The position numbers and the translations under genes are program-made. Of a stretch of 30,091 bases of DNA, positions 1-30,091 are shown one piece after another (position 1 is the first letter of the stretch; each line of letters begins with the position of its first letter). The stretch comes from a virus. The notes below the pieces were generated by a model. It was given only the letters and a program-made list of their open reading frames with translations. It was not told the origin of the DNA and did not search any database. The stretch covers positions 1 to 30,091 of the IMG/VR virus record IMGVR_UViG_3300006071_000066, one strand, 5' to 3'.

Positions 1-1
1 A

Positions 2-154
2 ATAAGAAACAAGCCTATCTACGTAATTACAGATTTACTTTATAAAACAGAGTGGGCAACTACTTCAAGATATACTCCATCTCATGTTATACACGATGAA
101 GGAGCTTTATATAATATTTTCATTGACGAATTTAGAAAGAATCAGTTAAAATAA
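2..154 (+). CDS. C-terminal fragment of an unknown phage protein
   Basis: This is the last 50 codons of a reading frame that enters from the left edge and stops at TAA 152-154. The visible part begins IRNKPIYVITDLL and ends DEFRKNQLK. It is AT-rich like the genes after it, and its stop lies only 5 bases before the next start, so it is probably the tail of the same operon. No family is recognised and the N-terminus is missing. Confidence 0.6.
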   Translation: MRNKPIYVITDLLYKTEWATTSRYTPSHVIHDEGALYNIFIDEFRKNQLK

Positions 155-159
155 CAACT

Positions 160-663
160 ATGCAAATTTTAACCTTAGAAAATAAAACATTTTATCTTAA
201 CGATCTTCCTGAAGAAGTTGATGATGATTTACGATTCAGTGTTATGGATAATAGTGATCCGTCGAACACTGATTACTTTTTCATTCCATTAATCTTCTTA
301 GAAAGTTTCACTGCTCCGGCAGCGGTACTACAAATCGGTGAATATAAACTCACGATGCCATTGGATTGGTGTGCTGTTGTTGGGGATCCGGAAGGCCCGG
401 AAATGGAAGTATTGCCACTAACTAGTTTAAACGATCGAGGCTTTAAGACCTTTTGTTTTAATCCTTTAAGTTCGTATAGACCCAATTTTCTTGATATCGA
501 TATTATCGATGTTTATAGAGATGTTAAATGGTATTTTCCAAAAATGAAACCCGGCCAGCTTTTAACTACTCCATTACACGGAGGAGATAAGCCTATATGT
601 TCTTTCTTTGTCAAAGAAGTTAGTAGACAAAGTGAAATTTTAGATTATACAAAATGCTGGTAA
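160..663 (+). CDS. Conserved-looking phage protein of unknown function
   Basis: The 167-residue soluble protein has an acidic N-terminal third (EEVDDDLRF), a central segment with PLDWCAVVGDPEG, and a C-terminal half rich in aromatic residues. There is no signal peptide or membrane segment. It starts 5 bases after the upstream stop with no clear Shine-Dalgarno, and the next gene starts 1 base after its stop, so it is in the middle of an operon that leads to a clamp-loader-like gene. It may belong to the replication or late-transcription group by position, but no function can be assigned from the sequence. Confidence 0.8.
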   Translation: MQILTLENKTFYLNDLPEEVDDDLRFSVMDNSDPSNTDYFFIPLIFLESFTAPAAVLQIGEYKLTMPLDWCAVVGDPEGPEMEVLPLTSLNDRGFKTFCFNPLSSYRPNFLDIDIIDVYRDVKWYFPKMKPGQLLTTPLHGGDKPICSFFVKEVSRQSEILDYTKCW

Positions 664-664
664 A

Positions 665-916
665 ATGAAGAATGAAGAAATTAAAATAATCTTCGAAAAT
701 CCCGATAGCGGTAAAACTACCTATGCTAGAATTGCCGGAACTAGTGATCGAACTGTAGTAGAGAGCGAAGATAAACCAGAAGATATTATTGACGCTATTA
801 AAGAAAATAAATTATGGGGTCAGATTAGACGGGCGGCTAAAAAGAATGAGGCATTGCGTTTAGCATTAGAACATGCTAAATTAATTTATTATTTAGGAAA
901 AGATCATGGCGCTTGA
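665..916 (+). CDS. Small unknown protein upstream of the clamp-loader-like gene
   Basis: An 83-residue protein, with a beta-like N-terminus (EIKIIFENPDSGKTTYARI) and a helical basic C-terminal half (LWGQIRRAAKKNEALRLALEHAK). It starts one base after the previous stop and its end overlaps the next gene by 11 bases, which is typical of translationally coupled phage genes. No catalytic motif is visible and the family is not recognised. Confidence 0.75.
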   Translation: MKNEEIKIIFENPDSGKTTYARIAGTSDRTVVESEDKPEDIIDAIKENKLWGQIRRAAKKNEALRLALEHAKLIYYLGKDHGA

Positions 917-1364
917 TATTAAAAGAGAACTTGCTGCGGTTGATTCTCGGGATCATAAATTTTATGACGAGCTTACTGTTGAGGAACAAAAATCTCTTAG
1001 CCCTTATGTATTGATGCGTTATATTAGTAATGTTGATTCTAATGATAGAGAAATACAAGAGTGGTTTGTAGAAATGACTAATGAATTAGTCAATAAAAAT
1101 CACTGGCAGTTAAGTAAAGATCACAAACCACTTTTATGGAAGTTAATGGCTAGTGTAGGTATAGGAAAAAGATTCTATCATCCTTATCTAGCACAAGGAA
1201 AAAAAGAAAAGATAATTAAAATCGAAAAATTAATTGCCGAACTTAATCCTGCAATGAAACTTGAAGAAGTTAAAATGCTAGCTGCCTTGATGACTAAAGA
1301 AGATATCAAAGAACTATTCGATAATATGGGATTTGATAAAAAGCAAAGGAAAGAATATGAATAA
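906..1364 (+). CDS. Probable sliding-clamp loader small subunit (T4 gp62-like)
   Basis: The 152-residue helical protein resembles the small clamp-loader subunit of T4-like phages, which joins four gp44 ATPase subunits to load the gp45 clamp. Seen: an N-terminal part with LSPYVLMRYIS followed by FVEMTNELVNK, a central GIGKRFYHPYL like the GKRYGKW stretch of T4 gp62, and a C-terminal helix set with KMLAALMTKEDIKEL that aligns with the T4 region around its ILTKNG. It has no Walker motif, as expected for gp62. A TTAGGA ribosome site precedes the ATG. Length is somewhat below T4 gp62 (187). The call is from remembered family features and should be treated as probable; gp44 and gp45 are not in the window. 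Confidence 0.55.
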   Translation: MALDIKRELAAVDSRDHKFYDELTVEEQKSLSPYVLMRYISNVDSNDREIQEWFVEMTNELVNKNHWQLSKDHKPLLWKLMASVGIGKRFYHPYLAQGKKEKIIKIEKLIAELNPAMKLEEVKMLAALMTKEDIKELFDNMGFDKKQRKEYE

Positions 1365-1563
1365 TATCAAAGATGTCTGCGAGTGCTATCAATGCATCAT
1401 CGATGATGATATTAAAGACCCTCTTAGTCAATTTCCTTTATACCTCACTCGAATAATATTATGTCCCGAATGTGGAAATAAGAGGTGCCCTAAAGCTACT
1501 AATCATCGCAACAAATGTACTGGTAGTAATGAATCTGGGCAACCCGGTAGTAGGTATTTTTAA
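1357..1563 (+). CDS. Small cysteine-rich zinc-ribbon protein
   Basis: A 68-residue protein. I chose ATG 1357 because AAAGGA lies just upstream at 1346-1351 and the start overlaps the end of the previous gene; an in-frame start at 1333 is also open. Visible metal ligands are CECYQC near residue 8 and CPECGNKRCPK in the middle, then HRNKC and a conserved-looking tail GSNESGQPGSRY. The pattern suggests one or two zinc sites and a nucleic-acid or protein adaptor role. Similar tiny proteins are common beside replication genes of T4-like phages, but no function is known to me. Its TAA shares a base with the next ATG. Confidence 0.75.
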   Translation: MNNIKDVCECYQCIIDDDIKDPLSQFPLYLTRIILCPECGNKRCPKATNHRNKCTGSNESGQPGSRYF

Positions 1564-2258
1564 TGGTAGATCTAGTAGAACAGCCGTTTACTTGTGTGCA
1601 TTGCAATAAGAGTTTTATGAAAGAAAACACTCTTATCGCGCATATGTGCGAAAATAAAAGACGGGCTTTACAGAAAGACGAAAAACGTGTTCAAACAGGG
1701 TTGTTAGCATATAATAGATTCTATCAAATAACTCAGAATGCTAGAAAAGTTAAAACTTACGAAGATTTTTGTAAGAGTTCTTACTATAATGCCTTTGTTA
1801 AATTTGGAAGTTTTATAAACAACATAAATCCTCTATATCCGGAAAAATTTGTAGAACATGTAATTAAAAGCGGTGTAAAATTAGATCATTGGTGCAAAGA
1901 TGAACTATATGAGAATTATCTATATGGTATGTTGAAAACTGAACCAGTCGAATCAGCAGTACAAAGATCACTACAAACTATGATGGAATGGGGGGATCTC
2001 AGTCAAGCACAGTTTAATCATTATTTTAATTACGTAAATCATAATAGAGCAGTACATGATATACGTAATGGCAATATATCACCGTGGGTTATATTAAATT
2101 CAAAAAGTGGAAAGAAAATGGTTGAAACTTTAAATGATGAACATTTAGAATTAATTGCTCCAGCATTTGATATTCCATTTTGGATTAATCATTTTAAAAA
2201 GAATCCAGCTGATGTAGAATTAGTTAAAGAAATTTGCCGAGAAGCAGGTATTGAATGA
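1563..2258 (+). CDS. Zinc-finger protein with a large alpha-helical domain
   Basis: The 231-residue protein opens with a classical finger: C11-x2-C14, the spacer KSFMKENTLIAH ending at H27, and C29 as fourth ligand (C2HC variant). The remaining 200 residues are mostly helical, with an aromatic-rich segment around KTYEDFCKSSYYNAFVKFG. It starts inside the previous stop codon (TAATG) and overlaps the DnaE-like gene by 4 bases (ATGA), so the three should be co-translated. DNA binding is the obvious inference; whether it recruits the downstream DnaE-like protein or acts in transcription is unknown. Confidence 0.75.
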   Translation: MVDLVEQPFTCVHCNKSFMKENTLIAHMCENKRRALQKDEKRVQTGLLAYNRFYQITQNARKVKTYEDFCKSSYYNAFVKFGSFINNINPLYPEKFVEHVIKSGVKLDHWCKDELYENYLYGMLKTEPVESAVQRSLQTMMEWGDLSQAQFNHYFNYVNHNRAVHDIRNGNISPWVILNSKSGKKMVETLNDEHLELIAPAFDIPFWINHFKKNPADVELVKEICREAGIE

Positions 2259-2848
2259 ATATTAAAGGGGATATTGATATTGATTTTGCAGATCGTGAAG
2301 AAATCTTATCAAAAATTCCTCATATTTCTGCTGCTCGTATTGAGCGCGGTGAATTAAAGAAACACAATACCGGTATATATCTACAGAAAATACCTGCGAA
2401 TCCGATAACTAATATCGCTACTATTGATTACGAAAACGCGGAAAAGCGTGGGTATTTTAAATTAGATTTTTTAAATGTTAGCATATATAAAGATATTAAA
2501 AGTGAAGATCATTTAATTGAACTAATGAATAAGGAGCCATTATGGGAACTTTTACTTCGAGACGAATTCGTAAATCTATTATTTCATTTAAAGGGGCACG
2601 GGGATGTGCTGAGGAAGACTTGCCCGACTTCAGTGGAACAGTTAGCTGCAGTCCTTGCGATGATACGCCCCGCGAAACGTTATCTGATTGGGAAAGATTG
2701 GACTACGGTGATGAACGAGATTTGGGTGAAACCGGATAATAATGAATCTGAATACTATTGGAAAAAAAGCCATGCGTTTAGTTATTCATTATTAGTTATT
2801 GTACATATGAATTTATTATGTGAACAACTAGAACACAATACAGTGTGA
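2255..2848 (+). CDS. Miniature DnaE-like (C-family polymerase) protein
   Basis: At 197 residues this is about one sixth of a bacterial DNA polymerase III alpha subunit, yet several diagnostic DnaE blocks appear in the right order: DIDIDF at 6-11 (compare PDFDVDF with the two catalytic Asp), KHNTGIYLQKIP near 36-47 (compare HAAGVVIAP), YFKLDFLNVS at 67-76 (compare VKFDFLGL with the third catalytic Asp, here D71), AMIRPAKR at 135-142 (compare ALFRPGP) and KKSHAFSYSLL at 170-180 (compare NKSHSAAYALV). The PHP, beta-binding and OB regions are absent. Families compared are from memory. It may be a reduced palm-like domain with a regulatory or structural role, or a still-active polymerase fragment. 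Confidence 0.7.
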   Translation: MNIKGDIDIDFADREEILSKIPHISAARIERGELKKHNTGIYLQKIPANPITNIATIDYENAEKRGYFKLDFLNVSIYKDIKSEDHLIELMNKEPLWELLLRDEFVNLLFHLKGHGDVLRKTCPTSVEQLAAVLAMIRPAKRYLIGKDWTTVMNEIWVKPDNNESEYYWKKSHAFSYSLLVIVHMNLLCEQLEHNTV

Positions 2849-2856
2849 TTTTTTAA

Positions 2857-2883
2857 CTTAGTATAAATAAAATTATACTAAGG
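2857..2883 (+). promoter_or_regulatory. T4-type late promoter inside a perfect palindrome
   Basis: TATAAATA at 2862-2869 matches the T4 late consensus exactly. It sits inside a perfect 10-base inverted repeat (CTTAGTATAA 2857-2866, TTATACTAAG 2873-2882, six-base loop) and the right arm runs into the AAGGA ribosome site of the HNH gene at 2891. Confidence 0.7.
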
Positions 2884-2890
2884 ATTTGCT

Positions 2891-3559
2891 ATGTCGAGAA
2901 AAGGATGCCCAAATAAGATCCAATCAGGAATATGTTATCCGCGTAAATGTAAATTTTGTGAGCATATATCTAATAACCCTTCGACGTATCATTATCATAA
3001 AAAGACACATGAACATATACCACCTGGACAGTTGTGTGATCATGGATGCGGGCAGATTGCCTCGATGTTAAATACCAATGGAAAATATACCTGCAAAAAG
3101 ATTGCACAACATTGTCCGGAATATATTAAAAAACATTCTATACGTGTTTCTAACCAATGGAAAGATGCTATAGAGAGAAAAGAAAAAACTAAAAAAACTT
3201 TTTTAAAACATTGTGTAGAAAATCCAGTTATTACAAAAAAACAGAAAGATTCTTTAAAAAAGAAATGGGGGGATCTTACTCCTGATCAAGCTAAAGATTA
3301 TAGACATTATGCTAGACGAATTAGATCAAAAGCACAACGATGGGCTAAAGAACAAGGTTATATTCTCGGAAAACAAACATATCATGTAGATCATAAATTA
3401 AGCATTTGGGATGCATACAAGGCAGGTTTATCTGAATCTGTAGTAAATCATCCGGCTAATTTACAAATTATCGACGCCAAACAAAACAGCAGCAAAGGTT
3501 CTAACAGTTCAATAACAGTTAATGAACTAATGCACTTGATAAGAAAAAGTGTTACTTGA
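2891..3559 (+). CDS. HNH endonuclease (probably homing-type)
   Basis: A 222-residue basic protein. The N-terminal part has Cys/His clusters (CKFCEH, H-x3-H, CDHGCG) that probably bind zinc; the middle is a Lys-rich helical linker; the C-terminus carries the HNH core with HVDH at 165-168, IWDAY shortly after, and N190 in HPANLQIID. This is the layout of free-standing HNH nucleases that invade T4-like genomes. It has its own exact late promoter and an AAGGA site, and is flanked by a convergent gene, so it looks like an independent insertion. Its 3' end overlaps the next gene (opposite strand) by 8 bases. Confidence 0.8.
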   Translation: MSRKGCPNKIQSGICYPRKCKFCEHISNNPSTYHYHKKTHEHIPPGQLCDHGCGQIASMLNTNGKYTCKKIAQHCPEYIKKHSIRVSNQWKDAIERKEKTKKTFLKHCVENPVITKKQKDSLKKKWGDLTPDQAKDYRHYARRIRSKAQRWAKEQGYILGKQTYHVDHKLSIWDAYKAGLSESVVNHPANLQIIDAKQNSSKGSNSSITVNELMHLIRKSVT

Positions 3560-3935
3560 CCTTTCTAACACTACGAACTAGCTGTATAGATTTACGCTTG
3601 ACCCGTTTTTCTGCAATTTCGCCTAAATTGACAATAGGCCCGAACAATATTTCTAAATCTTTTGCATTAAACGTTTTAATATATTCTCTAAAAAATATCA
3701 TTTCTTTCTTTAGAAATATATTGATAGGAATTTGTCTATTACTTTCCCACCACCATATTTCACCTAATTCGATCAATTTTTGCTTGTCTGATTCGGATTT
3801 TATACTAGTATAATCATATATACTAGCAACATGCGTATCTATATTGAGCACAATGCCTATATATTCGATATCTTTCGATTTTATACAGGTCATAAATGGA
3901 AAATTTTGTTGGAAGTCGTCTCTCGTTGTTGTCAT
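3552..3935 (-). CDS. Unknown phage protein, convergent with the HNH gene
   Basis: The 127-residue soluble protein has a compact beta-rich N-terminal half (YIGIVLNIDTHVASIYDY), a tryptophan cluster (EIWWWESNRQIPINIFLK) and a basic C-terminus (KRVKRKSIQLVR). The strongly patterned aromatic core argues for a real gene rather than a shadow frame. It is the only minus-strand gene in this part of the window. No family is recognised. Confidence 0.7.
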   Translation of the reverse strand: MTTTRDDFQQNFPFMTCIKSKDIEYIGIVLNIDTHVASIYDYTSIKSESDKQKLIELGEIWWWESNRQIPINIFLKKEMIFFREYIKTFNAKDLEILFGPIVNLGEIAEKRVKRKSIQLVRSVRKVK

Positions 3936-3939
3936 GTAC

Positions 3940-3947
3940 CATAAATA
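3940..3947 (+). promoter_or_regulatory. Late promoter touching the start codon
   Basis: CATAAATA, one base off the T4 late consensus, ends 6 bases before ATG 3954. There is no Shine-Dalgarno, so the transcript would start at or next to the ATG. Confidence 0.5.
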
Positions 3948-3953
3948 TGTAAT

Positions 3954-4799
3954 ATGAAATTACCAGTCTATTTATACCCAAATTTGTTCGAAGTCATATT
4001 AGATTTGGATGACAATAATAACAGGATTTACCAAGTTATGTATCAACGACAATTAAAACTACAAAAAGGTGTTAAAAACACTATACAAGTTCAATTTAAA
4101 AATAGTGATCAAAAATTACTTAATGTCAGCTCCGGAACCTTCGTGATGTCGTTATTTGATGAAGTAAATCAACGTTCATTAATTCAAAAAAATATAATAA
4201 TTTTAGACGACGGAGTAACTCCATTACTTCGCGGGTTAGGGCAGGTAGTATTCACAGAAAGCGATTTAGAAGCATGCGAAAGTGTTTATTATAAAATAGG
4301 ATTTAAAGCATTAGATACCGATGGGAGCTACGTTCCGGCGTATGCTAACACTTATTATGATATAGCAGGAACTATCGAAGTACGTCACGATCTTTTTCCT
4401 ACATTGGTTCCTAGTCAAGAAGTAGATAATAATGCATTTATGGAATTCTATAATAGAGATACAAATGCATTACAATATGAATATTATTCGGGAAATTTAA
4501 ATGCAAATCCTGCCTTTAAATCAAATGTTGCTCTGCATACTGCTGCAGTCTATATGACCAATTATATAGGGCAAGTATTGATCGAAGGCACTTTGGAAAA
4601 TGATCCTGCCACTTACGGCAATTATGCAACAATTAGTAATAAAACTTATTCAGGGTTTACAGGTATCGATTATACAAATTTTAATGGGATTTTTTCAAAA
4701 ATACGAATACGTTATATCCCTGCTAAAAATCCAGTAACCGGTCAAAATAATGATACAGCATATGCCGGAACTGTTGACAAGGTGCTATATAGAAGTTAA
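3954..4799 (+). CDS. Probable virion structural protein
   Basis: A 281-residue protein that is beta-rich throughout, with MKLPVYLYPNLFEVILDLDDN at the N-terminus and repeated short strand-turn units (GTFVMSLFDEVNQ, YYKIGFKALDTDGSYVPAY, GTIEVRHDLFPTLVP). The N-terminal arrangement recalls baseplate or neck proteins whose first domain binds the tail. There are no enzymatic motifs, signal peptide or membrane segments. It has a late-type promoter directly at its start, which fits a late structural product. The exact place in the virion cannot be told. Confidence 0.6.
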   Translation: MKLPVYLYPNLFEVILDLDDNNNRIYQVMYQRQLKLQKGVKNTIQVQFKNSDQKLLNVSSGTFVMSLFDEVNQRSLIQKNIIILDDGVTPLLRGLGQVVFTESDLEACESVYYKIGFKALDTDGSYVPAYANTYYDIAGTIEVRHDLFPTLVPSQEVDNNAFMEFYNRDTNALQYEYYSGNLNANPAFKSNVALHTAAVYMTNYIGQVLIEGTLENDPATYGNYATISNKTYSGFTGIDYTNFNGIFSKIRIRYIPAKNPVTGQNNDTAYAGTVDKVLYRS

Positions 4800-4808
4800 A
4801 ATTTCTGT

Positions 4809-5804
4809 ATGAACCTCATACAGACAAGCTTACGTGCTTTCTTGCCTAACAAAAAAAAATCAACCAGTGGTGGGTGGATTTCTTTTAATAGTCCTTGCTG
4901 CGTACATAGAGGTGAAAGTAAAGATATAAGATCGCGTGGCGGTATTATGTTTACTGCTGAGGGATTTGTTTTTTCTTGTTTTAATTGCGGATTTAAAGCA
5001 GGATGGAGCCCGGGCAAACCGATTAGCAAGAATACTAAAAATTTACTTAAATGGTTAGGTGTTCCTGATTCAGAAATAAACAAAATTGTTCTAGAAGCAA
5101 TAAGAGAAAAAGATCAGATATCACCTGAAACAAAAGAATTTAATTTTAATTTAAAAGAAGAAGAATTTCCTAAAGATTGTTACTCTTTTAAAGACTTGAT
5201 AGCATTAGATTGCGATGAACCTGACTTTCTATTATGCAAGGAATATATAGAAAAACGAGGGTTTTCTATCGACGATTTTGATTGGCATTGGTCTGCAACC
5301 GCAGCTTATCGAGATAGAGTTATCATACCATTCTATCTTGAAAAAAAGCTAGTTGGATATACAGGACGCAAAGTTAAAGAAGGAATGCCTAAGTATCTAT
5401 CAAAAAGTCAGCCAGGATATGTTTTTAATTTAGATAGGCAGACATATGATAGACAATATGTTATAGTTGTAGAAGGACAGTTTGATGCAATAGGTATAGA
5501 TGGTGTTGCTATCATGACTAATGAACCTAGCGAAATTCAGTGTGCTAGAATCAATATGCTAGGTAAAAAAGTAATAGTAGTACCTGATAGAGATAAAGCA
5601 GGGGCTAAACTATTAAAAGCTGCGATAGATAACAATTGGGCAGTTAGTTTGCCTCCTTGGGAAGAAGATATTAAAGATGCTTCAGATGCCGTTAAGAAAT
5701 ATGGGCGGATCTATACTTTGGCAACAATATTACACTACCAGGAAGAAAATAAGATAAAAATAGAATTATATAAAAAGAAACTGGAGAAACTTGATGGCAA
5801 ATAA
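4809..5804 (+). CDS. 61: DNA primase, T4 gp61 type
   Basis: The 331-residue primase makes RNA primers for lagging-strand synthesis with the helicase encoded next to it. Seen: an N-terminal zinc site (C30/C31 and H33, then C57-x2-C60 in SCFNCGF), a linker, and a TOPRIM domain with the glutamate motif VEGQFDA near residue 221 and the acidic DRD motif (VVPDRDKAG) near residue 260. Length matches T4 gp61 (342). The C-terminal 11 bases overlap the helicase gene. No ribosome site is evident before ATG 4809. Confidence 0.92.
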   Translation: MNLIQTSLRAFLPNKKKSTSGGWISFNSPCCVHRGESKDIRSRGGIMFTAEGFVFSCFNCGFKAGWSPGKPISKNTKNLLKWLGVPDSEINKIVLEAIREKDQISPETKEFNFNLKEEEFPKDCYSFKDLIALDCDEPDFLLCKEYIEKRGFSIDDFDWHWSATAAYRDRVIIPFYLEKKLVGYTGRKVKEGMPKYLSKSQPGYVFNLDRQTYDRQYVIVVEGQFDAIGIDGVAIMTNEPSEIQCARINMLGKKVIVVPDRDKAGAKLLKAAIDNNWAVSLPPWEEDIKDASDAVKKYGRIYTLATILHYQEENKIKIELYKKKLEKLDGK

Positions 5805-7251
5805 AACCGATTATAGTTATGATGTTCAAAAAGTCTATTTAGAAATGTTTTTAGGTGATGCTGAAACATTTATTCGTTGCCAGAACATTTTTAATCCTGA
5901 TAATTTTGATCAACGACTACGAGCTGTTGCAAAATTTATGACTGAATATGTAGACCAATATAAAGTCATGCCCGAATCCTCGATTATTAATGCAAACTGT
6001 AAATCAGATTTAACTCCTGCAATTGTGCCTAAAGAAAATTATGATTGGCTGCTTAATGATTTTGAAAACTTTAGTAGGCATAAAAGTCTAGAGAGGGCTA
6101 TCATCGAAAGCAGTGATTTACTCGAATCAGGCGATTATGGGCCAGTGGAAAAGTTAATTCGCGATGCAATACAAGTAAGTCTGAGTCGTGATATGGGTAC
6201 CGATTATTGGGCCGATCCGCGTGCCAGGTTGATGAAACTAAAAGAAAATAACGGACAAGTTAGTACAGGATGGCCTAGTATTGATAGGAAACTGTATGGA
6301 GGATTTAAACGTGGTGAATTGAATATTTGGTGTGCAGGATCCGGCGGCGGTAAGAGTTTATTCTTAGCAAATCAAGGATTAAACTTTGCACTAGCAGGTC
6401 TTAATGTCATTTATTTTACGTTTGAGCTTAGTGAAGAACTAGTTAGCATGCGTATTGATAGTATGGTAACAGGAACTGCTACTAGAGACGTCTTTAAGAA
6501 CTTAGATGACGTAGAATTGAAGGTAGCCATGATGCGAAAGAAGGCGGCTGAAATTCAGGTCAAATATCTTCCGTCTGGCAAAAATTGTAACGATTTAAGG
6601 TCTTATTTGAAGGAATATCAGGTCAAAACAGGCAAAAAACCAGACATAATTTTAGTGGACTACTTAGACCTTATGATGCCTCTGTCGATAAAAGTAAGTC
6701 CGAGTGATCTATTTGTTAAAGACAAATATGTTAGTGAAGAACTACGTAATTTGGCTATGGAAATGCAAACGGTAGTAGTTACAGCAAGTCAGTTAAATCG
6801 TGCAGCAGTAGAAGAAATTGAGTTTGATCATAGTCATATTTCCGGTGGTTTAAGCAAGATTCAAACAGCCGATAATGTAATCGGTATCTTTACTAGCCGT
6901 GCTATGAAAGAAAGAGGGCGTTATCAGATACAGTTTATGAAAACACGCAGCAGTAGCGGTGTAGGACAAAAGGTCGATTTAGAGTTTAACATTGATACAT
7001 TGCGTATTAGTGATTTGGGTGAGGACGCTGAAGAGTCATTTAATCAACAGAGATCGAATTCTAGTACAAGTAATATTATGGAAAAGTTTAAAAAGACTAG
7101 TACTATTAAAGACCCTAATGTTGATACAGAAACTGGTGAAATTCGAAACCCAGATCCGTCGCAGGGAACAGCGGCTCCGAAAATTAAAGGAGTAGTTGAA
7201 AGCAGTAGAATACGCGCAATGTTGGCGAACTTAAATAGCGAAAAAGATTAA
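5794..7251 (+). CDS. 41: Replicative DNA helicase, T4 gp41 / DnaB-like
   Basis: The 485-residue helicase unwinds DNA at the fork as a hexamer and stimulates the primase. An N-terminal helical domain precedes the RecA-like core with Walker A GSGGGKS near residue 182, an arginine-rich helix, Walker B IILVDYLDLM near 290, a glutamine sensor region (TASQLNRAA) and the GGLSKIQTADNVIG segment typical of DnaB. The C-terminal 60 residues are a polar tail. I chose ATG 5794 over the preceding in-frame TTG because GGAG lies 7 bases upstream (5783-5786). Overlap with the primase gene implies coupled synthesis of the primosome pair. Confidence 0.93.
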   Translation: MANKTDYSYDVQKVYLEMFLGDAETFIRCQNIFNPDNFDQRLRAVAKFMTEYVDQYKVMPESSIINANCKSDLTPAIVPKENYDWLLNDFENFSRHKSLERAIIESSDLLESGDYGPVEKLIRDAIQVSLSRDMGTDYWADPRARLMKLKENNGQVSTGWPSIDRKLYGGFKRGELNIWCAGSGGGKSLFLANQGLNFALAGLNVIYFTFELSEELVSMRIDSMVTGTATRDVFKNLDDVELKVAMMRKKAAEIQVKYLPSGKNCNDLRSYLKEYQVKTGKKPDIILVDYLDLMMPLSIKVSPSDLFVKDKYVSEELRNLAMEMQTVVVTASQLNRAAVEEIEFDHSHISGGLSKIQTADNVIGIFTSRAMKERGRYQIQFMKTRSSSGVGQKVDLEFNIDTLRISDLGEDAEESFNQQRSNSSTSNIMEKFKKTSTIKDPNVDTETGEIRNPDPSQGTAAPKIKGVVESSRIRAMLANLNSEKD

Positions 7252-7264
7252 TTAAAGGTTTAAA

Positions 7265-7798
7265 ATGAATAAAAATACTTTTTATCTCGATATGGATGGT
7301 GTGATTGCTGATTGGAATAAAGGTGTAGAAGATATTTTAGGATATATAAAAGAAGATCCGAATTCTCATTATAATGATGCGGATTGGGCTAAAATTACAA
7401 CTAATGAGAGAATGTATCGTGATCTTCCGGTTATGGGTAGAGCAGGAGCATTAGTTTCGTTAGCTAAAGCATTCGAAGTGCAGTTAGGATGGGACGTAAG
7501 ATTCCTTACAGCAGTTCCTAAAGGAAATGATGTTCATTGGGCATTTTGGGATAAGTGTCTATGGGCCCAAGAACATTTTCCAGGGATACCTGTACACTTC
7601 GGCCCATTTGCTAAAGATAAATGTACTCATTGTCGACCGGGAGATATCTTAGTTGATGACCGTCATAGCAATTGTGTAGAATGGCGTGCTGCAGGAGGAA
7701 TTGCTGTAGAAGTACATCCGGGCAAATATGAAGACGCTATTAGTGAGGTAAAGATGTTATTAGCTAATCACCTTGCTCGTGAGCAGCTTGTCGATTAA
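7265..7798 (+). CDS. 5'(3')-deoxyribonucleotidase (HAD family)
   Basis: The 177-residue enzyme should remove phosphate from deoxynucleoside monophosphates. Motif I DMDGV lies at residues 9-13 (D9 nucleophile, D11 acid), motif II is the T in FLTAVPK, and the late acidic motif is ILVDDRHSN. Insertion of a small cap between motif I and II fits the C1-type cap of this family. An AAAGG site precedes the ATG. Its place after primase and helicase fits a nucleotide-pool role during replication. Confidence 0.85.
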   Translation: MNKNTFYLDMDGVIADWNKGVEDILGYIKEDPNSHYNDADWAKITTNERMYRDLPVMGRAGALVSLAKAFEVQLGWDVRFLTAVPKGNDVHWAFWDKCLWAQEHFPGIPVHFGPFAKDKCTHCRPGDILVDDRHSNCVEWRAAGGIAVEVHPGKYEDAISEVKMLLANHLAREQLVD

Positions 7799-7985
7799 GC
7801 TGCTCAATTGCTTTTATGATCCCATCATGATCGGCATAAAAAGCAAATCCTTCTTGATCGTTGGCGGTTCTCCATTTTAAAAACCAAGAATCGCCTATTT
7901 CGGCTGCACAGATAATCCACCCATATTGATTTATAATAGGGCCGATTTGCCAGTATGGTATAAGTTTAAAGTTGTGTGAAAACAT
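7764..7985 (-). CDS. Small unknown protein, tail-to-tail with the nucleotidase gene
   Basis: A 73-residue protein with a tryptophan-rich core (PYWQIGPIINQYGWIICAAEIGDSWFLKW), which looks like a folded small domain rather than random translation. Its 3' end overlaps the end of the nucleotidase gene by 35 bases in the opposite direction. Upstream on its strand lie TATTAAATA and AAAGAAAG before the ATG. No family is recognised. Confidence 0.6.
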   Translation of the reverse strand: MFSHNFKLIPYWQIGPIINQYGWIICAAEIGDSWFLKWRTANDQEGFAFYADHDGIIKAIEQLNRQAAHEQGD

Positions 7986-8007
7986 AGCTTTCTTTGTATT
8001 TAATATA

Positions 8008-8015
8008 GATAAATA
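8008..8015 (+). promoter_or_regulatory. Late promoter for the 8039 gene
   Basis: GATAAATA differs from the T4 late consensus in its first base only. It leaves a 23-base leader that contains TAGGA ahead of ATG 8039. Confidence 0.5.
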
Positions 8016-8038
8016 ATTTATTGCTAGTAGGAACTATT

Positions 8039-8272
8039 ATGAACATCAATGACGTTTTAACCGATGTAAAAATCCCAGAAGATAAAGCACCTAAACCTAA
8101 AAAATCTACTAAATCTAAAAAAGTTGTAGAAAGTGTTTCTGCAGCCCCAGCAGTTTCTAAAAATGAATCTCATTCTCATGTTTATGGATTAGGTAAAGGT
8201 TATGATAGAGTGCTTGAACGAATTAATCGCACACAACCAAACGTTTACAATAATATAATAAATCTGGATTAA
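8039..8272 (+). CDS. Small lysine-rich protein before the AAA+ gene
   Basis: A 77-residue protein. I chose ATG 8039 because TAGGAA lies at 8028-8033; an in-frame TTG at 8021 lies on the wrong side of that site. The middle is low-complexity Lys/Pro/Ser (KAPKPKKSTKSKK), probably disordered, and the C-terminus is HVYGLGKGYDRVLERINRTQ. It sits 3 bases before the large AAA+ gene and probably shares its late promoter. Function unknown; it could be an adaptor for the ATPase. Confidence 0.65.
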   Translation: MNINDVLTDVKIPEDKAPKPKKSTKSKKVVESVSAAPAVSKNESHSHVYGLGKGYDRVLERINRTQPNVYNNIINLD

Positions 8273-8275
8273 AAC

Positions 8276-11017
8276 ATGCCAATCGATCAAAATAATTTAC
8301 CCGGATCAACAACAGGATCTCAAAATACACAGGGAAATACAGTACCTAATCAACAACAGCCGGCTACACAACAACAACCGGCTACACAACAACAACCAGC
8401 TACACAACAATCACCGGCAGCTAATAAACCGTTAGTTCCGCCTACACAGCAGAAAGCACAGATGCCTGCTAATATACCTGCGCCTGATTATGCTAAACAT
8501 ATTGAATTATTAAAATCAATACTTAGTAACATGGTAGCCGGCAGATCGGGGGTTGAAAGAACTAGATTTTTGATAACAGGCGATACCGGACTAGGTAAAA
8601 CTAGTTTTGTTAGTCAATTAGGAAGAATGCTAGGTATGGGCACTATGATTATCGAAGTCCCCCATTTGGTAGAAGAAAATTTAATTAATATCCCATATAT
8701 TGTTATAGACCACAACGGAGTCAAACATGACGGGCATACTCAAGTAGCTAAAGAAAGATCGAAATATAAACTAGTACAAGCGGAATCGAGTCTAGTTACT
8801 GAAATTGATAAACTAACTAAAGTACCAGATGACCAATACGATAATCATCTAAAAAATCTAGGACATTATGAAAAAGGGCTTTTAGAAGCTTATATAGAAA
8901 AATATTCAACTAAAAAGCTTTATGAAGCTAGAAAAAAGTGGGATAGAATATTATTCATAGATGAGTATTTTAGAACTACAACTAAAACTATAAGAACCTT
9001 ATTAAGAGGAATATTAAATGGTCAAATCGGCAATGACCCTATTCCTCCCAAAACTTATCCGATTTATGCTTCGAACATGGTAGATCAATCAGGAGCACTA
9101 GAACAACCGGAGAGTTACCATGCATATGCGCCGCAAGATTTTGATGCTCCTACTTTTGGAAATTGGTTATATTATACAGTTGCTGAAGGTGTAGGAAAGA
9201 ACATTCATTTTAAACCAGAAGTTATAGATGCTTTCATTAAAAATATGAAAGACGAACATGTCAGCATCAACGACGTTATAAGAACTAGCCCACGTCGGTG
9301 GAGTGAAATACTTTTCTATTTGAATAATATGTTTCCATTTAAAAAAGGAAGCGATGATCTAGATATAGCTTATAGTCATATTAAGGCTCAGTTTGAAAAT
9401 CAAGAAAGAACTCTATCAGGCGGGTTTGAAGTATTACAAAACATATTAAAAGACCTTGCAATTGCAAGTGGTATGGATCCATCTTTCAAACAGCTTTCAC
9501 CGGATAAATGGAGAACTGTTTTAAACAACGTAGTTATGAACGCTATAGAGATCGGTTCTTCTAAAAAATATGTTCCGGTTATTCAAGGTGAGCCAGGAAT
9601 CGGTAAAACTGCGATCGTTGGAAAACTTGAAGCAGATCGATATGAAGGCGATGGAACTGGGTTCAATTTGAGAACTGCAGTAGTAAATTGCACTACAATT
9701 CATCCTGACGATATGGTCGGAATCCCTCATTCGGAAGATGTAGAAACTGGCAATCGAATTAAGAAAGTAACAGAATTTAGTAAACCTTTGTTGTATGATA
9801 AAATTCATAACTTATTAAAATCAGCAGTTGAAGAATATAAAAATCAATTACTTGAGAGGGAACAAGCAGGTGAATTACAAGGAAGAACTGCTAAACAAGT
9901 TTATGAAGACTGGGAAGATCAAAAATATAAATTTGCCATTTTATTTGACGAAATTAACCGTGTTAAAGATATAAGAGTTTTTAACAGCCTTAGAAAATTA
10001 ATCTTAACTAAGGAGTTTAATGGAAAATATAAATTAGATCCCGGAACCGTTGTTATCGGAACAATGAACCCCGGCGATAGCCAAACTATGGAACTGACCG
10101 ACCACTTTAGAGATGCTATCGAAATTATACATTCAACAGCGAATTGGAAAGAATTTATCGAATTTATGAGATCTGTGATTTTCCCACAAACAGCAAAATC
10201 AGAATATAAACCTTCATCTTATGCATTAGATATTGGTAAAAACTTTCTCGAAAAATTACCTACTGCTGATTTTATTACTCGAGAAAAGAAACCAGAAAAA
10301 GAATTTCATTGGGCAGCTGGCAGCAGCGGAATTGAGATAAGAGTCGACCCGAGAGCTTTACACCATATGTATGAAGACCTCGTAGCGTTAATGTCTCTTG
10401 AAATTGAAAGCATGGAAGAACGGGGAGAGTTTGAACCTGAAAATATAGAAGAAATTAAATCAAGTCTTACAAAAGACGCAGTTAAAGTCTGTAAACCATT
10501 CCTAACTAAAAAATTTACAGATATGGGAATGTCCGGTGCAGGACCTAATTTTTTAAATTCTTTTCAAAACTACATAGAAGATATTATTAATGAAAGTATA
10601 TCAATTAAAAATACTAAAGAAACTGATCTAGGAAGTATCTTAGATCGGTTTATTAACGGAGAGAGCAAGTCCTTAGCTAATGTAGAAATGCACGGCTATA
10701 TGTCAAGATTCGATCCAGCTACATTTAATGTAGAGTTCGAAAGGTATTTAGACAAACTATACGAAGACTCAGGAGCGGATTTTAATAAATTTACTCAACA
10801 AGTTCTTAAAATTTTAAAAAGTGTAAACGAAGGAGTAGATACATTAAAATGGTCTTATGAAGCATTAAACAACTTTAATAAACCGATAGAAGATATATTA
10901 GAACATATATTAAAACCAGAATATTCAAAATGGAATAAAGACCCGCATAGTGCTGAATTAGAACACATCGCTAGTTTTTGGATCGAGGTACTTAAACTTA
11001 CAGGAGCCTCGGGCTAA
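8276..11017 (+). CDS. Tandem MoxR-type AAA+ ATPase
   Basis: A 913-residue protein with a disordered Gln/Pro/Thr N-terminus holding a short repeat, then two AAA+ modules. Module 1: Walker A GDTGLGKTS near 102-110, Walker B ILFIDEY near 225. Module 2: Walker A GEPGIGKTA near 438-446, Walker B FAILFDEINR near 555 and a GTMNPGD sensor segment. Insertions between the motifs and the pairing with VWA and metallopeptidase genes downstream point to the MoxR branch, which acts as a chaperone-like remodeller. The first module lacks a clear sensor. The role in a phage is unknown: virion maturation, host takeover or defence are all possible. Confidence 0.85.
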   Translation: MPIDQNNLPGSTTGSQNTQGNTVPNQQQPATQQQPATQQQPATQQSPAANKPLVPPTQQKAQMPANIPAPDYAKHIELLKSILSNMVAGRSGVERTRFLITGDTGLGKTSFVSQLGRMLGMGTMIIEVPHLVEENLINIPYIVIDHNGVKHDGHTQVAKERSKYKLVQAESSLVTEIDKLTKVPDDQYDNHLKNLGHYEKGLLEAYIEKYSTKKLYEARKKWDRILFIDEYFRTTTKTIRTLLRGILNGQIGNDPIPPKTYPIYASNMVDQSGALEQPESYHAYAPQDFDAPTFGNWLYYTVAEGVGKNIHFKPEVIDAFIKNMKDEHVSINDVIRTSPRRWSEILFYLNNMFPFKKGSDDLDIAYSHIKAQFENQERTLSGGFEVLQNILKDLAIASGMDPSFKQLSPDKWRTVLNNVVMNAIEIGSSKKYVPVIQGEPGIGKTAIVGKLEADRYEGDGTGFNLRTAVVNCTTIHPDDMVGIPHSEDVETGNRIKKVTEFSKPLLYDKIHNLLKSAVEEYKNQLLEREQAGELQGRTAKQVYEDWEDQKYKFAILFDEINRVKDIRVFNSLRKLILTKEFNGKYKLDPGTVVIGTMNPGDSQTMELTDHFRDAIEIIHSTANWKEFIEFMRSVIFPQTAKSEYKPSSYALDIGKNFLEKLPTADFITREKKPEKEFHWAAGSSGIEIRVDPRALHHMYEDLVALMSLEIESMEERGEFEPENIEEIKSSLTKDAVKVCKPFLTKKFTDMGMSGAGPNFLNSFQNYIEDIINESISIKNTKETDLGSILDRFINGESKSLANVEMHGYMSRFDPATFNVEFERYLDKLYEDSGADFNKFTQQVLKILKSVNEGVDTLKWSYEALNNFNKPIEDILEHILKPEYSKWNKDPHSAELEHIASFWIEVLKLTGASG
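8361..8414 (+). repeat. Three tandem 18-base units in the AAA+ gene
   Basis: Three units of CGGCTACACAACAACAAC (the third diverged) encode the PATQQQ repeat in the disordered N-terminus. Such repeats expand and contract by slippage. Confidence 0.85.
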
Positions 11018-11018
11018 T

Positions 11019-12188
11019 ATGAGATTCTTCGAATTTAGAAATATAATTAAAGAAGCAAGGTTTGGATTGAGATCGGAAAAAGGAGAGGTTCCTTTTAGAA
11101 CTTCTAAAACAGATGATCCTCATATTCTAGATGCTATTAATAAAATAGCTCAAGATACTGGCAGCTCAGTAAATGACATGTTAGAAACTTTGAAAGTCGA
11201 ACAGGAAATGACTGAACTGTTAGGACAGTATAGTAAACTTTTACATGATGTTGCAACTAAAAATGTAGGAGAACACGCAATTTGGAACATTGTCGACGCT
11301 ATTCCTACTGAGAAATTAAAGTCTTCTTTTGATGAACTTACATTTATTAGATTGTGTCAAGAAATATCAAAGAGATCAAAAGGGTTTTTCCCTTTGAAAT
11401 CAGTTGATAAAAATTTACATAAAAAATTAATTAGCGAACTTCACCCTATATTAATACCATCTACATATAAACAATATCAACAGTACAATAATTTAGTCGA
11501 TACTGCCGCTGTATCACAAGACGGAAACTTTTTCTTTAATGTTCATTTCATGGAAAAGTTAATTTATTTCGGTGATACTATAAATGTTAAACCTACAAGA
11601 CCTATATATGTGTCAAATGGGGGTGACATTCCGGACAGTTATTGTTATATTGAATTTTTAATAATGCATGAACTCTGTCACTTTATATTCGGTGATATCG
11701 GAAACTCTCTCAAATATAAACAATATGAACACAGGTTACATAATCTCGCACAAGATTTTAGAATTAACTACGAATTAACTAAGTTAGGGTATACTCCGAT
11801 TCCTTTGGGAATGTTTAGTGATGATTTAAATGCTGATAGATTTTCAAATTATATAAAATTACTTCGATCTGTTGATGAAGAAGTAAAAAAGCTACCTCCG
11901 TGGTTACGCACATGGTTTGAAAAAACTAATAGTCATGATCAACACACTGATCCTAAGAATCCCGATACTCAGGGCGGTGGGCCTAATATTCCTTGGAAAC
12001 CAGCACTCGGCGATATCGTGTTAATAGCTATTAAAGGAGAATTCGGCAGAGTAGTAGGTATTAAACCTGGCGATATGTATGAAGTGATACCGGTTTCTAT
12101 CCCAGAATTACAACAAGAATATCCCGGAATTAAAGTAGGAACAGCACAAGATATAAAAGAAAGCGATAAAAAAGGTAATCGTACATGA
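11019..12188 (+). CDS. HExxH metallopeptidase, partner of the AAA+ ATPase (DUF2201-like N-terminal part)
   Basis: The 389-residue protein carries the zinc-protease motif HELCH at 217-221, followed by the helix HNLAQDFRINYELTKLG, an N-x-A-x-D...N pattern known from the metallopeptidase half of DUF2201-type proteins. A C-terminal part after a Gly/Pro linker (GGGPNIPWKP) looks like a small beta-barrel (GDIVLIAIKGEFGRVVGI). The N-terminus MRFFEFRNIIKEA resembles capsid-targeting leaders of T4-like phages. It starts 1 base after the ATPase gene and overlaps the next gene by 4 bases. In bacteria peptidase and VWA halves are usually fused; here they are separate. Confidence 0.75.
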   Translation: MRFFEFRNIIKEARFGLRSEKGEVPFRTSKTDDPHILDAINKIAQDTGSSVNDMLETLKVEQEMTELLGQYSKLLHDVATKNVGEHAIWNIVDAIPTEKLKSSFDELTFIRLCQEISKRSKGFFPLKSVDKNLHKKLISELHPILIPSTYKQYQQYNNLVDTAAVSQDGNFFFNVHFMEKLIYFGDTINVKPTRPIYVSNGGDIPDSYCYIEFLIMHELCHFIFGDIGNSLKYKQYEHRLHNLAQDFRINYELTKLGYTPIPLGMFSDDLNADRFSNYIKLLRSVDEEVKKLPPWLRTWFEKTNSHDQHTDPKNPDTQGGGPNIPWKPALGDIVLIAIKGEFGRVVGIKPGDMYEVIPVSIPELQQEYPGIKVGTAQDIKESDKKGNRT

Positions 12189-12550
12189 TTAATAAAAAAG
12201 TATATCCATTGAGGTACTTAGCACCTATAGAGCAAAAACCAGAAGACCCAGGAACTCCGCCTCCACCACCGCCTCCACCACCTCCAGGTGGAAGTGGATG
12301 TAAATATCAAGTAGGGCATCTGATAAAAAATAAAAGAACAGGCGCAGTTGGGGAAATAATAGAAGTTGATGATCAATGTCGATATAAAATACGAGAGCTA
12401 ACATATGATGATATTATGGACATTAAAGATGGTTTAAAAATAACAGTAGATGATGTTCCTATTTCAGATCGTGATTCAATCTTAATACCTGTAGAAGAAT
12501 CGAGATTTAAAGAATTGTTAAATAAATTAATTAAAGGAGGAACGTTATGA
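12185..12550 (+). CDS. Polyproline linker with a small beta-domain
   Basis: The 121-residue protein begins with a run of ten prolines around residues 24-36 after EDPGTP, then a GGSG hinge and a small domain (YQVGHLIKNKRTGAVGEIIEV) that resembles the C-terminal barrel of the gene before it. Overlaps of 4 bases on both sides lock it between the metallopeptidase and VWA genes. It may be a scaffold that bridges them. No enzymatic residues are seen. Confidence 0.7.
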   Translation: MINKKVYPLRYLAPIEQKPEDPGTPPPPPPPPPPGGSGCKYQVGHLIKNKRTGAVGEIIEVDDQCRYKIRELTYDDIMDIKDGLKITVDDVPISDRDSILIPVEESRFKELLNKLIKGGTL

Positions 12551-13596
12551 CTTGGTGGAATCAAGATGATTGCGAACCATGGCCTACTCCTCCTCCCCCT
12601 CCGCCTAAGGGCAAAGAGGCGCCTCCCGGGGATGGGCCTTCAGGACCACCTCCCCCGGGACCTCCTCCTACAGTATCTGGCGGAGATGGATCTAATTCTG
12701 AAGATAACAAACCTGACCCTGAAGATGACGATTTAGAAAAAGAAGATGAATTAGAGAAAAAGGATCGAGAAAAATGGGAAAAAATTAAAGAAAAATTAAA
12801 ACAATCACAAGGTGATGACTTAGAAGATAAAGACGAAGATGATCGAAAGCCTGAAATACAAGGAACTCAACAGAGTCAACAAATATCAACAAACTATAAA
12901 CCTAAACTTCCTTGGCAAAAAATTATAAAGAGCTTTGTAAGCGGCGCGACTGTTGTAGATCTCAGTTATACCAAACCTGCTAAAAGAAATGCCGGGGCTC
13001 CGGATGAGTTAGATATGACAGGCAGCAGCGTTGTTAGACCGGGATATAAAGAACTCGATCCGATCTATAAAATGTGTTTTGTTGTCGATACTTCTGGTAG
13101 TATGTACGGAGTGGTTGATAAGGCATTAATCGAAGTACAAAAACTATTATCAGTTCTTGCAAAAGATGCTGAACCTCGATTTGGATTAGTATTCTTTACA
13201 GAATCTGCTTACTACTATTCTTGTAACTTACAAAAAGGAGAAGCAGTTAGAGTTAATAGCTTTGATGAACTCGCAAACCCTCCCAAAAATGCAGCAAAAT
13301 TAAATTTGAAAGATGTTCTTAATTCACAATATAGTGGCGGAACTGTGTTTACAAGATCAATGGCTGATCAATTAAAAAAATTATTGAAAAAAGATTATAA
13401 TGTATGTATGTTTACAGATGAAGGTATTTTAGAAAATTGGGGAAAAGATAATAATTGGCTAAACTTTTTATCTGTCTATACTACCGCAGGTAAGCACTTA
13501 TACTTAATTTTAAAAAATAATGATAACTTTAACGACCTAGTAAAACAAATGGACGTAGATCCCCAAAAGATGCCTGAAAACATTACTCATTTATAA
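12547..13596 (+). CDS. VWA-domain protein of the AAA/peptidase set
   Basis: A 349-residue protein. The first third is disordered, rich in Pro and then in Asp/Glu/Lys (charged coil). The C-terminal VWA-like domain has a complete metal-adhesion motif: DTSGS at 181-185, T in GGTVFTRS, and a late Asp in MFTDEG. It matches the VWA half of DUF2201 proteins. The ribosome site AAAGGAGG is the strongest in region 1, suggesting high output. VWA proteins of this type act as substrate adaptors for MoxR ATPases. Confidence 0.85.
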   Translation: MTWWNQDDCEPWPTPPPPPPKGKEAPPGDGPSGPPPPGPPPTVSGGDGSNSEDNKPDPEDDDLEKEDELEKKDREKWEKIKEKLKQSQGDDLEDKDEDDRKPEIQGTQQSQQISTNYKPKLPWQKIIKSFVSGATVVDLSYTKPAKRNAGAPDELDMTGSSVVRPGYKELDPIYKMCFVVDTSGSMYGVVDKALIEVQKLLSVLAKDAEPRFGLVFFTESAYYYSCNLQKGEAVRVNSFDELANPPKNAAKLNLKDVLNSQYSGGTVFTRSMADQLKKLLKKDYNVCMFTDEGILENWGKDNNWLNFLSVYTTAGKHLYLILKNNDNFNDLVKQMDVDPQKMPENITHL

Positions 13597-13598
13597 AG

Positions 13599-14402
13599 AT
13601 GAATTTAAATAAAATGAAAACAAATAATATGAAAACAACCAAAATAATAAATGAAAATCAAGAGAATATTTTAGAAGATTTTAAAAAAATTATTAAATTT
13701 TCTAAAGACCCAACCTACAACGAAAAGCAGGGCGGGTGGATATTTGATGGCGACATAACATTTATTGATAAAGTAGCTCGCGGCTACCATATTCCACACC
13801 CGATCGCTGAAGTAAACGGCAACGTTGTCATGGGATCAGTGGCAGTTGATTTTAATAGTCTCAAAAACTTTCCTAAGCGTGTTAACGGAAACGTCTCATT
13901 AATGATGGCACCGGGGCTGGTTGATTTAACAACTGATGATAAAATACTAGTGACCGGAGAGTTTCTATTACGAAGTATTCCTATGAAAAGTTTATCAGGA
14001 TTTAACGTAAACTGTTCAAAGTTAATTTTGACTAGACACGATGAACTAGAGTCAATCATTGATTTTCCAGGGCATGCAGAGCTTTTGACATTGGATCTAA
14101 CTCAATGCCCAAAAATCTCTAATGATCTTACAAAAACTCCTCCCGAGCTGGCTAATCGAGTTGAGATTAAATTAGTAAAAACTCTAAAAGTAGTGCCGCA
14201 GACAAAAATAATGAAAGCTATATTATTTGATTTATCTAAATCTAATGGCGTATATGCTCCTGTAACGATAGATAATATTGATAAACTACCTAAGGAAATT
14301 AAAGATATTATATCAAAATATCAAGGCGCAGGAGCAAAAGGTATGTTTGCTTTAATTAGAGAATTGATGTTAAACGATCAGATATTTATAAATCTATTTT
14401 AA
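13599..14402 (+). CDS. Irregular repeat protein of unknown function
   Basis: A 267-residue protein. After a basic N-terminus it has repeated beta units with hydrophobic spacing (VNGNVVMGSVAVDF, VNGNVSLMMAPGLVDL, LSGFNVNCSKLILT, AELLTLDLTQCPKI), like an irregular leucine-rich or beta-solenoid repeat. In-frame ATGs at 13,599, 13,614 and 13,629 are all possible starts; none has a strong ribosome site. It follows the VWA gene by 2 bases and may be the fifth member of that operon, possibly a recognition subunit. Confidence 0.65.
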   Translation: MNLNKMKTNNMKTTKIINENQENILEDFKKIIKFSKDPTYNEKQGGWIFDGDITFIDKVARGYHIPHPIAEVNGNVVMGSVAVDFNSLKNFPKRVNGNVSLMMAPGLVDLTTDDKILVTGEFLLRSIPMKSLSGFNVNCSKLILTRHDELESIIDFPGHAELLTLDLTQCPKISNDLTKTPPELANRVEIKLVKTLKVVPQTKIMKAILFDLSKSNGVYAPVTIDNIDKLPKEIKDIISKYQGAGAKGMFALIRELMLNDQIFINLF

Positions 14403-14416
14403 AAATAGTATTAATT

Positions 14417-15781
14417 TTAGTCCTGTACCGCTTCATACATTTTTTCTTTCACTAACTTCATGATTGACATTATTACTTTGCCTTCTGGTAAAGAAAACTT
14501 TTCTACTGTATAAGGCGGTAGTATTTTTTTATCGTTTGTTGGATTATGTACTTTATTCCACTTCTCATTTAAATCGTTAGCTACATCACTTGCTACGGAA
14601 TCTTTTCTAAAAGCTAATGTATGATATTTCGAATCTAATTTATCATCAAAAATAAGTTGTTTTACTTGCTTCGGAGTTATCATTTTTCCTTCGTCAACTA
14701 ATACCCAAAATGGAGGACTTTCATATAGTTTAAGAATTAGATCACTATCTGAAGATTTATCTTTAGGAAGATAATTTCTATAAATTTCTAGATTCTTTTG
14801 GAATTGAGTTATAAATTCTTCTGAACCTAATATTTCTTGTAACATATTGGTCCATACTGTTTTAAATTCGTCACTACCGAGTTTACCTTCATACTCATCA
14901 TATTTTGAAGTAGTTTCACCGTCCGCGCGTGAGTTAACTAGTTTCGATTGGACTTCTCTCATTACTACTGGAGCAAATCTAAGTGTTCTATCAACTAATC
15001 TACTTTCTGTACTCTCCACACCGGCATCTCGATTTTTTGATCGTGCTTTGACTTTAAATCTTTGTACGCTAGGACCTGCAGCTCCTAACGTTCTACTACG
15101 TCGTCCACTGAATTGAGCATCAGGAAGATCACCTAATGATGGATCTTCTCTAACTTCTAATCTATAAACTAACATTTCATCCGGCTTACCGAAACCTACA
15201 TATTTTTTCATTTCGTCTGCAACATTAATTAAACGCTCACCTGTTTTAGGATCTTTCTTTTCTAATGCACCATAACGGCCGAGACGTGTGGCTTGAAACT
15301 CATGAATTATAATATCATCATGATTTTTAACAGACGCATACATTATATATGGTTGTAGATCATGTCTAGATTGTGCTCTAGGATTAAAAGATTGATCCGG
15401 TCTTAACGCCGCTAATTTTGGTTCCAGCCATTCCTGTTTAGGTCTAACTGCAGCCCAACCATTTGGCCCGTGAAAAACAATAAAATTATCATAATGAAGT
15501 TTAAAATCATATGCTTCTAAATTAGTATTCTTAGGATGGTCTTTATGTCGATAAAATATCATCGTAGCACGGTCACTTATATGTAATACGTTATGAAGGT
15601 ATCTGGCTAATCTTAAACCTTCTGGGTCTGTACCGAATTTCTTTAATAAAGGACTAGCTTCAAATAATGATTCTACTTCTTCAAAAATACCCGCTTCTCT
15701 AAGTGCAGATTCGAAGGCCGCATCCTCCTCTAGAAAATCTAATTTACTTTTTAATAATTTTATTAAATTAATATCGGACAT
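14417..15781 (-). CDS. Large unknown phage protein
   Basis: A 454-residue soluble protein, acidic N-terminus (FLEEDAAFESALREAGIFEEVESLFE), a central basic region (SGRRSRTLGAAGPSVQRFKVKARSK) and a mixed C-terminal domain. No membrane segment and no motif that I can tie to a family. Its promoter is the minus-strand CATAAATA at 15,806-15,813, leaving a 24-base leader with AAGGG. Late expression suggests a virion or virion-associated protein. Confidence 0.75.
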   Translation of the reverse strand: MSDINLIKLLKSKLDFLEEDAAFESALREAGIFEEVESLFEASPLLKKFGTDPEGLRLARYLHNVLHISDRATMIFYRHKDHPKNTNLEAYDFKLHYDNFIVFHGPNGWAAVRPKQEWLEPKLAALRPDQSFNPRAQSRHDLQPYIMYASVKNHDDIIIHEFQATRLGRYGALEKKDPKTGERLINVADEMKKYVGFGKPDEMLVYRLEVREDPSLGDLPDAQFSGRRSRTLGAAGPSVQRFKVKARSKNRDAGVESTESRLVDRTLRFAPVVMREVQSKLVNSRADGETTSKYDEYEGKLGSDEFKTVWTNMLQEILGSEEFITQFQKNLEIYRNYLPKDKSSDSDLILKLYESPPFWVLVDEGKMITPKQVKQLIFDDKLDSKYHTLAFRKDSVASDVANDLNEKWNKVHNPTNDKKILPPYTVEKFSLPEGKVIMSIMKLVKEKMYEAVQD

Positions 15782-15805
15782 AATTAACCCTTGTTTGTTT
15801 ACAAT

Positions 15806-15832
15806 TATTTATGCCCATTTAGAGAATAAATA
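15806..15832. promoter_or_regulatory. Divergent pair of late promoters
   Basis: On the minus strand CATAAATA (15,806-15,813) serves the 14,417-15,781 gene with a 24-base leader. On the plus strand AATAAATA (15,825-15,832) ends 5 bases before ATG 15,838 and would give a leaderless mRNA. Confidence 0.5.
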
Positions 15833-15837
15833 TCCAT

Positions 15838-16347
15838 ATGAGAATACATGAACTTCCTCAGTCTTTTGATATACAAGAAATCAAAATCAAAAAAACTATA
15901 AAAGAATCATTTTTATGGGGCTCTAATATTTCAGATTATATATACACCCAACTATTAGATAACAGTACTACAAAGGAAATATATGATCATTTTAATGCAA
16001 CTTATAAAGAAATAGCCGATTGTTATCCAATAAGATATAACTATTCGACAGATAAACAATCTATAAGCGATAAATTTGATGATTTGTTAAAAAAATATGA
16101 TTTTTCTCCAGACTGGGGGTATTCTACTATAACAGTGCATCAAAATGGTGCGTATACTGTTACTCAAACATTTGTGAACAATAAAAATGGTTGGGGAATA
16201 TGGGCAGAACAGAGCCATGACAGTTTAAGCAAAAAAGAAATTACCTTTATGTTTTCCGTGGGAACTAAGGATATTGAAGATTTAAAAATGTTTGAAAAAG
16301 AACTAAAAGGCACAATTTTAGCAATAACACAAGGCCCTCCATTCTAA
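15838..16347 (+). CDS. Unknown protein with MRIHEL start
   Basis: A 169-residue soluble protein with a basic amphipathic N-terminus (MRIHELPQSFDIQEIKIKK), a middle rich in Tyr/Asp, and a beta-rich C-terminal half (YSTITVHQNGAYTVTQTFV, WGIWAEQS). The start has no ribosome site and lies 5 bases after a late promoter. The N-terminus resembles those of the 11,019 and 19,320(-) genes, which may be a targeting signal. No family is recognised. Confidence 0.65.
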   Translation: MRIHELPQSFDIQEIKIKKTIKESFLWGSNISDYIYTQLLDNSTTKEIYDHFNATYKEIADCYPIRYNYSTDKQSISDKFDDLLKKYDFSPDWGYSTITVHQNGAYTVTQTFVNNKNGWGIWAEQSHDSLSKKEITFMFSVGTKDIEDLKMFEKELKGTILAITQGPPF

Positions 16348-16351
16348 AATT

Positions 16352-16588
16352 GTGAATCTCTGCAACATAAAAAACAATAAACAAGCAATCATTGAATCTG
16401 TACACGGCGAACAAGCACAACAACTACAAGAAATCGGGTTCGTTCCGGGAGCTAGAGTAACTGTTATAGCTCGAGCACCATTTAATGGCCCTATAGCTGT
16501 CCGTGTTGATAACTCTACATTTGCTCTGAGAATCGAAGAAGCTGAACAAATAAATATTCATAATCATGAAGATCTCTCAACTACTTAA
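16352..16588 (+). CDS. FeoA-domain protein
   Basis: The 78-residue protein fits the small SH3-like FeoA fold: QAIIESVHGEQAQQLQEIGFVPGARVTVIARAPFNGPIAVRV then FALRIEEAEQI. The glycine and proline positions (GFVPG, GP, ALR..EA) are the family hallmark. FeoA works with the FeoB ferrous-iron transporter in bacteria, but the domain also serves as a regulatory or DNA-binding module. The start is GTG 16,352 with no clear ribosome site. It overlaps the next gene by 23 bases. No feoB is visible here. Confidence 0.75.
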   Translation: MNLCNIKNNKQAIIESVHGEQAQQLQEIGFVPGARVTVIARAPFNGPIAVRVDNSTFALRIEEAEQINIHNHEDLSTT

Positions 16589-17093
16589 CGAATCAATATG
16601 GAAATATCCTAATGATTTTATTTTAAGACAAATCGAATCAACTCAACATGAGTTAGATGAAATTGAAGATCAAATAAAAGAGAGTACAGAATGGATCGAA
16701 AATCTAAGAGCAGCTCATGAAGATTTTATAGAATTTTTGATGAGCCATTACCATTTATCTATAAACTGGAATCGGAGTGGCTTTCTTGACGAAGGTACAT
16801 TATATGATGGTTACGATAATGTTAAGGCCACTGATATTCTTTGGACCGTTTATGATTCCCCTATCCTTACTATTATAATATTGATGTACACTGTCGAACA
16901 AGAACCAGGACAAGGATACGACAGATTTAGAAAATTTATGAACTGTAGTCTATACACTGATAATCCTAAATTAGAAAAGGCTATCACCACAGCTCTAAGT
17001 CTTATTAAACCACCCGGATATGGTACTATGCCTCCCGACAAGGCATTGGCAATTTCTAAAGAACAGATCATACGATTGGGGCTCCCCGCCTAA
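16566..17093 (+). CDS. Unknown coiled-coil-containing protein
   Basis: A 175-residue protein. Residues 20-50 form a charged coiled coil (STQHELDEIEDQIKESTEWIE), then a hydrophobic block ILTIIILMYTVEQ in the middle that is too short and isolated to be a confident membrane segment, and a Pro/Gly-rich C-terminus. The N-terminus MKISQLLNES is of the same short amphipathic type as neighbouring proteins. It overlaps the FeoA gene. Function unknown. Confidence 0.65.
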   Translation: MKISQLLNESIWKYPNDFILRQIESTQHELDEIEDQIKESTEWIENLRAAHEDFIEFLMSHYHLSINWNRSGFLDEGTLYDGYDNVKATDILWTVYDSPILTIIILMYTVEQEPGQGYDRFRKFMNCSLYTDNPKLEKAITTALSLIKPPGYGTMPPDKALAISKEQIIRLGLPA

Positions 17094-17154
17094 CACCCTT
17101 CTTCGAGAAATCGGAGCGCAGATTTTTCCAACCATTATATACCAATATAATCCA

Positions 17155-17214
17155 GACCTATACTACCCCTAAAAATCTGCTACGCAAATTTTCCATACCA
17201 TGGAGATCTTGACC
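17155..17214 (+). repeat. Intergenic repeat element, copy 1
   Basis: CTATACTACCCCTAAAAATC then TGCTACGCAAATTTTCC, then after a short gap GGAGATCTTGACC. Copies lie at 19,346-19,386 and 19,690-19,740, and an inverted short part (AGCGCAGATTTTT) lies at 17,115-17,127. AAAATCTGC and GCAAATTTT can pair around TAC with one mismatch. Confidence 0.65.
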
Positions 17215-17237
17215 TATGGCGGTTTATATAGTATAAT
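17209..17237 (+). promoter_or_regulatory. Strong sigma70-like promoter for the tandem paralogues
   Basis: TTGACC 17,209-17,214, exactly 17 bases, TATAAT 17,232-17,237. The predicted start of RNA is at about 17,244, one base before ATG 17,245. Confidence 0.75.
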
Positions 17238-17244
17238 CGAACGT

Positions 17245-17442
17245 ATGATAGATACGATAATATGCTACTTAGAAGATCCTCAATCTAAAAAGATTATACA
17301 AGCAGATTCGGAACATTATTATCTAACAGAAATTATAGAACATAATAAATTAATCCTACATCGGTTTGTAAAAAATAGCTCTGAACATACCCTTTTCTTA
17401 CTTAAATATAGCAATCATATAGAACCGGGAATAATGGAATAA
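17245..17442 (+). CDS. Tandem paralogue 1 (HTLFLLKYS family)
   Basis: A 65-residue protein. The frame is open from ATG 17,200, but that start would lie upstream of the promoter at 17,209-17,237, and starting at 17,245 gives the same length as the two paralogues that follow. The core is YLEDPQSKKII at the N-terminal side and RFVKNSSEHTLFLLKYSNHIE at the C-terminal side. It is the most diverged of the three copies. Function unknown; the lack of membrane segments and the acidic/aromatic make-up suggest a small soluble binder. Confidence 0.7.
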   Translation: MIDTIICYLEDPQSKKIIQADSEHYYLTEIIEHNKLILHRFVKNSSEHTLFLLKYSNHIEPGIME

Positions 17443-17445
17443 ACT

Positions 17446-17649
17446 ATGACAACACAAATTATATATGCTCAACAACTTAATGGAAAAATAATAAAAATAG
17501 ATCCCGCACATAGCTATCTAGATGATTGGGCTAGACAATACCAAATAACTCTTTATCGTTTCGATAAAAATAGTCTCGATCATACCCTTTTCTTGCTTAA
17601 ATACAGCGATCATATAGAAAATCATAATCACTCGGGTAGTGTAAAATGA
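17446..17649 (+). CDS. Tandem paralogue 2 (HTLFLLKYS family)
   Basis: A 67-residue protein with the family layout: NGKIIKIDPAHSYLDDWARQ then LYRFDKNSLDHTLFLLKYSD and HIE, with a His-rich tail. It follows paralogue 1 by 3 bases and overlaps paralogue 3 by 4 bases (ATGA), so one transcript should carry all three. No family name is known to me. Confidence 0.75.
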   Translation: MTTQIIYAQQLNGKIIKIDPAHSYLDDWARQYQITLYRFDKNSLDHTLFLLKYSDHIENHNHSGSVK

Positions 17650-17840
17650 AAATTCAATATATAGAAGATCCTCTAACAGGCACTATTATAAAACAATCTG
17701 CTGACTATTTTATTAGCGATGATTGGTTACATAGTCAAGGTCCCGGCGGGTTTAAATACTACGAATTCGATATCAATAGCCCTAAACACACTTTATTCTT
17801 ACTTAAATATAGTGACCATATAGTGCAGATTTATATATAG
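17646..17840 (+). CDS. Tandem paralogue 3 (HTLFLLKYS family)
   Basis: A 64-residue protein: YIEDPLTGTIIKQSADYFIS, DDWL, then YYEFDINSPKHTLFLLKYSD and HI. DP near the N-terminus, DDW in the middle and HTLFLLKYSDHI at the end are shared with paralogue 2, showing gene duplication in place. It is followed 8 bases later by the acetyltransferase gene. Confidence 0.75.
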   Translation: MKIQYIEDPLTGTIIKQSADYFISDDWLHSQGPGGFKYYEFDINSPKHTLFLLKYSDHIVQIYI

Positions 17841-17848
17841 GAAATTGT

Positions 17849-18409
17849 ATGGAATATTATATAGGAAAAAGTAAAATTACTTACGGCTTATTTAGCTATG
17901 GATGTGAAAATATCTTAATTAAAGAAGCAGGGGAAGGAAAAAATTTGACTATAGGAAATTTTTGTTCTATTGCTCCCCCATTAACAGTATTTTTAGGAGC
18001 TGAACATAGATCAGATTGGATTACGACATATCCATTTGGACATATTCATGAATCAGAATTAGGAACAGAACGTTTTATAGGTCACCCACATAGTAAAGGA
18101 AATGTAATTATAGGTCATGATGTATGGATAGGATACGATGTCACTATTATGAGTGGCGTTAGCATAGGCGATGGCGCAATTATCGGATCTAAAAGTTTAG
18201 TGACTAAAGATGTCTTACCCTATCAAATCGTAGGAGGAAACCCTGCTAGAACTATACGAAATAGATTTGGCGAAGATATTATAAAACTATTATTAAAATT
18301 AAAATGGTGGGACTTGCCTATCGAAGAAATTAAAAAAATTAAAAATATATTGAGCAATACTCCCTCTGTCGAAATCATTACCGATCTGATAAAACAATAT
18401 AGAAATTAA
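17849..18409 (+). CDS. Hexapeptide-repeat acetyltransferase (CatB/XAT-like)
   Basis: A 186-residue left-handed beta-helix enzyme that should move an acetyl group from acetyl-CoA. Hexapeptide turns are visible at LTIGNFCSIAPP and again at VIIGHDVWIGYDVTIMSGVS then IGDGAIIGSKSLVTKDV; the insert loop has the catalytic-type histidine (GAEHR) and the C-terminal cap has IVGGNPAR, as in xenobiotic and O-acetyltransferases. Substrate is unknown; surface glycan or antibiotic-like molecules are the usual targets. GGAAA lies before the ATG. It overlaps the end of the convergent kinase-like gene by 4 bases. Confidence 0.85.
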   Translation: MEYYIGKSKITYGLFSYGCENILIKEAGEGKNLTIGNFCSIAPPLTVFLGAEHRSDWITTYPFGHIHESELGTERFIGHPHSKGNVIIGHDVWIGYDVTIMSGVSIGDGAIIGSKSLVTKDVLPYQIVGGNPARTIRNRFGEDIIKLLLKLKWWDLPIEEIKKIKNILSNTPSVEIITDLIKQYRN

Positions 18410-19320
18410 TTCGAACTAATAACAGGATCCGTGACTACCATTTGAGGCCCTACATTGGTATATCTAATCATGAAATTACCACTATGTAAATCTATGGTAT
18501 GGTTTAAACGAACAATTAATTGAAACGCTTGTACTAACTTACGATCACGTATATTACTATAATCACCCCGGCGAACTGCTTGAGATAACACTTTCACTAA
18601 CTCAGTCCAAATACTATAACTATGATGATCCGTAGGCAAATCAATAGGCGTGATAAAAATACGATTGGCAAAACTGGCAAATAAATCTGGATGAATATGC
18701 GGTACAGCTTCATACGCATCATACAATCTTTCCATGGTATAGGCAAATCGTATGCCTTTACTGGTTTTAAAAGAATCAGCTACATAAATCCTGGGCAAAT
18801 AGGGATTGTTACTCATTAACGGCTGTATGGCACGTACATACTGATAATAGGCATTACTGGTAGGATCAGTGGGCTTCCGCTCAACTTTGACTATTAATGC
18901 AGGATCACTACTATGCTCAAATACTACAGCTTCTACTCCATCACCGATATTGACTCCTAACGGTAAACGGTCTAACCAAGCTTGCTCCGCTGCTTCAGAT
19001 CTGTTACGAGATAAACGCTGCAAAAACGATGGCTTGGCAGCGGCAGGCTGCTGCGTTTGTATAATGTCATCTCGATCTTCATCTAATCTATAACGCCCTA
19101 CTCGATAGGTGTTCTTGGTACCCTTCACTGTCTGCCCTGTAACTAAAGCACGGCTAGCTGCTTTAGAATCAACTCCCTTTCTTGCAGCCCACGCTTCTAA
19201 ATCCATTACTACATACTGCTTATGCTTTTTGCTTAAACGAGAAGTATTGTTAGGATCACATACTTGTATGAGATACCCATTATGATCTCGATCAATAATC
19301 TTAAACTCATATATGCGCAT
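18406..19320 (-). CDS. Protein-kinase-fold protein
   Basis: A 304-residue protein. N-terminal 110 residues are basic and partly disordered. The second part has the kinase landmarks: VVFEHSSDPALIVKVERK with candidate lysine K145, a hinge-like AYTMERLYDAY, the catalytic loop HTIDLHSGNFMIR with D277 and N282, and VVTDPV with D298 in the DFG position. The domain stops right after this Asp, so the C-lobe is very short. It may be a small-molecule or protein kinase, or an inactive relative. Its promoter is AATAAATA at 19,328-19,335, 7 bases before the ATG; base composition is slightly GC-richer than its neighbours. Confidence 0.65.
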   Translation of the reverse strand: MRIYEFKIIDRDHNGYLIQVCDPNNTSRLSKKHKQYVVMDLEAWAARKGVDSKAASRALVTGQTVKGTKNTYRVGRYRLDEDRDDIIQTQQPAAAKPSFLQRLSRNRSEAAEQAWLDRLPLGVNIGDGVEAVVFEHSSDPALIVKVERKPTDPTSNAYYQYVRAIQPLMSNNPYLPRIYVADSFKTSKGIRFAYTMERLYDAYEAVPHIHPDLFASFANRIFITPIDLPTDHHSYSIWTELVKVLSQAVRRGDYSNIRDRKLVQAFQLIVRLNHTIDLHSGNFMIRYTNVGPQMVVTDPVISSN

Positions 19321-19327
19321 AATTGAG

Positions 19328-19335
19328 TATTTATT
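19328..19335 (-). promoter_or_regulatory. Late promoter touching the kinase-like gene
   Basis: AATAAATA on the minus strand ends 7 bases before ATG 19,320. No ribosome site is seen between them, so the mRNA should be leaderless or nearly so. Confidence 0.45.
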
Positions 19336-19345
19336 AAAAACCCAA

Positions 19346-19386
19346 GGTCTATACTAACCCTAAAAAATTACTACGCAAAATTTTTA
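19346..19386 (+). repeat. Intergenic repeat element, copy 2
   Basis: GGTCTATACTAACCCTAAAA then AATTACTACGCAAAATTTTT, close to the copy at 17,155. It lies between two minus-strand genes. Confidence 0.6.
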
Positions 19387-19389
19387 AAC

Positions 19390-19692
19390 CTAGAAAATAA
19401 TATCATTGTCAACAAAATATCCCTCAATGATATTACACACTAACTGCGGATGACAATGCACATACTCACTACGTACCGTGAATCTATCCTTTAATATGCT
19501 TAATATCCTACTCTCATGTAATCGATCAGGTATACTATACGTTTTTAAAAAATAACATTGAGGATTGGCGGTCCTATATGCTCGAAGCCTATTGTCAGGA
19601 TTGCCCGTAATACCTAACTTACAACGGTGCGGCTTGTCTGGATCTACCATGATGTAATAGTAAAGCATATGTTTATTTACTGTGAGGGGCAT
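19390..19692 (-). CDS. GIY-YIG / T5orf172-like small nuclease-fold protein
   Basis: The 100-residue protein has the compact GIY-YIG-type layout seen in T5orf172 proteins: a YYYIMVD strand, the KLGIT strand followed by a helix with Arg (NPDNRLRAYRTANPQ), an FLKTYSI strand, a helix with His-Glu (LHESRIL), and SEYVHC near the end. Such proteins are small endonucleases or DNA-binding modules. In-frame starts lie at 19,692 and slightly downstream (MLYYYIM). Repeat elements flank it on both sides, which could mean it was inserted as a unit. Confidence 0.65.
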   Translation of the reverse strand: MPLTVNKHMLYYYIMVDPDKPHRCKLGITGNPDNRLRAYRTANPQCYFLKTYSIPDRLHESRILSILKDRFTVRSEYVHCHPQLVCNIIEGYFVDNDIIF

Positions 19693-19740
19693 AGTACCCT
19701 AAAAATCTGCGCTGCAAAAAATAAAAGGTCTGGAGATCTC
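19690..19740 (+). repeat. Intergenic repeat element, copy 3
   Basis: CATAGTACCCTAAAAATCTG then CGCTGCAAAAAATA, followed by CTGGAGATCTCGG, matching both blocks of copy 1 at about the same distance. It marks the edge of region 1. Confidence 0.6.
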
Positions 19741-19924
19741 GGCCCCTGGTGATTTTTAACCCCATGGTGGGAAAAATCGCATGCCGAAAATTTTTTTAAA
19801 TGCAAGCTTTTTATTTTATATGCCCCCCACTATATTGCTTGCAAAAGTTTTAAAAGCATGCTTAAGCATGCTTATTTTTTACACGCGCTGTAACACATGC
19901 TGTTACGCATAGCAAGCAAAATAA

Positions 19925-19949
19925 AATAGGGGGACGCAGCCCCCCTATT
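19925..19949. terminator. Strong G/C stem-loop
   Basis: Perfect 9-bp stem AATAGGGGG / CCCCCTATT around ACGCAGC. It carries the GGGACGC-AGCCCC core found in several later hairpins. No T-run follows. Confidence 0.6.
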
Positions 19950-20058
19950 GCATGCACGCTACACACACGCACTGCTTGCATATTGCAGTACACTGTGCTA
20001 GCGCATGCAGCGCACTAGCATATTGTATGCACATTGTACAATTAAATTTAAGTAATAT

Positions 20059-20137
20059 AACTTTGCATAACTTAACAAAACTATGCTTGCATTAAGTGTG
20101 CTATATGCTAGCATTAGCAACGTAGCAATAACGCTAC
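20059..20137 (+). promoter_or_regulatory. Promoter-leader cassette 1
   Basis: Upstream box AACTTTGCAT+AACTTAACAAAA (20,059-20,080), 6 bases, TTGCAT (20,087-20,092), 16 bases, TGC+TAGCAT (20,109-20,114). The hairpin CGTAGC-AATAAC-GCTAC begins at 20,121, seven bases after the -10. Confidence 0.8.
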
Positions 20138-20158
20138 ATAACACACAGCAGTAACAGT

Positions 20159-20506
20159 ATGCAAACGCAACAACAAGCAGCAACGCAAGCACAAACGCAA
20201 ACAAAGCGCAAGTACACTAAGCGCAAACAGCAGTTGCGTTTAGTTACTAGTGCTGCTACTACAGCAGCAGCGCAAGCAGCAGCAAACGCTACTAACAATG
20301 CTACAGCAAAGCGCAACAGCGCATTGCACACGCAGCGTATGCTTAACTTTGCAACAGCGCAAAACGCAACGCAAATTAACAAAGCATTGTATACTAGCAA
20401 AGTGCGTTATTTGCAAGCATGTATTGCACATAACACAGCAATGCAGCAGTTGCAAGCGCAAATTACTGCACACTTGCTTAAAGTAGCAGTAGTATTACAG
20501 TATTAA
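20159..20506 (+). CDS. Unknown 115-residue basic protein lacking D, E, G, P and W
   Basis: The frame follows promoter cassette 1 directly and ends before a strong terminator, which is the main evidence for it. The product is Gln/Ala/Thr/Lys-rich (MQTQQQAATQAQTQTKRKYT start), helical in outlook and very basic, with no acidic residue at all. The DNA has no GA, GG, TC or CC, so TGA stops cannot occur and open frames arise more easily; other frames here are open too. There is no Shine-Dalgarno. It could be a DNA/RNA-binding protein, or the transcript rather than the protein may be the functional product. Confidence 0.5.
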   Translation: MQTQQQAATQAQTQTKRKYTKRKQQLRLVTSAATTAAAQAAANATNNATAKRNSALHTQRMLNFATAQNATQINKALYTSKVRYLQACIAHNTAMQQLQAQITAHLLKVAVVLQY

Positions 20507-20543
20507 AATAAAGCGCACACAGTAACTACAACACTATACAGTT

Positions 20544-20577
20544 GCACACGCTATGCAAGTAGCGTGTGCTTTTTTTT
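20544..20577 (+). terminator. Rho-independent terminator
   Basis: Perfect 10-bp stem GCACACGCTA / TAGCGTGTGC around TGCAAG, followed by eight T. It is the best terminator in the window and ends the 20,159 unit. Confidence 0.9.
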
Positions 20578-20699
20578 GCGCATAACAAACACAGCAGCGC
20601 ACGCAGCGCACGCAGTATAGAGGGACGTTTAAACTATATGCGTTGTAGTTTTAAGTAGCAAGTTACACACAGCAGCGCACGCAGCGCACGCGCTGCACA

Positions 20700-20714
20700 G
20701 GGACGCAGCGTCCC
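20700..20714. repeat. GGGACG-CAG-CGTCCC hairpin
   Basis: A 6-bp perfect stem with a three-base loop, member of the GGGACGCRG stem-loop set. Confidence 0.65.
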
Positions 20715-20809
20715 AGTTTTGTGCGCTATAAAACTTGTATAGTTTTTGTATGTATAAAAAAATGTGTATGTATAACGTCCCTGTGCTAACGTGTGCAGCG
20801 CGTATAAAA

Positions 20810-20888
20810 AACTTTGCATAACTTAACAAAAAAACGCTTGTATTACTTGCGCGTTATGCTAAACTAAAAAACGTAGCAGTACGCTACG
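20810..20888 (+). promoter_or_regulatory. Promoter-leader cassette 2
   Basis: The upstream box (20,810-20,831) is identical to cassette 1, then 6 bases, TTGTAT (20,838-20,843), 16 bases, TGC+TAAACT (20,860-20,865), and hairpin CGTAGC-AGTAC-GCTACG at 20,872-20,888. Confidence 0.8.
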
Positions 20889-20908
20889 CAACACAAAAAG
20901 CACAGCAT

Positions 20909-21475
20909 ATGCAACAACAGCAACAACAAGTAGCGCAGCAAGTAGCAGCGCTATTAGCAAACACAAGCGTAACTTTTGCTTGTGTACAGTACACAACGCA
21001 AGTAGCAACAGCAGCAGCGCATAAGCACGTAAACATACAAAAGCACACAGTTGCTAACGTGCAATTGTTTGCAAACATTAACGCTGCTACAAGCGTATTT
21101 GCTAACGCTGTAAAGCGTAATGCACAGCAACATGCTAACTGCGCAGCAGCAGTTGCAAACTTTACAGCACAGCAAAATTACTTTATGCACACTAACTGCT
21201 ACAGCATTGTGCAGCATAAAAACAACAGTAATTTGTACTTGTATTGCATTTACAACAATGCGCGTAGTTACTACACAATTAACAACGTGCGTGCTACTAA
21301 GCAGCAAGTTGCACAATACTTAACAGCAAGCGCAGCACAGCAGTTACTTAACGCTAGCAACGTAACGCACAACAAAACGCACAACGTAACGCATAGCGTT
21401 GTAGTGCGTACAATTGCTTTGCACAACATACAGCGCATTAAAGCAAAGCGTAAACAGTTACAGTTTGCAGCGTAA
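20909..21475 (+). CDS. Unknown 188-residue protein lacking D, E, G, P and W
   Basis: The longest frame of the biased tract follows cassette 2 and ends before a terminator. It opens with six Gln after Met, then an Ala/Thr/Val-rich part, and the C-terminal 75 residues look like a normal folded domain: NLYLYCIYNNARSYYTINN, ATKQQVAQYLTASAAQQLL and VVVRTIALHNIQRIKAKRK. That part reads as if Asp/Glu/Gly had been replaced by Asn/Gln/Ala in an ordinary sequence. It has no acidic residue. There is no Shine-Dalgarno. Coding is likely because of this domain-like C-terminus; function unknown. Confidence 0.6.
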   Translation: MQQQQQQVAQQVAALLANTSVTFACVQYTTQVATAAAHKHVNIQKHTVANVQLFANINAATSVFANAVKRNAQQHANCAAAVANFTAQQNYFMHTNCYSIVQHKNNSNLYLYCIYNNARSYYTINNVRATKQQVAQYLTASAAQQLLNASNVTHNKTHNVTHSVVVRTIALHNIQRIKAKRKQLQFAA

Positions 21476-21497
21476 CTAAGCGCACAGCAACACGCAG

Positions 21498-21529
21498 CAC
21501 ACGCTATGCAAATAGCGTGTGTTTTTTTT
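21498..21529 (+). terminator. Rho-independent terminator
   Basis: Stem CACACGCTA / TAGCGTGTG around TGCAAA, followed by eight T. Nearly the same as the terminator at 20,544. Confidence 0.9.
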
Positions 21530-21701
21530 GCGCGTAACAAACACAAACACAATAGCAGTTGTATAGAGGGACGTTTAAACTATGCGCGTTGTAGTTTTAC
21601 AAGTAGCAGCAGCGTGCGCTGTACAGAGGGACGCAGCGTGTATGTATAATGTTAACGCCCCCCTCTATTGTGCGCGTGCGTGCTGTTACAGCGTGTGTTT
21701 A

Positions 21702-21780
21702 AACTTTGCAAAACTTAACAAAAATGTGCTTGCGTTAGTTGTGCATTGTGCTATTATTAGCAACGTAGCAATAACGCTAC
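21702..21780 (+). promoter_or_regulatory. Promoter-leader cassette 3
   Basis: Box AACTTTGCAA+AACTTAACAAAA (21,702-21,723), 6 bases, TTGCGT (21,730-21,735), 16 bases, TATTAT (21,752-21,757) with TGC ahead, hairpin from 21,764. Confidence 0.8.
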
Positions 21781-21799
21781 AAACACAAAGTAACTTAAA

Positions 21800-21979
21800 A
21801 TGCATATTGCAACTAATATTTACTTAAAAAATACAGCGCAAGTAACGCAACAACAAATTGCGTTGTTTAACGCGCTGCAACAGCAAGTTAACGCACTTGT
21901 AGCACAGTACGCTAATATTATTAGCGACGACGCTGTAAGCGCGTACATTTGCGACGACGCTAACGTAGCGTTGTATTAA
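21800..21979 (+). CDS. Small unknown protein (59 residues) behind cassette 3
   Basis: Reads MHIATNIYLKNTAQVTQQQI at the start, then a helical Gln/Ala/Asn middle and two ISDD / ICDD repeats near the end. It has no Gly, Pro, Glu or Trp; its only GA dinucleotides lie in the GACGAC pairs that encode Asp-Asp. The coding strand has no TC, CC or GG. No Shine-Dalgarno. A long hairpin and a second gene follow on the same transcript. Function unknown. Confidence 0.6.
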   Translation: MHIATNIYLKNTAQVTQQQIALFNALQQQVNALVAQYANIISDDAVSAYICDDANVALY

Positions 21980-21988
21980 CTTGTAACA

Positions 21989-22017
21989 GCGTGCACAGTA
22001 GCGTATACTGTGCACGC
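21989..22017. terminator. Long perfect stem-loop between two genes
   Basis: Twelve-base-pair stem GCGTGCACAGTA / TACTGTGCACGC with loop GCGTA. There is no T-run, so it may act as an RNA processing or stability element rather than a terminator. Confidence 0.65.
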
Positions 22018-22040
22018 ACTTAACAAAAAGTAGTAATATT

Positions 22041-22274
22041 ATGCATACACTGGAAGTAAATTATCCGCTTGCGTTGTATATTAACAACGCAGACATTGAT
22101 AGCGACATTATTGCTGCTGTAGCTGTAGCTAGCAACGGCAGTGGCGCGGGTTTTGGCATACGCGACATTACGTTTACGTTTAACACTGCTGCTGCTGCTA
22201 ATGCTGCTGCTGCGCGTGCTAAAACTGTGCATAACAGCATAACGTGCAGCGTGTACGCTAACAGCTACGCTTAA
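22041..22274 (+). CDS. Unknown 77-residue protein, second gene of the cassette 3 unit
   Basis: MHTLEVNYPLALYINNADID at the N-terminus, a Gly-rich turn (SNGSGAGFGIRDIT) and an Ala-rich helix (NTAAAANAAAARAK). The alternating strand-turn-helix layout looks like a genuine small domain, and acidic residues are present here. The coding strand holds a single TCC as its only TC/CC. No ribosome site is seen before the ATG. Function unknown. Confidence 0.65.
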   Translation: MHTLEVNYPLALYINNADIDSDIIAAVAVASNGSGAGFGIRDITFTFNTAAAANAAAARAKTVHNSITCSVYANSYA

Positions 22275-22279
22275 ACGCT

Positions 22280-22311
22280 AGCAGCTAGTTTGCACATGCA
22301 AGCTAGCTGCT
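22280..22311. terminator. Stem-loop after the 22,041 gene
   Basis: AGCAGCTAG / CTAGCTGCT arms with a second inner stem TTGCA / TGCAA. No T-run follows. Confidence 0.6.
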
Positions 22312-22332
22312 GTTACACAGCGGGGCATTAAC

Positions 22333-22365
22333 GTGCGTGCGTAGTTGTTTATGCTACGCACGCAC
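22333..22365. terminator. GTGCGTGCGTAG stem-loop
   Basis: Perfect 12-bp stem GTGCGTGCGTAG / CTACGCACGCAC around TTGTTTATG. Related hairpins stand at 22,741 and 24,664. Confidence 0.65.
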
Positions 22366-22383
22366 AGCAACTTAAGCAAAGTA

Positions 22384-22404
22384 TAGAGGGGCCGCGTCCC
22401 TCTA
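22384..22404. terminator. TAGAGGG stem-loop
   Basis: TAGAGGG / CCCTCTA around GCCGCGT; in the reverse direction it carries GGGACGCGGCCCC. It lies just before cassette 4. Confidence 0.65.
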
Positions 22405-22435
22405 AAATACTTTGCATTTTTTTGCTGTGTAGTTT

Positions 22436-22515
22436 AACTTTGCATAACTTAACAAAAATGTGCTTGCGTTAGTTGTGCATTGTGCTATTATTAGCAACGT
22501 AGCAATAACGCTACG
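22436..22515 (+). promoter_or_regulatory. Promoter-leader cassette 4
   Basis: Upstream box 22,436-22,457 identical to cassettes 1 and 2, 6 bases, TTGCGT (22,464-22,469), 16 bases, TATTAT (22,486-22,491), hairpin CGTAGC-AATAAC-GCTACG from 22,498. Confidence 0.85.
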
Positions 22516-22538
22516 CATTACTACAAAGTAGTTACACA

Positions 22539-22730
22539 ATGCAAATACAACTTACAATTGCGCTTAACAACAAAAACAGCAAAAAAGTTGCAATGCAGCA
22601 ACTTATGCTATTTAAAAAACTAGAGCAGTATGCTAATATGCTTGTAGAGCAGCATACTGACGCTGTTAACAGCAAAGTGCAAATAGTTAAAGTACACGTA
22701 TACGACGACGCTAATAATTTAATAGTTTAA
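22539..22730 (+). CDS. Unknown 63-residue protein behind cassette 4
   Basis: A strand-helix-strand protein: MQIQLTIALNNKNSKKVAMQ, then QQLMLFKKLEQYANMLVEQH and VQIVKVHVYDDANNLIV. The ferredoxin-like alternation suggests a folded domain. No TC, CC or GG on the coding strand and no Shine-Dalgarno. A hairpin and a gene with a clear ribosome site follow on the same transcript. Function unknown. Confidence 0.7.
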   Translation: MQIQLTIALNNKNSKKVAMQQLMLFKKLEQYANMLVEQHTDAVNSKVQIVKVHVYDDANNLIV

Positions 22731-22740
22731 CTTGCACATA

Positions 22741-22769
22741 TGCGTGCGTAGTGTTATGCTACGCACGCA
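22741..22769. terminator. Intergenic stem-loop inside the cassette 4 unit
   Basis: TGCGTGCGTAG / CTACGCACGCA around TGTTATG, without a T-run. The counterpart in the cassette 5 unit is at 24,664. It may let part of the transcripts stop or protect RNA ends. Confidence 0.65.
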
Positions 22770-22792
22770 CTTTAACACTAAGGACTTGTAAC

Positions 22793-23014
22793 ATGAGCAT
22801 GCACGCAGATTACACAGACGACGCTACGCGCAACGTGTACGGGCACAAGCATACTAGCGGAGCAGCACGCATTGACGCGCTGCTTATAGACGGCGCTACA
22901 GGCGCTGTGTTGGAGCAGGAGCGCACTAGCTGGCAGGAGCACTTGCGGCACTTGCGCGAAGTACACGGCGTTAACGTAGTTGTTACTGCGCAGGGCGTTT
23001 ACTTTATTGGCTAA
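22793..23014 (+). CDS. Unknown 73-residue protein, second gene of the cassette 4 unit
   Basis: I chose ATG 22,793 because AAGG lies 9 bases upstream (22,780-22,783); an in-frame upstream start would run through the hairpin. The protein is acidic and His-rich (DYTDDATRNVYGHKHTSG), then an ordered part VLEQERTSWQEHLRHLREVH and VNVVVTAQGVYFIG. GA and GG are frequent here, yet the coding strand has no TC or CC at all. Function unknown. Confidence 0.7.
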   Translation: MSMHADYTDDATRNVYGHKHTSGAARIDALLIDGATGAVLEQERTSWQEHLRHLREVHGVNVVVTAQGVYFIG

Positions 23015-23019
23015 AACTT

Positions 23020-23063
23020 AAAATGCACGCTGCAGAGCAGCAATCTCTGCAGTGGGGCATTTT
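23020..23063. terminator. Probable bidirectional terminator
   Basis: Nested arms AAAATGC / GCATTTT and CTGCAGAG / CTCTGCAG around CAGCAAT. A-run and T-run on the two sides suit termination in both directions. Confidence 0.7.
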
Positions 23064-23084
23064 CAAAATAGGCCCTGATAAGGC

Positions 23085-23113
23085 TTGACATTGCCGCTGC
23101 GGTATGTTAAAGT
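23085..23113 (+). promoter_or_regulatory. Sigma70-like promoter
   Basis: TTGACA (23,085-23,090), 17 bases, TAAAGT (23,108-23,113). Only 5 bases separate it from ATG 23,119, so the transcript should be leaderless. Confidence 0.7.
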
Positions 23114-23118
23114 ATGCT

Positions 23119-23226
23119 ATGAATTTTAGATACATCCTGCCTTGGGCGTTTGTGTTTACGCTGTTGTTGACAGGGCATTTTACCGCTGCTATTGTTATCG
23201 CAGCGTTGATTGTGATTTGCAGTTAA
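23119..23226 (+). CDS. Tiny membrane protein (35 residues)
   Basis: Reads MNFRYILPWAFVFTLLLTGH then FTAAIVIAALIVICS. It is one or two hydrophobic segments broken by TGH, with Arg near the N-terminus, consistent with insertion in the inner membrane. It has its own consensus promoter directly at the start codon and a terminator downstream, so it is expressed alone. Possible roles include superinfection exclusion or lysis control, but nothing specific is visible. Confidence 0.6.
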   Translation: MNFRYILPWAFVFTLLLTGHFTAAIVIAALIVICS

Positions 23227-23716
23227 ACAGTTTTCGTTGAGTGCTTTGTGTTGTGCTTGCGGACTTAGTGTCCGCTTTGGGTGGCAAGGTCCTGGACTTT
23301 AGCCACCCTTTTTTTTGACCGGAACTTCTGGAAAACTCTTCTTCATAAGAGTTAGAGAGATCGCTGCAGCGAAACTGGGACTTTAAACCTCAGATCAATC
23401 CAAACTTGATCCAATCTATGATTCACAAGATTTTCCAAAAGTTAAGGCCCCAAACCCTCAAAAGAAACCTCTTAGGAATCATAGGCTTAAACATAAGCTC
23501 AATGGAAAATTCAACAGTATCATAGAGCTAAGTTCAACTAGATGGGTATAAGAGTTCCTGGGTTATAGCTAGCAGACTGGGGCTTTATACCCAAACATGC
23601 TATGGGGTATAAGATCTAAGATCTTGATCTTAGTGACCTCTAGCGGGGTATTTGAATAGGTAAGGAAGCGGGCGTCCCTAAGGCACCCGCTGAGGTAGTA
23701 TTAGTGTGTAGTTAGT
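23227..23716. other. 490-base gene-free stretch with structured RNA potential
   Basis: It contains the terminator at 23,279-23,316, then about 220 bases of plain sequence, then GGGTATAA / TTATACCC / GGGTATAA (23,544, 23,585, 23,605), the palindrome CTAAGATC-TT-GATCTTAG (23,616-23,633), an AGCGGGGTATT motif (23,642) and GCGGG / CCCGC arms near 23,668-23,691. No convincing reading frame on either strand. Confidence 0.6.
23279..23316 (+). terminator. Rho-independent terminator
   Basis: Long stem GGGTGGC...GCCACCC with inner GTCC / GGAC pairing, followed by eight T. It ends the 23,119 transcript. A small GCGGAC / GTCCGC hairpin precedes it. Confidence 0.9.
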
Positions 23717-23857
23717 TTAGAACAGATGTTGGAACAGTTTGTACAGGACTAAAGCAATCGCTGCTGTACAAGCCAAGTCCAAATAGACGTCGAACGCCTG
23801 GTCCGCTTTTTCCGTACGCTGTTCATAGTAGTCTTCAGTTTCACATTCGTCATACAT
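23717..23857 (-). CDS. Small protein with one C-terminal membrane segment
   Basis: The 46-residue start at 23,857 is chosen because AGGAG lies 7 bases upstream and the promoter is at 23,892-23,920; a longer frame to 23,920 would run into the promoter. MYDECETEDYYEQRTEKADQ is a very acidic head, followed by a hydrophobic tail AACTAAIALVLYKLF-type segment (LACTAAIALVLYKLFQHLF). It should be an inner-membrane tail-anchored protein. Function unknown. Confidence 0.7.
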   Translation of the reverse strand: MYDECETEDYYEQRTEKADQAFDVYLDLACTAAIALVLYKLFQHLF

Positions 23858-23891
23858 CGGTTGCTCCTGCTGTGTTGTTAAACATAATATA

Positions 23892-23941
23892 CTTATACGC
23901 TCAACAAAGTTTAATGTCAACCAAACAATTTTGTTAAGTTT
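23892..23941 (-). promoter_or_regulatory. Sigma70-like promoter with an AACTTAACAAAA box
   Basis: On the minus strand TTGACA (23,915-23,920), 17 bases, TATAAG (23,892-23,897). Just upstream, at 23,929-23,941, stands AAACTTAACAAAA, the same box that begins the plus-strand cassettes. Confidence 0.7.
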
Positions 23942-23953
23942 CGTTAAAACAGG

Positions 23954-23982
23954 TTGTGTTTATCTATCGCTGTACATATATT
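23954..23982 (+). promoter_or_regulatory. Promoter with operator-like repeats, for the 28-residue gene
   Basis: TTGTGT (23,954-23,959), 17 bases, TATATT (23,977-23,982). CTATCGCTG lies in the spacer (23,964-23,972) and again at 24,055-24,063; its inverse CAGCGATAG is at 23,997-24,005. Confidence 0.55.
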
Positions 23983-24106
23983 AGACGAGTACGCAGCAGC
24001 GATAGCGTGTGGTCAAGTTGTGTTATGCATAGTTGTGTTGTGTTATCGCCCGCGCTATCGCTGTGTGCGTATACAGTAATTAACTTAATCTAAGGAGTCA
24101 AGTGTT

Positions 24107-24193
24107 ATGTCACGTCCACGTATGAAAGCAGGCACTACCGCACGCGAGCGTGCAAAGCGTGCTGCACGACTGCACCGTCGCGTTCGACGTTAA
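24107..24193 (+). CDS. 28-residue highly basic protein
   Basis: Reads MSRPRMKAGTTARERAKRAA then RLHRRVRR: ten Arg and two Lys in 28 residues with a single acidic residue. AAGGAG lies 10 bases before ATG and a perfect terminator follows the stop, so it is a complete single-gene unit. Such peptides may bind RNA, DNA or the ribosome, or inhibit a host enzyme. The 125-base leader holds an 11-bp inverted repeat. Confidence 0.65.
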   Translation: MSRPRMKAGTTARERAKRAARLHRRVRR

Positions 24194-24218
24194 CGGTGTA
24201 CTGATTGCATAGACGCAA

Positions 24219-24248
24219 GTAGCGCAGCGGGACGCTGCGCTACTTTTT
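24219..24248 (+). terminator. Rho-independent terminator
   Basis: Perfect stem GTAGCGCAGC / GCTGCGCTAC around GGGAC, then five T. Confidence 0.85.
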
Positions 24249-24292
24249 CCTAAGTTGCGGCCCCGGATGTAAACGCTTACATTCGCTAGATA

Positions 24293-24369
24293 AACTTTGC
24301 GTAACTTAACAAAACTATACTTGTGTTAAGTGTGCTGTATGCTATTATTAGCAACGTAGCAGTTGCTAC
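24293..24369 (+). promoter_or_regulatory. Promoter-leader cassette 5
   Basis: Box AACTTTGCGT+AACTTAACAAAA (24,293-24,314), 6 bases, TTGTGT (24,321-24,326), 16 bases, TATTAT (24,343-24,348), hairpin CGTAGC-AGTT-GCTAC from 24,355. Loop is four bases, the stem is kept. Confidence 0.85.
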
Positions 24370-24392
24370 ATAACACAGCATAGGACACAACA

Positions 24393-24650
24393 ATGTTTAA
24401 CAATATTACAGATGTGCAAAAAGAGCTTATAGCAAGCGCAGCAACGCAAAACAACGGGCTTGTTGCAGTTATTTTTGCATTAGCGTTTGCAGCAGGTGAC
24501 TTTGATACTGTGTATTACATTTATAGCAGCAAGGAACTGTTTACGCTTGCAAACTTTGCAAACGACGAAGAAATTTACGCAAAAGCAGCAGCACTAGGCG
24601 ACGCGCTGCTTACGTTTGCGCGTGCAGAAGCTGAGCACACACTAAACTAA
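24393..24650 (+). CDS. Unknown 85-residue protein behind cassette 5
   Basis: A helical, acidic protein: MFNNITDVQKELIASAATQN, then a hydrophobic helix GLVAVIFALAFAAGDFDTVY, YIYSSKELFTLANFANDEEI and an Ala-rich end. It resembles a small all-helical repeat domain. Coding strand: no TC, no CC. AGGAC lies 9 bases before the ATG, the only first gene behind a cassette with a ribosome site. Function unknown. Confidence 0.7.
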   Translation: MFNNITDVQKELIASAATQNNGLVAVIFALAFAAGDFDTVYYIYSSKELFTLANFANDEEIYAKAAALGDALLTFARAEAEHTLN

Positions 24651-24663
24651 CAATTACACGCAG

Positions 24664-24687
24664 CGTGCGTAGTGTTATCTACGCACG
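24664..24687. terminator. Intergenic stem-loop inside the cassette 5 unit
   Basis: CGTGCGTAG / CTACGCACG around TGTTAT, parallel to the element at 22,741, again before a gene with a Shine-Dalgarno. Confidence 0.65.
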
Positions 24688-24714
24688 TTGCATTGCACAA
24701 TAAGGAAGCACAAC

Positions 24715-24954
24715 ATGAACACATTGGCTGCTAGTATGACAACTGCTGCTAAATGCAAAAAGATATTGCGCACAGCGAAACTGATGCGCAAGTGGGAACA
24801 GCGTGCTACTAATGCTAGGCTGACACTAGCAGCACTTGAGCAGCAAGTAGCACACGGCAAACTAAAACGCACAGCACAGGCACGAACAGCAAACATAGCG
24901 CGTACTGCTGAAATTAAAGCCTTGGAATACAAAAAACGCTTACTTGAGCACTGA
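24715..24954 (+). CDS. Unknown basic coiled-coil protein, second gene of the cassette 5 unit
   Basis: ATG 24,715 follows AAGGA by 8 bases, so I prefer it to the in-frame 24,688 start. The 79-residue protein is a single long helix candidate: LMRKWEQRATNARLTLAALE, QQVAHGKLKRTAQARTANIA, RTAEIKALEYKKRLLE. Basic, no Pro after the N-terminus, heptad-like Leu/Ala spacing. One CC and no TC on the coding strand. It could be a nucleic-acid-binding coiled coil. Function unknown. Confidence 0.7.
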   Translation: MNTLAASMTTAAKCKKILRTAKLMRKWEQRATNARLTLAALEQQVAHGKLKRTAQARTANIARTAEIKALEYKKRLLEH

Positions 24955-25020
24955 GGCAGAAATTGTTTAGCGGGACGCGGCCCCTCTACTGTAAACTGTT
25001 AGCAGTTTTTTGCATTTTAA

Positions 25021-25100
25021 AACTTTACTTAACTTAACAAAAAAACACTTGCACTACTTGCGCTGTATGCTACTATTAACAACGTAGCAATAACGCTACG
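25021..25100 (+). promoter_or_regulatory. Promoter-leader cassette 6
   Basis: Box AACTTTACTT+AACTTAACAAAA (25,021-25,042), 6 bases, TTGCAC (25,049-25,054), 16 bases, TACTAT (25,071-25,076), hairpin CGTAGC-AATAAC-GCTACG from 25,083. A reduced GGGACGCGGCCCC motif lies ahead at 24,972. Confidence 0.85.
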
Positions 25101-25122
25101 CACAACTTAAAAGTTAACAACT

Positions 25123-25428
25123 ATGCTTGCTGTTATTAATGTTGAAAGCGATGACAATGAAACTACTACGCAGTATGCGTGCAACTTTACTGTAGAATGC
25201 GACGGTAGCAGCATTTGGGCTGACACAACAGGGCGCAAAGTACATGTTACTGCTATTAGTGTACACGAATGCAATGGCTACAAAAGCATTTATGTAACAC
25301 ACGACAGCAACTGGCACATTTATACTGACAAGGGCTTTGTTGCTGCTATTAGCAACGCATTGGGCTACGCTGTAGACTTTACAGAGCAGGGTATGCAGGA
25401 AGACAACTTTGCAAGTATGGAAGCGTAA
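25123..25428 (+). CDS. Unknown 101-residue protein behind cassette 6
   Basis: A beta-rich protein with repeated strand pairs: MLAVINVESDDNE, TQYACNFTVECDGSSIWADT, KVHVTAISVHECNGYKSIYV, WHIYTDKGFVAAISNALGYA. It looks well folded and has normal acidic content, yet the coding strand has no TC and no CC. No Shine-Dalgarno before the ATG. A terminator-like hairpin and two more genes follow. Function unknown. Confidence 0.75.
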   Translation: MLAVINVESDDNETTTQYACNFTVECDGSSIWADTTGRKVHVTAISVHECNGYKSIYVTHDSNWHIYTDKGFVAAISNALGYAVDFTEQGMQEDNFASMEA

Positions 25429-25438
25429 CTAGCACGCA

Positions 25439-25469
25439 GCGCACAGTAGAGGGACTACTGTGCGCTTTT
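25439..25469 (+). terminator. Strong stem-loop with a short T-run
   Basis: GCGCACAGTAG / CTACTGTGCGC around AGGGA, then TTTT. It may partly end the cassette 6 transcript before the downstream pair. Confidence 0.75.
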
Positions 25470-25492
25470 ATGCACATATAGGACACTAACAA

Positions 25493-25696
25493 ATGCATAC
25501 TTGCACAGGACGCACAATGCGTTATCATTGCTTGGGCATCGACGGAATGAATCCAGATCGTACAGGCGATTGGGTCCGTTACGCAGACTATCTCTCATTG
25601 TTGCAGCAATTAGACGAAATTCGTATAACGCTGCTCCAGCTTCGAACACCTATAGCGGGGTATCATGATGTATCGTCCAAGTCAAGCAACTATTGA
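25493..25696 (+). CDS. Unknown 67-residue protein
   Basis: MHTCTGRTMRYHCLGIDGMN then GDWVRYADYLSLLQQLDEIR, a WVRY-plus-helix pattern that small phage proteins often show. AGGAC lies about 8 bases upstream. Dinucleotide use turns normal from here on (TC and CC appear). It overlaps the next gene by 32 bases. Function unknown. Confidence 0.65.
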   Translation: MHTCTGRTMRYHCLGIDGMNPDRTGDWVRYADYLSLLQQLDEIRITLLQLRTPIAGYHDVSSKSSNY

Positions 25697-25967
25697 CGCT
25701 ATCCTCAAAAAGGAACTGACTGAAGCTGACATTGCACGCTATCGGCGTGCCTCACGTCTATACAAGATCTCAGGCGTGATTGCTATCACAATCTGGGCAG
25801 GTTGGATTGTGACTGGCTTCTTACACTACAACAAAGCCAACGACGTCTTGTTTGAAGGCCTGTGGGCATCATTCTTCTTTTGGTGTTACAGCATTTGGTT
25901 CAGTGACTGCGATATGCATCGTATGGACTATGTAGATCGCTTGGATCGAGCAAAACGATCTAAGTAA
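25665..25967 (+). CDS. Small two-segment membrane protein
   Basis: A 100-residue protein with a polar N-terminal helix (SQATIDAILKKELTEADIAR), a first membrane segment VIAITIWAGWIVTGFLHY, a second one WASFFFWCYSIWFSD, and a basic tail. Start is ATG 25,665 or the adjacent ATG 25,668. The bases before it, AGCGGGGTATC, form a repeated motif rather than a usual ribosome site. It overlaps the preceding gene. Likely inner membrane; function unknown. Confidence 0.75.
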   Translation: MMYRPSQATIDAILKKELTEADIARYRRASRLYKISGVIAITIWAGWIVTGFLHYNKANDVLFEGLWASFFFWCYSIWFSDCDMHRMDYVDRLDRAKRSK

Positions 25968-25992
25968 TGATTAGTTGAGGTTCACTTAATTT

Positions 25993-26038
25993 TTGCGGGG
26001 CTGCGTCCCGCAATACTGCAGAGGTTATCTGCAGTATT
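25993..26038. terminator. Two adjoining stem-loops
   Basis: TTGCGGG / CCCGCAA around GCTGCGT, overlapping AATACTGCAG / CTGCAGTATT around AGGTTAT. The pair ends the 25,665 transcript; there is no long T-run. Confidence 0.65.
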
Positions 26039-26113
26039 CCAGATCTTTCCAGACTCTCTTCACTGTTTCAAACTCTTTTAGCCATATAGTCCCGGATCTG
26101 CAGCGGGGTATCG

Positions 26114-26142
26114 TTGACTGCTTAACATAAGACTGTTAGTAT
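26114..26142 (+). promoter_or_regulatory. Sigma70-like promoter
   Basis: TTGACT (26,114-26,119), 17 bases, TAGTAT (26,137-26,142). ACATAAGACT occurs in the spacer and again just downstream, a possible operator. An AGCGGGGTATC motif lies right before it. Confidence 0.65.
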
Positions 26143-26174
26143 TAAACATAAGACTACTGAACAGGAGTTTGTTG

Positions 26175-26318
26175 ATGAACTGTTTGTTGGCTATAACTGC
26201 AATAGCAGTTAGTGTATGGGTTGTGGCGTTGTTGTATGCAAGCAACGAACTAGCGCGTGATGAGCGTATCCGTAAGATGTATCAGGAAGGAATTTTTAAA
26301 AATAGTTCCAAAAAGTAG
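26175..26318 (+). CDS. Small membrane-anchored protein (47 residues)
   Basis: MNCLLAITAIAVSVWVVALL is an N-terminal membrane segment, followed by YASNELARDERIRKMYQEGI and a basic end. AGGAG lies 8 bases before ATG 26,175. With a single N-terminal anchor the polar tail should face the cytoplasm. The next promoter starts at its stop codon. Function unknown. Confidence 0.65.
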   Translation: MNCLLAITAIAVSVWVVALLYASNELARDERIRKMYQEGIFKNSSKK

Positions 26319-26347
26319 TTGACACGCACCGGTCTGTTTGCTATAAC
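26319..26347 (+). promoter_or_regulatory. Sigma70-like promoter
   Basis: TTGACA (26,319-26,324), 17 bases, TATAAC (26,342-26,347), serving the gene at 26,380. Confidence 0.75.
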
Positions 26348-26379
26348 TAAATTGTTGATAACATAACACAAGGTGATTT

Positions 26380-26676
26380 ATGCCGCGCGTAGGATATAAC
26401 TTAGCAACTGCAGATCTCAACGATGAATTTGTAGAACGCTTAAAGAAGCCCATTCGGCGAGTGTGGGACATGATCGGCTACGATGTGCTGCGAGATGCCG
26501 AAACGATAGGCGAGCGCATCGATAACGAATCCGCTGTTGAATGCTGCATTGATGGTGAACGCTTGGCTTGTGAAGCACGAGACAGTCATGCTAACGCTGC
26601 ACTTGATCTAATGCTTACTGAGTATGGCTATCCAAAAGTTCTGCATTTCCTTTCCAAAAAAATACGTTTAGTCTAA
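26380..26676 (+). CDS. Unknown 98-residue soluble protein
   Basis: AAGGTGA precedes ATG 26,380. The protein is acidic-to-neutral and helical: LNDEFVERLKKPIRRVWDMI, DAETIGERIDNESAVECCID, GERLACEARDSHANAALDLM. Two cysteines lie side by side. No family is recognised. A strong hairpin follows the stop, so it is a single-gene unit. Confidence 0.75.
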   Translation: MPRVGYNLATADLNDEFVERLKKPIRRVWDMIGYDVLRDAETIGERIDNESAVECCIDGERLACEARDSHANAALDLMLTEYGYPKVLHFLSKKIRLV

Positions 26677-26691
26677 AGAACTCTCGTACCC

Positions 26692-26734
26692 TACAGTGGG
26701 ACTTTGAGCAGTGAAACTCTTTGGTCCCACTGTA
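26692..26734 (+). terminator. Stem-loop after the 26,380 gene
   Basis: Perfect 11-bp stem TACAGTGGGAC / GTCCCACTGTA with a 21-base loop. No T-run. Confidence 0.65.
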
Positions 26735-26951
26735 CCCTGAGTATAACCTCTTTATGGTTTCTGAATGGTATCTACGATGATCGTATGGGTGGACAGGGAC
26801 TTTAAAATATTTCTTGCGCATCTGTTAGTTTTATTGTAGACTTTATGTAAGATCAAAAGGCGACAGCCGCTCTGAGGGAGGGGGGCTTAACCCGAAGTTG
26901 TTCTGACTGTCTGGGACTCAATCTAACTTGTTTTTTTTTGAGGTGATTCAA

Positions 26952-26985
26952 GGTCTGCAACCGTATTCTCTAACCGCTGCAGACC
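26952..26985. terminator. GGTCTGCA / TGCAGACC stem-loop
   Basis: Eight perfect base pairs with an 18-base loop, between oppositely directed units. It could end transcription from either side. Confidence 0.5.
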
Positions 26986-27027
26986 CTGTGTCGATGCTTT
27001 GAAGTCCTTATGACCTCAAGTCATAGA

Positions 27028-27282
27028 CTAATAGAAGAAAGCGTGTACACGCGCACGTAGTTCAAGCTGTGAGGGCGTATACTCGATATCATGCCAAATG
27101 CCCGTAGCAGGATCGCAAGCACGACGGATCTCGTGTGCGTAGATGTCGCCCGTTTCGGTGTAGGCGCCCTCTACTTCTGCCATGCGGAGATTGCCTTTAC
27201 GGTTGTCCATCATAGTGCCATACCAACCATTGTGCTGTTGAATGCGCCAGCCCTTCTTAATGTCGTTTGTGCGGATTGCCAT
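27028..27282 (-). CDS. Small conserved-looking phage protein
   Basis: An 84-residue protein with a beta-barrel-like N-terminal half (IKKGWRIQQHNGWYGTMMDN, RMAEVEGAYTETGDIYAHEI). Proteins of this type with DIKKGxRI...NGWxGTM...VAEVEG are, from memory, common in large phages and some plasmids, but have no assigned role. AAGGAGC lies 8 bases upstream of the ATG and the promoter at 27,316 is clear. Confidence 0.8.
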   Translation of the reverse strand: MAIRTNDIKKGWRIQQHNGWYGTMMDNRKGNLRMAEVEGAYTETGDIYAHEIRRACDPATGIWHDIEYTPSQLELRARVHAFFY

Positions 27283-27315
27283 AACAGTTGCTCCTTATTG
27301 CTAACCAACGTGTAT

Positions 27316-27344
27316 ATAGTACTACCTAGATTTTCCAAATGCAA
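27316..27344 (-). promoter_or_regulatory. Sigma70-like promoter
   Basis: TTGCAT, 17 bases, TACTAT on the minus strand, for the 27,028-27,282 gene. Confidence 0.65.
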
Positions 27345-27487
27345 CCACTTAGATTGCCCACATGACCTATCTAGAGGTTTACAAAGTCATATGCCTCTAA
27401 ACCTGCAGCGGGGCATTTGACGGGTACTAGGCCCCGGGTACAACATCAATCTAATGTATAAAACCTATAGCGGGGTATTTGCGGATA

Positions 27488-27517
27488 GTGCGTATACTGT
27501 GTGATCAGTATACGCAC
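27488..27517 (-). terminator. Stem-loop after the LPD29-like gene
   Basis: Perfect 12-bp stem GTGCGTATACTG / CAGTATACGCAC around TGTGAT. It lies 7 bases beyond the stop of the minus-strand gene. Confidence 0.7.
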
Positions 27518-27524
27518 CAATACA

Positions 27525-27941
27525 TTAAGCAGTTAGCTGGTAAGGCTTCTTCCAGTTGCCTACTTGAATGCTGCAGTAGTAAGCGGTGTCAAAGTAATCA
27601 ATCTCGCTGCGAGTATTGTCATACCATCCCGCACTCTTAAGAGCTTGATGCAGCTCTTCTAATGCTAGACGAGCAACACCATCATAGTGTTCATGAATCC
27701 AATAGACGTTAACATCTTCATAGCCACTAGTGTTAGGACGAAAGCCATGCAGCTGATAACGCTGATTATGCCCACAGACTTCATTGCTGTTGCCAAGAAA
27801 GTCAATAGGTCCCGAAGTCAACTTCAACTTGATCGTGCTGTGATTGCCAACACTGAGCGAACCCTTGAGTCCATAACGCTTCAACACAGGCTTGACTGCT
27901 GCTGCGATGATTGCTTTCTTTTCGGCGTTCATGTAAGCCAT
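27525..27941 (-). CDS. LPD29-like phage/plasmid protein
   Basis: The 138-residue protein matches a widespread small family of phages and plasmids: MNAEKKAIIAAAVKPVLKRY, GLKGSLSVGNHSTIKLKLTS, GPIDF, then YEDVNVYWIHEHYDG and DYFDTAYYCSIQVGNWKKPY. I recall these as the LPD29-type domain; function is unproven, perhaps counter-defence or regulation. AGGAGC lies 7 bases before the ATG. Its leader begins with a hairpin at the predicted +1. Confidence 0.75.
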   Translation of the reverse strand: MAYMNAEKKAIIAAAVKPVLKRYGLKGSLSVGNHSTIKLKLTSGPIDFLGNSNEVCGHNQRYQLHGFRPNTSGYEDVNVYWIHEHYDGVARLALEELHQALKSAGWYDNTRSEIDYFDTAYYCSIQVGNWKKPYQLTA

Positions 27942-27959
27942 ACAATGCTCCTAGCATTT

Positions 27960-27985
27960 GGGCGACAGCACCATTGCTGCCGCCC
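27960..27985 (-). other. Hairpin at the predicted 5' end of the LPD29-like mRNA
   Basis: GGGCG-CAGCA / TGCTG-CGCCC with one mismatch and a four-base loop. It starts at 27,985, seven bases after the -10. The same place in the plus-strand cassettes also holds a hairpin. It may protect mRNA or stop the upstream transcript. Confidence 0.6.
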
Positions 27986-27991
27986 GTGTGT

Positions 27992-28020
27992 ATTATACTA
28001 CTCTTCCCAGCCGTGGTCAA
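27992..28020 (-). promoter_or_regulatory. Sigma70-like promoter inside the preceding gene
   Basis: TTGACC (28,015-28,020), 17 bases, TATAAT (27,992-27,997). It overlaps the last codons of the 27,998-28,234 gene. Confidence 0.8.
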
Positions 28021-28234
28021 TTTCCGATGTGGTATCAAACGTCCACATCAGATTGCTACGGAAGTTGAGCCCTGTGATGCGCTCACGCTCACGATCCTGC
28101 AATTCAATGTCTGCAGCATCTTCTTCAAGATCCGTGAGCTCTTCGCTATCAAAGAGTGCATCCTGCTCATCGGGCAGTTCAATGTCCATGCGTTCGTCTG
28201 CATCTAAGACATCATCAAGTATATAACGGCTCAT
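27998..28234 (-). CDS. Very acidic 78-residue protein
   Basis: About a third of the residues are Asp or Glu (DDVLDADERMDIELPDEQDA, SEELTDLEEDAADIELQDRE), with a less charged C-terminal third ITGLNFRSNLMWTFDTTSEI. It may mimic DNA or bind a basic partner, as many acidic phage proteins do; this is inference. AAGGAGC precedes the ATG, and a promoter with TATAAT lies at 28,272-28,299. Confidence 0.75.
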   Translation of the reverse strand: MSRYILDDVLDADERMDIELPDEQDALFDSEELTDLEEDAADIELQDRERERITGLNFRSNLMWTFDTTSEIDHGWEE

Positions 28235-28271
28235 TGCAAGTGCTCCTTTGCACTAACTGTCTACAGTTCTA

Positions 28272-28299
28272 ATTATACACTAAACAGCCAACAGCGCAA
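28272..28299 (-). promoter_or_regulatory. Sigma70-like promoter
   Basis: TTGCGC, 16 bases, TATAAT on the minus strand, for the acidic-protein gene. It overlaps the end of the 28,280 gene. Confidence 0.6.
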
Positions 28300-28471
28300 C
28301 CATTTTATACAAAAAAAGTACTATAAGCACAGCGCCCCAAATGCCTAGTACGGTTAAACCCAATACTAGCATAAGCACTAGCTTATATGCTAGATCAAAC
28401 CAATCTATTGACGTAATACGAGTTTTCATATATAGTAGGGCAGTTTTAAGTGTTGCCCAGCACCGGAGCAT
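28280..28471 (-). CDS. Small membrane protein
   Basis: MLRCWATLKTALLYMKTRIT at the N-terminus, then LAYKLVLMLVLGLTVLGIWG and AVLIVLFLYKMVALLAV. The 63-residue product has one long or two short hydrophobic segments. ATG 28,471 lies 3 bases after the stop of the 28,475 gene and has no ribosome site, so translation is probably coupled; an internal start at 28,429 would give 49 residues. Function unknown. Confidence 0.6.
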   Translation of the reverse strand: MLRCWATLKTALLYMKTRITSIDWFDLAYKLVLMLVLGLTVLGIWGAVLIVLFLYKMVALLAV

Positions 28472-28474
28472 GCC

Positions 28475-28690
28475 TTAAGCCGCCAAGCCCATGATCAGCT
28501 GAACAAACGAGTCTTCAACACGGTTGTTGCGTACAATGCCCGCGTAAGTAGCACGCTGGCTAATAGTCTTGCGGAAACCACCGCTGGTCTGACCCGTGCC
28601 ACTCAACATACGCGCTACAGCGCGAATGCTCTTGAACGTACGAACCTGGCCCGAAGGAAAAGTAACATCAATCTTGATAGCCTTACTCAT
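28475..28690 (-). CDS. Small basic protein of unknown function
   Basis: I chose ATG 28,690 because AGGAGC lies 7 bases upstream; a longer frame reaches 28,717. The 71-residue protein reads MSKAIKIDVTFPSGQVRTFK, SIRAVARMLSGTGQTSGGFR, then a mixed end. The N-terminal beta hairpin followed by SIRAVARMLSG resembles small DNA-binding domains that use a helix after a strand pair. Function unknown. Confidence 0.7.
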   Translation of the reverse strand: MSKAIKIDVTFPSGQVRTFKSIRAVARMLSGTGQTSGGFRKTISQRATYAGIVRNNRVEDSFVQLIMGLAA

Positions 28691-28736
28691 GTCATTTGCT
28701 CCTGTTTGTGATGACACTTACTTACTCAACACAAGT

Positions 28737-28765
28737 AGTTTACATGCTCTACTAAACATTGTCAA
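28737..28765 (-). promoter_or_regulatory. Sigma70-like promoter
   Basis: TTGACA, 17 bases, TAAACT on the minus strand, for the 28,475/28,280 gene pair. It lies just past the 3' end of the tRNA gene. Confidence 0.65.
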
Positions 28766-28786
28766 CTACTTTTTACCAACAAATTT

Positions 28787-28860
28787 TGGTAGGCCCGGAG
28801 GGTACTGACCCCTCTTCTATTGGTTAAAAGCCAATTGCTTCACCTTAAAGCTTCGAGCCC
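28787..28860 (-). tRNA. tRNA-Lys (TTT)
   Basis: Reads as a full cloverleaf on the minus strand: acceptor GGGCTCG with CGGGCCT (all seven pairs including two G-U), D-stem GCTT/AAGC, anticodon arm ATTGG-CTTTTAA-CCAAT with anticodon TTT, four-base variable loop, T-arm GAGGG-GTCAGTA-CCCTC, discriminator A and encoded CCA. It is 74 bases. Odd points are AA at positions 8-9 and G in place of the first T of the T-loop. Lys AAA/AAG codons are very common in region 1, so it may help late translation. Confidence 0.8.
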
Positions 28861-28882
28861 ACATGAAACTAGTGTATACTAC

Positions 28883-29050
28883 TTAATACGCGTCTGCAAC
28901 CTCGCGGTCCACTCGCCAGTTATAGCGCAATTCCCGCTCATGATCCTTGGCACTCTTGTGCGTCTTAGGACGATTAAACTGGTTGAGATTGCGTGCTACA
29001 GGATTGCTCTTGCGGCGACGGTTCTTGTCCAAATAGTTGTGATCATTCAC
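28883..29050 (-). CDS. 55-residue basic protein with GTG start
   Basis: Starts at GTG 29,050, which overlaps the stop of the upstream gene (GTGA). It reads VNDHNYLDKNRRRKSNPVAR, NLNQFNRPKTHKSAKDHERE, LRYNWRVDREVADAY (Met at position 1 in the cell). Arg/Lys/Asn-rich; likely to bind nucleic acid. It ends close to the tRNA gene. Function unknown. Confidence 0.6.
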   Translation of the reverse strand: MNDHNYLDKNRRRKSNPVARNLNQFNRPKTHKSAKDHERELRYNWRVDREVADAY

Positions 29051-29160
29051 TGCGCACTCTCCAACTCTGCAATTTGATCTTCAATACGTTGCCATTCATC
29101 GAGATCAGCTGCATGCTGCTGTGCAAGACGCAGCTCTCGAATATAGTCTTGCTTGGTCAT
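29047..29160 (-). CDS. 37-residue helical peptide
   Basis: Reads MTKQDYIRELRLAQQHAADL then DEWQRIEDQIAELESAQ, a single amphipathic helix. The promoter TATAAT ends 6 bases before the ATG and there is no Shine-Dalgarno, so the mRNA should start at the ATG. A second gene overlaps its stop. Function unknown. Confidence 0.6.
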   Translation of the reverse strand: MTKQDYIRELRLAQQHAADLDEWQRIEDQIAELESAQ

Positions 29161-29166
29161 GATCAT

Positions 29167-29194
29167 ATTATAACAGGTTTTACCAACTAGTCAA
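29167..29194 (-). promoter_or_regulatory. Sigma70-like promoter, leaderless
   Basis: TTGACT, 16 bases (AGTTGGTAAAACCTGT), TATAAT on the minus strand. Only six bases separate it from ATG 29,160. Confidence 0.75.
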
Positions 29195-29532
29195 CCACAA
29201 TCTGAGACAAATTCTGCATTGGGCGCCGCTAACGTTTCTACGAACCAAGTGCCGCCCGTGCCCCGAGTATGCTCTTGCGCATAGTCTTCTGCAGACTCTA
29301 CACTAGGAAACGGACCCGCAAAGTTAAAGCCCTTGACAGGATCACCATGCATTACAACAAGATCCTCATTATCATCCTGTCCGTCAACATTGGGCGCCCA
29401 CATCATAACCACAAACCATGCAGCGGCTGTGCAGTACTCCCCGCCATAGTCGTAGGCTGCTTCCTCTTGCTCAAAGGGCCCGATAAACTCGAATCCACTG
29501 GAAAGATCACCGAACATTACAACAAACTGCAT
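29191..29532 (-). CDS. Internally duplicated small protein
   Basis: The 113-residue protein is two copies of one domain: FVVMFGDLSSGFEFIGPFEQ ... WFVVMMWAPN at about 3-48 and LVVMHGDPVKGFNFAGPFPS ... WFVETLAAPN at about 57-104. Each unit is a strand, G-D, a loop, GPF and a C-terminal strand. AGGAG lies 8 bases before the ATG and a promoter stands at 29,559. Role unknown; its stop codon area overlaps the promoter of the next unit. Confidence 0.75.
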   Translation of the reverse strand: MQFVVMFGDLSSGFEFIGPFEQEEAAYDYGGEYCTAAAWFVVMMWAPNVDGQDDNEDLVVMHGDPVKGFNFAGPFPSVESAEDYAQEHTRGTGGTWFVETLAAPNAEFVSDCG

Positions 29533-29558
29533 ACACAGTCTCCTCTTGCTATGCGTCT

Positions 29559-29586
29559 AGTATAGCAGGCGTTACTAAAAGGTCAA
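29559..29586 (-). promoter_or_regulatory. Sigma70-like promoter
   Basis: TTGACC, 16 bases, TATACT on the minus strand, for the duplicated-domain gene. Confidence 0.75.
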
Positions 29587-29593
29587 GTATACT

Positions 29594-29818
29594 TCAACTG
29601 TCCTGTTGCGCCATATCTACTAGGCTAAACTCTGCAGCCTCCGCAAACGTCTTGCAAGAGTGCAGTAAGTTGTAGAATGCCTGACGCTCCTCTGCGCTCA
29701 ACTGTGCTGCAAAGTTCTCGCCAGTGCTTTCTACTTCAGACATTGCATTCAACAGCTGATCTAGTGCCAGCTGAGTGTTTTGGCACATGCAATAACTCAT
29801 GTTAGGATAGTTACTCAC
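29594..29818 (-). CDS. Unknown 74-residue protein with GTG start
   Basis: GTG 29,818 has GGAG 9-10 bases upstream; a downstream ATG (MSYCMC) is the alternative. The protein reads SNYPNMSYCMCQNTQLALDQ, LLNAMSEVESTGENFAAQLS, AEERQAFYNLLHSCKTFAEA, an acidic helical product with CMC near the N-terminus. Function unknown. Confidence 0.65.
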   Translation of the reverse strand: MSNYPNMSYCMCQNTQLALDQLLNAMSEVESTGENFAAQLSAEERQAFYNLLHSCKTFAEAAEFSLVDMAQQDS

Positions 29819-29849
29819 TAGGTCTACTCCACGTTCTAACTATGCATAT

Positions 29850-29877
29850 AGTATAGCAGGTTTTACCAATTAGTCAA
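29850..29877 (-). promoter_or_regulatory. Sigma70-like promoter overlapping a stop codon
   Basis: TTGACT, 16 bases (AATTGGTAAAACCTGC), TATACT. The -35 includes the last codons and stop of the truncated gene upstream (CTG GTT GAC TAA). Confidence 0.75.
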
Positions 29878-30091
29878 CCAGTTCTCGTACACGAAACTCA
29901 CGTATAATGCCGCCCTGTGCAGATCCCCCCACAGGCAGACATCGTTTAGCACGCTCTGCATCCGCTTGCGTTGCATAAACTACTACAGGTTGCGTTGCAT
30001 AAACTACTACAGGTTGCGTTGCATAAACTACTACAGGTTGCGTTGCATAAACTACTACAGGTTGCGTTGCATAAACTACTACAGGTTGCGT
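29870..30091 (-). CDS. C-terminal part of a repeat protein, cut by the window end
   Basis: The frame enters from the right edge and stops at 29,870-29,872. It starts with at least five repeats of the octapeptide TQPVVVYA, then QADAERAKRCLPVGGSAQGG and IIREFRVRELVD. The non-repeat tail looks like a normal small domain. The repeats may be real beta-strand units or an assembly collapse; the true N-terminus is outside the window. Function unknown. Confidence 0.65.
   Translation of the reverse strand, partial: TQPVVVYATQPVVVYATQPVVVYATQPVVVYATQPVVVYATQADAERAKRCLPVGGSAQGGIIREFRVRELVD
29966..30091 (+). repeat. 24-base tandem repeat at the window end
   Basis: Five perfect copies of TTGCGTTGCATAAACTACTA+CAGG and the first six bases of a sixth. 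The length is a multiple of three and keeps the minus-strand frame open. Confidence 0.95.

Follow-up and report, generated by a model that had tools for sequence, protein, structure and literature searches.

GR/YC-free tracts in gene cassettes of a T4-like jumbo phage lineage: possible avoidance of the phage's own DNA mark

The window, which is the whole stretch of 30,091 nucleotides that was analysed, belongs to a phage of a T4-like jumbo phage lineage. Its left two thirds, with a GC content of about 33%, carry T4-like genes, including those for a DnaB-type helicase and a primase. By the DnaB helicase (48.5% identity), PA5oct and its kin are the nearest cultured relatives. From 19.8 kb onwards, small cassettes are found on the plus strand, which consist of a promoter/leader repeat, an ORF and a hairpin terminator (Table 1; promoters and terminators were identified by eye). 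Two tracts in this region are free of GA and GG (GR) and of TC and CC (YC, the same pairs on the other strand).

Table 1. Features of the right-hand part of the window.
Feature	Position	Strand	Remarks
GR/YC-free tract 1	19945..20620	.	676 nt; promoter, leader, ORF, terminator; exact count
GR/YC-free tract 2	20781..21566	.	786 nt; exact count
ORF, 115 aa	20159..20506	+	without D/E/G/P/W
ORF, 188 aa	20909..21475	+	without D/E/G/P/W; conserved family
ORF, 59 aa	21800..21979	+	4 Asp codons are its sole GR
ORF, 77 aa	22041..22274	+	partly clean
ORF, 63 aa	22539..22730	+	GR confined to Asp/Glu codons
ORF, 85 aa	24393..24650	+	coding strand YC-free
ORF, 101 aa	25123..25428	+	coding strand YC-free
Promoter/leader repeat, copy 1	20050..20137	+	88 nt; promoter by eye
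Promoter/leader repeat, copy 2	20801..20888	+	
Promoter/leader repeat, copy 3	21693..21780	+	
Promoter/leader repeat, copy 4	22427..22514	+	
Promoter/leader repeat, copy 5	24284..24371	+	
Promoter/leader repeat, copy 6	25012..25099	+	
Terminator-like hairpin and T run	20544..20576	+	GR/YC-free; by eye; repeat family D8
Terminator-like hairpin and T run	21497..21529	+	GR/YC-free; by eye; repeat family D8
Boundary element GGGGGACGCAGCCCCCC	19929..19945	.	
Boundary element GTATAGAGGGACG...	20615..20653	+	copy 2 at 21561-21599; repeat family D7
Boundary hairpin GGGACGCAGCGTCCC	20700..20714	.	
Boundary element GTCCCT	20777..20782	.	
Boundary elements GAGGGACG ... CGCCCCCCTC	21626..21665	.	
Boundary element GAGGGGCCGCGTCCCTCT	22386..22403	.	

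The window also holds a tandemly repeated 24-bp unit (TTGCGTTGCATAAACTACTACAGG) at 29966-30091, reaching the contig end, and at 17200-17840 three consecutive small ORFs that share a stretch like HTLFLLKYSDHIE near their end and look like a tandem triplication. Between the right-hand genes (23636-27481), a 19-nt element like ACCTATAGCGGGGTATTTG occurs in four copies (79-100% of the reference).

As a sequence phenomenon the tracts are certain. The initial annotation had reported both to lack all four pairs, and an exact count reproduced them to the base: they are the two longest GA/GG/TC/CC-free stretches of the window, tract 2 being the longest. When dinucleotides were counted across the window and compared with 2000 base-composition shuffles, 143.0 forbidden pairs were expected in the 676-nt tract (minimum 117) and 163.0 in the 786-nt tract (minimum 127), while none is observed. 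Between the tracts an exact count finds 13 forbidden pairs, at three sites: GAGGGA (20,620-20,625), the hairpin GGGACGCAGCGTCCC and TCCC (20,778-20,781). All but two of the listed forbidden pairs between cassettes of the window are contained in boundary elements. Further free runs have 262 nt (21,665-21,926), 222 nt (22,402-22,623), 159 nt (24,986-25,144) and 158 nt (22,165-22,322). The remaining 12 dinucleotides are about as frequent as this rule, together with base composition, would predict, the largest gaps being those of CA (209 vs 179), TT (96 vs 70) and TA (136 vs 162); enrichment of GC and depletion of AT are consequences of the four-pair rule.

The genes at 22.0-23.0 and 24.4-25.4 kb follow a looser rule, with GR restored by Asp, Glu and Gly codons and YC close to zero. 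In five looser genes of the window, YC is avoided more strictly than GR. At 23.0-24.0 kb and from 25.5 kb onward, dinucleotides are close to ordinary, and the window as a whole contains 4,919 forbidden pairs. Promoters obey the rule as well as genes do, and the view that codon choice cannot explain it was thus confirmed. One narrow literature search, by titles and the beginnings of abstracts, returned no earlier description of such tracts.

The effect of the rule on proteins is best seen in the 188-aa protein of tract 2. An ordinary member of its family, encoded at locus L101, has 4 Asp, 9 Glu, 5 Gly and 3 Pro residues, while the versions from the window, L098, L099 and L131 have 0-2 such residues in total. 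Where ordinary relatives carry Asp, Glu, Gly, Pro or Trp, clean versions mostly have Asn, Gln, Thr, Ala, Ser or Tyr. Fifteen homologues were aligned, and seven clean ones were compared with five ordinary ones, the intermediate L129, L134 and L137 being omitted. Counted as sequence pairs, which are no independent events, the counterpart of Asp is mainly Asn (106 of 272) and that of Trp mostly Tyr (16 of 21), while for Glu the most frequent one is Gln (85 of 336; Thr 58, Lys 20). Pressure at the DNA level thus appears to override protein sequence, with five amino acids apparently given up in the tracts. In three acidic genes of L098 (starts 4641, 5206 and 6490), YC is zero and 98 of 100 leftover GR pairs either belong to codons for Asp, Glu, Gly or Trp or immediately follow Met or Trp. 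We therefore conclude that the DNA is under a cost per site and that acidic proteins pay it.

Two of these L098 genes (4641-5054 and 6490-6906), which are situated in its clean region and lack YC, code for paralogous acidic proteins (MNVDKIKQ...) without Pro, which are possibly DNA-mimic-like. For the 188-aa family, no Pfam or PHROG family was found below an E-value of 0.001 with 7 members (best 0.0037). The structure of the protein is predicted with confidence (pLDDT 91); the model has no PDB match at E 0.001, while three unnamed phage proteins match at E below 0.001 in a viral structure library, and a weak WYL/Sm-like resemblance (best Z 5.2, BrxR) suggests no mechanism. A Shine-Dalgarno contrast between homologues was seen by eye, but missing sites are an unclear mark of clean genes inside the window, where the comparison gave 2 of 8 clean or partly clean genes against 7 of 20 left-hand genes.

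With the 188-aa protein as query, 17 loci were found, including the window's near-twin L095 and the near-duplicates L133/L134. In 10 distinct rows (window/L095, L096, L097, L098, L099, L100, L131, L133/L134, L136 and L137), GR and YC in the family gene are both at most 0.17 of expectation. The gene is intermediate in L129, L132 and L138 (0.30-0.60), shows weak depletion in L130 (GR/YC 0.82/0.58), is nearly ordinary in L101 (0.71/0.75) and ordinary in L135 (0.94/0.95). The initial annotation had considered that relatives with ordinary dinucleotides in the same gene would speak against the finding. Such relatives do exist (L101 and L135), but the amino acids have changed with the dinucleotides, and thus the finding stands and the constraint is lineage-specific.

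Around the family genes, the longest free runs have 783 nt (L099), 575 nt (L131) and 542 nt (L098). A cassette in L137 (8,521-8,979) has a single forbidden pair and ordinary DNA on both flanks, including that between 8,979 and about 9,800. In partly clean stretches GA is at 0.24 and GG at 0.34 of expectation, and all eight GAN/GGN triplets are depleted, GGC least (0.61). Boundary elements of L098, with the form TGCCCCA...TGGGGCA, hold nearly all leftover forbidden pairs between cassettes, as judged by eye. In two different phages, similar boundary motifs (GGGGGGTCGGGG(T/C)TATATAAT) occur directly after the last clean cassette (L099:11530-11560 and L130:11570-11600).

As a control, runs of at least 70 nt were counted for the GR/YC rule and for its mirror (RG/CY). 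There are 11 vs 0 in the near-twin record G001, 29 vs 0 in G004 (39.0 of 41.2 kb), 11 vs 0 in G005, 9 vs 0 in G003, 8 vs 1 in G009, 6 vs 0 in G011, 4 vs 0 in G006, 3 vs 0 in G008, 1 vs 0 in G010 and 9 vs 1 in PA5oct; the longest mirror run in any record of this comparison does not exceed 99 nt. Half of the CAjan genome and the helicase-locus controls L036, L079, L085 and L092 have 0 vs 0. No run exceeds the maximum of 10 shuffles in T4 and N4, nor in the portions searched of CBB (138 of 378 kb), Atu_ph07 (260 of 490 kb) and XaC1 (140 of 349 kb). As the tracts that surround relatives of a single gene reach 783 nt in contigs of other metagenomes, and as free runs recur in cultured PA5oct, the assembly artefact that had been considered at the outset can be dismissed.

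The longest GR/YC-free run of PA5oct has 217 nt, against a maximum of 94 in 40 shuffles, and stops exactly before the tRNA array. Others have 149, 143, 141, 105 and 104 nt. These runs are located at promoter-like sequences and are mostly intergenic, with two in small genes. Three lncRNA starts were located, and two of the promoters are clean: there are 0 forbidden pairs against 9.5 expected for ncRNA001 (-77 to -1) and 0 against 7.9 for ncRNA002 (-50 to -1), but 4 against 9.4 for ncRNA004 (-50 to -1). In the two former cases it is the DNA upstream of the RNA-seq-annotated 5' end that is clean, while the transcripts themselves are not. Another GR/YC-free promoter-like sequence (NC_071039.1:27594-27698) is followed by a short hairpin and is perhaps a small RNA gene. 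The Arenbergviridae (PA5oct, Wroclawvirus), as nearest cultured kin, thus share short free runs at promoter-like sequences with the window, but differ in that these runs are at most 217 nt long and mostly intergenic, and in that tblastn found no relative of the 188-aa protein in the phage collection searched.

A modification system with a GR motif had been predicted before a TGT-like enzyme was found. PA5oct gp168 contains ADSGGFQ, a TGT motif. Its gene adjoins a glycosyltransferase-like gene (a weak assignment, E 1e-3 to 2e-3) and is near epimerase-like, phosphoribosyltransferase-like and QueE genes; PA5oct also codes for GTP cyclohydrolase I (FolE) and two QueD-like proteins besides QueE. 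The gp168 family occurs in 6 of 24 records searched (PA5oct, G008, G010, G017, G018 and G019), which are the lineage's records of at least 200 kb among them; T4, Atu_ph07, CBB and XaC1 have no relatives. For the relative from L325, an AlphaFold model (pLDDT 82.7) was compared with the PDB, and each of the 50 matches listed is a tRNA-guanine transglycosylase (best E 3.5e-7, probability 1.00), although the structures match over a moderate extent (TM 0.32-0.38 relative to the query and 0.45-0.54 relative to the target). The TGT-like protein of the relatives is thus predicted to have a tRNA-guanine-transglycosylase fold, and a protein of this fold may act on tRNA. In L325, matches to the TGT-like protein, the glycosyltransferase-like protein, GTP cyclohydrolase, the phosphoribosyltransferase and QueE are found within about 7 kb. 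L325 and the window's near-twin are both from metagenome 3300025598 and might belong to one phage; the window's own phage may carry the cluster as well.

Flanks of up to 8 kb were analysed around the best 80 of at least 579 TGT-like loci. Of these loci, 54 have a gp167-like glycosyltransferase, 28 a GTP cyclohydrolase, 20 an epimerase-like gene, 19 a QueE and 18 a phosphoribosyltransferase-like gene, while queries with nt-1 QueC and PA5oct QueD have no match listed around these 80 loci. Long tracts are absent at all 80 (best run 59 nt), though such loci need not include the early region, and record G010 has the TGT-like gene yet one single run of 70 nt. QueC was not over the cut-off in any of 20 records, PA5oct included, and DpdA was found by PF01702 in none of 20. 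Profiles for DpdA and DpdA2 gave no credible match in the records searched, where neither a 9g/CAjan-type nor an nt-1-type DpdA was found, and hhalign of the TGT-like protein against known DpdA was not significant (probabilities 0.3% and 0.2%). Two DpdA candidates were rejected, namely PA5oct gp208 (phmmer against the PDB was empty and a TGT motif was not seen) and a weak profile match in G008 (E 0.0075), which by eye is glycosyltransferase-like. In sets that consist mostly of fragments but include complete PA5oct, the C5 methylase family DNA_methylase (PF00145) was found in 0 of 16 records, N6_N4_Mtase (PF01555) in 0 of 17, and the thymidylate-synthase family in 2 of 17, PA5oct among them, so that a hydroxymethyl-base system may also be considered.

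We tentatively favour the explanation that the tracts are early transcription units which, together with their promoters, are kept free of the phage's own modification motif, the mark being 7-deazaguanine at GR; we regard this as quite possible, if short of probable. In the previous infection, a transglycosylase of the TGT/DpdA kind would replace G before a purine (GR, with YC opposite) by 7-deazaguanine, which the neighbouring glycosyltransferase may enlarge, and packaged phage DNA would be marked almost everywhere. Host RNA polymerase would then have to read the immediate-early units directly from marked DNA, each mark costing some transcription. Under this cost, units and promoters would have lost GR and YC on both strands, initially through synonymous substitutions and later at the expense of Asp, Glu, Gly, Pro and Trp, while other genes would be free from the rule. 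Runs of G or C between the cassettes (of the GGGACGCAGCGTCCC type) would carry marks at high density and may act as roadblocks. We infer four points of this explanation: action of the enzyme on DNA at GR, hindrance of RNA polymerase by the mark, early reading of the tract units, and presence of the gene cluster in the window's own phage. The full version, with a glycosylated 7-deazaguanine at G before purine, unmarkable early genes and G/C-run elements as marked RNA polymerase roadblocks, is more doubtful. The initial annotation had listed a nuclease or modification system with GR/YC specificity among the causes; its modification half agrees with the favoured explanation and with the TGT fold in relatives, while a DNA-cutting nuclease is at odds with the ordinary DNA adjacent to the tracts.

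DpdA phages are among the closest known parallels. In phage CAjan, DpdA marks GA and GGC, a motif close to the GR of the window's lineage, and one phage with dpdA alone is suggested to use a host-made or exogenous precursor (PMC8306585). As in CAjan, 9g and nt-1, a TGT-fold enzyme occurs beside GTP cyclohydrolase and QueE in relatives of the window, but in sequence the TGT-like protein does not significantly resemble DpdA or DpdA2, QueC was not found, and a glycosyltransferase-like gene is a neighbour. CAjan and 9g differ in having no tracts comparable to those of the window: the longest free run has 65 nt in CAjan (mean 42 and maximum 50 in shuffles; 59.0 of 59.7 kb covered) and 47 nt in 9g (mean 41 and maximum 73 in shuffles; 50.0 of 56.7 kb covered). 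The two longest runs of CAjan, with 65 and 60 nt, surpass the shuffled maximum. The 60-nt run (KP064094:53678-53737) is found in a 46-codon gene and is also longer than any mirror-rule run of that genome (41 nt). The family genes of L101, L135 and L130, which are ordinary or nearly so, speak against the 7-deazaguanine model.

Alternatively, a phage or virion protein might stop or block transcription on DNA that contains GR/YC, early units being exempt by lack of the signal, which we consider rather unlikely. T4 Alc, which is described to block the transcription of DNA that contains dCMP and is referred to as a termination factor that senses modification locally (PMC8056088), is a precedent for such an action on unmodified cytosine DNA. 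In both cases self and host DNA would be told apart by a base-level feature during transcription, but early units would here be exempt by sequence, while T4 is exempt by modification. A constraint that is two-stranded, graded and tracks transcription units with their promoters would fit. However, the spacers between cassettes of the window are equally clean, and many other genes of the same phage genomes are ordinary.

The two-stranded rule, its extension to promoters and the adjoining ordinary DNA argue against Rho alone, PAM avoidance, restriction cutting and deaminase decay. We think it improbable that the early mRNAs are shaped by avoidance of Rho, a factor that binds YC dimers, together with GR-recognising factors, as which the anti-Shine-Dalgarno, RegB, CsrA and CmdT are known. 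YC dimers are used as rut descriptors in Rho terminator studies (PMC9160355), and the stricter avoidance of YC in the five looser window genes fits an effect on the RNA strand. However, a single RNA factor would not clear both pairs, and YC is not depleted alone on the RNA strand downstream of the start, as Rho avoidance would have it, since GR is depleted too. The partly clean family genes of L096, L097, L129, L133, L136 and L137 together have 17 GR vs 47 YC pairs that D/E/G/P do not force, compared to the 52 vs 85 that synonymous choice would give in three genes of the window, and thus sense YC is not the more avoided in these six. An RNA-level constraint alone, as initially proposed, also disagrees with the two PA5oct promoters that are clean upstream of RNAs that are not, the third start not being clean.

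Avoidance by first-entering DNA of a host restriction nuclease with GR/YC specificity, or of CRISPR with such a PAM or a YC-type one, is less probable again. Avoidance of restriction sites or PAMs occurs in phage genomes, several type I PAMs resemble TC/CC, and both strands are affected here, as by such selection against short motifs. In the present case, though, exclusion of two-base motifs is complete over hundreds of bases within single transcription units, has cost five amino acids and adjoins ordinary DNA. With 4,919 forbidden pairs in the window, a cutter would find targets, and the ordinary DNA between clean cassettes (23.0-24.0 kb of the window; 8,979 to about 9,800 of L137) likewise speaks against the PAM avoidance considered initially.

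Decay through mutations that a cytosine deaminase introduces at YC, the context of APOBEC/DddA-type enzymes, was suggested initially but is highly improbable, as deamination would lower C and raise YT, but C in the tracts (0.235-0.243) is close to that of ordinary DNA at 26-30 kb (0.248), RC is raised (0.23-0.24 per nt vs 0.137), TT+CT is not (0.11 vs 0.147), no C>T excess is seen (11 of the 38 pairs of L096 missing from the window are C>T-type, counting overlapping pairs without direction), and Glu is aligned with Lys far less often than with Gln.

In summary, exclusion of four of the 16 dinucleotides strips five amino acids from conserved proteins, a case in which selection on DNA outranks protein chemistry. 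If the full version with marked roadblocks is true, the sequence itself encodes a map of the positions where an epigenetic mark is permitted. For Callisto, a relative of PA5oct, transcription is described to depend on the host (PMC11079468). If the cause is a modified base at which transcription is blocked, the motifs of modification and the early promoters would be readable from sequence alone, and the cultured phage PA5oct would make it testable how the first genes are read in a virus with heavily modified DNA.
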